Origin: Bacillus gaemokensis
GTDB lineage: Bacteria; Bacillota; Bacilli; Bacillales; Bacillaceae_G
Assembly (NCBI RefSeq): GCF_001590835.1
Contig: NZ_LTAQ01000023.1
Location: 101,868 to 165,867, forward strand
Reading direction: 5' to 3'
DNA: 64,000 nt
The position numbers and the translations under genes are program-made. The notes beneath the pieces were generated by a model. That model had not been told where the DNA came from and did no database searches. It saw only the letters and a program-made list of their open reading frames with translations. Within the stretch, counting starts at the first letter, position 1; each line of letters starts with the position of its first letter. Shown here piece by piece: positions 1 through 64,000 of this stretch.

Positions 1-1
1 A

Positions 2-718
2 GGTGCTGCTGTATTTGATGATATTCTTGTCGTTATTTTACTTGCATTTGCTATGAGTTTCTTAGGTTCAGCTGATGTAAGCTTAACTATGATCATCTTG
101 AAAAAAGTTGTCTTCTTCGCATCTATTATCTTAATTGGTTGGAAAGGTGTTCCAATGATTATGCGTTGGTTATCACCACTGCGCGTATCAGAGTCTATTA
201 TTAGTGCTGCTCTTATCATTTGTTTCGCTTTTGCATATTTCGGTGAGATTTTAGGAATCGCAGGAATTATCGGTGCATTCGCTGCTGGTATTGCAATTTC
301 CCAAACAGATTATAAGCATGAAGTAGAAAAGAAAGTGGAACCAATCGCTTATGCAATGTTTGTCCCAATTTTCTTTGTAAGTATTGGAATGAATATTACA
401 TTTGCAGGTATCGGGGATAAAATTTGGTTTATCTTAGCTTTAACAGTAATTGCTGTCTTAACAAAACTAATTGGTTGTGGCTTCGGAGCACGAATGACTG
501 GATTTGACTTACAATCCTCTACAATCATTGGATCTGGAATGGTTTCACGCGGTGAAGTCGCGCTTATCATCGCGGGGCAAGGACTTACTTCTGGACTATT
601 AGCACAAGATTACTTTACAGCAATCGTTATCGTTGTTATTTTAACAACAATGATTACACCACCAATGTTAAAATACTCTTTCGGTGTAAAAGATAAGCAA
701 TTAAAACTAGGTAAATAG
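2..718 (+). CDS. Na+/H+ antiporter, CPA2 family (5' end outside window)
   Basis: This is the C-terminal part of a cation:proton antiporter of the CPA2 (GerN/NapA/KefB-like) type. The frame is open from base 2 through the ATG at 53, so the true start lies upstream. About 238 residues remain and contain repeated hydrophobic membrane segments. The GAAVFDDI segment at the window edge is the acidic ion-binding motif of this family. The protein probably exchanges Na+ (or K+) for H+ across the cytoplasmic membrane. GerN of B. cereus, which acts in inosine-triggered spore germination, is the closest family member I can think of, but I cannot separate it from paralogues using this fragment. Confidence 0.85.
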   Translation, partial: GAAVFDDILVVILLAFAMSFLGSADVSLTMIILKKVVFFASIILIGWKGVPMIMRWLSPLRVSESIISAALIICFAFAYFGEILGIAGIIGAFAAGIAISQTDYKHEVEKKVEPIAYAMFVPIFFVSIGMNITFAGIGDKIWFILALTVIAVLTKLIGCGFGARMTGFDLQSSTIIGSGMVSRGEVALIIAGQGLTSGLLAQDYFTAIVIVVILTTMITPPMLKYSFGVKDKQLKLGK

Positions 719-750
719 TAACTATATAAAGTACTAGTTTCATAATATTC

Positions 751-796
751 AAAAACGAGATTACTATCTTATGAAGATAATAATCTCGTTTTTTTA
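751..796 (+). terminator. terminator after the antiporter gene
   Basis: AACGAGATTA pairs with TAATCTCGTT around a short loop and is followed by a run of T on the plus strand. It closes the antiporter transcript. Confidence 0.8.
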
Positions 797-877
797 TTCA
801 TAAAGGAACTAGGAAAATGTCTCTAAAAAGGCGAATGAAACATATATGTACCATATAAATACTTTTGGAGGTGTTTC

Positions 878-1366
878 ATGGATCGCAAAGATATTTTTTT
901 AGAGCAACTCCTTGCATGTCATAATGAAAACAATTGGTTTGTCTCACTACAGAGTGCACTTGATGGTCTTACTGAAGAACAAGCTTCTTGGAAAGATACA
1001 GATGCGACAAATTCTATTTGGGAAATCGTTAATCATTTGATTTTCTGGAACGATCGCATTCTAAAGCGATTTTACGGTTTTGCTGCTCAAGAACAAATTA
1101 AAAATAATGATGATACGTTTCAAAATATAAGAAATTTAGATTGGCATGCTACAGTTGCACAAATTGATACGATTATGGAAAAGTGGCAAACGGCCCTACA
1201 TAATTGCGATGAAACAAAGCTCGCTCTCTCTCAGTCAGCAGAAACTGAAGAAACATGGACATCTGTTTTACTAAACTTCACAATTCATAACGCTTATCAT
1301 ATTGGACAAGTTATCTCTATTCGCAAACAACAAGGAAGTTGGGAGAGAGAACATGGCGTTCATTAA
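878..1366 (+). CDS. DinB family protein
   Basis: This 162-residue protein has the size and four-helix pattern of the DinB/YfiT superfamily. Histidines in NHLIFW (near residue 52) and HNAYHIGQ (near residue 142) fit the family's metal-binding triad. Family members include bacillithiol or mycothiol S-transferases and many proteins of unknown role, so no substrate can be given. The start ATG follows GGAGGTG with good spacing. The gene is monocistronic, with terminators on both sides. Confidence 0.85.
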   Translation: MDRKDIFLEQLLACHNENNWFVSLQSALDGLTEEQASWKDTDATNSIWEIVNHLIFWNDRILKRFYGFAAQEQIKNNDDTFQNIRNLDWHATVAQIDTIMEKWQTALHNCDETKLALSQSAETEETWTSVLLNFTIHNAYHIGQVISIRKQQGSWEREHGVH

Positions 1367-1380
1367 CAAACTTATACATA

Positions 1381-1414
1381 AAAAAGCGAGCTGATATCCT
1401 TTGGCTCGCTTTTT
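1381..1414. terminator. bidirectional terminator
   Basis: AAAAAGCGAGC pairs with GCTCGCTTTTT between two convergent genes, the DinB-like gene and the aminotransferase, with T-runs in both directions. Confidence 0.8.
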
Positions 1415-1424
1415 CACCCTTTTA

Positions 1425-2777
1425 TTAAATACGTTCCATCGCAGTTTTCAATGTCCCAACAATAAAAGCAATTTCCTCACTCGAGATAACAAGAGGTGGT
1501 GCCAATGTTAAAATATTATTATAGCCTGCTGTCGTCATTCCGTTACGACCAATGATTAATCCTTTTTCCTTACAAGCGTTCACTACACTTGCAATTTTGT
1601 CATTATCAATTGGTTCTTTTGTTCCTTTATCATTTACCATCTCAATGCCAACCAGTAAGCCTTTTCCTCTAATATCTCCAACAAGTGGATGATCTCCAAT
1701 TTCTTCTTTTAATTGTTCTAATAAGAGTGATCCCATTTGTGCAGAACGTTCGATTAAATTTTCATTTTCCATAATTTCTAAATTTTTAAGCGCTAATGCA
1801 CAAGCTGCCGGATTTCCACCAAACGTGTTAATATGACGGAAAAAATCATATTCCCCTGTTCCTTTAAATGCTTCATAAATTTCTTTCTTTACTGCTGTTG
1901 CTGATAATGGTAAATATGCACTTGTTATCCCTTTCGCCATCGTAATAATATCAGGCTTCACATCGTAATTCATAAAACCAAACGCTTTCCCCGTACGACC
2001 AAAACCGCAAATTACTTCGTCACTAATTAGCAATGCACCATGCTTTTTGCATGTCTCATGAACAGCTTTCATATAATCTTGCGGTGGCATCAAAATACCT
2101 CCGCCTGTAATAATTGGCTCCATAATAAATGCAGCTATCGTTTCACTTAATTCCCACGCCATAACACGGTCAATTTCTTTCACACATTCTATATCATAAA
2201 TATTTTGCGACTCGATCTCTGGCATTCGGTAACAATCTGGCGGCGCTACATGTAAAAATCCTGACGCAAATGGCTCATATTGATACCTCCGCTGTGCTTG
2301 TCCTGTCGCTGCCATCGTCGCCATCGTATTTCCATGATAACCACGATAACGTGACATAAATTTATAACGGTGGGCTTCTCCCTTATATGCGTAATATTGA
2401 CGAGCGATTTTAAATGCTGTTTCATTCGCTTCTGATCCACTATTAGAGAAGAAAATAACATATTCTCCTCCAAGCCATTCATTTAACTTTTCAGCAAGCT
2501 GAATTGCAGGTTCATGAGATTGTGACATTGGAAAGTATGATAATTTTTGCAGTTGTTCATACGCTGCCTCAGCAAGCTCTTTTCTTCCATATCCACTATT
2601 CACACACCAAAGTCCACTCATTCCATCTAAGTACCGTTTTCCTTCTATGTCTTCTACCCAGCATCCCTCGGCTTTTGCCCCAACCATTGTACTATTTGGA
2701 CTAAAGGGACGCATTCCATGCCACACATACTTTTCATCCTTTGCTAATAATGCATCTGTTTGTTTCGTCTTCATCAT
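1425..2777 (-). CDS. class III pyridoxal-phosphate aminotransferase (omega-amino acid:pyruvate type)
   Basis: This is a class III (fold type I) PLP aminotransferase of about 450 residues. The motifs are in order: FSNSGSEANE binds the cofactor phosphate, ISDEVICGFGRTG holds the aspartate that contacts the pyridine nitrogen, and MAKGITS carries the lysine that forms the Schiff base. Such enzymes move amino groups from omega-amino acids or polyamine-derived amines to pyruvate or 2-oxoglutarate. The substrate is not evident here. An upstream in-frame TTG (2813) exists, but I prefer the ATG at 2777 (or 2774), which follows AAGGTGGA. The symporter and DUF485 genes lie immediately upstream on the same strand as a separate unit. 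Confidence 0.9.
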   Translation of the reverse strand: MMKTKQTDALLAKDEKYVWHGMRPFSPNSTMVGAKAEGCWVEDIEGKRYLDGMSGLWCVNSGYGRKELAEAAYEQLQKLSYFPMSQSHEPAIQLAEKLNEWLGGEYVIFFSNSGSEANETAFKIARQYYAYKGEAHRYKFMSRYRGYHGNTMATMAATGQAQRRYQYEPFASGFLHVAPPDCYRMPEIESQNIYDIECVKEIDRVMAWELSETIAAFIMEPIITGGGILMPPQDYMKAVHETCKKHGALLISDEVICGFGRTGKAFGFMNYDVKPDIITMAKGITSAYLPLSATAVKKEIYEAFKGTGEYDFFRHINTFGGNPAACALALKNLEIMENENLIERSAQMGSLLLEQLKEEIGDHPLVGDIRGKGLLVGIEMVNDKGTKEPIDNDKIASVVNACKEKGLIIGRNGMTTAGYNNILTLAPPLVISSEEIAFIVGTLKTAMERI

Positions 2778-2930
2778 ACATTCCACCTTCCATAACAACT
2801 TATATTCCTCCAAGCTGCGCTGGCACCATGATGATTTAAAACTTCTTCCTGCTTATTTTCATTCCACATGAATGAAACAAATCCTACCAAATAATGCGTA
2901 ATATTTTAAAAGCAAATTACAAACTAAAAA

Positions 2931-2957
2931 AAGCCCTCCAATTAATTGGAAAGCCCT
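2931..2957 (-). terminator. terminator of the symporter operon
   Basis: On the minus strand GGGCTTTCCAATTAATTGG forms a hairpin followed by seven T. It sits seven bases after the symporter stop codon. Confidence 0.75.
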
Positions 2958-2963
2958 AATCTT

Positions 2964-4514
2964 TTAATGTGTTGAAACGTCACTAACACCATGACCTGTG
3001 TTAGATTTAACAAGGATTTCATCAAATTTCGCTACATCTTCTTTCTTACTTGAAAAGATTGTCCCTAAATATGCCGCTAAGAATCCAAGTGGAATCGAAA
3101 TAATTCCAGGTGTTGTATAAGGGAATAACGCTTCTCCAACAAAAATCGCTTTCCCAGCTTCAGGGTTCCAAACATTTGGACTTAAGGCAACTAACACGAT
3201 TGCTGAAACTAAACCAACAACCATACCGCAAATTGCGCCAGTCGTATTAAAACGCTTCCAATAAATTGTAAACAAAATAACTGGTAAATTGGCGCTTGCC
3301 GCAACCGCAAACGCTAATGAGACTAAGAAAGCAACATTTAATGTTTGCGCAAATAACGCTAATATAATAGATAATACTGCCACACCAATTGAAGCATAGC
3401 GTGCCATTGATACTTGTTCTTTTTCTGTTGACTTGCCTTTCCGGATAATCTCATTATAAAAGTCATGTGCAAATGCTGAAGCAGCTGTTAAAACAAGGCC
3501 AGCTACAACCGCTAAAATTGTAGCAAATGCAATTGCTGAAACAAAGGCAAACAGGAAATCTCCTCCAAGTGCTTTCGCTAATAAAGGTGCTGCCATGTTA
3601 CCAGCTGGATTGGCCTGGATAATTGCTGCATTCCCTACAAACGCAGCTGCACCAAAACCTAAGAAAATTGTCATAATATAAAACGCACCAATTAACCAAG
3701 TTGCATATACAACAGATTGGCGTGCTGTTTTTGCATCCCGAACAGTAAAAAAACGAACTAGAATATGAGGTAATCCTGCTGTCCCAAGAACAAGACCTAG
3801 ATTTAAAGAAATCGTATCTAATCCATCTTTGTATTTCACACCTGGATTCAAAAATGCTTCCTTAAGCGGTGTTGCAGTTTTCATCTGTGCAAACATTTCT
3901 GTTATGCTAAAATTAAATTTTGCAAATACAATAACTGAAATAATAAACGTACCCGCCATCAGTAAAACAGCCTTTACAATTTGCACCCAGCTTGTTGCTG
4001 TCATACCTCCGAAAATCACATATACCGTCATTAACGTGCCAACAATTAAAACAGATGTCGTATATTCAATTCCTAATAATAATTTAATAAGTGCTCCTGC
4101 TCCCACTAGTTGTGCAATCATATAGAAAATGGAAATCGTCATCGTATTTAAAGCGGCAATCCCGCGTACCTTCCTTGCGTCAAAACGTGCGGCGATCATA
4201 TCTGCTAATGTATACTTCCCTAAATTTCTAAGTGGTTCCGCAACAAGATATAATACAACTAAATACGCAACAAGAAAACCAACGCTATAAAAGAAACCGT
4301 CAAATCCAGTTAACGCTACTGCACCAGCAATTCCAAGGAATGAAGCAGCCGACATATAATCTCCCGCAATGGCCAGACCATTTTGCCAACCAGTTAATCC
4401 CCCTCCTGCTGTATAAAACTCGCTCGCATTTTTTGTCTTTTTCGACGCAAAATATGTAATAACGAGTGTTCCTAGCACAATAATTAAAAAGAGTGCAAAC
4501 GCTGTTGTGTTCAA
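2964..4514 (-). CDS. sodium:solute symporter, acetate permease (ActP/YwcA) type
   Basis: This 516-residue protein belongs to the sodium:solute symporter (SSF) family and has about 13 hydrophobic segments. The N-terminal SEFYTAGGGLTGWQNGLAIAGDYMSAASFLGIAG block is typical of cation/acetate symporters such as ActP. It probably imports acetate or another short monocarboxylate with Na+ or H+. The gene starts two bases after the stop of the upstream DUF485 gene, the standard pairing for this transporter group. A terminator follows directly. Confidence 0.9.
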   Translation of the reverse strand: MNTTAFALFLIIVLGTLVITYFASKKTKNASEFYTAGGGLTGWQNGLAIAGDYMSAASFLGIAGAVALTGFDGFFYSVGFLVAYLVVLYLVAEPLRNLGKYTLADMIAARFDARKVRGIAALNTMTISIFYMIAQLVGAGALIKLLLGIEYTTSVLIVGTLMTVYVIFGGMTATSWVQIVKAVLLMAGTFIISVIVFAKFNFSITEMFAQMKTATPLKEAFLNPGVKYKDGLDTISLNLGLVLGTAGLPHILVRFFTVRDAKTARQSVVYATWLIGAFYIMTIFLGFGAAAFVGNAAIIQANPAGNMAAPLLAKALGGDFLFAFVSAIAFATILAVVAGLVLTAASAFAHDFYNEIIRKGKSTEKEQVSMARYASIGVAVLSIILALFAQTLNVAFLVSLAFAVAASANLPVILFTIYWKRFNTTGAICGMVVGLVSAIVLVALSPNVWNPEAGKAIFVGEALFPYTTPGIISIPLGFLAAYLGTIFSSKKEDVAKFDEILVKSNTGHGVSDVSTH

Positions 4515-4516
4515 AT

Positions 4517-4855
4517 TTATCGCCTCCCCTTTTGCATATCTTGAAGGATTTTCTCTGAAGCCTTATCAAATGACTCTGCTTTTTTGCTATACATCATACA
4601 TAAAACCCAAGTCATAACAAATTGTGCAAATGCAAAAACCCACGCCCATGTTACATCACCAAATGCTGCTTTATTTAATACCTTCGAATAAGAAGTCAAA
4701 ATCGGCAATGCAATAAAAAAGCTAAAAAAGAAAATACTCATAGGGATAATAAATTTCCGCTTTTTTTCTAATAATGACTGAAATTCCACTGACTGAACGA
4801 CTTCTGTGTAATTTATCTCGCTTTGTAACCTGCGTGCTGAACTGTCTCGTTTCAT
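4517..4855 (-). CDS. DUF485 membrane protein, partner of the acetate-type symporter
   Basis: This 112-residue protein has two strongly hydrophobic segments (roughly residues 38-60 and 70-92), the usual DUF485 (YwcB/YjcH) layout. In many bacteria this gene is coupled to actP-like symporter genes, as here with a two-base gap, so it is likely an accessory subunit. The biochemical role of DUF485 is not settled. The start follows GGAGGGGGAGAGG. Confidence 0.85.
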   Translation of the reverse strand: MKRDSSARRLQSEINYTEVVQSVEFQSLLEKKRKFIIPMSIFFFSFFIALPILTSYSKVLNKAAFGDVTWAWVFAFAQFVMTWVLCMMYSKKAESFDKASEKILQDMQKGRR

Positions 4856-5049
4856 TTGTCCTCTCCCCCTCCTAAATTTTCCGAAACAAATTCCCTCTTA
4901 CGACCTTACAAAACACTAAATTTTATAAATATTCAGAAACTTACATTTATTTTAGACAATCTCTGTGTCTCTGCAAAGATTTTTCGATAGACAATTTTCG
5001 GCATATTCCCCTAATTTTTTAATATACTTTTTCAAAATAAAAGTAGTGC

Positions 5050-5679
5050 TTATCGCACCACTTCCTTTCCTTCATCTTTTTCTAAGTTACGTGCCGTCTC
5101 ACTTACTTCAACATCTTTTCCATTTTTATACGTACCAAATAAAAAATCATACACCGGGTTCGAAACACCGAACCAATAATTTTCATTTTTGTAATGGTGC
5201 AAAATATGTTGTTTTTTTAACCATCTCCCAAAACGAGTAAACGGACGGATTGGTTTATGCGCTATATAATGTTTCCATTCATATACAAGTAACATCACGA
5301 TCATCCCAAGTCCAAATGAAAATGTAATTGTTATATTACTTGTTGTACCATACAAAATGAATAAATAGAACGCAAACCCTGGCATGCTATACCAAACAGG
5401 TAAAAATAATAATTTCAAATCATCTGGATATACATGATGATCGTAATGCAATCTTTTCAATATCTTTAGTAAAAATGGATTTTTTGGTGGTTTAATATGA
5501 AATAAAAAACGATGTGTAACATATTCATTGATTGTATAAAAAATGATACCCGCTAGACAAGATACGATCGCCATCCATGTGAATAATTGCATTTTCAAAA
5601 TAATGATAAAAAGCACCAATACTCCCACCATAATGACAATATCATGTTGCAAAAAGAATTCCTTTATTACCCTTTTCAT
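5050..5679 (-). CDS. fatty acid hydroxylase superfamily membrane protein
   Basis: This 209-residue membrane protein has histidine clusters HRFLFH, HYDHH, HYIAH and HILHHYKNEN. These are the di-iron ligands of the fatty acid hydroxylase / sterol desaturase superfamily. It should hydroxylate or desaturate a lipid at the membrane using O2 and two iron atoms, but the substrate is unknown. Four hydrophobic helices surround the histidine boxes. A small inverted repeat overlaps the stop codon and may act as terminator. Confidence 0.85.
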   Translation of the reverse strand: MKRVIKEFFLQHDIVIMVGVLVLFIIILKMQLFTWMAIVSCLAGIIFYTINEYVTHRFLFHIKPPKNPFLLKILKRLHYDHHVYPDDLKLLFLPVWYSMPGFAFYLFILYGTTSNITITFSFGLGMIVMLLVYEWKHYIAHKPIRPFTRFGRWLKKQHILHHYKNENYWFGVSNPVYDFLFGTYKNGKDVEVSETARNLEKDEGKEVVR

Positions 5680-5756
5680 TCATTATGCCCCCTTCTAAAA
5701 AAAGCCGTAACACATCGTTACGACCTCTTCTTTTTATCTATATTATTCTATTCACA

Positions 5757-6050
5757 TTACAAATTTGCTTGCTGTTCCATTGTAGAAAAAAATTTTTTCG
5801 AACCAAATATATTTTGCTTGGGAATAATGTGTTCAACCGCAAAGACAGTTACGTCTCCTCTTTGGACTTCTCCAATAATTAATCCAAATATTTCATGATT
5901 TACAGCAAATGTTGGTTGCTTTGTTTGCAGCAATCGCTCAGCAGTATGAAGAACAGCCTCATATAAAGGATCTCTGTCAATAACTTCTTTTCTGATTTTT
6001 GGTGCCAATGTAATAATAATTTCTTTTCCATTAACGGTGGTTCGATACAT
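5757..6050 (-). CDS. small conserved protein of unknown function (DUF3903-like)
   Basis: This is a 97-residue soluble protein that begins MYRTTVNGKE. A longer frame runs to 6119, but the ATG at 6050 follows GGGGAG at the right distance and leaves a 19-base gap to the upstream LysE gene. I recall similar short proteins in the B. cereus group (DUF3903), but this is from memory. The mixed alpha/beta pattern has no catalytic motif that I recognise. Confidence 0.65.
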   Translation of the reverse strand: MYRTTVNGKEIIITLAPKIRKEVIDRDPLYEAVLHTAERLLQTKQPTFAVNHEIFGLIIGEVQRGDVTVFAVEHIIPKQNIFGSKKFFSTMEQQANL

Positions 6051-6069
6051 AGAAATCTCCCCTTCAATC

Positions 6070-6702
6070 TTATGTGAACAACTGTAAAGCTTTATACGCA
6101 AAATGGATCGAATACCCAACTAAAACGATGCCAGCTCCCGCTGTAATATAACCGAGCGCTTTCGGCTTAAGCAATGTTCGTCCAAAATGAACAGAAAAAG
6201 CTATATTTAAATTCCACAAAATAATGCCAACGATAATGCAAAGACTATACAAAAAGGCTTCTTGTTTTGTCACCTTCGTAAGCAATGAACTAAGTGTACT
6301 CCCGTATACACCAAACCAAAAGACAAGATTTAACGGATTAGATACCGCAATTAAAAATCCCGCCATAAAGGATTGCCGCAGTCCACCTACCTCTTCTTGT
6401 TTATATTCCATATTCGAGTGTAAAATTCCTTGTTTCACACTTTGAAACCCCAAATAAAACAATAGGAAAAATCCCATACAATACATAAATGCTTGGACAT
6501 ATGTATACATAAACACTGAAGATAACCCAAAATAAATAAGGAGCATAAATAGAATATCTGCACTCATTCCTCCTACTCCTACAATCCAAGCATGCCAAAA
6601 ACCACGTTCAATCCCTCGTTTTAACATTTCAATATTAATTGGTCCCACCGGTGCAGCTAATGAAATACCTAGTACAATTTGCTGTATAATTGCTCCAATC
6701 AT
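6070..6702 (-). CDS. LysE/RhtB family exporter
   Basis: This 210-residue protein has six hydrophobic segments. Its start, GISLAAPVGPINIEMLKRGI, is the conserved N-terminal signature of LysE/RhtB/ArgO amino acid exporters. It probably exports an amino acid or a derivative, but the substrate cannot be inferred. It forms a likely two-gene unit with the small gene immediately downstream. Confidence 0.9.
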   Translation of the reverse strand: MIGAIIQQIVLGISLAAPVGPINIEMLKRGIERGFWHAWIVGVGGMSADILFMLLIYFGLSSVFMYTYVQAFMYCMGFFLLFYLGFQSVKQGILHSNMEYKQEEVGGLRQSFMAGFLIAVSNPLNLVFWFGVYGSTLSSLLTKVTKQEAFLYSLCIIVGIILWNLNIAFSVHFGRTLLKPKALGYITAGAGIVLVGYSIHFAYKALQLFT

Positions 6703-6776
6703 CGCTCTATCCTTTCCATACCTTTTACTATTAACTAATGAGAAAACTTTAAAAAAAAGACTAGCTTTTATAAAAG

Positions 6777-6895
6777 TGAACTGTACCCCGAATCATGGGC
6801 ACTAAAAAAGTCCATGATTCAGGGGGATGTTTTTGCACCCATTTCCTTGTTATAACGGAAACAATGATAAAAGTGAGGTACGGGCTGATTTTCTA
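6777..6895 (+). mobile_element. left-end remnant of an IS3-family element
   Basis: TGAACTGTACCCC at 6777, then a short inverted repeat around CCATGATTC and finally GTGAGGTACGGG, match in order the left end of the IS remnant at 24061 (TGAACTGTCCC, CCATGATTCGGAG, GTGAGGTACGGG). Only the non-coding end survives. It sits in the same orientation as the copy at the other border of the accessory block. Confidence 0.65.
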
Positions 6896-7495
6896 GTTTT
6901 CATATTTTTCTCCTCTTATTCGCTTAGCATACATTGAATTCTAATTTAAGAAGTTAAATTCCTTTTGTATACTATACTCAACACACGTTATTGATATAAA
7001 CCTCGCTCTCAAAAAGTAGCTTACATGTAAGCTCAACAAAACAAAAGTATGTCCTTTTATAAATTAATTAATTAAAATAATACAATAAATACTAGTTTAA
7101 AATGCATAAAAATAGCATAAAAGCATCTCTTTTTATGCATTTTATTTTTCTATTAAGTTGAGAATTTTGTGTCGCTAGACATCCCCCCTTAGAAGCTTGT
7201 TCCCTGTTCATGTATATTTCTTTTGTATTATTTATTGAACGTGAATTTGTTATCTATTGTAGTTTTATATTCAAATTTGTATCATGCAAATCTATTTGTT
7301 TAAATTGATATTTTTCTAATCAAAAATCCGATTGGTAATGTTTCCACTTAAATAAGTTTTGCTTTTCCAGACTGGTTACGTCCTTTTTAAATACTAGAAT
7401 CAGATTACTTGCAAAAAGTTTCTTTTTTGCACTAAAACCAGCATTATCATGTTAACTTATCTATAGAAAAAATTAAAATAAACTTAATCCACGTT

Positions 7496-7527
7496 AAAAG
7501 GACCTGCTATCAGTTGCAGGTCCTTTT
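7496..7527. terminator. strong hairpin terminator
   Basis: AAAAGGACCTGC pairs perfectly with GCAGGTCCTTTT around an eight-base loop. It could end the DUF5065-like transcript coming from the right on the minus strand. Confidence 0.7.
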
Positions 7528-7708
7528 CAAATAAGAAAGAAATTTGGAGATCACGTATTCATTCAATACAAAAACTTCTAACATAAATCAATAGTTACTA
7601 CAATTTTTCGTACTAATGTCCTAACTAATGTGATTCCACTTAATTCTTTTATAAATAACTTCTCTCATTTATTTCATTGTATACTATCCTTTGAAAGCGC
7701 TTGTACAA

Positions 7709-8179
7709 TTATTGAGTAATCTTAAATGGTTGGCCATGTAAAAATGTTGTTTCCCCGTTCTTTAGGGTAAGCTTCATAACCGCAACATAAGTATCTGGGG
7801 TATATACAGCGGTAATTGGTGTTTTAAATTCAGCGATTCCTGTCCATACGCCAGAATCCTGAATAGTTATATATCTTTGAAGTGAAGTTTCTGCATCCCC
7901 CAAGTCATGAATTCTAAAAATTTTCATCACAGCACTTTCCCCAGGCTCAAGTCCAAATGACATTCTAAATTCTTCACCTTGTTTCAAATCACCTACACGA
8001 GTGATATCTGGTGAGTAGTTTGCATTGTGATGGACATGTTGCCAAGATTTAAGTCCCCATTCATCATTGAACGGATCAGAGTAAGCCGCAGCAGCTTGTG
8101 TAGTTGGTTTAATCATTTCAACAGCTGTGAAACCGCCAAGTGTTAACGCTCCGATAATTGCTACTTTTCCTAATTTCAT
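7709..8179 (-). CDS. secreted DUF5065-like protein, copy 1
   Basis: This 156-residue protein has a signal peptide (MKLGKVAIIGALTLGGFTAV, cleavage near QAAAA). The mature domain shows W-x-HVHHNANYSPD, a GEEF strand, KIFRI, Y-T-P-D-TYVAVMKL and a C-terminal HGQPFKIT, matching the two paralogues at 19.75-20.75 kb. I assign it to the DUF5065 family of Bacillus, whose role is unknown. The ATG at 8179 is preferred over a TTG six codons upstream, because GGAGG precedes it. It is exported and probably a beta-rich small protein. Confidence 0.7.
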   Translation of the reverse strand: MKLGKVAIIGALTLGGFTAVEMIKPTTQAAAAYSDPFNDEWGLKSWQHVHHNANYSPDITRVGDLKQGEEFRMSFGLEPGESAVMKIFRIHDLGDAETSLQRYITIQDSGVWTGIAEFKTPITAVYTPDTYVAVMKLTLKNGETTFLHGQPFKITQ

Positions 8180-8427
8180 AATATGTTTTTCCTCCAATAT
8201 AAATTTAGTAGTTAGATCAATTCCATAATAAGTACAGTTTGCACAATGAAAAAGATTATTTGGTCAATTCAATTATACATGGAAATAATAACAATTAAAG
8301 TGTTTTTATTACAAATTTTTATTCTTTACGTAAAAAAAGAAATTTATCCCATTTCTTAATTTTTAATAGATTCTTTGTTATGGGGTTGTACCATATCTTG
8401 TTGTCGAGCGCTTTTAAACTTTATCCT

Positions 8428-9126
8428 TTATTTATAAAGAAATTGGAATAAATATACAAATACTCCTGTAGAATCTTCTTTTAATTCTACTTTTTTAATC
8501 AAATTTTGTGTTGTAGGACCGAAATTACCATTGGCAGTAGCATCATCTAATCCTTCTTCATATTGAATCGCGTACATTAACGCCTTTTGAACATCACGAG
8601 AGTAATGACCATCACAAGGCATGTAGAAGAAACCAGCACGGTTGATATATTTGTTGTTTAACCATTGTTGAATACTTCGAACTTTTGAGCTACCTCCAGT
8701 GATTAATACATAAGCGTCCATGGTTAAGAGTGCTTTAAATAATTTTGGATTTACAGCACCATCTGCTGTACAGCCTAAATCTTTCTGCATAGAAGTAATT
8801 GCAGACTGTGTACCTGGCCCATACGTTCCTGTAATCCCACCTGGTCCATATCCTTTACAATATAAAGCAGCTTGAATAATTTTTACAATATTTGCATTCG
8901 TATTAGATGTTGTGCTAATTGGACATTTTTTTGCAACTGTTTGTAATGTAGTAGGGCCAAAACTAGTAGATGTATTTGTAATCCCAATTTCTAATTGTAA
9001 TGCTTATGTTAAAGCACCCATGGTTGACCAACCTGTTTTCCCATTTTCTTCGATTGCAGTATAACCTGCTTTACCTTTATACGTGCTATTTACCCATTGT
9101 TGAGCTTTTAAGACCATTTGATCCAT
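8428..9126 (-). pseudogene. broken peptidoglycan-binding / glycoside-hydrolase-like protein
   Basis: The gene starts at ATG 9126 after an AGAGG site. It encodes repeated alpha-helical modules of the peptidoglycan-binding domain type (MVLKAQQWVNSTYKG, TSFGPTTLQT, NGNFGPTTQNL). Codon 41 is TAA (9004-9006), and the flanking residues GALT-ALQLE show the frame is otherwise intact. The frame also ends early at 8428 after FVYLFQ, where related cereus-group proteins continue into a large C-terminal catalytic domain (from memory, DUF1906-like). It is therefore interrupted and 3'-truncated. A second N-terminal remnant of the same gene lies at 19253. Confidence 0.75.
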
Positions 9127-9130
9127 AACT

Positions 9131-9525
9131 AAGACCTCTTCCCATTATTTTTTAATACACTTAGATATACTTAAGTAAGTTTTGATTCTAAATAATTTTT
9201 TTGTCCTTCTGGTAATAAATTTACTGCTAAATTTGGTATAAAAAGTCCCCTTTTTTCTCAGTATTTTGTCGATACCTTAGCATGTTATTCTTCAAAAAAG
9301 AGCGATATTTTAATACATCACTCTTTTTGATTTTCTAACTTCAGTTACGTAATAGATTCTTCTATTTTTTGATATTTACTGTAAAAAATTTTTAGGCCTT
9401 TACTTTTTAAAAAATTATCTCTTAATCTTTAAGGATTATCTTAAAAATATAACTGAACATGTTGAAGCATCTAATTGTAAAATTCAATATAAATTTACAA
9501 TTAGATAAAAATTCCCCTGTTTTTT
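9131..9525. other. intergenic region with a hairpin
   Basis: No gene is supported. A hairpin at 9294-9328 (AAAAAGAGCGAT with ATCACTCTTTTT) is the only clear signal and may terminate either strand. Confidence 0.5.
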
Positions 9526-9909
9526 TCACATAATTCCTAAAGAAATTGCAATTAACCAAAATGCATTTTTCTTCTTCTTATAATATTTGTCTCTGTTCAT
9601 TAATAATTTGTCGTAAATATAATCGTCATTACATTTTTTGTTACTCAAATACTTCGCAACAATGATATTACGTTGCTCTTCATCTAAAACATACTGCAGT
9701 ACTTTTTCAATCTGTTCAAACTTCATGCGGTTAAACCTCTCCAACTCACCAATTCTAGAAAATAAAATAACCCCTTCTTTTTTTTGTTCAGCCGCATTTT
9801 CAAAATATATCTTTAACGCACGATATTCTTTTAAAATATTAATTACTTCCTTTTGAACTTTCTTTTCTGTTTCCTTATCAATTGTTGGTAATAAAGATAA
9901 TTGTTTCAA
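9526..9909 (-). CDS. ArpU family phage late-operon regulator
   Basis: This 127-residue protein begins MKQLSLLPTIDKETEKKVQKEVINILKEY and ends with a helix-turn-helix-like segment, RDKYYKKKKNAFWLIAISLGI. Both match the ArpU/RinA-type regulators of phage late genes. Such proteins act as sigma-like activators of packaging and structural operons. No structural gene lies downstream here, so its target genes have probably been lost. It is read after the lysis genes on the same strand, across a hairpin. Confidence 0.7.
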   Translation of the reverse strand: MKQLSLLPTIDKETEKKVQKEVINILKEYRALKIYFENAAEQKKEGVILFSRIGELERFNRMKFEQIEKVLQYVLDEEQRNIIVAKYLSNKKCNDDYIYDKLLMNRDKYYKKKKNAFWLIAISLGIM

Positions 9910-9998
9910 AAAGAATTCCCCCTTGTATTGGATAGAAAAAGATTTAAAAAATGAAGAACTGACTAAAAAATCTCAAACACCTATATCAAAATAAACAA

Positions 9999-10023
9999 GA
10001 GCAATGTCCATAGGACATTGCTC
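9999..10023 (-). terminator. terminator of the lysis cassette
   Basis: GAGCAATGTCC pairs perfectly with GGACATTGCTC around a three-base loop. On the minus strand it is followed by TTGTTTATTTT, directly after the amidase stop. Confidence 0.8.
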
Positions 10024-10031
10024 CTAAATAA

Positions 10032-11084
10032 TTATTTAACTTCTATATAAGATGAGCTTGCCGTAATATAAAATGTCATATTTTTGCTATTATGAACTTT
10101 ATATTGTTTTGAGCCATTTACCATAATTTCAGCATCTATAATAAAACATTCCCCAGCATTTACAACACCAGCGACATCTTTATCTTCCCAAGAAGGCGAG
10201 CTATAGAAGCGTAAATTATCTACCTTAGAAATAATGCGGTGTCCTACAATTGATGAATCCACATTATTCCTTGTATCAAGCCTAATATAAGATGGATCAT
10301 ATTTTATCCATTGATTATCTCCAAGGTTTAACCATCCATCTTCTTCACTCCATACAGCATAAGATTCTGGTTTGTTTATCTGACGAATTACCTGATAACT
10401 TGTTCCAGGCCCTTTTCGTAAATTAACATTAAATCCTTCTACATATACAACATCATGAATAGAAGACACATTTATTTCTAATGATTCAATAGAATAAAAT
10501 TTATCACTAGAATAATTGTATGCACGATTTACATCGGAACGGAATTGAGATTCAGAAACACCATGACTTTGCAAGTAGGATAATGGATCTTCATGTGTTG
10601 TACCCCCAAGGTTTCTACGGACATCATCATGTGTCCATAATCCTTTTTCTACAGATATTCCCTTATCATGTAAAATTTTTGCAAGTAGCTTCACATATTT
10701 ATCATAGGATCGCTTGAATTTATCATAATCAGCAGTTTCACAAAGCTCTACGTGTACAAAGCGGCTATTTGCATTTGGACCTGCACCATATGCAATGTAA
10801 TTTTTATCTGCAATTTGAATTGTTTCATTCCAATCTACTGCATAATGTACAAAAGCTGAACGCCATGTACGAGTTTCATATTTTTGAATATTAATAGCTG
10901 GCGCTTCCAGTGTTGCAGTACTATGTGCAACTACTCCTTCATATGCGCCTACGCCATTTCGATAAGGAATTTTCGGTAAGTTCTCTATAATAAGATCTCT
11001 ATCAGCAAATGCACCTGTAGAAAAACTCACTAAGAATATAAATGTCATAAATACAACTGTAAATAGATATAATACTTTTTTCAT
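10032..11084 (-). CDS. exported N-acetylmuramoyl-L-alanine amidase (phage-type endolysin)
   Basis: This 350-residue protein has an N-terminal signal or membrane segment (residues 1-27, ending GAFADRD). An amidase_2 zinc domain follows (about residues 35-195; HSTATLEAP, FVHYAVDW, HVELCETAD, WTHDDVRRNLGGTTHEDP), then two SH3-like wall-binding repeats (about 213-275 and 283-350; VNLRKGPGTSYQVI). It cuts the amide bond between MurNAc and L-alanine in peptidoglycan. Its coupling to a holin-like gene three bases upstream marks it as a phage lysis gene. The signal peptide suggests holin-independent export. Confidence 0.88.
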   Translation of the reverse strand: MKKVLYLFTVVFMTFIFLVSFSTGAFADRDLIIENLPKIPYRNGVGAYEGVVAHSTATLEAPAINIQKYETRTWRSAFVHYAVDWNETIQIADKNYIAYGAGPNANSRFVHVELCETADYDKFKRSYDKYVKLLAKILHDKGISVEKGLWTHDDVRRNLGGTTHEDPLSYLQSHGVSESQFRSDVNRAYNYSSDKFYSIESLEINVSSIHDVVYVEGFNVNLRKGPGTSYQVIRQINKPESYAVWSEEDGWLNLGDNQWIKYDPSYIRLDTRNNVDSSIVGHRIISKVDNLRFYSSPSWEDKDVAGVVNAGECFIIDAEIMVNGSKQYKVHNSKNMTFYITASSSYIEVK

Positions 11085-11087
11085 AAA

Positions 11088-11348
11088 TTATCTATCCCCT
11101 TTCGTACCCAAAATTTGTTTGATTTCAGATACATCTTTAGATAGAGCACCAAAAGCTTCAGCTTGTTTAGTAATAACAACTTGATTTTCTGTGATTGTCT
11201 GCTGATATTTATCTTCCCGTTCTTTATTCTCTTGACGAGTTGATTCTAATAATTCTTTACTCTCTTTCCTTGTTGAAAATAGCAGCCAAACAAATAAGGC
11301 GCCAAAAGCACCTTGTGATAACACTGTATTAAAAACTTGCTCTTCCAT
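11088..11348 (-). CDS. BhlA/UviB-type holin-like protein
   Basis: This 86-residue protein starts MEEQVFNTVLSQGAFGALFVWLLFS, a single transmembrane helix. A charged coiled-coil region follows and ends SEIKQILG. This is the usual BhlA/UviB bacteriocin-holin design. The ATG at 11348 follows AAGGAG by nine bases. It sits just ahead of the amidase gene and would permeabilise or depolarise the membrane to trigger lysis. Confidence 0.85.
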   Translation of the reverse strand: MEEQVFNTVLSQGAFGALFVWLLFSTRKESKELLESTRQENKEREDKYQQTITENQVVITKQAEAFGALSKDVSEIKQILGTKGDR

Positions 11349-11373
11349 TATCTTCATCTCCTTTTCAATAATA

Positions 11374-11404
11374 AAAATAGAAGCATTCATATGCTTCTAT
11401 TTTT
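11374..11404. terminator. hairpin terminator upstream of the holin
   Basis: AAAATAGAAGCAT pairs with ATGCTTCTATTTT. It separates the lysis genes from the genes to the right. Confidence 0.7.
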
Positions 11405-11957
11405 AAAAGTGTAATTTTGTTAGATTTTTAAAGTACATGTCTCTAATTATTTGTACTTTTCATAAGAATATTTTCTAATTAAATTTCAAGTAATTTGATC
11501 TGCTTTTTTCTTCAGTTAGTACTTTTAACAAATAATTGCTTTAAACTATATAAATCTAGATTCTTTATTCCGAAAAATACAACAACTACTTTTACCTACT
11601 AATAGTATACCAACAATAAATCAACTGCATTGTGTTATAAATGTGGCAGGGGTGTGGCATCATTCTATCTTACAACCCTTTCTTCTAATATTTTCAGGAG
11701 AAATAGATTAACTGATTTCTTTCTTAAACTTCTTCTTACAATCCCAAATTAACTTCTATATTCACTCATGTTTTTTTGAACATTCACGCAATATCATTAG
11801 TCTTTTCAATATACTTCTTCACTTCTAGTCAATTAATAGAGAATTTTTTTCTCCCTCTAATATGCTATACTCACTATCTTATATTCTCTTTATTTGAGAT
11901 AAGCCATCATTATAAATAGAAATGAAAAAGAGGAAGCAATCTGCTTCCCCTCCTTAC
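11405..11957. other. intergenic region, no gene seen
   Basis: AT-rich sequence of about 550 bases without a supported reading frame. A GGAAGCA/TGCTTCC hairpin near 11932-11947 is likely the terminator of the broken gene at 11958. Confidence 0.4.
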
Positions 11958-12293
11958 TTATCGGTAAATCTTAAAGCTATCTGTTTTATTGTATTTAGCT
12001 GCTCCACCAGCAGATAATTTTCCGTATACACGATAGTCACCCGGAAAATTATCTGTGATGTTGAATGATCTTGTTACATTATTTGCAAAGCTACCTAATA
12101 AAGTATCAGTTGTAGACCATTCTCCGTTAACAAGACGTTGTAAGTAAATTGTATAGCTCCATGTGTAACCCGGTGCATTGTTCACTTGTGTGAAATCTAC
12201 TGTTGTAGCTCCAGAACTGTAATAACTCGCATCCGTCTAACCGCTTACCTGTGAAGTATAACCATTATAACCACCATGAATATAACATGCCAG
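11958..12293 (-). pseudogene. broken paralogue of the beta-rich protein at 12316
   Basis: The frame encodes a relative of the neighbouring gene: YSSGATTVDFTQVNNAPG, TIYLQRLVNGEWSTTDT, GSFANNVTRSFNITDN and a C-terminal FKIYR all align. Two lesions are visible. The start is CTG (12291-12293) where the sister gene has ATG, although the GAGGAGG site is still in place. The conserved tryptophan codon after VSG is TAG. A short in-frame ATG (12185) could give a 75-residue C-terminal piece, but has no good ribosome site. Confidence 0.75.
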
Positions 12294-12315
12294 TTTGTTT
12301 CCTCCTCAAAGATTT

Positions 12316-12636
12316 TTAGCGGTAAACATTAAAAGCATCTGTATAGTTTGTGCTACCGCCATATACACCTTTAACACGATATAGACCAGGTAAATTATCC
12401 GTAATATTGAATGATCTTGTTACATTGTTTTTAAAGCTACCAGATGCTGTGTCAGTAGTATTCCATGTACCATTTGCATTACGCTGTAAATAAATTGTAT
12501 AATATACTGTCGCACCCGGAACATTGTTCACTTGAGTAAAATCTACTGACGTAGCACCAGAACCATAAGAATTTGCATCTGTCCAACCACTTACTGTAGA
12601 TGTACTTCCAGATGTGTTATAAACATAACTTGCCAT
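12316..12636 (-). CDS. small beta-rich protein of unknown function
   Basis: This 106-residue protein is rich in Ser, Thr, Asn, Gly and Tyr (MASYVYNTSGSTSTVSGWTD) and lacks a signal peptide. It looks like one immunoglobulin-like or lectin-like beta-sandwich. A damaged tandem paralogue lies immediately downstream. The start is preceded by GAGGAAATAAC. I do not recognise the family. Its place next to the phage lysis genes suggests lysogenic cargo released on lysis, but this is inference only. Confidence 0.65.
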   Translation of the reverse strand: MASYVYNTSGSTSTVSGWTDANSYGSGATSVDFTQVNNVPGATVYYTIYLQRNANGTWNTTDTASGSFKNNVTRSFNITDNLPGLYRVKGVYGGSTNYTDAFNVYR

Positions 12637-13188
12637 GTTATTTCCTCCTCAAATTTTGTTTGTTTTATCTTTTGTTTTTAGAAGGTGTTGTATTGTCCCT
12701 CTAGTAATCATAGTATCGTTAATTCCGCTATAAAAGCTCCTCAAAAAAATCTTCTTTTTATCAGAATTTTATTATTCTATACTTTTCTCGGCTATTCATA
12801 AAACCATATATTGATTCATAAAAATAATAGGAGTATTTCATCTTGTGTTTACTTCTATTTGATAATAAAAAAAACCGCTACTACTTAAGTAACAGTTCAC
12901 ATATTATATAGGATTGAAATTATTTTATTAAAATTGCTTACCTTTCCTTACTAACTACTTTAAGTAAACCAAGTACTGAAATTATCGTATCTAATTAGCA
13001 CCTGAAAAATTTTCCTATCTCGATCTATTTAGCCAAAATCCTAAAGAATTCTCTCGCTTGTAAATGTGCAGAACCAAGTCCAATGAAAGCCGGAGATGAA
13101 TTTCAGTTTGGTGTAACCAAAAGGTTTTATTATACTGTATTTGTACAGATTGCTCTTTGAAAACTAACAATAAATTTATAGCACTGAC
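12637..13188. other. intergenic region with coding remnant
   Basis: No intact gene. Around 13052-13160 on the plus strand a 34-codon open stretch (containing SPMKAGDEFQFGV) looks like the leftover of a coding sequence without a start. The rest is AT-rich with no clear signal. Confidence 0.4.
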
Positions 13189-13644
13189 TCACTTATGTGT
13201 CATTGAAAGAGCTTGATCATCCCACCGCTTCATGTTACTGCTCACTCTTCTAATATGATCATAGCTATAATTTAACAATTCAGCTATTTGTTTTAAATTC
13301 ATTCCTTTTACATCTCGATAATACATAATACGCTTTTCTAAATCAGTCATTTTCTCCATCACCAATCTACCTTGATCCATTACCGTTTGTTTTTCCTTTA
13401 CTAGCTCAGTTAGTACATGCATTTTATCAGCAATTTTATTATTTCTAATTAGTATTTCATCTAAACCTAATGGTACTTTCCCACCTAATACACGTTCTTT
13501 CTCATAATTAACTACACCATTAAATTTAGGTGCGGTCATGTTCATATTTTTTATCAGAAACTTATGTTCTATCTCTAAATCTTGGATTTGAATCTTCAAC
13601 ATCTCAATTTCTTGCTCTAAATCCTGCATAAAAGATACTTGCAT
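13189..13644 (-). CDS. phage sigma-70 region 4-like regulator
   Basis: This 151-residue protein has an N-terminal coiled coil (residues 5-30). Its C-terminal helix-turn-helix (about 105-140, MTDLEKRIMYYRDVKGMNLKQIAELLNYSYDHIRRV) resembles sigma-factor region 4 and the phage DUF1492/RinA-like proteins. Such proteins commonly activate late phage genes. It lies downstream of the replication genes on the same strand, which fits that role. The exact family is uncertain. Confidence 0.65.
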   Translation of the reverse strand: MQVSFMQDLEQEIEMLKIQIQDLEIEHKFLIKNMNMTAPKFNGVVNYEKERVLGGKVPLGLDEILIRNNKIADKMHVLTELVKEKQTVMDQGRLVMEKMTDLEKRIMYYRDVKGMNLKQIAELLNYSYDHIRRVSSNMKRWDDQALSMTHK

Positions 13645-13701
13645 CTTACAGCCTCCTACTTGTATATATTCGTTTTATCTATTCATATTATTTCATTCTT
13701 T

Positions 13702-13872
13702 TTAATTTGTTTTATGCGCTTCATTCTCTCTTGATACATCATCAAATCGATCTATTTTTGTCATTATCAATTTTTCTAATTGTTTTTCACTAAGTTCCCA
13801 TAATTGATAGTTATTAAATTTGTATACTCCGTTCTTAATTAAATACATAATTTTCTGATCTTTATTTACCAT
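13702..13872 (-). CDS. small Fbp/FbpA-like protein
   Basis: This 56-residue protein (MVNKDQKIMYLIKNGVYKFNNYQLWELSEKQLEKL...) starts at an ATG five bases after TTAGGAGG. The pattern of a hydrophobic N-terminal helix, then Q-LWELS-x-x-QLE, resembles FbpA-type Fur-regulated basic proteins and similar phage-borne proteins. I see no convincing Fur box. It belongs to the phage early/middle gene string. Confidence 0.55.
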   Translation of the reverse strand: MVNKDQKIMYLIKNGVYKFNNYQLWELSEKQLEKLIMTKIDRFDDVSRENEAHKTN

Positions 13873-14014
13873 TTATCCTCCTAAGATTAAATTGTTATAA
13901 CCCAATTTATTTATAAGGATATTAAGATTATAAATATAATTCTTTTGCTACTTTCCCCGTGAATTACACTACCTATTATCAAGATTTTGTATTCCTTCTA
14001 ACATACACACTTAT

Positions 14015-14230
14015 TTATAAGTTAGATACATCCATACCACGTTGTATCATATATTGAATTAAATATTGATTCATTCTTTTTCTAAATCTTGATTGATAAT
14101 AGTAGTCGAGCTTACTAACATCCTCTAAAAAAGTTAGTACCTTTCGTTCAAATACAAGATATTCAATTAATAGCCATGCACTTACTATTCCATCTCTCTT
14201 TGCTTCTGTATAATAGTCTAATATTGTCAT
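14015..14230 (-). CDS. small phage protein of unknown function
   Basis: A 71-residue charged helical protein that begins MTILDYYTEAKRDG. The frame is open to a TTG at 14251, but the ATG at 14230 has AAGGA upstream. It begins five bases before the end of the DnaB-like helicase gene coordinates (14235), so the two are translationally adjacent. The function is not recognisable. Confidence 0.6.
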   Translation of the reverse strand: MTILDYYTEAKRDGIVSAWLLIEYLVFERKVLTFLEDVSKLDYYYQSRFRKRMNQYLIQYMIQRGMDVSNL

Positions 14231-14234
14231 AACA

Positions 14235-15542
14235 TCACATTCCTTTATCAAAATATAAATTTGTTTTTTTAACGAACTGAAATGGCAATGTCGCTACAAA
14301 TCCATTACGGTTTTTTGCTATAATTAATTCAACATCATGGAATTCTTGTTCTTCTTGTTGCTCTCTATTGAAATATGCCGGACGATGAGGAAAAATAATT
14401 AGGTCAGCAATCTCCTCGATACTTCCAGATTCACGAATATCTGCCATTGTAGGTGCCTTGTCTTGCTTTCCCTCAATACTACGATTTAATTGCGCTACAA
14501 GTATAATTGGTACACTGTACTCTCTTTGTATTTCCTTTAACTGTTTCATAATGTATGTGAATTTGAGATGATTATTTTGAAACGATTCCTCTACATCGAT
14601 ATGACCTAGATGATCTATTGCAAAAAGATGCTTTTTACCAGGATTTTCCTTTACAATTTTACGAATTACCGTCCGAATTTGATTGATATTCTTTTCTGGA
14701 CGAACGTTGATAGAAAGCTCTGCTAACTTACCACATGCTTTATGGTATTTCTCCCAGTATTGTTGCTTTCCATAAAAAAACTTATTCGGATTGTTCATTG
14801 TCGCAACAGGAATTTTTCCTTCTGCAGCAATCCATCTATCAATAATCTTATTTTCATCCATTTCACAAGAGAAAAATGTACCCATATAGTCCTTACTTTG
14901 ATGTGCTCCACGCCGCATAGTTTCCAAAACAAATGCTGTTTTTCCTACTGATGGACGTGCTGCCACAATAATTAAATCTGATGGTTGCCAACCATCTAAC
15001 CCTTTATCAAGAGTGTTGAATCCAGTAGGCGTTCCACTTATTCCATTTTCCGGCATTTGACTATGCATCAGAATTCGCTTCTTTAATTTTTCCTGAAACG
15101 AAGGCTGTGATTTAATAGTTGTGACCTGAACATTATTAATTTTAGATATAAGTGTATTAAGCTGCTTAAAACTATGTGTAAATTTTGATTTATCTTTAAA
15201 CTCCTCAACTGTATGGAGTGCTTCCTCAATTGCAACAAACTCTATCATTCTTTCTTCTGTATATTTAAAATTATAATTAAACACTCCTAATTCGTACAAA
15301 TTACTTAATGTATTTATCCCACCAAACATAGCCATCTTTTCTTTTCCAACTTGAGAGAGCGAGACCATATCAACAGGTTTTTCATCACATCGAAGTTCTT
15401 TCATTATCTTAAATAAATTTTTGTTATAAATATTTAAATAATGCTTTTGTTTTAATCTTGTTTCATCTATTAAACCATTGTCATGAATCATCATCCCTAG
15501 GCTACAACACTCATTTTCATAATGTACTTGATACTTGTCCAT
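14235..15542 (-). CDS. phage replicative DNA helicase (DnaB-like)
   Basis: This 435-residue protein has an N-terminal DnaB-type helical domain (about 1-100). A RecA-fold motor follows with Walker A ARPSVGKTAF (near residue 195), FSCEM, a Walker B-like LFAIDHLGHID and LVAQLNRSIEGK. It unwinds DNA at the replication fork as a hexamer. The ATG at 15542 is chosen over a GTG nine bases earlier because GAGGTG lies seven bases upstream. It follows an initiator-like gene, so the pair forms a phage replication module. Confidence 0.9.
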   Translation of the reverse strand: MDKYQVHYENECCSLGMMIHDNGLIDETRLKQKHYLNIYNKNLFKIMKELRCDEKPVDMVSLSQVGKEKMAMFGGINTLSNLYELGVFNYNFKYTEERMIEFVAIEEALHTVEEFKDKSKFTHSFKQLNTLISKINNVQVTTIKSQPSFQEKLKKRILMHSQMPENGISGTPTGFNTLDKGLDGWQPSDLIIVAARPSVGKTAFVLETMRRGAHQSKDYMGTFFSCEMDENKIIDRWIAAEGKIPVATMNNPNKFFYGKQQYWEKYHKACGKLAELSINVRPEKNINQIRTVIRKIVKENPGKKHLFAIDHLGHIDVEESFQNNHLKFTYIMKQLKEIQREYSVPIILVAQLNRSIEGKQDKAPTMADIRESGSIEEIADLIIFPHRPAYFNREQQEEQEFHDVELIIAKNRNGFVATLPFQFVKKTNLYFDKGM

Positions 15543-15552
15543 TCGATACACC

Positions 15553-16293
15553 TCAGTCTAATAAGTTATCTATAGAAAATTTGTCTGTTTGGTGCAAAAC
15601 TGTTTGTGTTTTTGGTTTTATTTGATCAGCATACTCCAGATAACATTCATTGTTGAAGAAAGTAGTAGCATGTTTTATAAACCTTGTTTCTATCTCATTT
15701 CCTTTAATATATTCAGCATATCTTTGTGCCCCTAAACTTATCATTTCAATAGAATGTTTTTTAATAGCCAATTTAAATGATTTATAACCTAGTTTTTTAT
15801 CAATCTTTTTAGGATATAGCCTCCATAATTGTTCAAATTCTTCAGAGTAATCCGAGTTTTCGCGTTGAATATTTTTTGTTAACTTAGTTTTGTTAAAATT
15901 AGTATTGTTTGTGTTCCCTTCGGATACTACCTCTGGTTTCTCTAAGACACTCCCCTGGTCTCTTTCCAATATCATATCTTGTTTTCTTGAGATACCAGGT
16001 GTTGGTAACAGGTGATACAGGTTAGAAAGATTGTCGCCTTTATCATCTTTTCTTGTTGTTTTTGCAATATATTTTTTCTCTACCAAAATCTTGATACACT
16101 CAATAATCTTTTTTTTTCCACATCCAACCTTTTTAGCAAGTGTATTAAGTGATGGAAAAGCTGATTTTGTTTCTTTATTTGCATACCTAGCGATTACAGC
16201 ATAGGTTTTAAACGCGTAAACATCTAAGTCACCATTATCTATAACTTCATTTTCTATCATAAAAAATCCGCCTCGTTTATCAATAAAGTTCAT
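15553..16293 (-). CDS. helix-turn-helix replication initiator-like protein
   Basis: This 246-residue protein has an N-terminal winged helix (about 20-95; SAFPSLNTLAKKVGCGKKKIIECIKIL, then an IAKTTRKDDKGDNLSNLYHL wing). A Ser/Asn-rich linker follows, then a C-terminal domain with FEQLWRLYPKKIDKKLGYKSFK, typical of phage and plasmid replication proteins. It probably binds the phage origin and loads the adjacent DnaB helicase. The start follows GGAGG by three bases (GGAGGATCTATG). Confidence 0.75.
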   Translation of the reverse strand: MNFIDKRGGFFMIENEVIDNGDLDVYAFKTYAVIARYANKETKSAFPSLNTLAKKVGCGKKKIIECIKILVEKKYIAKTTRKDDKGDNLSNLYHLLPTPGISRKQDMILERDQGSVLEKPEVVSEGNTNNTNFNKTKLTKNIQRENSDYSEEFEQLWRLYPKKIDKKLGYKSFKLAIKKHSIEMISLGAQRYAEYIKGNEIETRFIKHATTFFNNECYLEYADQIKPKTQTVLHQTDKFSIDNLLD

Positions 16294-16425
16294 AGATCCT
16301 CCTTCTCCACCCAACGCTCATAAAGCGTGTAAAGATTCATTCCATTACAAAATATTTATTGTGTTAGTACTATATATTATTTGATACAGTTCGCTTTACA
16401 TCCCTTGCAAATCAGTTTGTATATT

Positions 16426-16608
16426 TTAAAAGGGAACTCGGTCCTCTTCTTCCTTTTGGCTTAATTCATATATTTCTTCTAATACTTGCAAACCATGTTC
16501 ATATGCAAGTATCATCGCCGTTGAAAATAAATCATGATTTTGTTTATGTTTTTCAATTAATCTTAAAAAAATTCTTCTTTCTAAATGGAACTTTTCATCT
16601 AGACGCAT
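16426..16608 (-). CDS. small phage protein of unknown function
   Basis: A 60-residue acidic helical protein (MRLDEKFHLERRIFLRLIEKH) with AGGTG six bases before the ATG. It starts right after the cysteine-rich gene upstream (stop at 16610). No known family is apparent. Confidence 0.6.
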   Translation of the reverse strand: MRLDEKFHLERRIFLRLIEKHKQNHDLFSTAMILAYEHGLQVLEEIYELSQKEEEDRVPF

Positions 16609-16609
16609 T

Positions 16610-16813
16610 TTATTCACCTGCCACTTTCTTTATAGAATAATTTTCAACATAGTGTTTAATACATTCTGTCTCACAATGAAGATAATCTCCATCAAAGTCA
16701 TAATAATTCTCACCAAAATAAATTTCACCTCGACACCCTTCACAATATTCTAGAAAGTCATTCCTACTAGAATCGAAACACTGATTGTAAGTCATTGGAT
16801 TTTCAATCACCAT
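16610..16813 (-). CDS. small cysteine-rich (zinc-binding) phage protein
   Basis: A 67-residue protein with C-E-G-C near residue 26 and C-E-T-E-C near residue 49, a likely zinc-binding fold like other phage zinc-ribbon proteins. GGAGAAATTG precedes the ATG at 16813. The role is unknown. It is translationally linked to the next gene. Confidence 0.65.
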   Translation of the reverse strand: MVIENPMTYNQCFDSSRNDFLEYCEGCRGEIYFGENYYDFDGDYLHCETECIKHYVENYSIKKVAGE

Positions 16814-16901
16814 CAATTTCTCCTATCTTTTGAGATAAAATAACTAGGAAACTAATAATTGTTTTATTTTATATATGAGGTTTAATAATTGAGGCTTTCT
16901 A

Positions 16902-17165
16902 CTACAATTTATTCTTTTGTTTCGTAGGAGGATTAATTTTTATATTTTTCCTAACCCCTATTAAGCAATCATATTCTGTTTTTCTTCTAAACAACTCCAA
17001 TAACTGTTTACGAGCTGCAGTACCTTCGGCTAGCCATTTCATGTATTCTTCTCGGTCTTTCATATGTAAAGCTACTATTTGCTTTTTTATTGTATGATTC
17101 AAAAGATGAATTAAACTATTAGCTTCTTTCTCATGATGTGGTAAGATCCTATTTCTAAAGGCCAT
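16902..17165 (-). CDS. hypothetical phage protein
   Basis: An 87-residue basic helical protein (MAFRNRILPHHEKEANSLIHLLNHTIKKQ) in the phage early gene string, ending in a Lys-rich tail. No family recognised. Confidence 0.6.
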   Translation of the reverse strand: MAFRNRILPHHEKEANSLIHLLNHTIKKQIVALHMKDREEYMKWLAEGTAARKQLLELFRRKTEYDCLIGVRKNIKINPPTKQKNKL

Positions 17166-17241
17166 ACATGAATTCTCCTCTATTTGTTTTTACATATGTT
17201 CACTGATAATTGAAAAGTAATCCTATGTGAATTTCTTTTAT

Positions 17242-17964
17242 TTATGCTGTTGCATTCTTCTTATTTAAAAGTTTATCTGCCACTCTTACTGCATCTTCTA
17301 ACTGATTCGTAATCGCTAAGTATTGAGGAGCTGTTATTCGTTTCAGTGCATGCTTTTTTTTATAATTATTCATTTTCATTTTTAAATTTGTTCTATATGC
17401 TCTGTTATAGACAGATCTAAATACTCTCCATGCTTTTTGGAAGCTAATACCTTCATTCAAAGCCAAGAGCTGAATCATTTTATTTAAACGTTGCTGTAGA
17501 CAACTCTCTGTATTAAGAGTATCAAGACTATTAATACGATGTTCTACAGTTCTTACTTGTTTCTCTAATTGTTGAATTATAAGTAAAATCTCTACCGGTA
17601 TTTTTTCACAATTCCAATTACTCTCTTTTACATGTTTAAATTCTTTTAAAAATTTAATCTTCACTTTTAAAGCTTCTGCATTTATATCTCCCATTGTTAC
17701 AAATGCAAATGCACTTTCTGTGAGTGTAAACTTAGGGTATTCTATTCCTTTAATGGTATAACTCGACTTAATAAAATTAGCTTTTGAAAAATCACTTTCC
17801 CCAGCTTCGTTTAATTTTTGAATCTGATTTACAATAGTATGTATTACAGATTTATGTTCTTCCTTCATCATGTAAGCAATTATTAAACTATCAGTAACAA
17901 GCTTATTTCCTTCCATAAATACCAAATTGCCAACTATATCTTCTCTCTTTTTTTCAACACCCAT
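17242..17964 (-). CDS. Rha family phage regulatory protein with ORF6C domain
   Basis: This 240-residue protein has an N-terminal pRha domain (about 12-110; KLVTDSLIIAYMMKEEHKSVIHTI, SSYTIKGIEYPKFTLTESAFAFVTMG). Its C-terminal helical domain (about 135-240; LNKMIQLLALNEGISFQKAWRVFRSVYNRAYRTNLKMKMNNYKK) is of the ORF6C antirepressor kind. Rha proteins regulate phage development and interfere with related phages. The start follows GGAGGGG by six bases. It lies just downstream of the Cro-like gene. Confidence 0.85.
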   Translation of the reverse strand: MGVEKKREDIVGNLVFMEGNKLVTDSLIIAYMMKEEHKSVIHTIVNQIQKLNEAGESDFSKANFIKSSYTIKGIEYPKFTLTESAFAFVTMGDINAEALKVKIKFLKEFKHVKESNWNCEKIPVEILLIIQQLEKQVRTVEHRINSLDTLNTESCLQQRLNKMIQLLALNEGISFQKAWRVFRSVYNRAYRTNLKMKMNNYKKKHALKRITAPQYLAITNQLEDAVRVADKLLNKKNATA

Positions 17965-18008
17965 ATATATCCCCTCCACTTTTATAAATCACAGGTTTAC
18001 TTAAACTA

Positions 18009-18191
18009 TTAAAAAAAAAGTTCTTTTGGATCTTCTTCAAGAGCAATTGCAATTTTTAATGCCAGCTCTATTTTTAAATTTCTTTTATTATTTTCTATAT
18101 ACCAATAGTGCATTTTCGTTATCCCAACCTTATTAGCAACCTCTTCATAAGTCCATCCTTTTTCTATTCTTTTTCTCTTTAATTTTTGCAA
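18009..18191 (-). CDS. Cro-like helix-turn-helix regulator
   Basis: A 60-residue XRE-type DNA-binding protein with the helix-turn-helix TYEEVANKVGITKMHYWYIENNKR. The best start is TTG 18191 (LQKLKRKRIEKGW), because GGAAGGGG lies upstream. An in-frame ATG at 18209 has no ribosome site. Its own promoter carries an operator in the spacer that is also found at the CI-like gene, so it is the probable lytic-side repressor. Confidence 0.8.
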   Translation of the reverse strand: MQKLKRKRIEKGWTYEEVANKVGITKMHYWYIENNKRNLKIELALKIAIALEEDPKELFF

Positions 18192-18222
18192 GGCGATTAC
18201 CCCTTCCATTATCTATATTCTT

Positions 18223-18251
18223 ATTATAAATAAACTACAAGTTTATTTCAA
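18223..18251 (-). promoter_or_regulatory. sigma-A promoter with operator for the Cro-like gene
   Basis: TTGAAA (18246-18251), a 17-base spacer and TATAAT (18223-18228) form a near-perfect minus-strand promoter. The spacer is filled by an inverted repeat, ATAAAC-N5-GTTTAT (18230-18246). The CI-like promoter has the same TAAAC-N5-GTTTA core. Confidence 0.75.
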
Positions 18252-18384
18252 GTGTTTTTTAGAAAAAACACAACCAAAATTATCTTCAACAAAATATGTA
18301 TTTTCCTGGTGATTTCAATATTTAATTAGAATGATATATAATAAAAAATATTTATTAAACATATACATTAAAAGAAAAAGCCCC

Positions 18385-18513
18385 TCACTGGGCTATCTTT
18401 TTTTCTATATATGTTTTGGAAAAACATGCTTTTAGAATTTCCTCAGTGTTAATTTTATTTCCCTCTTTTAACCATAGCTTTACTACTTCTTTAGCTAATT
18501 CTTGTTTATTCAT
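18385..18513 (-). CDS. small protein, phage early region
   Basis: A 42-residue protein beginning MNKQELAKEVVKLWLKEGNKI. The start is chosen because GGGGGAATTGGG precedes ATG 18513. It lies between the peptide-precursor gene and the Cro-like gene. An upstream dyad TTGTGA-N5-TCACAA (about 18541-18557) could be an operator. In arbitrium phages a small transcript (aimX) sits at this place, so this is a candidate. The function is unknown. Confidence 0.5.
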   Translation of the reverse strand: MNKQELAKEVVKLWLKEGNKINTEEILKACFSKTYIEKKIAQ

Positions 18514-18610
18514 CCCAATTCCCCCATATTCAACATGTAATTTTGTGATTTTTTCACAATGTTTCACTTTTTTGTTAAATATATAAAAAGCGAATCTCTC
18601 TAAAACGTAG

Positions 18611-18644
18611 GAATGACATCGTTCTAATCAAAACGATGTCATTC
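18611..18644. terminator. 13-bp perfect hairpin after the peptide gene
   Basis: GAATGACATCGTT pairs exactly with AACGATGTCATTC around an eight-base loop, 32 bases past the stop of the peptide precursor. There is no T-run, so it could be an operator or an attenuator rather than a simple terminator. Confidence 0.55.
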
Positions 18645-18675
18645 AACACTTCAATAATTTATAATATTTTTCGTA

Positions 18676-18813
18676 TTACCAACCACCACCTGGATCAGTC
18701 ATTTGAACTAAATGACTAACCTCATATTGTTTTGAATAATCTGTACTTTCCTCTTCTAGTACACATATGGATACTCCTAATAAAACAACTAGGAATATTA
18801 AAATTTTTTTCAA
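18676..18813 (-). CDS. exported peptide-pheromone precursor, AimP/Phr-like
   Basis: This 45-residue precursor starts at TTG 18813, directly behind GAGGTGG. It has a basic start and hydrophobic export segment (KKILIFLVVLLGVSICVL), an acidic middle (EEESTDYSKQYE) and a C-terminal tail, VQMTDPGGGW. That is the layout of Phr and AimP precursors, which are secreted and trimmed to a C-terminal penta- or hexapeptide; here the predicted signal is DPGGGW. An AimR-type receptor lies 3.5 kb away on the same strand. The assignment rests on architecture and context, not on a database match. The gene is too short to be found by routine calling and has a non-ATG start. Confidence 0.6.
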   Translation of the reverse strand: MKKILIFLVVLLGVSICVLEEESTDYSKQYEVSHLVQMTDPGGGW

Positions 18814-19043
18814 TTTTTCCACCTCATTTTAAATAATTACTTCCTTTTCTTTTATAACTAAAATATTTAACCATATTCATTTTTCTTTCATTAAATTTTA
18901 CGAATTTAAATTTGTTATAAGAAACAGAGTACTCACCTATTATATTTATACTCCTCATATTCTAAAGAATAAAAGATTTATAGTTTTACCTACCCAATTT
19001 CTTCTCCACTATAAATCTCTATATGAATATTTTACCACAAAAT

Positions 19044-19057
19044 AGAACCTGTGTTCT
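19044..19057. promoter_or_regulatory. LexA (DinR) SOS box candidate
   Basis: GAAC-CTGT-GTTC matches the Gram-positive LexA core GAAC-N4-GTTC exactly. On the minus strand a possible -10, TAAAAT, follows about 15 bases downstream, so the box could control transcription toward the peptide precursor and the phage early genes. Confidence 0.6.
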
Positions 19058-19252
19058 AGTTTTAATTTAAAATATCACATAAATTTATTGTTATTTAACA
19101 TACGGAAAAATGAAATTTATTCAGGAATAAGAAAACACTACGGAATATAGCAGTAAACTAATTACAAGAAGAACAACAAAATTTCTTCTCATCATTTAGA
19201 TCATAGCTCAGGAAAATTGGGCTACATTCACATAAAAGAAAGAGGTATTTTA

Positions 19253-19377
19253 ATGGTCTTAAAAGCCCAACAATGGGTAAATAGCACGTATAAAGATAGA
19301 GCGGGCTATAAAAAATCGAAGAAAATCCAAATCCTCACTGGGGAGACTTTGAGCCAAATGCATATATTCTTTATGTA
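19253..19377 (+). pseudogene. remnant of a peptidoglycan-binding protein gene
   Basis: ATG 19253 opens MVLKAQQWVNSTYKDRAGY, almost identical to the start of the broken gene at 9126. After about 20 codons similarity is lost. A different frame then gives NPHWGDFEPNAYILYV before a stop. This looks like an internally deleted copy that joins the N-terminus of one domain to the C-terminus of another, on the opposite strand to the first copy. Confidence 0.55.
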
Positions 19378-19754
19378 ATTTAATTAATACGATCTATTAT
19401 CATCAATAGCATAAAAAAGAAGTATCTATCTAGATACTTCTTTTGATTCTAGTACAAATATATAATAAAAAATGAAAATTCTCTTAAAAAGTGGATGAAG
19501 CAGGTTTTGGTGCAAGAACTTCAGAACAATTATAAGGCACCTTTGAACTACCTATTTTTCTTTTACCCAATTTCATTTATAAAACACTATAATATGCAAA
19601 TTTCTTTTAATTGTCACTATTTTCATACTTATTCACCTTATTTACATTTTAAAAACACGATATAATAATACACAGTATTCTTACCAAATGCTATTTTTGT
19701 TTTAATATTATTTTTCACCTAATTAATCTTCATAATAACAGGAGGTTTTTGAAC

Positions 19755-20231
19755 ATGGAAAAGCTAAAATCCGTGGCACTTATCGGAGCATTAACGATCG
19801 GTAGTTTTACAACAATCGGGGTATTCTCAACACCAAACCAAGCATTAGCTGCAACATCAAGCACTGTACAGAAAGCATCTCCTGTAGTAGACGACTGGAG
19901 ATGGCAATCCTTTTTCCTACTTCACCACAATGCAGATTACCGAGCTGAGTTAGCTGTAGGAACACTAAGACACGGCGATACATTTGATGTTACATCTGAA
20001 GTTGGTGGCATCGACAACGGTATTATCAAAATATACCGTATAAATTATATAGGCGATGGTCTAGATGAGTTACAGCGATTCAAAACAATCCAAGGTGGAG
20101 AAGCAGGTCACCACTTCTATAGCAGATTCACTACACCTATCACAACTGTTTATACACCTGGAGATTATGTAGCTGTACTAAAAGTAGGCGATCATTACTA
20201 TTACGGTGGTAAGTTCCAAATTACGAAATAA
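19755..20231 (+). CDS. secreted DUF5065-like protein, copy 2
   Basis: This is a 158-residue protein counted from ATG 19755 after GGAGGTTTTTGAAC. It has a signal peptide (MEKLKSVALIGALTIGSFTT, cleavage near ALAAT) and a mature domain with DDWRWQSFFLLHHNADYRAEL, LRHGDTFDV, IIKIYRI, HFYSRFTTPIT, TPGDYVAVLKVG and YYYGGKFQI. It is about two-thirds identical by eye to the next gene and forms a tandem pair with it. It is exported. The function of the family is unknown. Confidence 0.75.
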   Translation: MEKLKSVALIGALTIGSFTTIGVFSTPNQALAATSSTVQKASPVVDDWRWQSFFLLHHNADYRAELAVGTLRHGDTFDVTSEVGGIDNGIIKIYRINYIGDGLDELQRFKTIQGGEAGHHFYSRFTTPITTVYTPGDYVAVLKVGDHYYYGGKFQITK

Positions 20232-20294
20232 ACAGTATTCCTATCAATTCCTACACTATATAAATGTCAAAATTAACTACAAGGAGAATTTTCT

Positions 20295-20747
20295 ATGAAA
20301 AAACTAGGAACTATAGCTTTAGTTGGAGCATTAACACTTGGCGGTTTTACAGCAGCCGGAGTATTTACAGAACCTCAACATGCATCAGCTGCTAAAGGGG
20401 CATATGATGACTGGAGATGGCAAGAGTTTTTCTTAATTCACCATAACGCAGACTACCGACCAGAGTTAGCGGTAGGTCACCTTAGACATGGTGATACTTT
20501 TGACATTACTACTCAAGTTAATGGGACTGATAAAGGTATAATTAAACTATATCGAATCGATTATAGTGACAGCGATTATGGCGACCTACAACGCTACAAA
20601 ACAATTCAACCATCAGATACAGGCGAGCGCTATTACAGTAGATTTACTACACCTATTACTAGTGCCTACGAGCCAGGCAGTTACGTAGCTGTATTAAAAG
20701 TAGGTGAAGACTACTATTACGGTGGTTCATTCAAAATTTCAAGATAA
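20295..20747 (+). CDS. secreted DUF5065-like protein, copy 3
   Basis: This 150-residue protein has a signal peptide (MKKLGTIALVGALTLGGFTA, cleavage near ASAAK). The mature region DDWRWQEFFLIHHNADYRPEL, LRHGDTFDI, IIKLYRIDY, RYYSRFTTPIT, EPGSYVAVLKVG and YYYGGSFKI parallels copy 2. The ATG follows AAGGAGAATTTTCT. It is probably co-transcribed with copy 2 and followed by a strong terminator. The two genes look like a recent local duplication, more distant from the copy at 7.7 kb. Confidence 0.75.
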   Translation: MKKLGTIALVGALTLGGFTAAGVFTEPQHASAAKGAYDDWRWQEFFLIHHNADYRPELAVGHLRHGDTFDITTQVNGTDKGIIKLYRIDYSDSDYGDLQRYKTIQPSDTGERYYSRFTTPITSAYEPGSYVAVLKVGEDYYYGGSFKISR

Positions 20748-20776
20748 TTGAAACTGACTCTCATGACATAGAAATG

Positions 20777-20807
20777 CCCCCTACATTCACTTGTGGGGGG
20801 TTTTTTT
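20777..20807 (+). terminator. terminator of the DUF5065-like pair
   Basis: CCCCCTACA pairs with TGTGGGGGG and is followed by seven T on the plus strand. Confidence 0.85.
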
Positions 20808-21390
20808 AACTCAAGCATAACCATAAGTGTTATAAAAAGTAAGAGTCCCCATTATATAGGTTTCTTTGTAACCACAGAAATTTTTTTAGCGATATTGATG
20901 AGATTACAAAAATAATTTCTGGAGAAGGTCAATGATTAAGGTAATACGAATGTAAACTCATATACTAAAGTTTATATTTATTTTAAAACATTACTTGTTT
21001 ACTCTTAAATTAATTTATTTCATTGCTTTCTATGATTAACTTGCAATTACTACAACTTTGTATTCCCAAAAATAAAGAAGCTTCTTTTTTTGGCAATGAT
21101 GAAGGAAAATCAATGTTGTTTGGATATGATTCTCTCCCCTATTAGGAAAGTCGCACAATATAGTTTGAACGTTTTTACACATGATGCTCTTGTAAATAAA
21201 AAATTCAAAGTATGATTTCCAGTCCTCGTTTCCATGCAAATCCTCGTTTATACATTGCTACATTAATTTATATTTGGTTAATCATGTTATCTTTTGACTA
21301 CACTTTATTAATTCCTGCTTTATTAATTTTCTCTCAAATCTAAGTAAATCTGAGATTTATAATTTTTTTTGTAAAAATAAGATACATCAC

Positions 21391-21420
21391 TTGTGGTAAA
21401 CACATTGTTTACTTTATAAT
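21391..21420 (+). promoter_or_regulatory. promoter with operator of the CI-like repressor
   Basis: TTGTGG (21391-21396), an 18-base spacer and TATAAT (21415-21420). The spacer carries GTAAAC-N5-GTTTAC (21396-21412), an inverted repeat with the same TAAAC-N5-GTTTA core as the Cro-like promoter. This suggests autoregulation and mutual control. Confidence 0.75.
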
Positions 21421-21461
21421 TTAGTAGGCACCAGATAATTTCTATAAAAGGGGGTTGAAAA

Positions 21462-21812
21462 ATGATCGGAGAAATAATTAAAAAGCTAAGAAAAGAAAAG
21501 AATATAACTCAGGAACAATTAGGTAATGTTATTGGTGTTTCTAAAATGGCTATATCTTATTTTGAAAAAGGAAAAAAAGCCCCTGGTCGTGAAACATTAG
21601 AAAAAATAGCAGACTATTTTAATATTACAACTGATTACCTTTTAGGTAGATCAGATGATCCAGAACTTAATGAACACGAATCTAAGATCGTAACTGAAGA
21701 AGGAAATAATATTCTAAAGTTAATAGAAACTCTTCCTAAAGAAGAACGTCAAAAAGCATGGGAACAATTAGAAATGTATGTTAGCTATATAAAATCCAAA
21801 AAAAACAGCTAA
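21462..21812 (+). CDS. CI-like helix-turn-helix repressor
   Basis: This 116-residue XRE-family protein has an N-terminal helix-turn-helix (ITQEQLGNVIGVSKMAISYFEKGKKAPGRETLEKIADYFNITTDYLLGRSDDP). A C-terminal helical tail (LKLIETLPKEERQKAWEQLEMYVSYI) probably dimerises. This is the usual small phage repressor of Bacillus. The ATG follows AAAGGGGGTTG. It points away from the phage early genes, as expected for a lysogeny repressor, and a terminator follows. Confidence 0.85.
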   Translation: MIGEIIKKLRKEKNITQEQLGNVIGVSKMAISYFEKGKKAPGRETLEKIADYFNITTDYLLGRSDDPELNEHESKIVTEEGNNILKLIETLPKEERQKAWEQLEMYVSYIKSKKNS

Positions 21813-21820
21813 ACAAATAA

Positions 21821-21845
21821 CTGCCTCATTAGGCAGCTTTTTTAT
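21821..21845 (+). terminator. terminator of the CI-like gene
   Basis: CTGCCT-cat-AGGCAG hairpin followed by seven T, just past the repressor stop codon. Confidence 0.85.
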
Positions 21846-21984
21846 TAGCTATTTTTTAATTCATTCTGCTTTTATTAAGAAACTATATATAAACATATGT
21901 TTTTAGCACTCGCTTATATATTTAAATATTTTTTACTCTTGAAATATTCACCACTAAATATTCTTTTGGGCTGTTTAAAGTAAA

Positions 21985-22218
21985 TTAAAGCGCGATACTA
22001 TCTACCTCTTTTAACCACCTAGTTATCATCTTTTGTTTAAATTGCGTTAGCTTGGTACAGCAAGAATAATAGATCATTCTAGTTTCATTATAAGTGTGGT
22101 CCCACACATCAATGAAACGGTTAAATATATAGTAACTACAACTAATAGTCCTAGCAATTAGAATTTCTAGTGATGTGTTTGGATAGATACGGAATTCATA
22201 ATCCTTATTTACTAACAA
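21985..22218 (-). pseudogene. TnpB (IS200/IS605 OrfB) N-terminal fragment
   Basis: The reading LVNKDYEFRIYPNTSLEILIARTISCSYYIFNRFIDVW...WLKEVDSIAL matches the N-terminal part of IS200/IS605 TnpB proteins. The frame stops after about 77 codons, where TnpB normally continues for another 300 residues to its RuvC nuclease site. It begins at a TTG with no proper ribosome site. It lies 56 bases downstream of the AimR-type gene, where a peptide gene would be expected. Confidence 0.7.
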
Positions 22219-22274
22219 TAGTCACACCTTCATATTTTGAGGAGAAGAACTTCTGTCGGAAGAGCTAAAAACAA

Positions 22275-23408
22275 TCAATCCAGACCTAAATATCTTTTAG
22301 GTAACTGCGAGTAAAAAATATTTCCCGTCTCTTCACACATTTCTAACGATTTTTTTATTAAATTTTTATCTTCTCTAGCTAAGCCCAAATACAATGTTTG
22401 AAAATCAGTAAGTTCTCCCATTTTATTTTCTAAATGTATTAGTAACTCTTCTGCTTCTTTATTTTTTCCTTGCTTTATTTTTAAATATGCCATTTCTGCA
22501 CAATGGATCTCCTCTTCTAAGCTATCAATATTTTGTCCCCAATAAATAACCAGAAAATTCAATGTATTCTTGATGAGTTGTTTCTTTTTTGTCATTTTAA
22601 TGTCAGAAACATATTCCAACGTTTCAAAACTTTTCTCTAAAAAGAACTTTGCAGTTTTATAATTTTCAAAAACATAAGATTCCCCCATTTTCAATAGCGC
22701 ATTTACCTTTGGAATTATAAAAAATGGATTACATTCAAACGCCTCTAAAATTTCATTCCCCATTCTTCTCGTTTTATTTATATTTCCTCTTTGTAAGGAA
22801 ATTACACAAATAGCCTCTTTAAATCTAATAGTAAAGCTATCTCTAATAAATTTATTTTTGATTCTTTTTATTTCCAATTCAATTTCTTGTAACCGCTCAA
22901 ACAATAATCGATAATTTCCTAAATGATACAACATTTGACACATTAAAAGCTCTGTTAATATTTTCATCTCTAATGTCTTAGAACTTCTATGTTTTTTTAC
23001 AATTAAATTATATAATTCTTTAAATTCCCATTGCTCTGTATACATTTTATAAATTAAATCGTATACACTAGCCCACTCTTTATTACACGTAGCATCAGAA
23101 TTCAATTCTCTATCCACGACTTCTTTTAGCAATCCAAAATCTCCATGTAAAGAAAAATATTCCATAGCTTCACGTAAATTTCTTAATTTGTTTTTTTCTA
23201 TATATCTTTTCATCAAATTTGTTTGTATAGCATTATCCTTATACAAACAGTTTAATGTTTTAGAAAAATAACAAAACCTCATTTGTGTCCTTCCATTTAA
23301 AACATCCGATACAACACTTTGAGTTACGCCCCAATATCTTGCTAATTCTTTATTTGTAATTTTTGCTACGTACAAATCATCGTTAATTTTTTTTAACAAG
23401 TTCTCCAT
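22275..23408 (-). CDS. aimR: AimR family lysis-lysogeny peptide receptor
   Basis: This 377-residue protein has an N-terminal helix-turn-helix (about 15-50; ITNKELARYWGVTQSVVSDVLNGRTQMRF). A long all-helical TPR-like superhelix follows, with NLREAMEYFSLHGDFGLLKEVVDRELNS, KEWASVYDLIYKMYTEQ, EMKILTELLMCQML and repeats to the C-terminus. Size and layout match AimR receptors of arbitrium phages, which bind a short secreted peptide and change phage gene expression and lysogeny. ATG 23408 follows AGGAGGAACAAG. The normal adjacent peptide gene is missing; a TnpB fragment sits there instead. An alternative is another RRNPP-type regulator. Confidence 0.75.
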   Translation of the reverse strand: MENLLKKINDDLYVAKITNKELARYWGVTQSVVSDVLNGRTQMRFCYFSKTLNCLYKDNAIQTNLMKRYIEKNKLRNLREAMEYFSLHGDFGLLKEVVDRELNSDATCNKEWASVYDLIYKMYTEQWEFKELYNLIVKKHRSSKTLEMKILTELLMCQMLYHLGNYRLLFERLQEIELEIKRIKNKFIRDSFTIRFKEAICVISLQRGNINKTRRMGNEILEAFECNPFFIIPKVNALLKMGESYVFENYKTAKFFLEKSFETLEYVSDIKMTKKKQLIKNTLNFLVIYWGQNIDSLEEEIHCAEMAYLKIKQGKNKEAEELLIHLENKMGELTDFQTLYLGLAREDKNLIKKSLEMCEETGNIFYSQLPKRYLGLD

Positions 23409-24060
23409 CTTGTTCCTCCTAGAAACAAAAAGATACATATCCTATGCTTACGAAATAAAAGCATGTTTCCAAAGTAAATTTCATTAAATAAATCTTTAAA
23501 ATTCTAAAATATATACGCACTTAGATGTAAAGTTACAACCAGTCTATCATTTTAAAATCATTAAGCTATCATTTTTAAAAAATATGCATAATTTCATATC
23601 TCGAATATACAGTATTAAAGATATGAAATTATGCATATTTATAGAGAATGTCTAAACATAGATTTCACAAGACAGGAACAAGCCTCTAAAACGCCTATGT
23701 ATGACCAGGGGAAAAACATTAAAAAACGTAGCAGAACCGTCTTTGCTTATTGAGTTGGGATAGCATACCTTTATCCTACATATCAGCGATACCAGAAAGG
23801 GACTTTACTTTCGATAGCAATAATCTTACTAACACCACTTGTTTTTTCCATTAGGGGTTAAGCTATCGAAATAAAATACTTTTTTATCGTATAACGCTAT
23901 ACTAAAAACTTTTAATCACCCACAACACCGAACTCTAGTTCGCAAATGTTCTTTGTTGAAATTATATCAAATATGTGAAAGGGATGTAAAATAATATCCC
24001 ATTAAGTAACAACTACGGTTAGGTTGTTTACTGAAAATATAAAATTCTATACCTCCAGAT
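23409..24060. other. upstream region of the receptor gene, mostly non-coding
   Basis: It holds the 22-bp inverted repeat (23580-23640). An open stretch of 40 codons (23631-23753, plus strand, beginning MHIYRECLNIDFTRQEQ) follows, whose coding look I cannot assign and which has no ribosome site. The rest is AT-rich up to the IS3 remnant. Confidence 0.45.
23580..23640. repeat. perfect 22-bp inverted repeat with 17-base loop
   Basis: Arms at 23580-23601 and 23619-23640 are exact reverse complements (core ATGCATAATTTCATATCT). It lies about 170 bases upstream of the AimR-type start codon. There is no GC-rich stem or T-run of a normal terminator. Confidence 0.8.
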
Positions 24061-24989
24061 TGAACTGTCCCTCGAATCGAAGTCCATGATTCGGAGTTTT
24101 TATGTATTCCTGCATCCATGCCCTCATTATTATAAAACCATCGATAAACGTGAGGTACGGGAAATGAATAAATTATTTTTTATGAAATTCAAATCAAACA
24201 GCTAGAGAAGAATGAAAATGTGGTAAAAGTATCGGAACGTTCTATTACCTCCTACGCTGACTTTAACGTAAAGCTATGAAAAAAATCAGGGCGTGAAACG
24301 GCCTAATCAAGTATTCTTAGAGAATAGATTTGATTAGACATAGTTGAAAAAAATCCAAATAAATATTTAAAAAGCTAGAGAAATACGTATGAACAGTTTA
24401 GTGAAGAGAAATTCTACACACAACACCGTGGAAAAAGAAATAATGGTCGTCCTTCTACAAAAATGTTATCTTCCAATGACAAGTTAGAAAGAACAGAAGC
24501 ACGTATTGCTTTTCTAGAAGCAGAACTTGAATTCTTAAAAAAGTTAGACAAACTCGAAAGGCAGGCGTTAAAGAAAAAGCGTTAGCACCACGTGAGAAAA
24601 AATATACACTCATTAAACAAACGAGTCGTCGCTTCAAATTCCCACGAATGGTACATTATTTTTGCGAACTAGCTGATCTGAGTCCAATTGGTTATTACGC
24701 TTAGCTTCATAAAATAGAAAGACGTATTGAAAAAGAAATGCGAATAAAACAATCTATGTCACGTAGGAGAAGCTGCTTGGATAATGCCCCGATAGAATCT
24801 TTTTTTGGTCATATGAACGATGAATTAGATTATAAAGATTATCAAATTTTTCAATCTCTTCAACGGATGATAGAAGAGTATAATTACGATCCGTTATCAG
24901 TGGACACTAAAAAAGATATCTCTGATACAATGCCGAAACCATCTTTTAAGTACTTATATTAAACGCCCCATTTTATAGGATACAGTTCA
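24061..24989 (+). mobile_element. degenerate IS3-family (IS150-like) element
   Basis: Terminal repeats TGAACTGT (24061) and ACAGTTCA (ending 24989) enclose 929 bases, shorter than a full element of about 1.3 kb. Inside, the end of OrfA is readable (LERTEARIAFLEAELEFLKKLDKLERQA). So is the end of OrfB (from 24738: SMSRRRSCLDNAPIESFFGHMNDELDYKDYQ), which contains the catalytic glutamate of the DDE triad. The central OrfB part with both aspartates is missing and frames are broken, so it cannot transpose by itself. The same end sequence is found at 6777. Confidence 0.8.
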
Positions 24990-25055
24990 AATACACCCAT
25001 TAAAATGCCCTTTTATATTCAAACTATACAAAAAAAGCCGTCTATACGACGACTT

Positions 25056-25784
25056 TCATTTATCTACTTTATGATGAAATGGACATTTCTCCTTAATTGG
25101 CTCGGTGTCATCTCCAATAAAATATTGTTTCCACTCCCTATGGTTTGGATCCCCATAATGACTAATATTCGGATGCTTCGGCAACTGATCCCACTTTTCA
25201 ACTCGTTCCCTAACCATTTGTCTCGAATAGGAACCTTTTGGCCGATCTCCTTCTAATCCATCGAAAATAATTCGTGGTTGAAATCCAATAATAAGAGAAT
25301 TCCCTAAATATCTTGTTTTTCTTTGTTTATAAGCAGGTGCATTTCCAAATGCAAACATTGGCTCTCCACCAAATGAAAACTCCCATAAGTAATGATCTGG
25401 ATCCTGTGGAATTTCACTAGGCCATTGTTGTTCGTCTTCTTCGTGTAAATATTGTAGCACTCTCCAAAAATACCCTCGGTAATATTCAAGTGATTGCTCT
25501 TCACGTTCTGGTTCTACAAACAGAAAAAAACCTCGTCTTATAACTGGGCGTTCGTTCATCAAATGTAAAAAAGAAAGCATCGTATATGGTAAATGGCTCC
25601 AGTCATCATGGGAAAGAAACGAGTAACGAAGTTCATTTTTCTTTAAGGCTGTTAGGCCAAAGTAGCAGGGAAATGTCGCGTCTAATACTACGCTAGAAAA
25701 ATTCCTAAACTCTCCCGAAATCCAATTTGGTATATCTTTCCTATTTTTCATTCCTTCATTATCTAATAAATACGACGGATTCAT
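25056..25784 (-). CDS. YqcI/YcgG family protein
   Basis: This 242-residue protein has FPCYFGLTALKKNELRYSFL, SLEYYRGYFWRVLQYLHEED, PDHYLWEFSFGGEPMF and ending EKCPFHHK, typical of the YqcI/YcgG family. The family is widespread in Bacillus, and its biochemical role is not established. The conserved Cys near residue 40 and the C-terminal C-P-F-H-H could bind a metal or heme. The gene marks the return to backbone sequence at the right side of the phage-like block. Confidence 0.8.
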   Translation of the reverse strand: MNPSYLLDNEGMKNRKDIPNWISGEFRNFSSVVLDATFPCYFGLTALKKNELRYSFLSHDDWSHLPYTMLSFLHLMNERPVIRRGFFLFVEPEREEQSLEYYRGYFWRVLQYLHEEDEQQWPSEIPQDPDHYLWEFSFGGEPMFAFGNAPAYKQRKTRYLGNSLIIGFQPRIIFDGLEGDRPKGSYSRQMVRERVEKWDQLPKHPNISHYGDPNHREWKQYFIGDDTEPIKEKCPFHHKVDK

Positions 25785-26050
25785 TCTCTCACCTCATTAT
25801 GTACAGCATTCACTTAAACATATTAGAAAAAGAACTCGTCCTATACCATAAAAAACTTGAGCGGAAAATTATTTAAAAATACAAAAACATAAAATCGCTT
25901 ACTTGACCAAATTCTACCATTTCATGTATATTTAAATTATCATTTAGCAGAATATTCAAGAATATAGCATTTTCAGTTTTATGAATTTGTAAATATTTCA
26001 TCAAAATTCACTAAATGAAAAAGGAATCATTTTTTAGGAGGAATTGTAAC

Positions 26051-26248
26051 ATGCAAGGAAAAGTAAAATGGTTTAACAACGAAAAAGGTTTTGGATTTAT
26101 CGAAATTGAAGGCGCTGACGATGTATTCGTACATTTCACTGCTATTCAAGGCGAAGGCTACAAAGCTTTAGAAGAAGGTCAAGAAGTATCTTTCGACATT
26201 ACTGAAGGAAACCGTGGACCTCAAGCTGCAAACGTAGTAAAACTTTAA
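26051..26248 (+). CDS. cold-shock protein (Csp family)
   Basis: This 65-residue OB-fold protein has the RNA-binding motifs KGFGFIEI (RNP1) and VFVHF (RNP2) and begins [16 protein letters not shown]. It binds single-stranded nucleic acid and acts as an RNA chaperone. The ATG at 26051 follows AGGAGGAATTGTAAC; an upstream in-frame ATG at 26015 lies in the leader. The leader is long and AT-rich, as usual for cold-shock mRNAs. Which of the several cereus-group csp paralogues it is cannot be told. Confidence 0.95.
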
Positions 26249-26261
26249 TCCAACATATAAC

Positions 26262-26295
26262 AGGAGGTTACCTTACTTAGGTAACCTCCTTTGTT
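26262..26295 (+). terminator. terminator of the cold-shock gene
   Basis: AGGAGGTTAC pairs with GTAACCTCCT around a short loop and is followed by TTTGTTATT. Confidence 0.8.
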
Positions 26296-26369
26296 ATTCC
26301 TTTGTATATTTCCTTTTTACAGGGTAAAAACTATGTGAAATAAGGAAAAATATAAGGGAGGAATGACAA

Positions 26370-26618
26370 ATGGGTTCACATGTAAATGATTTTGAAGAGG
26401 TAAAATTCCGCGTAGAAACAGCACAAAAAATGGTAGGTTCTGCAACAATCACAATGGATCCAGAATCGCTGCAACATGCAACAACAGCAGTCGAGTCTGC
26501 ACGTTCTCAACTAGAAATAATGAAATCTGTTGCGACAGATTTAGATGAACCATTTTTAATAAATGAAGAAAAGAAACTAAGTCAATGCGAACATCAATTA
26601 CACGAAGCTAAACATTAA
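26370..26618 (+). CDS. DUF2564 family protein
   Basis: An 82-residue helical acidic protein (EEVKFRVETAQKMVGSATITMDPESLQHATTAVESARSQLE) of the Bacillus DUF2564 family, function unknown. GGAGGAATGACAA precedes the ATG. It is monocistronic with its own terminator. Confidence 0.8.
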   Translation: MGSHVNDFEEVKFRVETAQKMVGSATITMDPESLQHATTAVESARSQLEIMKSVATDLDEPFLINEEKKLSQCEHQLHEAKH

Positions 26619-26620
26619 AA

Positions 26621-26651
26621 AACATCCAGAGAACTCCTCTGGATGTTTTTT
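26621..26651. terminator. bidirectional terminator
   Basis: AACATCCAGAG pairs with CTCTGGATGTT and is followed by T residues. It separates the DUF2564 gene from the convergent ypeQ gene. Confidence 0.8.
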
Positions 26652-26826
26652 ACGATAATTGCTCTCCATATTTCTTTAATTTTTCGCCTACCGTGCATTG
26701 CCGAATACAAAAAGAATGCGCGTAATATTTACTTTTTTCTTTTCTATAGTATTCCTGCACAAAACACCCTTCACAATACGTCTCTAATAAATCATTTACC
26801 TCTATAATGAGCTGCTTCTTATCCAT
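26650..26826 (-). CDS. ypeQ: small zinc-finger protein YpeQ-like
   Basis: A 58-residue protein with the pattern C-E-G-C (residues 18-21) ... H-S-F-C-I-R-Q-C (37-44), a zinc-finger fold found in small Bacillus proteins of the YpeQ type. It follows the YpeP-like gene by 12 bases on the same strand, as in B. subtilis (my recollection of that gene order). The role is unknown. It is short and easily missed. Confidence 0.75.
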   Translation of the reverse strand: MDKKQLIIEVNDLLETYCEGCFVQEYYRKEKSKYYAHSFCIRQCTVGEKLKKYGEQLS

Positions 26827-26838
26827 CACCGCACCTCT

Positions 26839-27498
26839 CTATTCTACTATTTCCTTATGACTGTCGATTGCTGTACCTTCTAATGCTTGCGTAGCTAATT
26901 GATGTGCTTCTTTGTTTTGTTTTCTTGATATTGACTCACAGATAAGCTTCAATTTCATTTGCTTTGCTTTTTTTTCAATTTGATCTAAATAGTGATTCAG
27001 ATGTTCATCATAGCACGGCCACTCTCCAGCTAATTGCTGAAGTACAACTTGAGAATCACCATGAAGCGTAACCGACTCATATGTAACACCTAATTCTTCT
27101 AATACATCCATTCCATATAATAACGCTGCATACTCTGCCTCATTATTATCATACATCCCTTCTATATAGGCATTACGACGAACTCGGTAAGTTTTCTGCC
27201 CTTTTTTATAATAAACACATATACCAAGTCCCGCTTCTTTCGTTTTGATGTCATATCCTCCATCAAAGTAAATGCTAATTTCTTGCGGCTCTTCTTCCAC
27301 TTGTTTACTCAGCTTTTTCATTTCTTTTAGCGTCCATTCTGCTTCCATTTCATCGTAAAACACAAGTTCTTTTACTCGCCCTGTTTTCTCAAAATCCACT
27401 GCAAATTGAAGCACTTCTTCTATACTCATATAATCTGTTGTTAATTCTGTTTGAAGACCTTGTTTCGTTTTATATACCCAACTCATTTTATATTTCAT
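26839..27498 (-). CDS. ypeP: RNase HI-like protein YpeP
   Basis: This 219-residue protein has an N-terminal domain (1-70) and an RNase H fold from about residue 73. The acidic residues IYFDGGYD, NNEAEYAALLYG and LHGDSQVV match the RNase H metal ligands. It may cut RNA in RNA:DNA hybrids, although B. subtilis YpeP-type proteins have weak or no demonstrated activity as far as I know. It is in one unit with ypeQ. Confidence 0.8.
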   Translation of the reverse strand: MKYKMSWVYKTKQGLQTELTTDYMSIEEVLQFAVDFEKTGRVKELVFYDEMEAEWTLKEMKKLSKQVEEEPQEISIYFDGGYDIKTKEAGLGICVYYKKGQKTYRVRRNAYIEGMYDNNEAEYAALLYGMDVLEELGVTYESVTLHGDSQVVLQQLAGEWPCYDEHLNHYLDQIEKKAKQMKLKLICESISRKQNKEAHQLATQALEGTAIDSHKEIVE

Positions 27499-27651
27499 AT
27501 TGTTTTTCCCCTTATATAAGACTTCATACTTTTTATTTTATTATATTTTACCAAGAGCCACCGTATTATATTCGAATCAAAATTAGCGAGTCACGATTCA
27601 TGAGAATACAAAAAAGAGTTACTACAAATTGTAAGCAACTCTCTCTACATT

Positions 27652-28137
27652 TTACATAAATCTCTTAAATTGTACTCGCTTATTAATCCAATACATAACC
27701 GGCATACCAATTGCCATCACAACAAATTCACCAGCTGCACATGTAAGCCAAGTAAGCAAGAATGGTAAACCAAATGCAAGATGAAGTTCAATCGCAATCA
27801 TAAACATGGTAACTGTAAAGATAACTGTATTAAAGATCATACGTGCCCAAACACCTTTAATAAAGCGCATGGAAATAATAGTAGCGAGAAGCGCAAGAAT
27901 CGATTGCCCTACTCCAAATACTAAATCATACGCAATCATAGGCGAGAAAAAGAGGTTTGTTAAAAATACTCCTAATACAATTCCATAAATCGATTTCTTA
28001 TTAAATACAACGAGATGATTAAACATCTCCGAAATACGAAACTGTACACTCGTAAAGCCAAACGGCTGAATAAGCATAGAAACAGCAATATATAACGCCG
28101 CTAAAATACCATTACCAACTAATGTTTTTATATTCAT
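27652..28137 (-). CDS. queT: QueT family transporter, queuosine precursor uptake
   Basis: This 161-residue, five- to six-helix membrane protein begins NGILAALYIAVSMLIQPFGFTSVQFRISEMFNHL. It belongs to the QueT family of ECF-type substrate-binding subunits for preQ1/preQ0. A preQ1 riboswitch precedes it, which supports this substrate. Imported precursor is used for queuosine in tRNA. The start ATG lies eight bases from the AAGGAG that forms the tail of the riboswitch. Confidence 0.9.
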   Translation of the reverse strand: MNIKTLVGNGILAALYIAVSMLIQPFGFTSVQFRISEMFNHLVVFNKKSIYGIVLGVFLTNLFFSPMIAYDLVFGVGQSILALLATIISMRFIKGVWARMIFNTVIFTVTMFMIAIELHLAFGLPFLLTWLTCAAGEFVVMAIGMPVMYWINKRVQFKRFM

Positions 28138-28145
28138 AACAAAAT

Positions 28146-28186
28146 CTCCTTAGTTTTTTTACGTGGGATGGTTTCGAACCACGTGA
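28146..28186 (-). ncRNA. preQ1-I riboswitch
   Basis: On the minus strand the stem CACGTGG...CCACGT (GG/CC core with a TTCGAAACCAT loop) is followed by the A-rich tail AAAAAAACTAAGGAG. The stem-loop, A-rich tail and CTAA end are the hallmarks of the class I preQ1 aptamer pseudoknot. The tail contains the ribosome site of queT, so ligand binding should block translation. Confidence 0.85.
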
Positions 28187-28319
28187 TTCGTTTTTAAACA
28201 ACAATTTTATATTGTACGCAATAGCCAACCATTCGTCAATAGATTCCTACCATCCACTACCCTTTTTTTCATAGACAACGTATAATAAAGCATATGAAAG
28301 ATTTAGGAGGTTTCACTTC

Positions 28320-29192
28320 ATGACAGCAACAATTCAAAATGAGAAAGTAATCGTTTCCATCTCTGAAAAAGGTGCAGAACTGCAGAGCGTTCGCTTAAAA
28401 GAAAACAACACAGAATATATGTGGCAAGGAGATTCAACATATTGGAGCCGCCGCGCACCGATTTTATTCCCTATTGTTGGTAGATTAGTGGATAATACAT
28501 ATTACGTAGATGGTAAACCATATTCATTAACACAACATGGTTTCGCTCGCGATCTTACATTTTTGGTAAAAGAGCAAAGTGAAACAAAGATCACGTATGT
28601 AGTCACTAGCAATCCAGAAACTTTACAAAAATATCCGTACGAATTTGAGTTACGTGTTTCTTATGAGCTAGACGAGCAAAATATACATGTTACGTATGAA
28701 GTAAGTAACCCTGCTTCAAAAGAAATGTTCTTCTCTATCGGAGCACACCCAGGATTCAACTGTCCTTTAGTAGAAGGTGAATCATTTACAGACTACTATT
28801 TAGCATTTAATGGATCTGAATATCTAGAAACAAGCGTTCTAGAAGGACCTTTTCTTTCAAAAGAAAAACAGCTAATCGCTGATAGTACAACAGAATTACC
28901 GCTTACATATGATTTATTCAAAAATGATGCCCTTATTTTTGAAAACATGAATACAAATGAAATTTCTATTCGCTCTCATAAACATAATAGGTTTGTAAAA
29001 GTAACATTTGAAGGCTTCCCATTCGTTGGTGTTTGGACACCAGAAAATGACGCTCCTTTCTTATGTATTGAACCTTGGTACGGAATTGCTGATGAAATAA
29101 CACCAGCGAAAGAGTTTAAAGAGAAAAAAGGAGTGCAATCCTTACAAGCAAATGAAACATTTACATGTCGTTATAGCATTACAATTGGATAA
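28320..29192 (+). CDS. aldose 1-epimerase family protein (LacX-like)
   Basis: This 290-residue beta-sandwich protein of the galactose mutarotase superfamily contains RRAPILFPIVGRL, YSLTQHGFARDL (putative catalytic His), FSIGAHPGFNCPL and GVWTPENDAPFLCIEPWYGIAD. It probably interconverts anomers of a hexose or hexose phosphate. The LacX-like subgroup has no firm substrate. GGAGG precedes the ATG. Confidence 0.85.
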   Translation: MTATIQNEKVIVSISEKGAELQSVRLKENNTEYMWQGDSTYWSRRAPILFPIVGRLVDNTYYVDGKPYSLTQHGFARDLTFLVKEQSETKITYVVTSNPETLQKYPYEFELRVSYELDEQNIHVTYEVSNPASKEMFFSIGAHPGFNCPLVEGESFTDYYLAFNGSEYLETSVLEGPFLSKEKQLIADSTTELPLTYDLFKNDALIFENMNTNEISIRSHKHNRFVKVTFEGFPFVGVWTPENDAPFLCIEPWYGIADEITPAKEFKEKKGVQSLQANETFTCRYSITIG

Positions 29193-29281
29193 ATCATTTT
29201 CATAATTTTAACAATCTATCCCCTGCCTTTAAAAATTTCCGGACGGGGGATAACGCTATATAATAATGGGGGGCTTCAATT

Positions 29282-29668
29282 TTGATCGAAGTATATATTG
29301 ATGGTGCATCAAAGGGAAATCCGGGCCCTTCTGGTGCGGGAGTTTTTATTAAAGGTGTACAGCCACCGGTACAACTATCACTTCCACTTGGAACCATGTC
29401 CAATCATGAAGCAGAATATCACGCATTACTTGCTGCATTAAAATATTGCAGAGAACATAATTATAGCATTGTATCTTTTCGCACAGATTCCCAGCTTGTT
29501 GAACGTGCTGTTGAAAAGGAGTATGCAAAAAACAAAACATATGCACCACTTCTACAAGAGGCACTGCTGTACATCGAGAAATTTGATCTTTTCTTTATAA
29601 AGTGGATTCCAAGTAGTCAAAATAAAGTTGCCGATGAATTAGCACGAAAAGCCATATTACAAAATTAA
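29282..29668 (+). CDS. ypdQ: RNase HI family protein YpdQ
   Basis: This 128-residue RNase H fold has YIDGASKGNPGPSGAG, SNHEAEYHALL, FRTDSQLVE and NKVADELARKA. These are the four acidic positions of the catalytic site. The start is TTG 29282 (MIEVYIDGAS) behind GGGGGG. It is shorter than classic RNase HI (about 150 residues) and lacks the basic handle. It is followed at 13 bases by a DMT transporter gene. Confidence 0.85.
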   Translation: MIEVYIDGASKGNPGPSGAGVFIKGVQPPVQLSLPLGTMSNHEAEYHALLAALKYCREHNYSIVSFRTDSQLVERAVEKEYAKNKTYAPLLQEALLYIEKFDLFFIKWIPSSQNKVADELARKAILQN

Positions 29669-29681
29669 CGGGGGTTTTAAA

Positions 29682-30587
29682 ATGAAAAAAGAGTGGGTTG
29701 CTCCTCTTGCTTTATTATTTGTCTCCTTTATATGGGGAGCCACGTTTGTTGTCGTTCAAAATGCAATGTCATTTGTTGGTCCATTTACTTTTAATGGCGT
29801 TCGCTTTTTATTTGCTGGTATCATTTTATTATTCGTCCAAATTATTTTTACAAAAAAAACTTCAAAACAACAAATTCAACAGAGTAGTATTGCTGGAATA
29901 ATCATCGGTTTCTTCTTATTTATCGGTTATTTATTGCAGACATTCGGCTTACTCTATACAACTTCTTCTAAAGCAGGATTCTTAACCGGACTTAGCATTG
30001 TTATGGTTCCAATTCTTTCATTTATCTTTTTAAAACAAAGGGCCACACCTTTCATCGTGCTCGGTATTACTGTTGCAACAGCAGGATTATATTTACTAAC
30101 TGCTGGAAATGCTTTTCAATTCAACATTGGAGATATACTTGTTCTCGGCTGTGCAATTGCCTTTGCAGCGCATATTCTTATTAATGGTGTATTTTCTAAA
30201 AAAATATCACCTTTATTATTAAGTACATCTCAAGTATTATCTGTTGGGGTTTTCTCATCTGTCTGCGCTTTTTTATTTGAGGATTGGCAAAAATTATTTT
30301 CAATTTCTTTATGGACGAATGGTGCCTTTTTATTTGCTCTACTTGCAACATCCTTGTTTGCTACATCTATCGCATTTTTTATTCAAACATCTGCGCAAAA
30401 GCATACCTCTCCAACAAGAGTTGCCATCATCTTCGCAATGGAACCGGTATTTGCGGCATTAACAGGCGTTCTTTTCGCAAACGAGCAACTTTCTATTTCC
30501 TCAGTGCTCGGCTGCCTTTGCATTTTCTTGGGTATGATTTTTGTTGAACTTCCTGCAAAAACAAAAAAAGAAGCGCAGGCTACGTGA
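29682..30587 (+). CDS. EamA/DMT family transporter
   Basis: This 301-residue protein has ten hydrophobic helices in two EamA repeats (SFIWGATFVVVQNAM... and ...GDILVLGCAIAFAAHILI). The ending, AIIFAMEPVFAALTGVLFANE, is a DMT signature. It is likely a metabolite or drug exporter. The substrate is not visible in sequence. It is linked to ypdQ by a 13-base gap. Confidence 0.88.
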   Translation: MKKEWVAPLALLFVSFIWGATFVVVQNAMSFVGPFTFNGVRFLFAGIILLFVQIIFTKKTSKQQIQQSSIAGIIIGFFLFIGYLLQTFGLLYTTSSKAGFLTGLSIVMVPILSFIFLKQRATPFIVLGITVATAGLYLLTAGNAFQFNIGDILVLGCAIAFAAHILINGVFSKKISPLLLSTSQVLSVGVFSSVCAFLFEDWQKLFSISLWTNGAFLFALLATSLFATSIAFFIQTSAQKHTSPTRVAIIFAMEPVFAALTGVLFANEQLSISSVLGCLCIFLGMIFVELPAKTKKEAQAT

Positions 30588-30589
30588 AG

Positions 30590-30850
30590 CTATGCTTGTA
30601 ACTTCCGCATAAAAGCCTTTGCGCTTTTTTTATCAGTAATTTTTTCTTCTTTCAATCTTTCTAACAAAGCAACAAAATAACTACCATCAAACTGTAATTG
30701 ATGTTTAATTGTCGCTTCAATCGCTGCGTTCACAATCCCATCAGATGCACCCGTATATCCTTGACCAAACATAATAAACCCTTGTGCTTCCTCCGATAAT
30801 TTGAACCCTTTTGTATGTAAGAATGAAAGATAGTCTTGTACTGTTTGCAT
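30590..30850 (-). CDS. small conserved protein of unknown function
   Basis: An 86-residue protein beginning MQTVQDYLSFLHTKGFKLSEEAQGF and ending EEKITDKKSAKAFMRKLQ. The ATG at 30850 follows GGTGGGAACAGC. It converges on the DMT transporter gene with only two bases between the stops. It may be DUF6123 (weak recollection). No catalytic motif is seen. Confidence 0.65.
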   Translation of the reverse strand: MQTVQDYLSFLHTKGFKLSEEAQGFIMFGQGYTGASDGIVNAAIEATIKHQLQFDGSYFVALLERLKEEKITDKKSAKAFMRKLQA

Positions 30851-31096
30851 GCTGTTCCCACCTAATTTCAAAAAATTCTCCATTTCCTATCATACATGTT
30901 TTTAGGCTCTATGAGAATGAATTTTCTTTGACAATCTTTCTTGAATCCCCCCCTTATTTATATTGTAAGATATGGTGCGATGTGAAAATTAATAAAGGAG
31001 GAGTACACATTCATTTTATGTAAAAGAGGATTCTTCTATATTATCAAGAAATAAGTAAAAAGAGATACATAGATTTTAATAAGAAGGAGAGATTTA

Positions 31097-31657
31097 ATGA
31101 AACAAGCTCTATTAATTATTGATGCTCAACAAGAACTTATTAACGGAAACGAACAAGAATCTGCAGTATTTCAAAAAGACGAATTATTAAAAAACATAAA
31201 TATCGCAATTCAAAAAGCAAATCAATCAAATGCTCTCATTATTTTTGTAAGGGATACTGATGTTGCTTCCGGTGAGGGGAAAGGATTTCAAATACACGAA
31301 GAAATTAAAGTACCTCATGTAGCTCTAATCGTGGATAAAGAGGCAACCAATTCATTTTATAATACTTCTTTACATGCTATTTTAAAAGAAAAAGACATTA
31401 ATCATCTTGTCATAGGAGGCTGCAAAACCGAACATTGTATTGATACTGCGGTTCGAACAGCAACCGTACAGGGATTTGATGTCACTTTAATAAAAAACAG
31501 CCACTCAACGACTGATTCTACCGTTTTATCAGCCCAGCAAATTATCGAACATCATAATAAAACACTACATGGTCATTATAATGTCGATCATTTTTCTATT
31601 GTTAGAGATGTCGAGGAAGATCTATTTTCTCCCATTCATGATCAATATCGGGAATAG
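31097..31657 (+). CDS. isochorismatase-family cysteine hydrolase
   Basis: This 186-residue protein has the fold's triad: Asp in LLIIDAQQELI, Lys in IVDKEATNSFYNT, and Cys in LVIGGCKTEHCIDTAVRTATVQGFDV. Relatives hydrolyse amides such as nicotinamide or carbamoyl compounds. No substrate can be named. GAAGGAGAG precedes the ATG. Confidence 0.9.
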   Translation: MKQALLIIDAQQELINGNEQESAVFQKDELLKNINIAIQKANQSNALIIFVRDTDVASGEGKGFQIHEEIKVPHVALIVDKEATNSFYNTSLHAILKEKDINHLVIGGCKTEHCIDTAVRTATVQGFDVTLIKNSHSTTDSTVLSAQQIIEHHNKTLHGHYNVDHFSIVRDVEEDLFSPIHDQYRE

Positions 31658-31677
31658 TGAACTCTCATTTATAAATT

Positions 31678-31711
31678 AAAAGGATTCCTTTTTGAAAAAA
31701 GGAATCTTTTT
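31678..31711. terminator. bidirectional terminator
   Basis: AAAAGGATTCCTTTTT pairs with AAAAAAGGAATCTTTTTT between the hydrolase and the convergent acetyltransferase. Confidence 0.85.
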
Positions 31712-32560
31712 TCATCCAAATATCTGCGCAGCAATTCCATACAATTCACCATTTCGTTTCAAAAGTTGATCGCCGTTTTTCATCATAATTGGCGGTTGAT
31801 TCACTCTTTGAAAACCAGTTGTTTCTAACACTTTCATAAAAGCATCGTTCCCTTCTGGCACGTCAATTCTCAGTCTTCCGTTATAACCTTTTATCAAATG
31901 ATGAACAACTTCAATTGCGATATTATCATTTGGTGCAACAATTGGTCCCACTATCCGATTTTCCGGAGTTTGTACACTCATTCCGTATCCTACAATATAA
32001 TTACCTTTATCTTTTACAACTACACATTGCTGACATTGTTCGATTCTTTTCTTAATAAAATTACTCCTATTTACCCCAAACGCACCCTCATCTAATTTAA
32101 CAATCCTACATAGATCTACTTCATCATACTCTACAAAAATATGGTTTTCAGTTCTATCATATTCTTTAGATACACTATACTGATTACATATGTATTTCAA
32201 AACATGACTAACAACTTGGAAACCTAATTTCTCATATAAAGGTTTCCCTTCTTCTGTAGCAATAAGCATAATAGGTGTCTTTTCTGAAACACTTCTTATG
32301 CAAGCCTCTGTAATTTTTCTACCAATTCCTTTTCCTTTATACTGCGGATTTACAATGACCATTCCTATAGACGCTAACTTCTCTCCATATAGGATGATAG
32401 CTGCACTGGCGATTATTTCCCCTTGCTTATTCTTTCCACCATATACAATTCCTGATTGAAAAATTGTTCTTATTTCTTCTGAACTATAATCCCATCCTAC
32501 TGATTCAGATAAATTAATAAGATACGGTATATCTTTTTCCTCAATTCTCTCTATTGTCAT
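31712..32560 (-). CDS. GNAT family acetyltransferase, double domain
   Basis: This 282-residue protein has an N-terminal GNAT domain (about 1-140) with the acetyl-CoA motif VNPQYKGKGIGRKITEACI. A second, more divergent GNAT-like half (about 150-280; VGPIVAPNDNIAIEVVHHLI) follows. The frame stays open to 32668, but the preferred ATG at 32560 follows GGGGAGGAAATACATTG. It probably acetylates a small-molecule amine, which is not identifiable. Confidence 0.8.
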   Translation of the reverse strand: MTIERIEEKDIPYLINLSESVGWDYSSEEIRTIFQSGIVYGGKNKQGEIIASAAIILYGEKLASIGMVIVNPQYKGKGIGRKITEACIRSVSEKTPIMLIATEEGKPLYEKLGFQVVSHVLKYICNQYSVSKEYDRTENHIFVEYDEVDLCRIVKLDEGAFGVNRSNFIKKRIEQCQQCVVVKDKGNYIVGYGMSVQTPENRIVGPIVAPNDNIAIEVVHHLIKGYNGRLRIDVPEGNDAFMKVLETTGFQRVNQPPIMMKNGDQLLKRNGELYGIAAQIFG

Positions 32561-32742
32561 CAATGTATTTCCTCCCCTTCTATTCGCAAAAATTAAAATC
32601 TCAACGCCTAAAAATGACGTAATATTAAAAATATTATCCGTTTTATATTTATTTTTTTCAAGATTCATTGCTTATCCATTGTATTTAGTTTAATATTGAA
32701 CTATTCATAAATGAACTATTAGAAAGAAAGGATAGGTCAGTT

Positions 32743-33198
32743 ATGCCGAATAACAACTTACAAACAGCCACAAAGGTTATGCAATCATTTTTAGCAATTC
32801 AAAAGACAACTGCAACATTCACACAACAAAATGCCGTTAGCTTAGGACTAACTGTATCCCAAATAGGAATTTTAAACACAATTTATGCCAAACCAGATCT
32901 TACTTTAAAAGCAGTCACAAAATTGCTGTCTTTGCCTAAAAGTACCGTCAGTGTAAGTATTGAGGGTCTCCTTCAACTCGGATTTATAGAAAGAGAACAA
33001 TCTCAAGAAGATCGACGTGAAATTAAATTAAACATTACATCAAAAGGAAAAGAAGTCGTCCAAAAGTCTATTAAGAATTCATCTTCTTACCGCGCGATGG
33101 CAACCGCATTAGAAAAGATGCCTGAGGAAGATACCCAAACTTTATTACGTATTCATAGCCAGTTACTTTCTTATTTACAAGAAGTTGACTGTAAATAA
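32743..33198 (+). CDS. MarR family transcriptional regulator
   Basis: This 151-residue winged-helix protein has GLTVSQIGILNTIYAKPDLTLKAVTKLLSLPKSTVSVSIEGLLQLGFIEREQSQEDRREIKLNITSKG. The wing DRRE is the MarR signature. It dimerises through terminal helices and represses nearby genes upon loss of ligand. It is divergent from the GNAT gene and may control it; no transporter follows. AAAGAAAGGATAGG precedes the start. Confidence 0.9.
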   Translation: MPNNNLQTATKVMQSFLAIQKTTATFTQQNAVSLGLTVSQIGILNTIYAKPDLTLKAVTKLLSLPKSTVSVSIEGLLQLGFIEREQSQEDRREIKLNITSKGKEVVQKSIKNSSSYRAMATALEKMPEEDTQTLLRIHSQLLSYLQEVDCK

Positions 33199-33212
33199 GA
33201 AAGTAACACATA

Positions 33213-33256
33213 GAAAAAGGGCAAAAACACACGATATAATGTTTATTCCCTTTTTC
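33213..33256. terminator. terminator after marR-type gene
   Basis: AAAAAGGGC pairs with TTCCCTTTTT across a longer loop, followed by T residues. Confidence 0.55.
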
Positions 33257-33309
33257 TGTTCTCATTACTATGCCTTTTTAAATAATTGGAATGCAATTGA
33301 AATTTGAAT

Positions 33310-33489
33310 TAGAAATGTTCTTGTTTTTCACAAAAATAGGAGTTCATCAAGTTTGCATCCCCCTACGATATTCCAATAACATGTCTTGGCATCTTCGTAA
33401 ACTAACATCGCAACCATTTCTTCGGGGCTAGTTATCGTCGGTTTTCTACCATGGTCATCTACATAGAACACCAAAATGATATCACTCGC
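33310..33489 (-). pseudogene. fragment of an unknown coding sequence
   Basis: A 59-codon open frame with protein-like composition (FYVDDHGRKPTITSPEEMVAMLVYEDAKTCYWNIVG) runs from a stop at 33490-33492 to a stop at 33310. It has only GTG or TTG as possible starts and no ribosome site, so it is probably the 3' remnant of a lost gene. It lies immediately downstream of the acetoacetyl-CoA ligase gene. I do not recognise the family. Confidence 0.4.
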
Positions 33490-33512
33490 TCAATAGATAA
33501 ACAAGAAAACTA

Positions 33513-35492
33513 TTATTCTTGCTCATTGATAATTTGTGCTAAATCTATGAAGAATCTTAATGATTCAGGATTAACCATAGAACCTGGATTGACTACTTTT
33601 TCTGCCGGAAATCCTAGTAAAATTTTACGAATTGGGACTTCTAATTTTTTTCCACTCAATGTTTTCGGGATTTGCTCTACTACATAAACTTCGTCAGGAA
33701 CAAACCGAGGTGAAACCTTTTCTTTTATTTCAGCTTTTATTATTTCTTTTAAGTTATCACTCATATCAACCCCAGGTTTTAACACGACAAAGAGCGGCAT
33801 AAATGATTTTCGTCCAAGGAGCTCTAAATCAACCACTAAACTCTCCATAATATCATTTAAGGACTCAACTATACGATAGATTTCACTCGTCCCTAGGCGT
33901 ACCCCTAGCCGATTGATGGTGGAATCTGACCGCCCGAAAATAACACAGCTCCCTTTATCATCAAATTTGATCCAATCACCATGTCTCCAAATCCCTGGAT
34001 ACATCTCAAAATAACTTTCAAAATAACGTTTATTATTGTCATCCCCCCAAAAATAAATAGGCATAGATGGCATCGGTTCCGTTATAACCAATTCTCCAAC
34101 TTCATTAATAACTGAATTTCCCTCTTCATCAAAGGATTGTACGTGTGCCCCTAAAGAACGAGCTTGTATTTCTCCCGCGTAAACAGGCAATATAGGAGAG
34201 CCACCAACAAATGCAGTACATACATCCGTTCCTCCGCTCGTTGAAACAAGCCATACATCTGTTTTCACATTCTCATATACCCATAAGAATCCTTCTACAG
34301 GTAGAGGTGAACCAGTTGAACAAATAGATCTTAGCTTTGAAAAACTGTGTCTTTCTTTTGGCTCAATCCTGAATTTCATACAAGCACTTAGGAAACCGGC
34401 ACTTGTACCAAAAAAAGTAACGCCAACTTCTTCTGCAAGATCCCATAATACATGTATACTAGGATAAGATGGGCTACCGTCATATAAAACAATCGTTCCC
34501 CCACTCAAAAGACCACCCACTAAAAGATTCCACATCATCCAGCCTGTCGTTGTAAACCAAAAAAACACATCATCTTGGGTAACACCCTGTTCAACTAATA
34601 ATGTCTTAAGCTGTTCTAATAGTATTCCACCTTGACTTTGTACGATTGGTTTTGGCAACCCAGTTGTTCCAGAAGAAAATAATATCCAAAGAGGATGATC
34701 AAATGGTATCTTCTCGAAAACAAGTTCACACTCACCCTGTAAGATCTCATTCCAATACATTGTATGATTATTCAAAGCAGTATCACTACTGTTGATGTAG
34801 GGAATTAAAATCGTCTTCTTTAAGGTAGGCAGACTTAATTGAAGCTCTGAAACATTTGTTATTCTATTCTGAATTTTACCGTTGTAAGAATACCCATCAA
34901 CCGCAAATAAAATCGTCGGTTCAATTTGCTTAAACCGATCAATAACGGTATCCGTCCCAAAATCCGGAGAACAGCTGGACCAAATAGCTCCAATACTGGC
35001 ACATGCCAAAAAAGCAATTATAGTTTCAGGAATATTAGGCATATAAGCAACAACACGGTCCCCAGCTCTAACTCCTAATCCCTTTAGGGAATTTGCAACC
35101 ATTGCCGTCTTTTCCTGAAGTTCTTTCCAGCTTATTTCTATTCTCGGAGTGATTTCTGATTGAAAAATTACTGCTGATTTATTTCCCCTACTACTTCGAA
35201 AGACATGTTCCGCATAGTTTAAAGTAGAACCAGTGAACCATTTTGCCCCAGGCATCTTTCTTGATTCCAAAACTTGATTATATGGTGTGTTAGAACTGAC
35301 ATGGCAATAATTCCAAATGCTTTCCCAAAATGATTCAAGTTCTTCAACAGACCATTCCCATAATTCTTTTTGATTTCCAAAAGATAAACCCTTCTCTTGT
35401 TTAAGCCATTTCATAAAAACACTGATACCTGATTTTTCTATTTGTTGCTGTGATGGCTCCCATAATAAAGCCCCTTCAGTAACCGTTTTCAT
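33513..35492 (-). CDS. acetoacetate-CoA ligase
   Basis: A 659-residue member of the ANL adenylating superfamily, of the length typical for acetoacetyl-CoA synthetase. Visible motifs are the P-loop LFSSGTTGLPKPI, the acyl-adenylate motif, RHGDWIKFD, the hinge GRSDSTINRLGVRLGTSEIYRIVE and the C-terminal lysine in PKTLSGKKLEVPIRKI. It activates acetoacetate to acetoacetyl-CoA with ATP in the cytoplasm. The N-terminal ACAS extension (WSVEELESFWESIWNYCHV) fits. ATG 35492 follows AGGAGGAATAATA. No partner gene is linked here. Confidence 0.9.
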   Translation of the reverse strand: MKTVTEGALLWEPSQQQIEKSGISVFMKWLKQEKGLSFGNQKELWEWSVEELESFWESIWNYCHVSSNTPYNQVLESRKMPGAKWFTGSTLNYAEHVFRSSRGNKSAVIFQSEITPRIEISWKELQEKTAMVANSLKGLGVRAGDRVVAYMPNIPETIIAFLACASIGAIWSSCSPDFGTDTVIDRFKQIEPTILFAVDGYSYNGKIQNRITNVSELQLSLPTLKKTILIPYINSSDTALNNHTMYWNEILQGECELVFEKIPFDHPLWILFSSGTTGLPKPIVQSQGGILLEQLKTLLVEQGVTQDDVFFWFTTTGWMMWNLLVGGLLSGGTIVLYDGSPSYPSIHVLWDLAEEVGVTFFGTSAGFLSACMKFRIEPKERHSFSKLRSICSTGSPLPVEGFLWVYENVKTDVWLVSTSGGTDVCTAFVGGSPILPVYAGEIQARSLGAHVQSFDEEGNSVINEVGELVITEPMPSMPIYFWGDDNNKRYFESYFEMYPGIWRHGDWIKFDDKGSCVIFGRSDSTINRLGVRLGTSEIYRIVESLNDIMESLVVDLELLGRKSFMPLFVVLKPGVDMSDNLKEIIKAEIKEKVSPRFVPDEVYVVEQIPKTLSGKKLEVPIRKILLGFPAEKVVNPGSMVNPESLRFFIDLAQIINEQE

Positions 35493-36031
35493 TATTATTC
35501 CTCCTAAATTATCCATTTTTTATGAAGTAAATAATAACTATATACAGCATGTGTTCTTGAAAAACCTTTTTTCAAAACAGTGAAGCTAATTATTTAATAA
35601 AAATTCCTGCTAATACCTATTATTTAATTTAACCGTAATATCATAACGAATTATTTCTTTAATATTTCATTCAGCTCTTTCTGAAATATCATACTTTCTA
35701 AATTATTTTTTGCATTCTCTCCATATCATAATCCAAAATAAACTCTCTTACACCTGACTGAAACATAATCATGGCACCATACTTCTCTTGAAACCATTTT
35801 TGTTGTCTTAGTAACTTGAACTTTTTATTAACAATTCTTTTTTTGATGAAATACAAAGAATTAACTGCACGGCCATCTCTCCCATTAATTCCCCCACTTT
35901 TTCCCCTTCTTTCTATGTTACAAGCCCCTCTTGAAAGCGTTATCGATATATAGCGTTCCTATAGTATATATTCATATATAAAACCTCTTCAAACTATAAG
36001 TAAAGAGGTTTTACATAAAATTTCATCTTAT
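35493..36031. other. gene-poor region with a decayed reading frame
   Basis: On the minus strand 35698-35960 has an 86-codon open frame without a start or ribosome site (RRGKSGGINGRDGRAVNSLYF... QSGVREFILDYDMERMQKII). It looks like the C-terminal leftover of a gene. A cre-like TTGAAAGCGTTATCG occurs at 35931. A hairpin (35980-36013) lies at the end. Confidence 0.4.
35980..36013. terminator. bidirectional terminator
   Basis: AAACCTCTT pairs with AAGAGGTTT with A and T runs on either side. It lies downstream of the small FbpB-like gene. Confidence 0.7.
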
Positions 36032-36172
36032 TCAATTACTCGATACACGATACGATACATGCCTTTTTTCAATTTTCTCTTCTATTTCTCTTATGTTCTC
36101 TTTATCACTCAATAATAATTGTTTGTTCTCTATTAATAATTGTTTAAAGGATTTCCTTATTTTTTTTCGCAT
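36032..36172 (-). CDS. FbpB-type Fur-regulated basic protein
   Basis: A 46-residue basic protein (MRKKIRKSFKQLLIENKQLLLSDKENIREIEEKIEKRH) with an ATG after AAGGAGG. The pattern R-K-x-F-x-x-L-x-x-E-N-K-x-x-L-L-x-D matches FbpB-like proteins. In B. subtilis these work with the FsrA RNA to lower iron-using enzymes when iron is scarce. A Fur-like box lies 58 bases upstream. It is short and easily missed. Confidence 0.7.
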   Translation of the reverse strand: MRKKIRKSFKQLLIENKQLLLSDKENIREIEEKIEKRHVSYRVSSN

Positions 36173-36227
36173 GTTTCTTTTCCTCCTTCACTATTACAAA
36201 TAACTTATCAAAGGATTATTTATATAA

Positions 36228-36245
36228 AAGATAAGTGATTATCTG
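36228..36245. promoter_or_regulatory. Fur box candidate upstream of the FbpB-like gene
   Basis: GATAAGTGATTATC is a 14-base inverted repeat close to the Fur core GATAATGATTATC. Its position fits control of the minus-strand gene starting at 36172. Confidence 0.6.
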
Positions 36246-36347
36246 TGTAGTTTTATAATAAAAGATTCGTGTGAAATCTATTTGAATTCCAAATGAAAAC
36301 TATGTATTTTTTCTGATAACTTTATTAATTAAAAGAAATGACAAAAA

Positions 36348-36386
36348 AATAACGCCTAATCAACATATATTTGATCAGACGTTATC
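36348..36386 (-). terminator. terminator of the exonuclease gene
   Basis: AACG-CTAATCA pairs with TGATCAG-CGTT with two mismatches and a short loop. It lies 33 bases after the stop of the exonuclease gene on the minus strand. Confidence 0.65.
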
Positions 36387-36418
36387 TATAGTGGTAAGCA
36401 ATCTCTCTAGCATTGCTT

Positions 36419-37285
36419 TTACAGCATATTTATAAATATTTCTGGTCTTCCCCAGTTCATTTGCCCGCAAACAAATCTCATTTTTTCTTCATCAATTGTA
36501 TGAAGACCTTCTTCAAGTGAGCATGAAATCGGAACCTCACAATGAATTTGCGCTAATTGTAATGATATATTTAAGTTTTCTAAATCACTCTCAATTTTTG
36601 TACGCTGTGCTTTCGTTAATGACGCTACATTTTCTAAAACAGTCGCTACTGTTCCATGTTCTTGGATTAACTTGTACGCTGTTTTCTCTCCAATACCTTT
36701 TACACCTGGATAGTTATCACTTGTATCTCCCATAAATGCTTTCGCATGAACGATTTGCCAAGGCTCTACCCCTTTTTCTTCCATAATCTTCTCTGGTGTA
36801 TAGTACTCATAGTTCCCAATTCCCTTACGAAGAAGCATAACTGTAACGTTCGTATCAACGAGCTGTAGTAAATCTGTATCACCGGTTAATATATATACTT
36901 CTGCCTCACTACAATATTCTTTCGCTAACGTACCAATGCAATCATCTGCTTCATAGCCTTTCAATCCAATTACAGGAATAGACAGATGTGAAGTCATTTC
37001 TTGCACTAAATCGAATTGTGGAATTAATTCTTCTGGTGGCGCCGCACGGTTTGCTTTATAATTTGAGAACGATTCCGTGCGGAATGTCGTACTTCCCATA
37101 TCCCAGCACGTTACAATATGTGTCGGTTCAATCGCTTGCGCTGCTGTTAATAAATGTTTCATATAACCATGAATCCCATTTGTTGGGGTACCATCTTGTC
37201 GTTTCATAAATTGTCCATAGACACTTGTTGCGTAAAAAGCACGAAACAATAGTGCCATACCATCAACTAACAATACTTTTTTCAT
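36419..37285 (-). CDS. ypcP: 5'-3' exonuclease (YpcP family)
   Basis: This 288-residue flap-endonuclease/PolI N-terminal domain-like protein has LLVDGMALLFRAFYA, GYEADDCIGTLA, LTGDTDLLQLVD and FMGDTSDNYPGVKGIGEKTA. These provide the acidic metal ligands and the helix-hairpin-helix. It removes RNA primers and flaps in DNA replication and repair. It is a stand-alone version, without the polymerase domain. Start at ATG 37285 after AGGAGAGG. Confidence 0.9.
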   Translation of the reverse strand: MKKVLLVDGMALLFRAFYATSVYGQFMKRQDGTPTNGIHGYMKHLLTAAQAIEPTHIVTCWDMGSTTFRTESFSNYKANRAAPPEELIPQFDLVQEMTSHLSIPVIGLKGYEADDCIGTLAKEYCSEAEVYILTGDTDLLQLVDTNVTVMLLRKGIGNYEYYTPEKIMEEKGVEPWQIVHAKAFMGDTSDNYPGVKGIGEKTAYKLIQEHGTVATVLENVASLTKAQRTKIESDLENLNISLQLAQIHCEVPISCSLEEGLHTIDEEKMRFVCGQMNWGRPEIFINML

Positions 37286-37309
37286 AATTCCTCTCCTAAT
37301 AAAAAAATA

Positions 37310-37337
37310 ATAACCTCACGTCATCACGTAAGGTTAT
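37310..37337 (-). terminator. terminator after the shortened ATPase gene
   Basis: TAACCT-ACG pairs with CGT-AGGTTA around a tight loop, between the ATPase fragment and the exonuclease gene on the minus strand. Confidence 0.6.
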
Positions 37338-37417
37338 ATAAATAGATTACCATTCTACGTTTCTGTTCAACTCTACTTATTATACAATGTTTTTCTATAT
37401 TTAGCACCATTAACGGT

Positions 37418-38149
37418 TTAAGATGTTTGACCACAACATGTATGAAGCAAACCAGAATACGTGTTTTTACCAGTTGAAATCACAACAGCCTTTGCACTTC
37501 CATTTACAATACGTGTACCTCTAAAACATACATTTTCAAGTTGAAGTGGATTGTAATCTTTCATACGTTTTAATGGAATAAATCTTTTGCGTTCAAGATG
37601 GTAACAACTTTCAAACTTCTCTACATCCATTTCTTTCCCTGTTAGCATAGATTCATTTACTAATAAGTCTTCTGCATAAATAATACGTACATCAGCTGGT
37701 ACTGTATCACCTGCTGAAAGAAAAACCATATCTCCAGGAACAAGTTCTTCGACTGGCAGCTTCATTATTTTTGATTCATTATTCATCCCTGGAACTGTAA
37801 TTCCTTCCACTCTAGAAACAGTAACTGTTACCATTTCACATTCGATTTCCTGATCAGTACGTTGTTTTGAAAATGCAGGAATCATTTGGCCTAATTTCAT
37901 CATTACATCAGAAAGAAGTGCTCGTTTAGAAGTTAATTCATTTTTCCCATACACATGAATGCGTTTCTGCGCTTCTCTCACAGAAAGACCCTCTCTTGTT
38001 GTTTTAAAATAAGCAAATACAGATTTCACGTCTCTTGTTGCTATTTCAATCAACAAGTCTCTATTTTTTTGAAGCATCGATTGTTCTTTCATCACTTTTT
38101 TACTTTGTTTATGAGATATGTTACCCACAAGTTTGTTTACATATAACAT
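37418..38149 (-). CDS. shortened Mg2+-type P-type ATPase (actuator domain only)
   Basis: This 243-residue protein aligns with MgtA-type P-ATPases at its N-terminus (DVKSVFAYFKTTREGLSVREAQKRIHVYGKNELTS) and over the actuator domain (KLPVEELVPGDMVFLSAGDTVPADVRIIYAEDLLVNESMLTGKEMDVEKFE ... LENVCFRGTRIVNGSAKAVVISTGKNTYSG). The two membrane helices normally between these parts are absent, and the protein stops before the transport helices, phosphorylation DKTGT site and nucleotide domain. The actuator TGE loop reads TGKE. The start follows AAGGAGG. It cannot transport ions alone. An M-box lies upstream. It is either a domesticated regulator or a tidy remnant. Confidence 0.75.
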   Translation of the reverse strand: MLYVNKLVGNISHKQSKKVMKEQSMLQKNRDLLIEIATRDVKSVFAYFKTTREGLSVREAQKRIHVYGKNELTSKRALLSDVMMKLGQMIPAFSKQRTDQEIECEMVTVTVSRVEGITVPGMNNESKIMKLPVEELVPGDMVFLSAGDTVPADVRIIYAEDLLVNESMLTGKEMDVEKFESCYHLERKRFIPLKRMKDYNPLQLENVCFRGTRIVNGSAKAVVISTGKNTYSGLLHTCCGQTS

Positions 38150-38294
38150 ACTATCGTCTCCTCCTTTACAACATAGGAAGAAACGCTTTGTTTTCTCAAT
38201 TTATCTCACTTTGACAATGCATATTTCTTCACATTCAGTCAAAGTGTCTACGCTCAACTTATAATTATTTCAGCTCATAACTATATGCTGATCG

Positions 38295-38399
38295 CTATCT
38301 TATGATAAATATAGAGGGAGGAACAAATCGTTTCCTGCCTACATCATATATTTTTATTTTGAAGTATATGGGTAACGGAACCGAGTCAGAATTTGACAT
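38295..38399 (-). CDS. small open reading frame in the Mg2+-controlled leader
   Basis: A 34-codon frame (MSNSDSVPLPIYFKIKIYDVGRKRF...) with an excellent AGGAGGTGAGGAGC ribosome site before ATG 38399. It lies between the M-box terminator and the shortened ATPase gene. It may be a regulatory leader peptide or a small protein. No family recognised. Confidence 0.45.
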   Translation of the reverse strand: MSNSDSVPLPIYFKIKIYDVGRKRFVPPSIFIIR

Positions 38400-38465
38400 G
38401 CTCCTCACCTCCTCATTTGTTTTTTAGTAGTTATTTATACTATGACAGTACGCATAGCTTGTTAA

Positions 38466-38500
38466 TAAAAAGACCTCTACTCGTAAACGAGTAAAGGTCT
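38466..38500 (-). terminator. M-box-controlled intrinsic terminator
   Basis: AGACCT-TACTCGT pairs with ACGAGTAG-AGGTCT and on the minus strand is followed by TTTTTATT. It lies 45 bases after the M-box aptamer, the standard place for the Mg2+-dependent terminator. Confidence 0.85.
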
Positions 38501-38544
38501 GGTACATACACAAATAAGCGATTCCTAATCATTTTAGAAATCCA

Positions 38545-38704
38545 CGAACCTCTCCCTCGCCGAGTTTTAGCACTGTATAGCATAGGTACGTTACCAGCTA
38601 CGTTAAGAAAAACCTTAATTCGATCATTCCTGTTGACCCATTGGCGTCTCTCGACATTTTTGGGCAGTAGCATTTCTCTATACAGGAGCCTCACCTAACA
38701 GAGA
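38545..38704 (-). ncRNA. M-box (ykoK) magnesium riboswitch
   Basis: On the minus strand the conserved blocks appear in order: GTTAGGTGAGGCTCC, CTGCCC-AAAA-TGTCGAGAGACG, CAATGGGTCAACAGGAATGATCG, then GTGCTAAAACTCGGCGAGGGAGAGG. These are the signature blocks of the M-box Mg2+ aptamer. With Mg2+ bound, the downstream terminator should form and transcription of the ATPase gene stop. The open frame at this place is only an incidental overlap. Confidence 0.9.
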
Positions 38705-38947
38705 CTTATTTTTTTATTATATAGAAAATGTTACTCCTATTTAAAATAGATGTCAACACCTTGGATTCAAACTTTTCCTTATTACAACAAGTATTTCCTA
38801 GAAAATGAATCGAATAAAAGCACGCCTATTCTAGTACTAATTGTTTAAGATTTTGTATGCTCCTCTTCTCAAGATTACACGCTTGGAGAAAGTACGTTTC
38901 AATATCTCCATATATTTCTACAATTTCATAATAAAACGTAAGGTTTT
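38705..38947. other. promoter region of the M-box transcript
   Basis: About 240 AT-rich bases between the M-box and the divergent DUF350 gene. No gene seen. Confidence 0.3.
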
Positions 38948-39334
38948 TCAATATGTTAAACACCCAGCAATAACAACTCCGATGGAAATTGATAAAAACA
39001 TAAGGAAAAGTCCGACAGCCTGGTTATCTTCTTCGATGCTTTGATTGATATTAAAGCGTGGTGTGAGCCATTCAGCTAAATAAAACACAATAATTTGCGC
39101 TAAAACTCCAATCGCTCCCCATAAAACCATATCCATTAATGAAACAGAATGAGCAGCAGTCGAATACAAGACAATAGCAAGCCCAAGCAGTCTTCCTCCA
39201 AGTGCATAGCTTGCTGCTTTATTCCCTTTAGCCATTAACGAAAATTCCTTCACTTTTGTTGTAATTTCCATAAGAAAAAGACCAATACATAAAAGACCAA
39301 TTGAAACTGCTAAATAAAGTAAGAAATTTATCAT
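38948..39334 (-). CDS. DUF350 membrane protein (YjfL-like)
   Basis: This 128-residue protein has four hydrophobic helices (INFLLYLAVSIGLLCIGLFLMEI..., LGGRLLGLAIVLYSTAAHS..., LWGAIGVLAQIIVFYLAEWL..., AVGLFLMFLSISIGVVIAGCL), the DUF350/YjfL repeat. It overlaps the glutathionylspermidine-synthase-like gene by four bases. The DUF350-ATP-grasp pairing is also known from the E. coli yjf genes. The role is unknown. Confidence 0.8.
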   Translation of the reverse strand: MINFLLYLAVSIGLLCIGLFLMEITTKVKEFSLMAKGNKAASYALGGRLLGLAIVLYSTAAHSVSLMDMVLWGAIGVLAQIIVFYLAEWLTPRFNINQSIEEDNQAVGLFLMFLSISIGVVIAGCLTY

Positions 39335-40563
39335 TTATAATCCTCCTTTTTAATTCCTACAGGTAAATAATAAGATTCATTCCCCGTAATTTTTTCACCA
39401 GCACGTATACCAATACTACTTGGCTTTCCAGCAATTAAAAATGATCCAAACACATATGACAACTTCTCTTTCCCCTTTTCTGTCTCAAGAGAGACAACTG
39501 GAAGCTTTATATATTTTTGAAATACAGGAAGCTCTTTTTTATACGTTTGATATGAATTTTGATTAACAATATTAGTATCTTTATCACGAATTGTAACCGT
39601 GTCGCCTTCTCTACCGAACGAAGGTTTTTGAACAAAAGAACTTTTTCCTAAAAATAAATCTGGCTCTAAGTAAGTAGGAAGCATATATTCTTTAATCCAT
39701 TGTCGTTCCTCATTTGTATAAAAAGCACCTACCTCAGCTAATCCCCAAATCAAGCATTGAATTGATTTCGGCTGAAGTAGAAAGGATGAAAGCGGATTGA
39801 TAATAAAGAGCTTCCCTTTCTTTACAAGTTGCAGTAGCTCAATCCCTACAAAATCTCCGGTTTTCGGATCCTGGTCCTCAACTAAGTCTTCAATAGGGTA
39901 TGTCTGGCGATACAAAATATCAATTGGAACACCATCTCCGTCGAGTAAAGCATCTTCAGTAATTCTGAGTTCTGACATTGATACCATTTTGTTTTTAACC
40001 TGACATAGCTGACTCAAATACACAGTCGTATTCCAATCTTCTATATGTTCATGATGGGCTGTAAAGACAACCTTTGGTCTTTCTATTCCTTTAGCAGCCT
40101 CCATCACAGCTTTTGTGATACCAGAAGAAAGAAGCCGTTCCTGATTCTTATTCGGATCATGATAATCTAATTCTTCGCAAATTTTACCATTCATTTGGAA
40201 GCATTCCACAATAAAAGTTGGGGTATCACTATTAAACTCAAGCATTTTGATACCACCATCCGTCAAAGCAAAATCAAAACGTGAAATAACAGATTCAGGA
40301 AACAGAGATTTCATTCTAATAAAAGGCAGACTTGAAGATGGAAAACCAAATTCAAGAAGCTGAGAGTCAGACAAGGTCCGAAGAAGTCTAGCAGTCTTAA
40401 AAAATACTTTTCCCATTCGTTCTGTCGCTAACTGCAAACCTTGAATCGTTTGTTCTGTTATTTCAAAAACATGAAAAAGGCTATACTCACTCCCGTATAA
40501 GTCAGACCAAAAGTGAGGGAAGCTTGAGTAAAATTGACTTCGTTTCTTTATGTAAAGCGACAT
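39331..40563 (-). CDS. glutathionylspermidine synthase family ATP-grasp protein (YjfC-like)
   Basis: This 410-residue protein has the ATP-grasp region of the family: FDFALTDGGIKMLEFNSDTPTFIVE, YLEPDLFLGKSSFVQKPSFGREGDTV, and a C-terminal SSIGIRAGEKITGNESYYLPVGI. Members probably ligate an amine to a carboxylate. In this Bacillus context the true substrate is unlikely to be glutathionylspermidine. It is second in a three-gene unit with a lipoprotein upstream and the DUF350 protein downstream. Confidence 0.8.
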   Translation of the reverse strand: MSLYIKKRSQFYSSFPHFWSDLYGSEYSLFHVFEITEQTIQGLQLATERMGKVFFKTARLLRTLSDSQLLEFGFPSSSLPFIRMKSLFPESVISRFDFALTDGGIKMLEFNSDTPTFIVECFQMNGKICEELDYHDPNKNQERLLSSGITKAVMEAAKGIERPKVVFTAHHEHIEDWNTTVYLSQLCQVKNKMVSMSELRITEDALLDGDGVPIDILYRQTYPIEDLVEDQDPKTGDFVGIELLQLVKKGKLFIINPLSSFLLQPKSIQCLIWGLAEVGAFYTNEERQWIKEYMLPTYLEPDLFLGKSSFVQKPSFGREGDTVTIRDKDTNIVNQNSYQTYKKELPVFQKYIKLPVVSLETEKGKEKLSYVFGSFLIAGKPSSIGIRAGEKITGNESYYLPVGIKKEDYK

Positions 40564-40566
40564 AAT

Positions 40567-40878
40567 CTAACCTCCGAATCCACCCTTTGAACCGCTTCCA
40601 ATTCCCCCTTTAAATTCGGACGAAGCTTGATAGGACTTAAATTCAGAAGAATTTTTGAAGGTTGATTTATTTTGATAGTATCTACTAGCGTAATAATAAT
40701 GCCCATGATAACTTGAACGGCTGTCATCGCATCGCCACACGCCAAGTTCATCATCCCAATCCCAATCAGCACAACTCTTATCTTTCGGTTTTGGAGGGAG
40801 ATCTTCTGTACAGCCAGATAAAGTGCTAGTCATTAAAGAAGTAAGAACACCTGTTACTAACCATTTGGTTTTTGTCAC
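40567..40878 (-). CDS. small lipoprotein
   Basis: This 103-residue protein has a signal peptide and lipobox LTSLMTSTLSGC (Cys near residue 23). A Pro/Lys-rich and then Tyr/Ser-rich mature part (YHGHYYYASRYYQ) ends in a Gly/Ser tail, SGSKGGFGG. It is membrane-anchored on the outside. The gene ends three bases before the ATP-grasp gene begins. E. coli yjfM has a similar operon position, but the sequence is not obviously related. Confidence 0.7.
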   Translation of the reverse strand: MTKTKWLVTGVLTSLMTSTLSGCTEDLPPKPKDKSCADWDWDDELGVWRCDDSRSSYHGHYYYASRYYQNKSTFKNSSEFKSYQASSEFKGGIGSGSKGGFGG

Positions 40879-40960
40879 TTTCCAACGCTCCTTTATATAT
40901 TATATTTTTATTATAAAAGAATTCATGATAAAGTAGAAGAAAAAGGAAGAGGGATTACAA

Positions 40961-41410
40961 TTGCGGTTAGAATATCGACTCAATGATGAAGCTAAACAAT
41001 ATCCTGCCCTATGGAACTATGCGGATATTTCTGTTTCTGAAGCCGTCGCAAGGATGACTTGTGAGTACTTCATTAAAGAAGGGGATACGTATGTCGTAAC
41101 AGCGACCGCGATGGATCCCGACAGAACAGCAGTATTATATGTCCAAAAAGAAACGTTCTTCGATGATCCTTCAGAACCTACATATTCCCATATAGGTTTT
41201 GAGATTAGAGAACTACAAGGAGCAGATTCTATTTTAATAGAAAGTAAAGATGTGTGGAATCATGAAGAAATCTTATCGTCTCTTCATTCAGATATTCTGT
41301 ATATTCAAAGGAATGGAATGCCTATGGAATTCACCTTAGATTCAAGAGAGATTGATGAAGACCGAAAATGTTATGTTTATTATGGAAAATTTACAGGTGA
41401 ACACAGATAA
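40961..41410 (+). CDS. hypothetical protein
   Basis: A 149-residue soluble beta-rich protein starting with TTG 40961 (MRLEYRLNDEAKQYPALWNYADISVSEA), with GGAAGAGGG ten bases upstream. It is divergent from the lipoprotein operon. Conserved-looking Asp/Tyr patterns are present, but no family that I recognise. Confidence 0.6.
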   Translation: MRLEYRLNDEAKQYPALWNYADISVSEAVARMTCEYFIKEGDTYVVTATAMDPDRTAVLYVQKETFFDDPSEPTYSHIGFEIRELQGADSILIESKDVWNHEEILSSLHSDILYIQRNGMPMEFTLDSREIDEDRKCYVYYGKFTGEHR

Positions 41411-41743
41411 CATTCAAGTAAAACTCCCATCATTGGGGAGGCATTTGATTTCTAATATTTTTATGCTTTCCACACAATGAAATTCCAACCATTTCTAGTT
41501 GTGCAGAGATAATAAAGTTGTTTAATTTTAATCCTAGAAATGCAATAACCACCTACAAGTTAATCTAGTAGGTGGTTTTAACGTTGTTTAAAAATAAGTT
41601 TTATTTGTTGCAGCCTTTAATTTAAAGGAATAATAAAGTTGTTTAATTTTCGGAAAGCGAATAATTAATAATCGTCCCCTTTAAGCCTCATTAAAACATT
41701 TCGATAATTTAGTAACCATATCTTTATAATTCATAAAAAAGTT
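41411..41743. other. intergenic region with a 21-base direct repeat and terminator
   Basis: A 21-base sequence starting ATAATAAAGTTG occurs exactly at 41509-41529 and 41630-41650. Between them lies a terminator, AACCACCTAC with GTAGGTGGTT (41547-41580). There is no gene. Confidence 0.5.
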
Positions 41744-42262
41744 TTAGGTAGGTAAAATGGCAGAGCAAGAAGAAATGTTTTCTTCAGCTAATACACATTC
41801 GTCATAAATTAAACTAATATGCAATTGCTTTAAAGGCTCTATTTGGTTTTGTTCAAGGTACAAAATCAAGTCATTATAAAGCTGTTGTCCATACTCATCG
41901 ACAGAACGTTCTAATGAGAAGCCACCTGCTAAGCTTGTCCACCATACTTCAAAGCAACGAACAATTTCCTTAAATGATTCTTCATTAGATAAATCTGCTT
42001 CAAATAGATGCTCATAAAATATATGATTCTCCTCGTAAAAAGTCTGCATTTCATTTTTCTCATTAGCGATTTGTTTACGAAGCGTGCTCCATAATTCTTT
42101 AAAGTTCGCTTCAAAATCATTGGAGAAATTTAATTTTCTTGCTATGTAAGGAAACTTCAAATTTTCTTTTTCCTCTTTTTGATTAAAATAAATATTTTGA
42201 ATATAAATCATAAAATTTAAACAATGTGACATGCTAGTATATATTGTAAACGAATCCTTCAT
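41744..42262 (-). CDS. hypothetical protein
   Basis: A 172-residue helical acidic protein (MKDSFTIYTSMSHCLNFMIYIQNIYFNQKEEKENLKFPYIARKL). The ATG at 42262 lies eight bases after GGAGG; ATG 42268 is also possible. Tryptophan-rich CFEVWWTSLAGGFS near residue 115. I do not recognise a family. Confidence 0.6.
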   Translation of the reverse strand: MKDSFTIYTSMSHCLNFMIYIQNIYFNQKEEKENLKFPYIARKLNFSNDFEANFKELWSTLRKQIANEKNEMQTFYEENHIFYEHLFEADLSNEESFKEIVRCFEVWWTSLAGGFSLERSVDEYGQQLYNDLILYLEQNQIEPLKQLHISLIYDECVLAEENISSCSAILPT

Positions 42263-42451
42263 TTCCATTTCCTCCCCAATACTGCCCTTTTATTAATTAA
42301 CCGAATATCGAAATATCCTTTTATTATACAAATAAATTAAAGAAGATGGTATAAAAATCCAATTCTATACCATCTTTTAAACAACTATTTTATTTTTTAA
42401 AGGACTTTATTATTCGTGAGCACTAGTGTACCGAAAAAAGTTTCCTACAAC

Positions 42452-42485
42452 AAAAAAACCTTACGTATAAAACGCAAGGTTTTTA
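42452..42485 (-). terminator. terminator of the tandem RNAs
   Basis: AAACCTTGCGT pairs with ACGTAAGGTT and is followed by TTTTTTTG on the minus strand. It lies just past the second RNA. Confidence 0.85.
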
Positions 42486-42488
42486 TAT

Positions 42489-42675
42489 AGCCCCACACAT
42501 GCCGTTCTCTCTAGATGTCCATAAACCTGCTCTCACAGGTGGATGCTCTCACAAATGCTTTCAGCTTCCTTCTTAAAAAGATGGCATGCTGTTAACATTT
42601 AGATATTGAACTTCCATATTATACTTATTGGTTTAAGACATACATAAGCTACGTACACCGTAGGAATTTTATATA
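42489..42675 (-). ncRNA. structured RNA, copy B of a tandem pair (6S-like)
   Basis: About 185 bases, closely related to copy A, 205 bases further along. Ends pair through CCTACGG...GTGGG and GTCTTAAACC...GGTTTATGGAC. The interior holds CCACCTG-TGAGAGCAGG. Compared with copy A the helices keep pairing through base changes on both sides. Size and long closed stem are like 6S RNA. The alternative is a cereus-group repeat family. The identity is not proven. Confidence 0.6.
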
Positions 42676-42691
42676 ATGTTAGTTGAAATAA

Positions 42692-42884
42692 GACCCCCGC
42701 ACGTGCCGTCCCTCGTAAATGTCCAAAAACCCGCTACTCGCAGGTGGATGCCCTCACAGTTACCGTACATCTTCCTCCACAAGGGAAGGCTTGATGATGG
42801 TCGCTAAATCTTGAGCTTCCGTATAACTAACATCGGTTTTAGACATAAATAAGTTACGTACACCGCAGGATGTTTTATTTGCTT
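42692..42884 (-). ncRNA. structured RNA, copy A of a tandem pair (6S-like)
   Basis: About 190 bases on the minus strand after a strong promoter. 5' CCTGCGG can pair with 3' GCGGGG, and GTCTAAAACC with GGTTTTTGGAC. An internal hairpin is CCTGCGAGTAGCGGG. There is no coding frame. The long imperfect stem with an open middle resembles 6S RNA, which traps sigma-A RNA polymerase, but I could not verify this against a model. Confidence 0.6.
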
Positions 42885-42890
42885 GTCGTT

Positions 42891-42919
42891 ATATTATCAC
42901 ATTGCATGCAATGTGTAAA
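42891..42919 (-). promoter_or_regulatory. strong sigma-A promoter for the tandem RNAs
   Basis: TTTACA (42914-42919), a 17-base spacer holding the palindrome CATTGCATGCAATG, and TAATAT (42891-42896) on the minus strand, just upstream of copy A. Confidence 0.8.
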
Positions 42920-42989
42920 ATATAATGTTCTAAAGCAACTTCTTGCTTGTGACCTTATTTTAATACAAAATATTTTCCCATGCAAGAGG

Positions 42990-43823
42990 TTACTGTCCTT
43001 CTTTTGCAATTTGGTTTTTTGGATAAGAAATCCAATCACTCCAGCTTCCAGCATATAACTTGACGTTACGAAAACCAGCCGATTGTAACGCTAATACATT
43101 TGGACATGCTGAAACTCCAGAGCCACAATAGACTATTGTTTCTGTCTCTTTATTCAGATGACGAAAACGTTCTTGTTGTTCAGCCTTATTTTTGAATTGT
43201 CCTCCCGCTGTAATTCCATCTTTCCAAAAATAGTTTTCCGCTGTTGGAATATGACCAGCTTGAGAATCAATAAGTTCTTCAATTCCAGCATAACGCTTCG
43301 GCTCTCTAGAATCAATTAACGTTACATCTACATTTGTACGAATTTTTTCTTTCACATCTTCCATCGTTACAAGTAAATTTTCTTGTATAACTGGTGTGAA
43401 CTTCTTTTGCACAATAGCTAAAGCTTCCGTTGTTGTAGGTAAGTTTTGTTCCTTCCAAGCTGGCAAACCACCATTTAACACATATGCTTTTTGATGTCCT
43501 ACATATGTTAATAGCCACCAAAGACGCGAAGCCATTGCACCCGCTTGACTATCGTACGCAATAACTGTCGTATTTTCATCAATACCAGCTTGAGAAAGTT
43601 TTTCTGCAAAATCCTCAACATTTGGAAGTGGATGACGTCCACCATGCTCCTTAACGGGGCTTGATAAATCAAGATTCAAATCAAAATATACTGCATGAGG
43701 AATGTGTTCTTTCTCATACTGTTCTCTTCCCCAACTTGGGTTTGCTAAGTCAAAACAACAATCGACTATACGGACATGTTCATCTTCTATATGATCACGT
43801 AACCATTCGACTGTAACAATCAT
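42990..43823 (-). CDS. thiosulfate / 3-mercaptopyruvate sulfurtransferase
   Basis: This 277-residue protein has two rhodanese domains (about 1-130 and 150-277). The active-site loop CGSGVSACP (near residue 237) matches mercaptopyruvate-type sulfurtransferases. It transfers sulfane sulfur from a donor to a thiol. The C-terminus ends with SDWISYPKNQIAKEGQ. It probably forms one unit with the upstream DUF2533 gene, whose stop is two bases before its start. Confidence 0.9.
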   Translation of the reverse strand: MIVTVEWLRDHIEDEHVRIVDCCFDLANPSWGREQYEKEHIPHAVYFDLNLDLSSPVKEHGGRHPLPNVEDFAEKLSQAGIDENTTVIAYDSQAGAMASRLWWLLTYVGHQKAYVLNGGLPAWKEQNLPTTTEALAIVQKKFTPVIQENLLVTMEDVKEKIRTNVDVTLIDSREPKRYAGIEELIDSQAGHIPTAENYFWKDGITAGGQFKNKAEQQERFRHLNKETETIVYCGSGVSACPNVLALQSAGFRNVKLYAGSWSDWISYPKNQIAKEGQ

Positions 43824-43825
43824 AC

Positions 43826-44098
43826 TTAACGACCTTCTTTCTCTTGCAAGCGACCTACATACTCCATAACCATATCTTCTGTTACAATTTTACGTTGCGG
43901 TGCAACACCTCGTTTAGCAAGATTATTGATTTGCTTTGTTACCATGTTAATGGCATCCAATGAGAAATGTTTTCCATTTGATGCAAGTGATACCGCCGCT
44001 TCAATTGCCGCTTCACGCTGCGCTTCTAGCTGTAAAAATGTTGTAACAATTTCATTTTGTTTACGAGAATGTGCTGTAATTGCTTTATGTACTTCCAT
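43826..44098 (-). CDS. ypbS: DUF2533 family protein YpbS
   Basis: A 90-residue helical protein (MEVHKAITAHSRKQNEIVTTFLQLEAQREAAIEAAV) of the DUF2533/YpbS family of Bacillus, function unknown. It is translationally adjacent to the sulfurtransferase gene. GGGGGAAGAG precedes the ATG. Confidence 0.8.
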   Translation of the reverse strand: MEVHKAITAHSRKQNEIVTTFLQLEAQREAAIEAAVSLASNGKHFSLDAINMVTKQINNLAKRGVAPQRKIVTEDMVMEYVGRLQEKEGR

Positions 44099-44154
44099 CT
44101 TCTCTTCCCCCTAAGTAATGTATATTTCCATGCCAGTGCTTCACTAAAAATAGA

Positions 44155-44613
44155 CTACATGAGTTCCATTGTAAGCCGAATCATATCACGGCATACAATC
44201 CCATTTTCAATAATCTCTTCTTCATAATGCTTCGAAAAGTAATCAAAATCAATAGAAAAAATACGAAAACCACATTTTTGATATAATGTGAGCTGTGAAA
44301 TACTAGAATTTCCTGTCCCTACTTCGAGTTTGTGCATATGATGTTCCTTAGCAGTTATGATCGCATGTTGTAACAACTGTCTACCAATTCCTTGTCCTTG
44401 TAACTCCTCTAAAATGGCAATATTCATAATTTCCATTGTTTTAGGCCTTGTTTCAAGCAATACATATACACCTATAACGTTTTCTTCCTTTTTTGCAGCA
44501 TATATAAGCCCGCGCTGTAAATATAAATTAATTTGCTGTTCACTTGGATCAGCGAGCAACAGTAACGACTTAGGTGCCACGTCTTTAGAAATCTGTTCTA
44601 TTACAATCCCCAT
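44155..44613 (-). CDS. GNAT family acetyltransferase
   Basis: A 152-residue N-acetyltransferase with the acetyl-CoA motif LEELQGQGIGRQLLQHAI and the C-terminal GFRIFSIDFDYFSKHYEEEI. The substrate is unknown. Start at ATG 44613 (MGIVIEQISKD) after GGGAG. Confidence 0.85.
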   Translation of the reverse strand: MGIVIEQISKDVAPKSLLLLADPSEQQINLYLQRGLIYAAKKEENVIGVYVLLETRPKTMEIMNIAILEELQGQGIGRQLLQHAIITAKEHHMHKLEVGTGNSSISQLTLYQKCGFRIFSIDFDYFSKHYEEEIIENGIVCRDMIRLTMELM

Positions 44614-44684
44614 AAAAATTCTCCCTTCTCTATTGTTCTAAACCCTCCTTGTCTACCATAAGTAATACAAAGGAGGGATTCCCC

Positions 44685-44939
44685 ATGGACAACAATGAGA
44701 AAAAGTGCAACGTCATCTCGATTGATGGAAAGAAAAAGAAAAATGGAACATATTCCTATCCAAAATTAGTTGTAGAAGGAAAAACATATGAGTTTTCCTC
44801 GTTCGTCTTATGCGGTGAAACGCCAGACGGAAGGCGCTTAGTTCTTACCCATATGATTTCTACAGATGAATTTGCAGGATTCGTAAAATCACTGGATGCT
44901 GTATTGCAAAAGAAAATTGAGCGAATCTTTTTTTCATAA
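44685..44939 (+). CDS. small conserved protein of unknown function
   Basis: An 84-residue protein beginning MDNNEKKCNVISIDGKKKKNG with a central beta-rich part (VEGKTYEFSSFVLCGETPDGRR). ATG 44685 follows AAAGGAGG. It is convergent with dynA, with three bases between stops. No family recognised. Confidence 0.65.
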   Translation: MDNNEKKCNVISIDGKKKKNGTYSYPKLVVEGKTYEFSSFVLCGETPDGRRLVLTHMISTDEFAGFVKSLDAVLQKKIERIFFS

Positions 44940-44942
44940 TGT

Positions 44943-47900
44943 TTACAAAACATGAATTTCTTTTTCAATTGCTGCTAATTGCTTCTGCAATTGTTCCTTA
45001 CTTTGTTCATATAGCGATACATCAATTGTTTCCGCTAAAGCAAACAATACACTTTCGTAATATTGTTCAACATCTTGCCCCATCACTCTTTGTACTAGGT
45101 TCCATTTCGTCTCCCATTCTTGCTTATAATGATGGATAAATAAATCTTCCTCATCCATTACATATTGGGATACAAAAGGCTCCAATGTTTCCTTAGCATC
45201 TTCTTGCATTAGAGCTTTATCATTTTTCTCAAAGAAACTTTTCTCATTTTTAAAATGAGATAATGCCTGTTTGAAATTTTTTATTTCTATAGAAGGAAAT
45301 GGATCTTTATGTGCAATAACTTTGTATTCATAATCCACTATTCCATTCATAGAAACAAATTCGTTTTCCGCCTTACATTTCACTATAATTTCACGCTGTG
45401 CAAGCTGCATAGCTTCACCAATCCATTTTTCAAGGCGTAGTGATGTAGCTCTCATTTCTTGCAATAAATCGTGTTGAATAAATGATACAAGTTCCATCGT
45501 ACATTCTTGAAGCTGAGTTTTCACATTTCCATCTGTTCGCAGTGAAGCTGGATTAATAAATTCAGTAAACACATCGTTATAACGTAAAAACAAGCGCTGT
45601 TTTACATAATACAACAGTTCTTTCACTTCATTGTGCATTGCCTGTTCTTCTGCCAATACACTATATGATGAAATGACACGAAGCAGTTCTTCACGTTCTG
45701 CTTCATATTTTTTTGTCTGTTTTTCCTTCTCATCATTTCCTTGCTTTGCTCCCTGTATCATATTTGTAAGAAGCTGCTGTGCACTTTGCAAAGCGCCATA
45801 CAAAGAATGGACAGACACAAGCATTAAATCTCGCATCATAAAGGACGTGAATGACTCCTCAAACTTTGCAATTCCCGAATTTTGCAAAATACCGTACTTT
45901 TCTTTTGGAATACTCTTTTCTTGTTTTTCCTCAAGTGCACATAAGCTTGAAATTGCAAATAAACGTGGATTTCGAATACCATATTGTAAAAGCTGGTCTG
46001 CAATATATCCTTTTACCATCTCTAATTCTTCCTCAGACTGAGCTAAGTCCGCTGCATTAATTAAGAAGAACATTTTATCAAGCGCAAATGTATCTTTTAC
46101 ACGGCCAAGCTGAATTAAAAATTCACGATCCGCTCTTGAAAAGACATGATTGTAATATGTTACGAATAAAATTGCATCCGCATTTTTAATATATTGGAAT
46201 GCAACATCTGTATGGCGAGCATTAATAGAATCTGCTCCTGGCGTATCAACGAGTACAACCCCTTGTCTCGTTAAAGCACAATCATAGTACAGTTCCATAT
46301 ATTCAACAAAACATGATTTTTCTTCATTCGCTACATAATCAGAGAATTCTTCTAATGTAACTTGTACTTGGTCTCCCAAATGATCAGAAACTGCATGATA
46401 TCCTCTTTGTACCGCACGTAAAAAACTAAATGTTGCTTTTTGTTTTCCACTTGGTGACGAGTATTGTAGGATTGTATCAATTTGTGATAGCGCCTCTTCA
46501 AATGTTGCTATTTCACAATGAAATAATTTATAAACGGCTTTCATATCTTCTAGTAAAGCTTGCTTTGATTTAAATTGAACCACTACTGTACCATGAGGTT
46601 TTTCTTCCGTAACCGGTAAAATCTGATTAATCGTCGCCGTTGTCGGATTTGGTGATACAGGCAGTACATTCTCACCAAGCAATGCATTTGCAAATGATGA
46701 TTTCCCTGCACTAAAAGCCCCAAATAACGCTACTGTAAATTGCTTTGCTTCAACACGCTTTCTCTTTCCAACAACTTCTTGATGTAAATGCTTAAGTGTA
46801 GGAAGAGGCTCTAGTATAATTTCTGCTTGCCTTACTTGTTCTAATATGCGATGAATATTTAATTTTGCTGTAATCTTTGTATTTGCCTCACTATAAGAAA
46901 CGCTATTGCTTGGTACCTCGTGTTCTTGTAGTGTAAACTTTTCGTTTACAACCTGCTTTTTACCTTGTAAAACTTTTTCTATATTTAATCCGTCTGGTAC
47001 ATGTACACGATCGTACCAAATACCTTGCAAATAGTTCTCGTATTCATCATATGCCTTAATATATTGTAATTTCGTTTCTTTCGCTGTCTGTAAAACAGTA
47101 TACTGCTCAATCTCTTGTTCGATATGAGCAACCTCTTTCTGCACCTTCTTTTGTAAAGCAATCGTACTTTTTTCAAAAATTTGCTGTGACTTTGTAAAAT
47201 ATCGTTTCTTCAGCTCATTCGCAACATCCGCTGTATAAAGTAGCAAATAATCGCCTGTAAATCCTGCACCTTGTTTAATCGTTTCTGCTAGCAATTCAGT
47301 ACCAAAAGAAATGTGCAGTGCGTATACGTCTTTGCCGATTTCTTCTGTAAACACACCTTCATCCTTTAAGAAAGACACAATAAACTCTTTTACATGAAAA
47401 TCAAGCTGTGTTTCAACTATTTTTTTCAGTTCTGAATAAAAAGCATCTAAACGCCGCTGTTTTTCTTGCTCTGTTTTTCCCTTTGCAAATAGCAAACCAA
47501 CTTTAAATTTTGTTAGTTTTGTTTCTAAATATTGATTTGCTAACTCTCTCATTTCAAACGGCATTAAGTAAGCGTTATCTAATATTGCTTGAAGGCTATT
47601 CACAAATTTATTTTTTACATCTGATTCTTTACTAGCAACACGTCGTTTATTTTCAATGAGCTCTTCCTTCTTTTCAATTACGTCTGAAATCGATAACGTT
47701 GATGCTAATTCTGTTTGATATGGCATGAGTTGTTTTTCATTTTCTGAAAGAACGAATGCAAAATGTTCTTGTAGTAAATATTCGGTTTCCCTTTTCATAC
47801 CATTTCTCACATACTGCCCACGCTCTTTCATAATAGAAGAGAGTAATCCCTCTAATCTTTGAATTTCATTATACGGATGGTTCATCATGCGTAACGAAGT

Positions 47901-48602
47901 ATAAAAAATGCCTTCCACTTCAATATCCCAGTTAGAAAATGATTGTTTCACACTCTTTCTATAGTCCTCAAATGACAACTCATTTTCTTTATGCTTATCG
48001 ATTTGATTAACAACAAGATAAACCGTTTTATTACGTTGTTTCAATTCTTTTACAAACTGCAAATTCACTTCTGATTGAACATGATTATAATCCATCATAT
48101 AAAAAATAACATCTGCAAGATGGAGCGTTGATTCCGTCGCCAATTGATGTGCATCGTCTGTTGAATCAATTCCAGGCGTATCAACAAGCATGACGCCATC
48201 AGGAATTGGTGCATCATTTCGATAAATATGAACACCGATTATTTCATCACCATTTTTACAAAGCTGCTTCAATTCTTCCGCTGAGTATGCACCGTCATAT
48301 TCGTATTGCTCTCCAGATTTTACTGTAACAACGATTCGGTCTTGCCCTTTTTCAATTTTAACAACGTTCGCACTTGTCGGAATCGGACTTGTTGGTAATA
48401 ACTGCGCTTTATATAAGTGGTTCATCATTGTCGATTTCCCAGCAGAAAAATGACCGCAAAAAGCAATCATGAGTTGTTCTTGCTTATACTTTTGAATCAC
48501 TTCAAACAACTTCAAAGTATTTTCCGTATCACCGTTCTTCTGCCATTCTTCATAAAAACAAACAAGTTTTTGTATACTGTTTGTCTGTACTATGTTTGTC
48601 AT
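44943..48602 (-). CDS. dynA: double dynamin-like GTPase DynA (YpbR)
   Basis: This 1219-residue protein has two fused dynamin-like modules. The first GTPase has GHFSAGKSTMMNHL, LVDTPGIDST and VVNQIDKH; the second has GAFSAGKSSFANALL, LVDTPGADSI and LINAADLA. Coiled-coil stalk regions follow each. B. subtilis DynA (about 1190 residues) fuses and protects membranes, for example under antibiotic or phage stress. ATG 48602 (MTNIVQTNSIQ) follows AAGGGGAACAAGGGG. The frame is open further upstream, but without a better ribosome site. Confidence 0.95.
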   Translation of the reverse strand: MTNIVQTNSIQKLVCFYEEWQKNGDTENTLKLFEVIQKYKQEQLMIAFCGHFSAGKSTMMNHLYKAQLLPTSPIPTSANVVKIEKGQDRIVVTVKSGEQYEYDGAYSAEELKQLCKNGDEIIGVHIYRNDAPIPDGVMLVDTPGIDSTDDAHQLATESTLHLADVIFYMMDYNHVQSEVNLQFVKELKQRNKTVYLVVNQIDKHKENELSFEDYRKSVKQSFSNWDIEVEGIFYTSLRMMNHPYNEIQRLEGLLSSIMKERGQYVRNGMKRETEYLLQEHFAFVLSENEKQLMPYQTELASTLSISDVIEKKEELIENKRRVASKESDVKNKFVNSLQAILDNAYLMPFEMRELANQYLETKLTKFKVGLLFAKGKTEQEKQRRLDAFYSELKKIVETQLDFHVKEFIVSFLKDEGVFTEEIGKDVYALHISFGTELLAETIKQGAGFTGDYLLLYTADVANELKKRYFTKSQQIFEKSTIALQKKVQKEVAHIEQEIEQYTVLQTAKETKLQYIKAYDEYENYLQGIWYDRVHVPDGLNIEKVLQGKKQVVNEKFTLQEHEVPSNSVSYSEANTKITAKLNIHRILEQVRQAEIILEPLPTLKHLHQEVVGKRKRVEAKQFTVALFGAFSAGKSSFANALLGENVLPVSPNPTTATINQILPVTEEKPHGTVVVQFKSKQALLEDMKAVYKLFHCEIATFEEALSQIDTILQYSSPSGKQKATFSFLRAVQRGYHAVSDHLGDQVQVTLEEFSDYVANEEKSCFVEYMELYYDCALTRQGVVLVDTPGADSINARHTDVAFQYIKNADAILFVTYYNHVFSRADREFLIQLGRVKDTFALDKMFFLINAADLAQSEEELEMVKGYIADQLLQYGIRNPRLFAISSLCALEEKQEKSIPKEKYGILQNSGIAKFEESFTSFMMRDLMLVSVHSLYGALQSAQQLLTNMIQGAKQGNDEKEKQTKKYEAEREELLRVISSYSVLAEEQAMHNEVKELLYYVKQRLFLRYNDVFTEFINPASLRTDGNVKTQLQECTMELVSFIQHDLLQEMRATSLRLEKWIGEAMQLAQREIIVKCKAENEFVSMNGIVDYEYKVIAHKDPFPSIEIKNFKQALSHFKNEKSFFEKNDKALMQEDAKETLEPFVSQYVMDEEDLFIHHYKQEWETKWNLVQRVMGQDVEQYYESVLFALAETIDVSLYEQSKEQLQKQLAAIEKEIHVL

Positions 48603-48678
48603 CCCCTTGTTCCCCTTTATCCCAAGATGTATATACCCTCTTATCATACTAAATTTTCAGGATATTCTCACCAAAAAT

Positions 48679-48718
48679 AAAAAATCCCCTTCATTCTTTT
48701 TACAGATGAAAGGGATCT
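48679..48718. terminator. terminator between dynA and the Fur-controlled small gene
   Basis: AAATCCCCTTTCAT-type pairing (AAATCCCCTTCAT with ATGAAAGGGAT) with T-rich flanks. Confidence 0.6.
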
Positions 48719-48731
48719 TATGTTAGATTGT

Positions 48732-48818
48732 TCATTTTGTTGCTCCTACTCCATTTAATACATACTTTGTAACGACAGCATATACAGCAACCGTTCCTGC
48801 AACAAATGCATATACCAT
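48732..48818 (-). CDS. Fur-controlled 28-residue membrane microprotein
   Basis: ATG 48818 opens MVYAFVAGTVAVYAVVTKYVLNGVGATK, one hydrophobic helix of about 18 residues with a short basic tail. The site AAGGATGGTG lies upstream, with long spacing. A strong promoter covered by two Fur boxes directs transcription here, so expression should rise when iron is scarce. The function is unknown. Confidence 0.6.
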   Translation of the reverse strand: MVYAFVAGTVAVYAVVTKYVLNGVGATK

Positions 48819-48837
48819 ATGTAATACACCATCCTTT

Positions 48838-48892
48838 TGATAATGATTATCACTTTTAAATACATTTTATCATTAAAGAGAATCATTATCAA
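48838..48892 (-). promoter_or_regulatory. Fur-box-flanked promoter of the microprotein gene
   Basis: TTGATA (48887-48892), a 17-base spacer and TAAAAT (48864-48869) on the minus strand. TGATAATGATTATCA (48838-48852) is a near-perfect Fur box past the start point. A second box (GAGAATCATTATCA, 48878-48891) overlaps the -35. Confidence 0.8.
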
Positions 48893-48909
48893 TAATTTTC
48901 TTCAAAAAA

Positions 48910-48937
48910 GAAAGCTCCTTGGGAAAAGGAGCTTTTT
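48910..48937 (+). terminator. hairpin between the Fur promoter and DUF418 gene
   Basis: AAGCTCCTT pairs with AAGGAGCTT and is followed by TTTT on the plus strand. Confidence 0.7.
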
Positions 48938-49089
48938 ACTGCCTGTTTTAAAGGAGTTTAAAACTTGTTGTGCACTCTTATTATATCTCATATCAATCAT
49001 CTTAACAGTCTCAAAAATTGGAAATGTCCTCTATCTCCTTCTCCTTACATTTTGTATAATAAGAGGGATTTAATTAAAGGAGGAACATA

Positions 49090-50253
49090 ATGACACAAAC
49101 TATTTCACAAGGCGAGAGGATTCATTCTATTGATATTATTAGAGGGATTGCTGTATTCGGTATTTTTCTTGTTAACTGGCCTGTTATCGCTGGCGTTGAC
49201 TCTCGTGATATCACAGGAAGTTATGAAGGATTAGACAGTTATATTCGCCTGTTCTATGATATGTTTATTCAAACAAAGTTTTATACTATTTTTTCATTTT
49301 TATTTGGATTAGGTTTCTACATTTTTATGCAACGCGCTGAGGCGAAAACAGATCATCCCAAAACATTATTTGTTCGTCGTCTTCTTATCTTATTATTATT
49401 CGGATTTACACATTACGTCCTCTTATGGGATGGGGATATTTTACATAGTTATGCAATCGCAGGATTTTTCTTATTATTATTTTATAAGAGAAAGCCTCGT
49501 ACAATTTTGATATGGGCATTAATTCTATTAGGAATTTACCAGTTTCTCACGCTATTAGCTAGTCTATTCTTTGCGTTTTTACCCATAGAGGAATTACGAA
49601 CTTCCCTGCCAATTATGCCTTTAGAAAATTGGGGCTTACAAGTACAAGATCGCTTTACAGCCTTTTATTCTGAAGCAATCCAAATAAACATTTCCATGCT
49701 TCCAGAAACAGTTGGATTGTTCTTACTCGGCTTATATGTTGGTAAAAAAGATATATTCCGCCGAACGAAAGAATTAGATCCAAAACTAAAAAAATGGCAA
49801 ATCATTATGTTCACTTTAACATTACCGATGTGGTTCTTTATGATTCGTTACTTTGTAACAAAACAACCATATGAACCAATCTACATGACCGGCTTTACAA
49901 TGTTTAGCGGGAAAACATTATTTATCTTTTACATTTTCACACTCATGCGTTTATTACAGCGAGAAAGATGGCAAAAGCTATTCCGTCCATTCCAATATGT
50001 AGGACGGATGGCACTAACAAATTACATTTCACAAACAATTATCACATTGGTCGTGTTTGGTCTATTTTTCAAAAACTCCTTACCAGTACCATTATGGGTA
50101 GGTCCACTGTTTTGCATTGGTTTTTATACATTACAAATCTTTATTAGCCGCTGGTGGCTCTCCCATTACCAATACGGCCTGCTCGAATATATTTGGCGCC
50201 TAGGTACATATGGAAAGATGATGCCACTAAAAAAGAAAAGCAAGGTCTCTTAA
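49090..50253 (+). CDS. DUF418 family membrane protein
   Basis: This 387-residue protein has about nine hydrophobic helices. It has the DUF418 N-terminus (RIHSIDIIRGIAVFGIFLVNWP), the internal LFVRRLLILLLFGFTHYVLLWDGDIL and the C-terminal domain YVGRMALTNYISQTIITLVVFG. Members are predicted membrane transferases or transporters, function unknown. AAAGGAGGAACATA precedes the ATG. Confidence 0.85.
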   Translation: MTQTISQGERIHSIDIIRGIAVFGIFLVNWPVIAGVDSRDITGSYEGLDSYIRLFYDMFIQTKFYTIFSFLFGLGFYIFMQRAEAKTDHPKTLFVRRLLILLLFGFTHYVLLWDGDILHSYAIAGFFLLLFYKRKPRTILIWALILLGIYQFLTLLASLFFAFLPIEELRTSLPIMPLENWGLQVQDRFTAFYSEAIQINISMLPETVGLFLLGLYVGKKDIFRRTKELDPKLKKWQIIMFTLTLPMWFFMIRYFVTKQPYEPIYMTGFTMFSGKTLFIFYIFTLMRLLQRERWQKLFRPFQYVGRMALTNYISQTIITLVVFGLFFKNSLPVPLWVGPLFCIGFYTLQIFISRWWLSHYQYGLLEYIWRLGTYGKMMPLKKKSKVS

Positions 50254-50272
50254 CGAGAACCTTGCTTTTTTA
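50236..50272. terminator. bidirectional terminator
   Basis: AAGCAAGGTTCTC-like arms (AAAGCAAGGT with ACCTTGCTTT) lie between convergent genes and overlap the DUF418 stop. Confidence 0.8.
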
Positions 50273-50273
50273 C

Positions 50274-51596
50274 TTACGCTTCCGATGCAACACTTTGCAT
50301 TGGAACTTGTTCTTCTTTTGTTTTCGCTTTTCGCTGCGGAACCATATTAAATACGATATTTAAAAGTACCGCTGACGCACTTCCAAGTACAATTCCGTTA
50401 TCTGTTAAAATACGAACACTTTCTGGAAGCTGCGAGAATAATGTTGGAACTACTGTGACACCAAGTCCGATTCCAACAGAACATGCTACAATTAATAAAT
50501 TTTCTTGCTTAGCAAAGTCTACGCTACTTAACATTTTAATACCATATGCCATAACCATACCAAACATCGCTAGCATAGCACCGCCAAGGACTGGTTTTGG
50601 AATAACCGTTGTGATAGCTGCAATTTTAGGAATAAAACCAAGAATGATTAACATGCCACCGCACGTATAAATGATAACTCGATTTCGTACACCCGTTAAC
50701 TGAATAAGACCTACGTTTTGAGAATACGTCGTATATGGAAAGGCATTAAAAACACCGCCCAAAATCATTGCTAATCCTTCTGCACGATAACCCTTTGTTA
50801 ACTCTTGCTCACCGATCTTTTTGTTACAAATATCCGATAAAGCAAAATACACACCAGTTGCTTCAACAATACCAACACAAGCAACAAGAATCATCGTAAT
50901 AACCGGCGTTAATTCAAAGGTGGGTGTACCGAAGTAAAATGGCTGAATACCATGGAACCAATCTGCTTCCCCAACAGCTTGTAAGCTCACTTTCCCCATA
51001 AACGTTGCAATAATCGTACCAAATAAAAGACCAAGTAATATAGAAATTGAACGGATAAAACCATCAAAGAAACGATACATAATTATAATAAATAATAAAA
51101 CTCCAAATGCTAATGCTAGATTTTCTAGACTCCCAAAATCTTTACTTCCTACTCCCCCAGCCATATCATTAATAGCTGCTGGAACTAGTGTAACTCCAAT
51201 GACTGTAACAACAGAACCAGTTACCACAGGTGGGAACAATTTCACTAGCTTTCCAAATAGCTTTGCGAAAATAACAACGAATAACCCTGCTGCAATAATC
51301 GCCCCGTATATAGAAGAAACACCGTACTGCTTACCGATTGCAATCATCGGTCCAACTGCTGTAAATGTACAGCCTAGTACAACCGGCAGGCCTATTCCAA
51401 AAAAGCGATTCGATAGCGCTTGTAAAATCGTTGCGACACCACACATTAATAAATCGATAGATACTAAGTAAGTTAATTCTCGTTGATTTAAGCCAAGTCC
51501 CCCGCCCACAATAAGCGGAACAATAATTGCGCCAGCATACATCGCTAGCATATGCTGCATGCCAAGGGATGCGATTTTAAATGGGTGTTGCTTCAT
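50274..51596 (-). CDS. pbuX: xanthine permease PbuX
   Basis: A 440-residue NCS2-type purine permease with twelve or more membrane helices (MLAMYAGAIIVPLIVGGGLGL, VGIVEATGVYFALSD, FPYTTYSQNVGLIQLTGV). It takes up xanthine together with H+. It is the second gene of the xpt-pbuX operon, starting two bases after xpt ends. The operon is governed by the purine riboswitch upstream of xpt. Confidence 0.92.
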   Translation of the reverse strand: MKQHPFKIASLGMQHMLAMYAGAIIVPLIVGGGLGLNQRELTYLVSIDLLMCGVATILQALSNRFFGIGLPVVLGCTFTAVGPMIAIGKQYGVSSIYGAIIAAGLFVVIFAKLFGKLVKLFPPVVTGSVVTVIGVTLVPAAINDMAGGVGSKDFGSLENLALAFGVLLFIIIMYRFFDGFIRSISILLGLLFGTIIATFMGKVSLQAVGEADWFHGIQPFYFGTPTFELTPVITMILVACVGIVEATGVYFALSDICNKKIGEQELTKGYRAEGLAMILGGVFNAFPYTTYSQNVGLIQLTGVRNRVIIYTCGGMLIILGFIPKIAAITTVIPKPVLGGAMLAMFGMVMAYGIKMLSSVDFAKQENLLIVACSVGIGLGVTVVPTLFSQLPESVRILTDNGIVLGSASAVLLNIVFNMVPQRKAKTKEEQVPMQSVASEA

Positions 51597-51598
51597 GA

Positions 51599-52288
<690 letters not shown>

Positions 52289-52312
52289 CTAAACCAGCAA
52301 TATATTCGTCCT

Positions 52313-52383
52313 CACTCATAGTCAAAGTATTTACGGTACTTCGGTAGAAACTTGCAGGCCATATCCCCGCGATTATATGAGTG
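52313..52383 (-). ncRNA. guanine-sensing purine riboswitch
   Basis: On the minus strand CACTCATATAATCGCG, GGATATGGC, AAGTTTCTACC, then ACTTTGACTATGAGTG form the three-helix purine aptamer. The specificity base in GACTATG is C (position 74 in the usual numbering), which predicts guanine or hypoxanthine. It controls xpt-pbuX by termination. Confidence 0.95.
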
Positions 52384-52524
52384 TAGCTAACCTATTTATT
52401 TATAGGAGGATTATAACGCACTTTTTTTATTTTGAAAAGTATTTCTAGAAAAAACACGTACAAATTTTACAAAAACATCATTTTCGTTCGAGTTTTGATA
52501 ACTCTTACATTTTGTATTTCCTCG

Positions 52525-53271
52525 TTAAATAGTCGTCAGAATAACCGGTCCATCCTTTGTAATTGCTACCGTATGCTCATACTGTGCTGATAGCTTCCCA
52601 TCCATTGTCCTTGCAGTCCAGCCATTTAAATCTATTTTTGAATATCTCATACCTACACTTACAATCGGCTCAATTGTTATTACCATTCCTTCTTGTAACT
52701 TTGGTCCTTGACCTGATTTTCCAAAGTGAAAGATTGCTGGCTCTTCATGGATTACCTTACCAATTCCATGACCAGTAAAATCCCTTGCGACAGAAAACCC
52801 CTCCGAAGCTACATAACTCTCAATCGCATGCCCAATATCTCCAACATAATTTCCCGTTACCGCTTGCTCAAGCCCTTTATATAAAGCATTTTCCGTTACT
52901 AGTAATAACTTTTCTGCCTCTTTAGAAATATCTCCTACTTTATAACTCCATGCAGAGTCAGCAAGAGCACCATTTAAATTCACTACCATATCAATCGTAA
53001 CAATATCTCCTTCTTTTAAAGCTTTATCAGTTGGAAATCCATGACACATTTCGTCGTTCACAGATGCACATATTGCATATGGATAATCATTGTATCCTTT
53101 TTGTTCAGGCGTTGCACCATGCTTGTCTAAATATATTTCAACAAATGTATCAATTTCCAACGTAGTAATACCTGGTTGTATCATTTTTTTAATTTCTTGA
53201 TGACAAGAGGCTAACAATTTACCAGCTTCACGCATCAAATCTATTTCTCGTTTCGTTTTTATCGTAATCAT
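52525..53271 (-). CDS. type I methionine aminopeptidase (second copy, YflG/MapB type)
   Basis: A 248-residue pita-bread-fold peptidase with metal ligands: Asp in VTIDMVVNLNG, Asp in LADSAWSY, His in GHGIGKVIHEEP, Glu in MVITIEPIVS and Glu in QYEHTVAITKDG. It removes the initiator methionine. The single-gene setting, away from ribosomal protein operons, makes it the second map paralogue. GAGGAGCG precedes the ATG. Confidence 0.9.
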   Translation of the reverse strand: MITIKTKREIDLMREAGKLLASCHQEIKKMIQPGITTLEIDTFVEIYLDKHGATPEQKGYNDYPYAICASVNDEMCHGFPTDKALKEGDIVTIDMVVNLNGALADSAWSYKVGDISKEAEKLLLVTENALYKGLEQAVTGNYVGDIGHAIESYVASEGFSVARDFTGHGIGKVIHEEPAIFHFGKSGQGPKLQEGMVITIEPIVSVGMRYSKIDLNGWTARTMDGKLSAQYEHTVAITKDGPVILTTI

Positions 53272-53531
53272 GAAATCGCTCCTCGTTTATATCCAAATAC
53301 AATCATACACATCTCTCTCGAAAATTTCAAAACAGCACTCATTTCACATTTTCTTCACAATTTCACACTCCAAAACTTATAATAAGTCGTGATTTTACAA
53401 TTTCTCATCATAGACATAGTTTTTATTGTATTAATGAACACTTTTTGAAAGCATATTCGGACGTAATTAAATTATCTAAATTTTTTGTATTATAAAATTG
53501 TAAGATTTCATTTATCCAAGGAGGGTTAACC

Positions 53532-53678
53532 ATGGGGGAACATAAATTACATCAACAAGAAACCGAACGCGATCAAAAAAGTTCATTAAAAGGAACTTTA
53601 ATCTCCGTTTTCTTTGTTGGATTTTTCATTATTTTCACTTGGTTTAGTGTCTATCAAATTTTTGTTAATCGGCTATAA
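53532..53678 (+). CDS. ba3-type cytochrome oxidase subunit IIa (small)
   Basis: A 48-residue protein with one transmembrane helix (SSLKGTLISVFFVGFFIIFTWFSVYQIF). It sits in front of the subunit II gene, where ba3-type oxidases carry subunit IIa. ATG 53532 follows AAGGAGGGTTAACC. It is short and easily missed. It probably stabilises the oxidase complex. Confidence 0.8.
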   Translation: MGEHKLHQQETERDQKSSLKGTLISVFFVGFFIIFTWFSVYQIFVNRL

Positions 53679-53707
53679 TATATTGTTTTGAAAAAGGGGA
53701 TGGGGAT

Positions 53708-54181
53708 ATGCACTTACATAAATACGAAAGAATCTGGCTTATTTTCGGCGTTGGTTCACTCTTCGTATTTTTAGCTGTTTTAGGAATCAGTGCCTTTTAT
53801 ATGGGAAACAAACCACCGAGTTGCTTAACGACCATTGATCCAGAAAAGGTCCATGCAACAGCACCATTTGATCACCCTGGTGTCAAGAAAGTTGGTAAAG
53901 ATCATTATCAAGTGACCATCGTTTCACAAGCATTTTCTTTTACACCAAATATAATTAAAGTACCAAAAGGTGCAAAAGTAGATTTTGTCGTTGCAACAAA
54001 AGATGTTGTACATGGTTTTGAAATCGCAGGGACAAACGTCAATATGATGGTTGAACCTGGATATGTAAGCACAGCTTCACAAGTTTTTCAAAAATCTGGG
54101 GATTATTTAATTGTCTGTAATGAATATTGTGGTACTGGCCATCATATGATGAGCACGAAAGTAGAGGTGACTGAAAAATGA
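53708..54181 (+). CDS. ba3-type cytochrome c oxidase subunit II
   Basis: A 157-residue protein with one N-terminal helix (IWLIFGVGSLFVFLAVLGISAFYM) and an outer cupredoxin domain. The CuA site shows His in VVHGFEIAGT and the block CNEYCGTGHHMM with two Cys, His and Met. It accepts electrons from cytochrome c. It overlaps the subunit I start by four bases (ATGA). Confidence 0.9.
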   Translation: MHLHKYERIWLIFGVGSLFVFLAVLGISAFYMGNKPPSCLTTIDPEKVHATAPFDHPGVKKVGKDHYQVTIVSQAFSFTPNIIKVPKGAKVDFVVATKDVVHGFEIAGTNVNMMVEPGYVSTASQVFQKSGDYLIVCNEYCGTGHHMMSTKVEVTEK

Positions 54182-54558
54182 TTGCACTGCAAGATAAAAT
54201 AAGTAAACGAGATGCAAAATTAGCAATGGCTCATATTCACATCGCATTTATCGCCCTATTTTTAGGTGGTTTATGTGGATTACTACAAGTTCTCGTTCGC
54301 TCAGGGAAATTCAATTTACCTGCTGGTATTGGCTACTATCAAGTTTTGACAACACATGGTGTATTACTTGGGCTCGTATTGACAACTTTCTTTATTATTG
54401 GTTTCTTATTTGCTTGTATGAGCAAAACAACTGGTGTCCTATCAAAAGGTGTCCGAAGAACAGGCTGGATTGGCTTTTGGCTTATGACAATCGGAACAAC
54501 AATCACTGCTATATTTATCCTATTCAAAAACTCAAAACAACTACCATTTGTCTCTTGA
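54178..54558 (+). pseudogene. ba3-type oxidase subunit I, truncated
   Basis: The first about 115 codons match subunit I (MAHIHIAFIALFLGGLCGLLQVL, YYQVLTTHGVLLGLVLTTFFIIGFLF, WIGFWLMTIGTTITAIFIL). The frame then runs into sequence antisense to an acetyltransferase and stops at 54558. Subunit I normally has about 550 residues with heme and CuB ligands, nearly all lost. The complex cannot work from this copy. Confidence 0.85.
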
Positions 54559-54974
54559 ACAAACGTACCAACCACTTCAAACCCTACTTTTTTATAAACT
54601 TTTATTGCCCTTTCATTAAATGTTGCCACTGATAACGTTATATACTTAGGTTAATATGTTTCTTTACAAAAACCTAAGCCAGCCTTTATAAAATTCAATC
54701 CAAGGCCATTTCCTGTCATATCCGGTTTCATCCCCAGACCAATATCAACTGTATGAATATCTATTTTATTAAAACTAAAAAAGCCAAATACTTCACTATT
54801 CTCACAAACAACAAATGTATTTTCTCCGCGCATTTTAGAATCTAAAAACTCGGCTAAATCTTCTTCATCAGCTTCCATATTATAAAAAGAATATTCCCCT
54901 TCATAATGCCAATTATATGCAATATCTTCCGCTTGTTCCTGCCTCATCAATTCGAAAGTATAAATCTTTCTCAT
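54528..54974 (-). pseudogene. GNAT acetyltransferase with an internal stop
   Basis: Reading from 54974 gives a GNAT domain (MRKIYTFELMRQEQAEDIAYNWHYEGEYSFY, VDIGLGMKPDMTGNGLGLNFIKAGLGF). A TAA at 54651-54653 interrupts the frame after KETY. Beyond it the same frame continues ITLSVATFNERAIKVYKKVGFEVVGTFVQETNG, the family C-terminus. It ends at a deletion junction with the truncated oxidase gene near 54528. Confidence 0.75.
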
Positions 54975-55032
54975 CTCCTTTACGCTATTATATTTGTCAC
55001 ATCATGGATTATAATTGGTACGCCATAATGAT

Positions 55033-55069
55033 AAAAAAGGACGAATAAATGAATTTTCGTCCTTTTTTA
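55033..55069. terminator. terminator hairpin
   Basis: AAAAAGGACGAA pairs with TTCGTCCTTTTT with a short loop, T-run on both strands. Confidence 0.8.
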
Positions 55070-55109
55070 TCATCTTTTTGGAATTTCATGTGAATGATTT
55101 TATTTTTTC

Positions 55110-56627
55110 TTATAGTCCATAGATTTCTTTATATTTCGCCTCTAAATAATCAGCTAAATAATTCGCATTTAGTCCTTCACCTGTTACATCTTCTAAAATT
55201 TGTAATGGTTTTTTCGTTTTACCATATTGGTGAATATTTTTTGTTAACCATTCACGAATTGGTATCACATTCCCTTCTTCTAATAACGCATCAAAGTTTG
55301 GAATTTCTTCTAACATCTTATGTTTAAATTGCGCTGCATACATATAGCCAAGTGCATAAGATGGGAAGTAGCCAAACGATCCATCTGACCAATGTACATC
55401 TTGCAGTACACCCTGCGCATCCGTTTCTGGACGTATACCTAAATAACTCTCCATTTTATCATTCCACGCTGTTGGCAAATCTTTTACTTCCAATGTTCCA
55501 TCAAATAATTCTTTCTCCAGTTCATAACGGACCATAACATGAAGAGGATATGTAAGTTCGTCTGCCTCAATACGTATAAAGGAAGACTTCGATTCATTAA
55601 TAGCATCGTAAAATTCATCTACAGATACATTTTCAAATTGCCCATCACTAAATTGTTTCAATACATCATAATTTTTCTTCCAAAATGATTTATTACGTCC
55701 AATAAAGTTTTCAAAGAATAGCGATTGCGACTCGTGAATTCCCATTGATGTACCTTCACAAAGTGGCGTTCCTTCTAATTCCTCTGAAATATTTTGCTCA
55801 TAAACAGCATGTCCACATTCGTGAATTGTTCCGAAAACTGCCATACGAAAATCATTCTCGTCATAGCGAGTCGTAATGCGAACATCTCCTCTGTTTAATG
55901 TAATTTCAAAAGGATGTATGGTTTCATCTAGACGGCCAGCCTCAAAATTATAATTTAATTGTTTTAGTAACTCTAAAGTAAAATTCTTTTGTTTTTCTTT
56001 TGAAAAATGTTCAAATAACACATTTGTTTTTAATTCTTTATTTGATTCGGCAATATCTTTTACCAGCGGAACAATACGCTCACGTAATTGTCCAAATACA
56101 TGGTCTAATACTTCTACCGTAATACCTGGCTCATACATGTCTAAAAGCGTATTATATTTATAAGTCTCATAACCCCAATATGTAATAAATTTCTTCTTAT
56201 ATTCAACAATTTTTTCTAAGTATGGTCGGAACATTTCAAAATCAGATTGTTCACGTGCTTCTCCCCACACACTTTCCGATTTTGCTTGTAATTTGACATA
56301 CTCTTCATACTCGGCTTGTGGAATTTTTTTATTTCGATCATACTCTTTACGGCACTCTTCCACAATTTTCTTCGTTGTTTCAGAAATTTTATTATCTGCA
56401 ATTAGCTGTTCTAATTCATTTAAATACTTTTCCATTTCTTCAGACGTTGATAGTGCGAATACTTCTGATGAGAGCATTCCTATTACTTCAGAGCGCTGAT
56501 CCACACCTTTCTTTGGAGCTCCTGTTCGTAAATCCCAAAACATAAGACTTAATGCTTCACCATAATTATCTATTTTTTTCACATGCGCTAAAAATTCTTT
56601 TTCTATTTCATATGTAGTAATTGTCAT
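55110..56627 (-). CDS. ypwA: M32 metallocarboxypeptidase YpwA
   Basis: This 505-residue peptidase of family M32 (carboxypeptidase Taq) has the zinc motif FGTIHECGHAVYEQ (near residue 265) and the third-ligand region GTSMGIHESQSLFFENFIGR. Conserved RIEADELTYPLHVMVRYELE is also present. It cleaves C-terminal residues from peptides in the cytoplasm. Length is as expected. AGGAGG precedes the ATG. Confidence 0.93.
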   Translation of the reverse strand: MTITTYEIEKEFLAHVKKIDNYGEALSLMFWDLRTGAPKKGVDQRSEVIGMLSSEVFALSTSEEMEKYLNELEQLIADNKISETTKKIVEECRKEYDRNKKIPQAEYEEYVKLQAKSESVWGEAREQSDFEMFRPYLEKIVEYKKKFITYWGYETYKYNTLLDMYEPGITVEVLDHVFGQLRERIVPLVKDIAESNKELKTNVLFEHFSKEKQKNFTLELLKQLNYNFEAGRLDETIHPFEITLNRGDVRITTRYDENDFRMAVFGTIHECGHAVYEQNISEELEGTPLCEGTSMGIHESQSLFFENFIGRNKSFWKKNYDVLKQFSDGQFENVSVDEFYDAINESKSSFIRIEADELTYPLHVMVRYELEKELFDGTLEVKDLPTAWNDKMESYLGIRPETDAQGVLQDVHWSDGSFGYFPSYALGYMYAAQFKHKMLEEIPNFDALLEEGNVIPIREWLTKNIHQYGKTKKPLQILEDVTGEGLNANYLADYLEAKYKEIYGL

Positions 56628-56741
56628 ATCACATATAACCTCCTTTTTCTACCTCAACTTTATTTCGACATAAAGATATAAATTCCTTTTCTAATAAAAA
56701 AACTTGGCAAATTGAAGTGAATACAAATAGTGGGACATGAA

Positions 56742-56797
56742 CAAAACACCTCCTTAATTCACATACTAAAAAATGCGAATTAAGTCGTGGTGTTTTG
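56742..56797. terminator. large hairpin terminator
   Basis: CAAAACACC and TTAATTC pair with GAATTAA and GGTGTTTTG, with a bulge. It lies downstream of the genes at 56.8-58.1 kb on the minus strand. Confidence 0.6.
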
Positions 56798-56833
56798 ATG
56801 TGCGTCCCGTTTTAAGGGTTCACTTCAAGTTAT

Positions 56834-57220
56834 TTATAAAGGTTTTTTTTCTTCCCATATATCTTCAATTTCATTCTTTGGAATCCATTTTTTATATAAC
56901 CCTCGTTCCCAAGGTACTTCTGAAGGAGAAAAACCTACTTCTTTTGCGATTGAAGAGCTAGCTCCACCTAATAACACTCGATCCCCTTCCATCTCCCAGA
57001 TTTGAAAAGTATGCCTCTTATACTTGGCATACTGTTCTATATAATAAACTTCATCTAATTCATCCCGCATAACAAAATTTTGATAATTTCCTTTTTCATT
57101 TAATTCAAAATCATCTGGAGCCAGTGACTGTTCTCTAACAAACAATTTGTATATTTTATTATCCTTCGTAATATATTCGTATTCCTGTCCTCTATATACA
57201 GCCCGTTTCCCTCTTCTCAT
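56834..57220 (-). CDS. hypothetical protein
   Basis: A 128-residue acidic protein (RGKRAVYRGQEYEYITKDNKIYKLFVREQSLAP) with an alpha/beta pattern. GGAGAAATAAT precedes the ATG. It ends downstream of the lipoprotein gene on the same strand with a 15-base gap, so both may be one unit. The family is unknown. Immunity-type proteins of Bacillus secretion systems look similar, but no supporting motif was seen. Confidence 0.6.
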   Translation of the reverse strand: MRRGKRAVYRGQEYEYITKDNKIYKLFVREQSLAPDDFELNEKGNYQNFVMRDELDEVYYIEQYAKYKRHTFQIWEMEGDRVLLGGASSSIAKEVGFSPSEVPWERGLYKKWIPKNEIEDIWEEKKPL

Positions 57221-57235
57221 ATTATTTCTCCTAAC

Positions 57236-58063
57236 CTATTTAATCACACTAATAAATTTTTTACCCTCTTCACTATATACAGCTATCAATTTTTCTCCAT
57301 TTTTATTGATTTCATAAAGTTCTGCACTCTCATGTAAATCCAATTTATCTTTATTTATAAATTCAGGTATGACATAGTTCTTACTTTTTGTAAAACCATT
57401 ACCGGTAAATGGTTCTTTTTGTTCTACATCCATAAAATCTATACTTGTATCACCGTTTAACATTTTAGTTGCTTCTTCCTTATTTTGACCACCGAATGGA
57501 ATTTTGAAATTATCTGGGACTGTAGCTTTATATCGTATTGCCAATGCTGAACTTGAAGTTAAGTACTCATTCGGCCACTCCGGTGTACCTTCATAATCCA
57601 ATCTTAAACCTTCAACTATTTTATCATAATTATTTAGGGTTTTCGTATCTGACACTTTGGCAACAAAACCACCAATTTTAATTTGCTCACCGTTAGGAGG
57701 TTCTTTAAATAACCATTCTTTTGCGCTTGGTGGCAATACTTTTTGCATCATTGTATCTTTCGTTATTGTAGGGACACTTCTTCGTATTTTTTTAATCTTT
57801 TCTACTTCTTCAGAAGCAAGACTATTTATTGGTTTGAGCCGAACTTCATTGAAACTAGCAAAACTTAAATGAGCATCTTTCAACACATTTTCAATTGTTG
57901 AATTAAATGCTTCTGTTTCATTTCTATTTTCGACTGTAACTGAAACTGTTTTGTTCTCCTCTGGCTTTTGATAAGATTGATTTACCTTTTCGCTTCCACA
58001 AGCGGACATGATTAATACCGATGCTAATACTCCTACAAGGCCCCATTTTCTCTTTTTAAACAT
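57236..58063 (-). CDS. lipoprotein of unknown function
   Basis: A 275-residue protein with a type II signal (KWGLVGVLASVLIMSACGSEK, lipobox ending Cys near residue 22). The mature part is acidic and helical, then beta-rich (EQIKIGGFVAKVSD, AEWP-type loops). ATG 58063 follows AAGGGGGATAAT. It is membrane-anchored outside. No known domain recognised. Confidence 0.7.
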   Translation of the reverse strand: MFKKRKWGLVGVLASVLIMSACGSEKVNQSYQKPEENKTVSVTVENRNETEAFNSTIENVLKDAHLSFASFNEVRLKPINSLASEEVEKIKKIRRSVPTITKDTMMQKVLPPSAKEWLFKEPPNGEQIKIGGFVAKVSDTKTLNNYDKIVEGLRLDYEGTPEWPNEYLTSSSALAIRYKATVPDNFKIPFGGQNKEEATKMLNGDTSIDFMDVEQKEPFTGNGFTKSKNYVIPEFINKDKLDLHESAELYEINKNGEKLIAVYSEEGKKFISVIK

Positions 58064-58483
58064 ATTATCCCCCTTTTTTCTCAACCCAAATTTATCAACT
58101 TTTTCCCGATTGCTTTCGCTATTTTAAAAGAAACTAATGAAATAGGAAAAATCCCCTCTAACGATTAAGCTAAGTGTAGCTTCACTCATTTACCTGCTTT
58201 ATTAACTACATAACGTTCAATCTCTCCTTTCGCGGGATAGATTCAAACAAATAAATCTTACATATATTTATAGGTATGGGCGTTAAGTTTGTCACTTGAT
58301 AAATAACGTATTAGACGAAATTTTTTCTTTATTCGAAAGTAAACTTTTGTATATTAGTTTACTTTCATTCTCTTGATTTTACTGGGTTTATTACAATTCA
58401 TTCATATTTTATAAAATCACTAATAAAAGTATACTTTCAAAACATGATAAATAAAGAAGAAGAAACACCCCTGAACAAAAAAG

Positions 58484-58512
58484 AAAAAGCTAGATTCATG
58501 CTAGGCTTTTTT
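58484..58512. terminator. terminator hairpin
   Basis: AAAAAGCTAG pairs with CTAGGCTTTTT around ATTCATG, followed by T residues. Confidence 0.65.
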
Positions 58513-58900
58513 ATATAATTTTCGAAATCGGAAGTTGTTTATAAATGATCAGTTCTTATATTTTATAATAGTGCCGTTTGTATCTTTAAATTCTAAAACA
58601 GTCGTAATAAGAATAAACATTTACTTTTCTGCTGAGATTATTAAGAACATAGGTCTACGAAGTTCTTCTTTCATTTCGGAAATACTCTTTAACATTTCTT
58701 CGGAAGGAAGCTGTATCCAATGGGGATAGCTGGTTTTAAAAATATTTAGAAAATCCAGTTGACAACCGGTCTACTATGTATTACGATATACTTGTAATAT
58801 GTTACACTGAATAGTGAGGTTGCAAAAATATTTTTAAGAAAAATATTTGACCACCTCTTCTACTTAGTGATACAATGTACATGTGATAAGTAATACTGAA

Positions 58901-58936
58901 TAGCATGATTTCCCAAAAGCTATTCAGTAAAAATTT
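58901..58936. promoter_or_regulatory. inverted repeat, PadR-operon control site, copy 1
   Basis: ACTGAATAGC and GCTATTCAGT are exact inverted arms around 16 bases. The same pair of arms occurs again at about 59946-59992, ahead of the ABC gene. Such repeats are good PadR operator candidates. Confidence 0.6.
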
Positions 58937-58993
58937 CCCTTAGTACTAAGTTATACTGAATATAGGTCAGACAAAATAGAGGAGGCTCTGAAC

Positions 58994-59414
58994 ATGGAAA
59001 ATTTAACTGAAATGCTGAAGGGTTCGCTGGAAGGCTGCGTGCTGGAAATCATCAGTCGCCATGAAACCTATGGCTACGAGATTACCCGCCGCCTGAACGA
59101 GCTTGGGTTTACCGAAGTCGTGGAAGGGACGGTCTACACCATCCTCGTGCGATTAGAAAAGAAAAAACTAGTGAACATAGAAAAGAAACCGTCAGATATG
59201 GGGCCGCCCCGCAAGTTTTACTCACTTAATGAGGCTGGCCGCCAGGAACTTGAATTGTTTTGGAAAAAATGGGATTTTGTATCAGAAACCGTCAGATATG
59301 GGGCCGCCCCGCAAGTTTTACTCACTTAATGAGGCTGGCCGCCAGGAACTTGAATTGTTTTGGAAAAAATGGGATTTTGTATCATCAAAAATTACCGTCT
59401 TAAAGTCAATCTAG
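58994..59414 (+). pseudogene. PadR family regulator, frameshifted by a 100-bp tandem duplication
   Basis: ATG 58994 begins MENLTEMLKGSLEGCVLEIISRHETYGYEITRRLNELGF, a PadR winged helix with EGTVYTILVRLEKKKLVN and PRKFYSLNEAGRQEL. A 100-base unit (59185-59284) is repeated exactly at 59285-59384. Since 100 is not a multiple of three, the frame ends at 59329. With one unit removed it reads on to WDFVSSKITVLKSI and stops at 59412-59414, the normal PadR length of about 106 residues. GGAGG precedes the ATG. Confidence 0.8.
59185..59384 (+). repeat. exact 100-bp tandem duplication in the PadR gene
   Basis: Unit 1 is 59185-59284 and unit 2 is 59285-59384. They are identical, starting GAAACCGTCAGATATGG and ending GGGATTTTGTATCA. 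Confidence 0.9.
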
Positions 59415-59456
59415 CTTCATAAGATATTCCGTCCTATATTTTTGGAGTGTCTTGTT

Positions 59457-59656
59457 CAGCTTTATAAAAAAGGAGGAAAAATAACATGTTGGAAATGTTC
59501 AAAAAAATGATTGGTGATAAAAAAGAATACAGGATGATGATGGCACGGGTTGAAGACAGCTTTATAAAAAAGGAGGAAAAATAACATGTTGGAAATGTTC
59601 AAAAAAATGATTGGTGATAAAAAAGAATACAGGATGATGATGGCACGGGTTGAAGA
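59457..59656 (+). repeat. exact 100-bp tandem duplication at the DUF1048 start
   Basis: Unit 1 is 59457-59556 and unit 2 is 59557-59656, starting CAGCTTTATAAAAAAGG and ending GGTTGAAGA. The ribosome site and first codons of the DUF1048 gene are doubled. Confidence 0.9.
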
Positions 59657-59927
59657 CCTGCCAGAGGACTACCAGTTTGTATTTAAGAAAATTCAAAACT
59701 ACATGTGGAATTTCTCAGCGGGCAACGGGATGGATATGCTGCACATGCAGTATGAATTAATCGAGTTGTTCGAAGCCGGTGCAGCGGAAGGCAGACAAGT
59801 GCTGGAAATCACTGGGGACGACGTGGCGTCCTTTGCCGACGAACTAGTAGCAAACGCTAATACCTATGTCGCCAAGTATCGTGAAGATTTGAATCAGAGT
59901 ATCATGAAGCGATTGGGAAAAAAGTAA
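59586..59927 (+). CDS. DUF1048 family protein of the PadR operon
   Basis: A 113-residue helical protein (MLEMFKKMIGDKKEYRMMMARVEDLPEDYQFVFKKIQNYMWNF) of the DUF1048 family, which is usually encoded with PadR-type regulators in drug-resistance operons. The second ATG copy (59586) is used, with AAGGAGG upstream. An identical ribosome site and ATG occur 100 bases earlier as a duplicate that leads into an early frame change. It is otherwise intact. Confidence 0.8.
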   Translation: MLEMFKKMIGDKKEYRMMMARVEDLPEDYQFVFKKIQNYMWNFSAGNGMDMLHMQYELIELFEAGAAEGRQVLEITGDDVASFADELVANANTYVAKYREDLNQSIMKRLGKK

Positions 59928-59945
59928 ATTCAATAGATAATACCG

Positions 59946-59992
59946 ACTGAATAGCTGGTTACAAATGTGAATTGCCACCTTCGCTATTCAGT
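59946..59992. promoter_or_regulatory. inverted repeat, PadR-operon control site, copy 2
   Basis: The ACTGAATAGC and GCTATTCAGT arms of 58901-58936 recur here around a longer loop. Downstream text (TAAGTTATAC, GTCAGAC-AAATAGA) also repeats the PadR leader, so this is a second copy of the control region. Confidence 0.6.
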
Positions 59993-60097
59993 TATATTTT
60001 TAACCTGGTAGTAAGTTATACAGATTATCAGTCAGACTAAATAGAAGAGTATAGGCAATCTAGCTCCGCAAGGCGCTTTTTATAAGGAGGAAAAAGT

Positions 60098-60247
60098 ATG
60101 AGCAATGCAGCGATTTCTGTAACAGGGTTAAAAAAATCCTTTAAAGACAAGGAAGTCTTAAAGGGGGTGGATTTTGAGGTGCGGCGTGGCGAAATTTTCG
60201 CACTGCTGGGCTCAAATGGAGCGGGCAAGACAACGGTTGTAGAATAA
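60098..60247 (+). pseudogene. ABC transporter ATPase, N-terminal fragment
   Basis: The frame reads MSNAAISVTGLKKSFKDKEVLKGVDFEVRRGEIFALLGSNGAGKTT, ending two codons past the Walker A motif with a TAA at 60245-60247. The rest of the ATPase and any permease are absent. Fragments of unclear coding follow to 60470. It belonged to the PadR-DUF1048 drug export operon. Confidence 0.8.
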
Positions 60248-60530
60248 ACGTCTGATGAACACATGGCTCTATGCTAAGTGCAGGACATATCTCGATTCTG
60301 ATAACCCAGAAAAGGAAGTGAGTCAGATTTTGATTGCCAATATTCATTTTCTTTGATGCATCAAATCCACCTTTTTGACAAAGGGCTTTCAAGCATGAAT
60401 AACAAAAGAGAATTTGTAGTTTTAAAACAATAGGGCTGATAAAAAAGTAAAAAGAGGGAAACCAAATGAAAAAGATTACAACAGAAGATTTTCGTTCATC
60501 AGAAAATGGGAAAAAAAGGAGAGATTCATG

Positions 60531-61760
60531 ATGGGACAAAGTAACAAAGGCTTTTCCGAAACAGGGCTGCGCAAAATGCGCAACGTACTGGCGCAGCATG
60601 TCGATTCTGGGAAGATTCCTGGGCTTGTCGCCCTAGTCAGCCGAAACGGTGAGACGCACGTCGAAGCGCTCGGTACAATGCGGCATGATGGTGGTGCACC
60701 GATGCGACGTGACACGATCTTCCGGCTTGCGTCCACTACCAAGCCGATCACGGTTTCTCCGGTAATGATCCTGCTCGACGAATGCAAACTGCATTTGGAC
60801 GAGCCAGTAGACAAATGGTTGCCCGAACTCGCCAACCGGCAGGTGCTGAAACGCCCCGACGGTCCGCTGGACGACACCGTTCCGGCACGGCGTCCGATCA
60901 CTGTACGAGACCTGTTGACCTCCACATTCGGACTTGGAGTGGATCTGACTTTGATGGGCTCCCCGATCCAAAATGCGATCTTCGAAAATGGATTATTCGA
61001 CGCGCCAGGGATGGAGTTGCCAGAGCCCGATGAGTGGATGCGAAGCTTGGGCACACTCCCGCTGAGCTACCAGCCTGGAGAACGGTGGCAGTACCATGTC
61101 AGCCTCGAAGTGCTTGGCGTGCTCATTGCCAGGGTCACAGGTCAGACATTCGAGTCGTTCCTGCGTGAACGCATCCTCGATCCGCTGGGGATGAAGGACA
61201 CCGGTTTCTACGTGCCCGAGAGTAAGATTGACCGTCTGCCACCCGCCTGTAACCCTGATCCGCAGACGGGAGAGTTCATCGTGTGGGACGAGGCCGCAGG
61301 CGGACGTTACAGCAAACCTCCAGCATTCCAAGCAGGCGGCGGTGGGCTGCTCTCGACCGTCGATGACTATCACGCGTATTTACAGATGCTGTTGAACCAA
61401 GGGATGCACGGGAACAAACGAATCCTGTCCCGACCCGCAGTCCAGCTGATGACCACCAACCGACTCACGCCAGAACAACAAGCATTCCGAGAGGACTTGG
61501 CTAAAAACAACGTCCATTTGTCGTTTGGCCAAGGGATACAAGGCGGCTGGGGCTTTGGGATGGCGGTGCGTACCTACCTCGGAGACTACGCGTCCATCGG
61601 ACAGTTCGGCTGGGACGGCGGAACCGGTACCGCAGCTTACGCTGACCCGGACAAACAGCTCACCGGAATTCTGTTCACCCAAGTTGGGATGTCCACTCCG
61701 GATTCAGCGCATGTTATCCAAGACTTCTGGACCACGGTCTATCAAGCAATTGAAGATTGA
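60531..61760 (+). CDS. serine hydrolase, beta-lactamase / penicillin-binding protein fold
   Basis: A 409-residue protein with the catalytic S-T-T-K box (FRLASTTKPIT, near residue 65), a Tyr of the Y-x-N/Y-x-S box (WQYHVSLEV) and GWDGGTGT near the end as the KTG-like box. It resembles class C-like esterases (EstB type) rather than true penicillinases. It hydrolyses esters or peptide-like bonds, substrate unknown. Base composition is clearly GC-rich compared with the AT-rich surroundings, with G/C-ended codons (CTG, GAC, CGC), which points to horizontal transfer. AAGGAGAGATTC precedes ATG 60528/60531. Confidence 0.85.
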   Translation: MGQSNKGFSETGLRKMRNVLAQHVDSGKIPGLVALVSRNGETHVEALGTMRHDGGAPMRRDTIFRLASTTKPITVSPVMILLDECKLHLDEPVDKWLPELANRQVLKRPDGPLDDTVPARRPITVRDLLTSTFGLGVDLTLMGSPIQNAIFENGLFDAPGMELPEPDEWMRSLGTLPLSYQPGERWQYHVSLEVLGVLIARVTGQTFESFLRERILDPLGMKDTGFYVPESKIDRLPPACNPDPQTGEFIVWDEAAGGRYSKPPAFQAGGGGLLSTVDDYHAYLQMLLNQGMHGNKRILSRPAVQLMTTNRLTPEQQAFREDLAKNNVHLSFGQGIQGGWGFGMAVRTYLGDYASIGQFGWDGGTGTAAYADPDKQLTGILFTQVGMSTPDSAHVIQDFWTTVYQAIED

Positions 61761-62049
61761 AGATTGAAGACTGAAACCGAGCCCGCGGTTCGTCGTTCGT
61801 TTAAAAAAGGCTGGTGAATTTCATCGACCTTATTGGGGCGGAATCAGGACGTGACGCGGAGTTGGTTGGACGGAGTGGAAGCGGGCAGGGGCATGGCCGC
61901 AAGTCCTTTGCCCAGCAGGGATATAACGAGGTCATCAATAATTTAATTACATCTACATTACGGGTGGTGTCAGCTTCGCTGGTACTACCCCCAATAGGGG
62001 CTTAGCTTAACAAGCCAAATTAAAAAGTCGGTTCCTAATGAAGTGAAGT
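61761..62049. other. non-coding remnant between the hydrolase and IS elements
   Basis: GC-rich at first, then AT-rich from about 61920. An open stretch on the plus strand (61814-62005) has no ribosome site and no family likeness, so I do not call it a gene. Confidence 0.35.
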
Positions 62050-62116
62050 GACCCCATAAAGTTAGACAGGTTATTTCATTAGGCAACCTTTTGGGCATGA
62101 GTCCGGTATTGTACGA
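62050..62116 (-). mobile_element. IS3-family element, right-end fragment
   Basis: The terminal repeat TGACCCCATAAAGTTAGACA is at 62050. On the minus strand the last OrfB codons (VQYRTHAQKVA, stop at 62080-62082) precede it. This is the far end of the IS3-family element whose start is at 62706-63000. Confidence 0.7.
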
Positions 62117-62709
62117 GGGCACTGAAAAACTTGCGTTTTTTATAAATAAATTCATTATAGAGAAAAATAAGGCGCTTTTTGTTCAATTTTGAACAGGAAA
62201 CGCCCTATTTTTTTGTCTATTTATTACTCTTTTTCATTCAGAAGCTTCAAGATTCTTTTTAGATTGACAGCGAATATCGTCGTTGCTCCCTGAATTTGTA
62301 TGCCAAATAAACCCGCAGCCGATGCTTGATCGTACCCGTGTTTATTTTTTAACTCACTATTTTTTGCTTCGATTTTATAGCGTTCTCGAGCTAAGCGTTT
62401 AAATTCTTCTGTTTCTTGAAAAGCTTGTTGGTCTAAATGTTCCTCTGATTTAATGGCAACAGAATAGGTTTTATTTTTTGCGCCTTCTTTAAAACATCCT
62501 TCTCGGAGTGGACAGACCTTACATTTTTCAACGTCAAAAAAATAAACCATTCTTGCACTTGCTCCTGGATGTGAATCTGGTTTTTTACTTTTTCTTTTTG
62601 CTAAATGTCCTGCTGGACATACAAATAAACCTGCATCTTTATTAAAGTCAAATCCTTTTCCGTTTGCTCGCCCATTTTGAGTAATCATTGGATTTAACTT
62701 AGAAATCAA
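62117..62709 (-). mobile_element. IS1182-type element, 3' portion
   Basis: The transposase piece at 62224-62709 (161 residues) has FDFNKDAGLFVCPAGHLAKRK, CKVCPLREGCFKEGAK and ELKNKHGYDQASAAGLFGIQIQGATTIF, typical of the IS1182/DDE_Tnp_1 C-terminus. The N-terminal half with the first catalytic residues is missing. It interrupts an IS3-family OrfB, so it is nested. Confidence 0.75.
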
Positions 62710-63000
62710 TTGTAAGAAACCACTTCATTATTAAACAAATCATAAATAACAGATAAAAAAATTGTTTTTCCATCCCAAATTAAATGAGTGATATCTGTTA
62801 CCCATTTTTGATTTGGTTGGGCAGTACTGAAGTTTCTTTTTAATATATTGGGTACAATTACATTCGACTTAGCATAAGCGTAATTACGTTTCTTTTTACG
62901 AATAACGGCTTGTAATTTCATTTCTTTCATTAACCTATAAATCCTTTTATTATAAGGATTTGATAGTGCCAAAAGGTACACCTTTAAGAACTACATAAAT
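62706..63000 (-). mobile_element. IS3-family OrfB, 5' fragment
   Basis: The protein reads KRIYRLMKEMKLQAVIRKKKRNYAY, then PNQKWVTDITHLIWDGKTIFLSVIYDLFNNEVVSYN. This is the OrfB helix-turn-helix and the rve core with Asp in TDIT and Asp in YDLF. The frame ends where the IS1182 fragment begins. The upstream start and OrfA are not recognisable. Confidence 0.75.
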
Positions 63001-63213
63001 CCACAAAAAAAGTAGCGGTCCAGAATATCAAAAATATATTTTATGAACGTTCAAAAATAAGAAATACCTTTAGGTATATGTTTACATTTTTCATGAAAAA
63101 CAAATCGTTTGTAAAGGTGGGTTTGATTAATTTTTAAACGTTTATTTTTAATGAATACCTTTATAAACGAAAGTGGTATAATTATGGTAACAAATATAAG
63201 GGGAATACCAAAA

Positions 63214-63423
63214 GTGGCTAATATTTATGGATATATACGTGTAAGTACAAAAGATCAAAATGAACAACGACAATTACATAAGATGATGGAACGAGGGGTG
63301 GAAGCTCGACGTATTTTTGGAGTGTTTCATGCAGCACAATGTCATTTGTGTTGTATCGCAAGAAGAAAAATTACATTAGAAAAGAGCCGGAATTCACCTG
63401 TTAAGAGTAAACCGAATCTTTAA
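63214..63423 (+). pseudogene. truncated serine recombinase (resolvase)
   Basis: GTG 63214 after AGGGGAATACCAAAA begins MANIYGYIRVSTKDQNEQRQLHKMMERGV, a resolvase N-terminus with the catalytic Ser in RVSTKDQ. After about 35 residues the resolvase likeness stops and unrelated sequence (GVFHAAQCHLCCIARRK) follows to the stop. The DNA-binding helix-turn-helix is missing, so it is inactive. Confidence 0.7.
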
Positions 63424-63438
63424 TATTTAAAGGACGAC

Positions 63439-63479
63439 AAAAAGAAACATAGAAGTGAAAAACCTCTGTGTTTCTTTTT
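63439..63479. terminator. terminator after the resolvase fragment
   Basis: AAAGAAACATAGAAG pairs with CTCTGTGTTTCTTT, T-run follows on the plus strand. Confidence 0.75.
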
Positions 63480-63605
63480 GATTAATATATGTATTGGAAA
63501 ATACTTTGAACTTTCGGGCACAGATGCTCCTTCTACCCTATTATAGAAGCTATTTTGAACGTAAGGAATTTGTAAGGAATAGGTAAGGAAAAAGAGATTT
63601 TCATT

Positions 63606-63755
63606 ATGTATGATAAAAATATAAAGAGGCGTGAAAGGCGGAACAGATATGACCTATATATGAAAAACAAACCAGTAACAAGAGTGTTTCAAGGAAAAGA
63701 AGTAATTTCTGGGGTTAACATACATGTGGAAAAAGAGGGATTTACCGTTTGTTAG
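63606..63755 (+). CDS. possible small protein
   Basis: A 49-codon frame (MYDKNIKRRERRNRYDLYMKNKPVTRVFQGKEVISG) with a basic, protein-like composition. AAGGAAAAAGAG lies upstream at a somewhat long distance. No family recognised; it could be chance. Confidence 0.35.
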   Translation: MYDKNIKRRERRNRYDLYMKNKPVTRVFQGKEVISGVNIHVEKEGFTVC

Positions 63756-63905
63756 GACAGAATGGCGTTTGTAAAAATAATAATTATGAAGATGATTACA
63801 AATTCAATGTTGACCTTTTGTCATTGGTGGAGATGATAGCTGTGTGGTTAGTATAAAACAGCAAGCAACCACCTATACAATGTGAATAGAGGAGAGAAAT
63901 GCCTT

Positions 63906-64000
63906 ATGAAAACACGTAGTCAAATTACATTTGCAAGTCTGGCCCTTTTAATAGCTGGAAGTTCCCTGTTATACACAACGCCAACCTCAATTGTAAAAGC
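63906..64000 (+). CDS. secreted protein, N-terminus (3' end outside window)
   Basis: ATG 63906 opens a signal peptide, MKTRSQITFASLALLIAGSSL, with cleavage expected near VKA at the window edge. GAGGAGAG is upstream. The protein itself lies beyond the window, so the family cannot be told. Confidence 0.7.
   Translation, partial: MKTRSQITFASLALLIAGSSLLYTTPTSIVK

What the first reader, a model, noticed from the sequence alone, without database searches (positions are those of the whole stretch)
18676..23408. Arbitrium-like peptide signalling module split apart in a decayed phage
An AimR-type receptor (22275-23408) and a 45-residue exported peptide precursor ending VQMTDPGGGW (18676-18813) lie on the same strand, 3.5 kb apart, in a phage remnant with Cro/CI-like regulators. 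In known arbitrium phages aimP directly follows aimR. Here that place holds a TnpB fragment, and the CI-like and DUF5065-like genes lie between. The predicted signal DPGGGW would be a distinct peptide code. If real, the residual element may still listen or talk to related phages.
Basis: partly seen in the sequence, partly recalled or inferred. Interest (0 to 1): 0.85.

Follow-up and report, generated by a model that had tools for sequence, protein, structure and literature searches.

The report
Phage signalling pair in two remnants
A bacterial chromosome carries the receptor gene and the signal-peptide gene of a known phage messaging system a few kilobases apart, probably as two half-lost copies, so an apparently silent 'listener' may have a matching 'talker' nearby; whether it still works is untested.

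Summary
In detail: a genuine AimR (22275-23408, minus strand; NCBIfam 401.9 bits, cut-off 70) and an exported-peptide ORF ending VQMTDPGGGW (18676-18822, minus) lie 3.45 kb apart. DPGGGW is not a new code: 36 of 78 IMG/VR loci with that 3' end carry a signal-type aimP ending in it, 32 directly behind an aimR, 4 near the locus edge. The receptor falls with DPGGGW, DPGTGW and DPSGW receptors, outside the DPGGGW crown; at 28 mapped peptide-contact positions it shares 19-22 with DPGGGW receptors, at most 18 with others. 'One module split apart' is the weaker reading. aimP keeps both its normal outer neighbours, the promoter element that relatives carry upstream of aimR and Cro/Rha, with aimR and CI missing between; aimR and CI stand together elsewhere, with aimP missing. 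Modest traces of a second CI-Cro operator stretch lie beside CI; a second terminator could not be shown homologous. I read two partial copies with reciprocal loss. Each gene is open exactly once, so a circuit could still work in trans; expression and binding are untested. New variant of a known kind.

The parts
22275..23408 (-). aimR-type receptor gene, open, 377 aa (an in-frame ATG at 23438 would add 10 aa); copy B
   Evidence: NF038310 401.9 bits, PF22871 183.2 bits, phrog_1728 426.1 bits; tree
23930..23941 (-). LexA-box-like GAAC-N4-GTTC about 520 nt upstream of aimR; possible remnant of an aimR promoter in copy B
   Evidence: 2 sites in the window, 0.70 expected, 17 of 100 shuffles have at least 2; leader profile E 4.7; 3 of 300 shuffles score as well: suggestive only
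21985..22218 (-). N-terminal fragment of an IS200/IS605-type TnpB in the place where aimP and the small ORF sit in relatives
   Evidence: NF038281 67.4 bits over model positions 1-75 of 360
21813..21840 (.). terminator-like hairpin next to the CI stop
   Evidence: folds at -11.9 kcal/mol within 21813-21882; no sequence match of that stretch to the same place in relatives
21462..21812 (+). CI-like HTH repressor, open, 116 aa; copy B
   Evidence: 79% identical to the CI of L062; Pfam HTH_3
21339..21453 (.). CI operator O1 (GTAAAC-N5-GTTTAC) followed by a probable decayed second operator and -10 region; copy B
   Evidence: nhmmer 'ig' profile E 1.4e-8, model 13-135; the stretch beyond O1 alone is matched by 6 and 2 of 1000 shuffles and 2 of 500
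19749..20747 (+). two DUF5065 genes (19749-20231, 20295-20747) lying between the two copies
   Evidence: PF16723 E 7.9e-43 and 2.3e-42
19252..19310 (+). piece of a peptidoglycan-binding-type gene; inverted repeat partner at 9060-9118
   Evidence: 59 nt, 92% complementary; family read by eye from the translation and from the Pfam hit of the neighbouring 8428-8790 ORF
19015..19063 (-). LexA-box-like promoter element (GAACACAGGTTC then TGTGGTAAAAT) in front of aimP; in relatives it lies roughly 300-490 nt upstream of aimR; copy A
   Evidence: nhmmer E 3e-7, 0 of 300 shuffles; blastn to 15 loci, 14 of them with an AimR, 11 distinct contigs
18676..18822 (-). aimP: exported precursor ending VQMTDPGGGW (45 aa from TTG 18813, 48 aa from GTG 18822); copy A
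   Evidence: nhmmer 'post' hit 18827-18370 E 4.2e-42
18613..18642 (-). conserved hairpin directly behind aimP (ATGACATCGT...ACGATGTCAT)
18385..18513 (-). small ORF in the aimX position, 42 aa from ATG 18513; copy A
   Evidence: 41% over 46 aa to the small ORF behind aimP in L034 and L023
18009..18209 (-). Cro-like HTH gene (60 aa from TTG 18191 by homology, 66 aa from ATG 18209) with its promoter and operator O2 just upstream; copy A
   Evidence: 72% over 60 aa to L062 and L083; 'ig' profile hit 18277-17972, E 2.5e-51
17242..17979 (-). Rha-type phage antirepressor, 245 aa; copy A
   Evidence: TIGR02681 67.7 bits over a cut-off of 45.95; PF09669

Best explanation
The region carries two partial copies of one kind of arbitrium immunity region, from two related prophages or from a duplication, that lost genes reciprocally. 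Copy B (about 23.9 to 21.3 kb, read leftwards) keeps aimR and the CI-like repressor; its aimP and small ORF are gone, with a TnpB fragment in their place, and its Cro is gone or decayed. Copy A (about 19.06 to 17.2 kb) keeps the LexA-box-like promoter element that stands upstream of aimR in relatives, then aimP, the conserved hairpin, the small ORF, Cro and Rha; its aimR and CI are gone. Shown by sequence: the genes, their family and code, the order, and the promoter element in front of aimP. Modestly supported: a second, decayed operator stretch beside CI. Inferred: AimP is exported and trimmed to DPGGGW, re-imported and bound by the AimR from copy B, which would act in trans on the aimP/small-ORF region of copy A, while CI acts on operators of both copies. 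The element could then still talk (DPGGGW, possibly SOS-driven) and listen to prophages that use the same code.
For: AimR equivalog score 401.9 bits. 36 of 78 loci with the DPGGGW 3' end have a signal-type aimP, 32 directly behind aimR, 4 near the locus edge. Order aimR-aimP-small ORF-CI(reverse)-Cro in relatives. Window AimR inside a 37-row clade (100/99) with codes DPGGGW, DPGTGW, DPSGW. Of 28 peptide-contact positions taken from the SPbeta structure paper, 19-22 are identical to the 32 DPGGGW receptors, at most 18 to any other code. The aimR-upstream promoter element lies directly upstream of aimP (15 loci by blastn; E 3e-7; 0 of 300 shuffles), so aimP, small ORF and Cro keep their outer neighbours with aimR and CI missing between. 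aimR and CI keep their mutual order and orientation. The CI side continues past O1 towards a second operator (6 and 2 of 1000; 2 of 500). The stem of the hairpin behind aimP is perfect over 13 pairs (sequence).
Against: A twice-present terminator cannot be shown: the stretch beside the CI stop has no match to relatives on its own. The operator trace beside CI is short (about 0 bits in a profile of that stretch alone), the O1 trace on the Cro side weaker (20 and 49 of 1000), and the two operator stretches resemble each other little. The LexA-like box upstream of aimR is only suggestive. The 'post' profile also gave lesser hits elsewhere (e.g. 20258-20413, E 1.4e-4), so its E-values are optimistic. 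No residual aimR in front of aimP. Window AimR is outside the DPGGGW crown, on a branch long enough for the program to warn about its place, and its highest identity is to a DPGTGW receptor (46%); columns separating these two codes split 19 to 18. Its HTH keeps only 14 of 31 DPGGGW-invariant residues. Searched alone it matches no PDB AimR. No relative with the same arrangement was found, so selection since the event cannot be measured.
Confidence: 0.55

Rival explanations
1. One single module was rearranged: aimR and CI (or aimP and the small ORF) were moved within one prophage, with DUF5065 genes brought in at the same time.
For: Each gene occurs exactly once; CI and Cro are both closest to the same relatives, L062 and L083. 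A second terminator cannot be shown to be homologous.
Against: aimP has the aimR-upstream promoter element on one side and Cro on the other, so aimR and CI would both have to leave from two separate places and land together in the right order and orientation. The operator trace beside CI is unexplained.
Confidence: 0.2
2. The AimR is an ordinary orphan 'eavesdropper' in a chromosomal remnant, and the nearby aimP belongs to an unrelated remnant with which it does not interact.
For: [quoted passage not shown] The AimR is on its own branch and its HTH has diverged.
Against: The precursor's code is the one used by most rows of the receptor's clade, and the contact positions match that code best. 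Two unrelated remnants with a matching code within 3.5 kb is not the simplest reading.
Confidence: 0.15
3. The genes are decaying leftovers without present function (compatible with the two-copy history).
For: No terminase, portal, capsid or tail family among the 20 ORFs of 6-26 kb scanned with Pfam; TnpB and integrase-core fragments around the region.
Against: aimR, CI, aimP, small ORF, Cro and Rha are all open; the hairpin stem is perfect.
Confidence: 0.35

Closest known systems
DPG-type arbitrium systems of Bacillus (pro)phages (phage B83 in PMC6669507, compared there with AimR clade 7, precursor ends MADPGGSVG; IMG/VR loci such as L034, L062, L083)
   Same: AimR family, exported precursor with C-terminal DPG peptide, hairpin and small ORF behind aimP, CI and Cro next to it; exact code DPGGGW in the IMG/VR loci
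   Different: aimP is 3.45 kb from aimR, behind a promoter element that otherwise lies upstream of aimR; probably two partial copies
SPbeta/phi3T arbitrium (AimR-AimP-AimX)
   Same: Receptor family by profile of the window AimR with ten relatives (PDB 7q0n, 6hp3, 5zw5); aimP and aimX-like positions
   Different: Other codes; the window keeps only 6 and 5 of 28 contact residues of SPbeta and phi3T; the window protein alone finds no PDB AimR
'Eavesdropper' AimR genes without neighbouring propeptide (PMC9765709)
   Same: A chromosomal AimR in a phage remnant with no aimP next to it
   Different: Here a matching aimP exists a few kilobases away, which a neighbour-gene test would miss

Membership tests
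Arbitrium (AimR-AimP) | Receptor of the AimR family | tested here: met
   NF038310 401.9 bits over cut-off 70; Pfam AimR 183.2 over 26.7; profile with ten relatives matches PDB AimR chains, best E 1.5e-18
Arbitrium (AimR-AimP) | aimP directly downstream of aimR | tested here: not met
   3.45 kb apart with CI and two DUF5065 genes between; adjacent in 68 of 68 scored relatives
Arbitrium (AimR-AimP) | Short precursor with export signal and C-terminal signal peptide | tested here: met
   Hydrophobic N-terminus by eye and C-terminal DPGGGW shared with 36 of 78 loci; no signal-peptide program was available
Arbitrium (AimR-AimP) | aimX-type locus behind aimP | tested here: met
   Conserved hairpin and small ORF in that place; AimX function not tested
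Arbitrium (AimR-AimP) | Placed in the lysis-lysogeny region of a temperate phage | tested here: met
   CI 79% and Cro 72% to homologues in arbitrium loci, Rha antirepressor; the phage itself is a remnant
Arbitrium (AimR-AimP) | Receptor binds its own peptide and this changes DNA binding | not testable with these tools
DPGGGW code group of AimR | Receptor groups inside the DPGGGW clade | tested here: inconclusive
   Inside the 37-row clade DPGGGW/DPGTGW/DPSGW but outside the DPGGGW crown; long branch

The most novel reading that the evidence does not exclude
Two half-copies of an arbitrium module complement each other in trans on the chromosome: an aimP under a LexA-box promoter and a receptor and repressor from the other copy form one working, SOS-triggered circuit that speaks and hears the DPGGGW code of active prophages and no longer serves a phage of its own.
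Probability: 0.15. Interest if true: 0.75.

Novelty: new variant of a known kind. Interest (0 to 1): 0.45.

Why it matters
A published survey calls a receptor a putative eavesdropper when no propeptide gene is next to it (PMC9765709). This locus shows that a matching propeptide can sit a few kilobases away, so some eavesdroppers may not be. If functional, a remnant that emits DPGGGW could, by analogy with SPbeta, push resident prophages with the same code towards lysogeny, a host-side way to damp induction. The comparison also points to LexA-box-like promoters and a conserved structured leader RNA upstream of aimR in DPG-type systems, which would tie arbitrium to DNA damage.

Tried and rejected
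Single proteins searched against viral contigs and genome contigs found nothing, so no sister strain with the same locus could be compared and the host species stays unidentified. tblastn of aimP against phages and plasmids: no match. Megablast of the region against plasmids and phages: no match. I considered the hairpin behind aimP as a code-specific AimR operator and rejected that: different codes share it and others carry different but paired stems, so it is more likely terminator-like. An inversion between the 59-nt inverted repeats would not bring aimP next to aimR, so it does not explain the order. Columns separating DPGGGW from DPGTGW receptors gave no answer over the whole protein (19 to 18). 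A search for residual aimR in front of aimP was negative. A first hairpin pattern was written with the wrong loop length and found nothing; the corrected one found 35 loci: 34 already held from the DPGGGW scan, and L202, from the same contig as AimR locus L098. Published codes: full-text searches for 'DPGGGW' and for AimR+AimP+DPG as whole words gave no paper; the key survey (Stokar-Avihail 2019) is not held, so I do not claim that the code is unpublished.
Full report
Observation. On the minus strand the window holds a 377-aa AimR (22275-23408) and a short exported-peptide ORF (18676-18822) ending VQMTDPGGGW. The receptor scores 401.9 bits against the NCBIfam AimR equivalog (cut-off 70), 183.2 against Pfam AimR and 426.1 against phrog_1728. 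Searched alone it matches no PDB AimR; a profile with ten relatives does (best E 1.5e-18). The DNA for DPGGGW-stop occurs once in the window and in none of 100 shuffles. Between the two genes lie, in order from aimR, an N-terminal TnpB fragment, a CI-like gene on the plus strand and two DUF5065 genes on the plus strand; behind aimP follow a small ORF, a Cro-like gene and a Rha antirepressor.

The code is not new. A scan of IMG/VR for DNA coding DPGGGW-stop gave 78 loci. Of these, 36 carry a 40-60-aa ORF with a hydrophobic N-terminus ending in DPGGGW; 32 of the 36 have an AimR directly upstream and in the other 4 the ORF starts fewer than 450 nt from the locus edge. Of six plasmid relatives, five have precursor ends DPGSGMG, DPGDIG, VDPGGG, QDPGGGL and MDPGGGL and one ends otherwise (L006, GRY); further codes among IMG/VR relatives include DPGTGW, DPGGGGW, DPGVGW, DPSGW, DPGTGSG and EPGGL. 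In print I saw, as passages, the B83 precursor ending MADPGGSVG, compared with AimR clade 7 (PMC6669507), and Wbeta-type ends TIKPGG/EIKPGG (PMC8878798).

Which code does the receptor belong to? A tree of 64 AimRs (only rows over 370 aa; shorter rows, L001 and L163 dropped) puts the window inside a 37-row clade (support 100/99) with DPGGGW (32), DPGTGW (3) and DPSGW (1), as its first branch (95/84 for the rest), with DPGVGW and DPGGGGW in the sister clade. The program lists the window among its long branches, whose place is unsure. Its best identity is 46%, to a DPGTGW receptor. Mapping the 28 peptide-contact residues listed for SPbeta AimR (PMC6458997, passages) through an alignment with SPbeta and phi3T, the window is identical to the 32 DPGGGW receptors at 19-22 positions (mean 20.0), to DPGGGGI/L at 18, to DPGTGW at 16-17 and to all other codes at 16 or fewer. 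Over the whole protein, columns that separate DPGGGW from DPGTGW split 19 to 18, so this is support, not proof. The HTH keeps 14 of 31 DPGGGW-invariant residues, the rest 93 of 143, so the DNA target may have changed.

Normal layout. In relatives the order is aimR, aimP, hairpin, small ORF, CI (opposite strand), Cro. An aimP-like ORF starts within 250 nt of the aimR stop in 68 of 68 distinct AimRs scored (the window, L001 and L163 left out; many loci were found through the DPGGGW pattern, which biases this count). In the seven IMG/VR loci viewed, a promoter-like TTGGGT-N17-TATAAT overlaps the end of aimR; it is missing behind the window's aimR.

Two copies rather than one split module. The main argument is the setting of aimP. 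Blastn shows that the DNA upstream of aimP (19009-19074) is an element that lies roughly 300-450 nt upstream of aimR elsewhere: 15 loci match, 14 of them with an AimR, from 11 distinct contigs. A profile of 20 aimR leaders matches only its first part here (19063-19015, E 3e-7; 0 of 300 shuffles). On its other side aimP has the hairpin, the small ORF and Cro as usual. So aimP, small ORF and Cro seem to be in place, with aimR and CI lost from between them, while aimR and CI stand together elsewhere in their usual order and orientation, with aimP and small ORF lost. Second, a profile of the CI-Cro region matches at 18277-17972 (model 82-387, E 2.5e-51) and 21453-21339 (model 13-135, E 1.4e-8), so positions 82-135 appear twice. 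The part beyond O1 on the CI side is modest by itself: 6 and 2 of 1000 shuffles, 2 of 500 in a profile of that part, at about 0 bits; the O1 trace on the Cro side is weaker, 20 and 49 of 1000. Third, a LexA-like box upstream of aimR (23930-23941) is only suggestive: E 4.7, 3 of 300 shuffles, and two such sites in 64 kb occur in 17 of 100 shuffles. A fourth argument failed: a profile of the stretch from aimR end to CI covers the small-ORF end twice (hits 18827-18370 and 21872-21625), but tested alone the stretch beside the CI stop has no match, and that profile also gave lesser hits elsewhere (for example 20258-20413, E 1.4e-4). Both blocks do end in terminator-like hairpins. Whether the copies come from two prophages or one duplication is open. 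No residual aimR was found in front of aimP.

LexA-like box. GAAC-N4-GTTC lies 277-486 nt upstream of aimR in 22 of 67 distinct loci with at least 500 nt of upstream DNA, against 0.005 per locus in mononucleotide shuffles, mostly in front of a TGTGGTAAAAT-like -10. That such boxes bind LexA in Bacillus is recalled, not tested.

How it most likely works. By analogy with SPbeta/phi3T arbitrium (passages of PMC6458997 and PMC8612738): AimP is exported, trimmed to the last six residues, imported, and binds AimR, changing its DNA binding and the expression of the small-ORF region. Here receptor and repressor would come from copy B and signal, small ORF, Cro and antirepressor from copy A. Trans action of DNA-binding proteins makes this possible; expression, binding and any effect are inferred. 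I give the two-copy reading 0.55 and a still-working trans circuit 0.15.

Comparison with print. [quoted passage not shown] This locus would be scored so, although a matching aimP is 3.45 kb away. PMC10075063 describes RRNPP systems in their simplest form as two adjacent genes (abstract start, passages). Searches for arbitrium with LexA/SOS (20 of 25 listed), with 'orphan' (11 listed) and for AimR with remnant/cheat (10 of 29 listed) showed no title on such a split pair; of these papers I opened passages of four, so this is not a claim of absence.

Limits. The host species is not identified; genome contigs gave nothing and no genome is held. The lack of structural phage genes rests on 20 ORFs scanned with Pfam, seven of them also with PHROGs (eight ORFs in all), not on a full scan.

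Noticed in passing
L034, L119, L131, L066, L137 and others, upstream of aimR: A conserved structured leader RNA with a possible three-way junction: 26 copies under 90% identity give RNAalifold -26.8 against -3.2 +/- 2.1 for 100 column shuffles, although the consensus shows few helices. 48 distinct copies were found among 106 AimR loci, repeats of a contig included; no Rfam match up to E 0.1 in 5 loci. The window's aimR and aimP show no match to this part of the leader profile. It could be an unrecorded regulatory RNA of DPG-type arbitrium systems.
   Followed up: partly
67 distinct AimR upstream regions from fetched loci: LexA-box-like GAAC-N4-GTTC with a promoter 277-486 nt upstream of aimR in 22 of 67, a possible direct link between DNA damage and arbitrium.
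   Followed up: partly
window 9060-9118 and 19252-19310: 59-nt inverted repeat (92%) made of pieces of a peptidoglycan-binding-type gene, with DUF5065 genes pointing outward on both sides (7709-8197 and 19749-20747); the 10-kb phage stretch between could in principle invert.
   Followed up: no
window 12028-12594: Two-copy 221-nt direct repeat (76%, spacing 346) overlapping two similar small ORFs; no family search was made.
   Followed up: no
window 23570-23650: 38-nt inverted repeat (84%) upstream of aimR that resembles an ATGCATAATTGCATAT-like stretch seen in the aimR leaders of relatives (by eye).
   Followed up: no
L001 and L163: AimR genes interrupted by a stop or split between frames; L001 keeps a DPG-type aimP directly behind it.
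   Followed up: no
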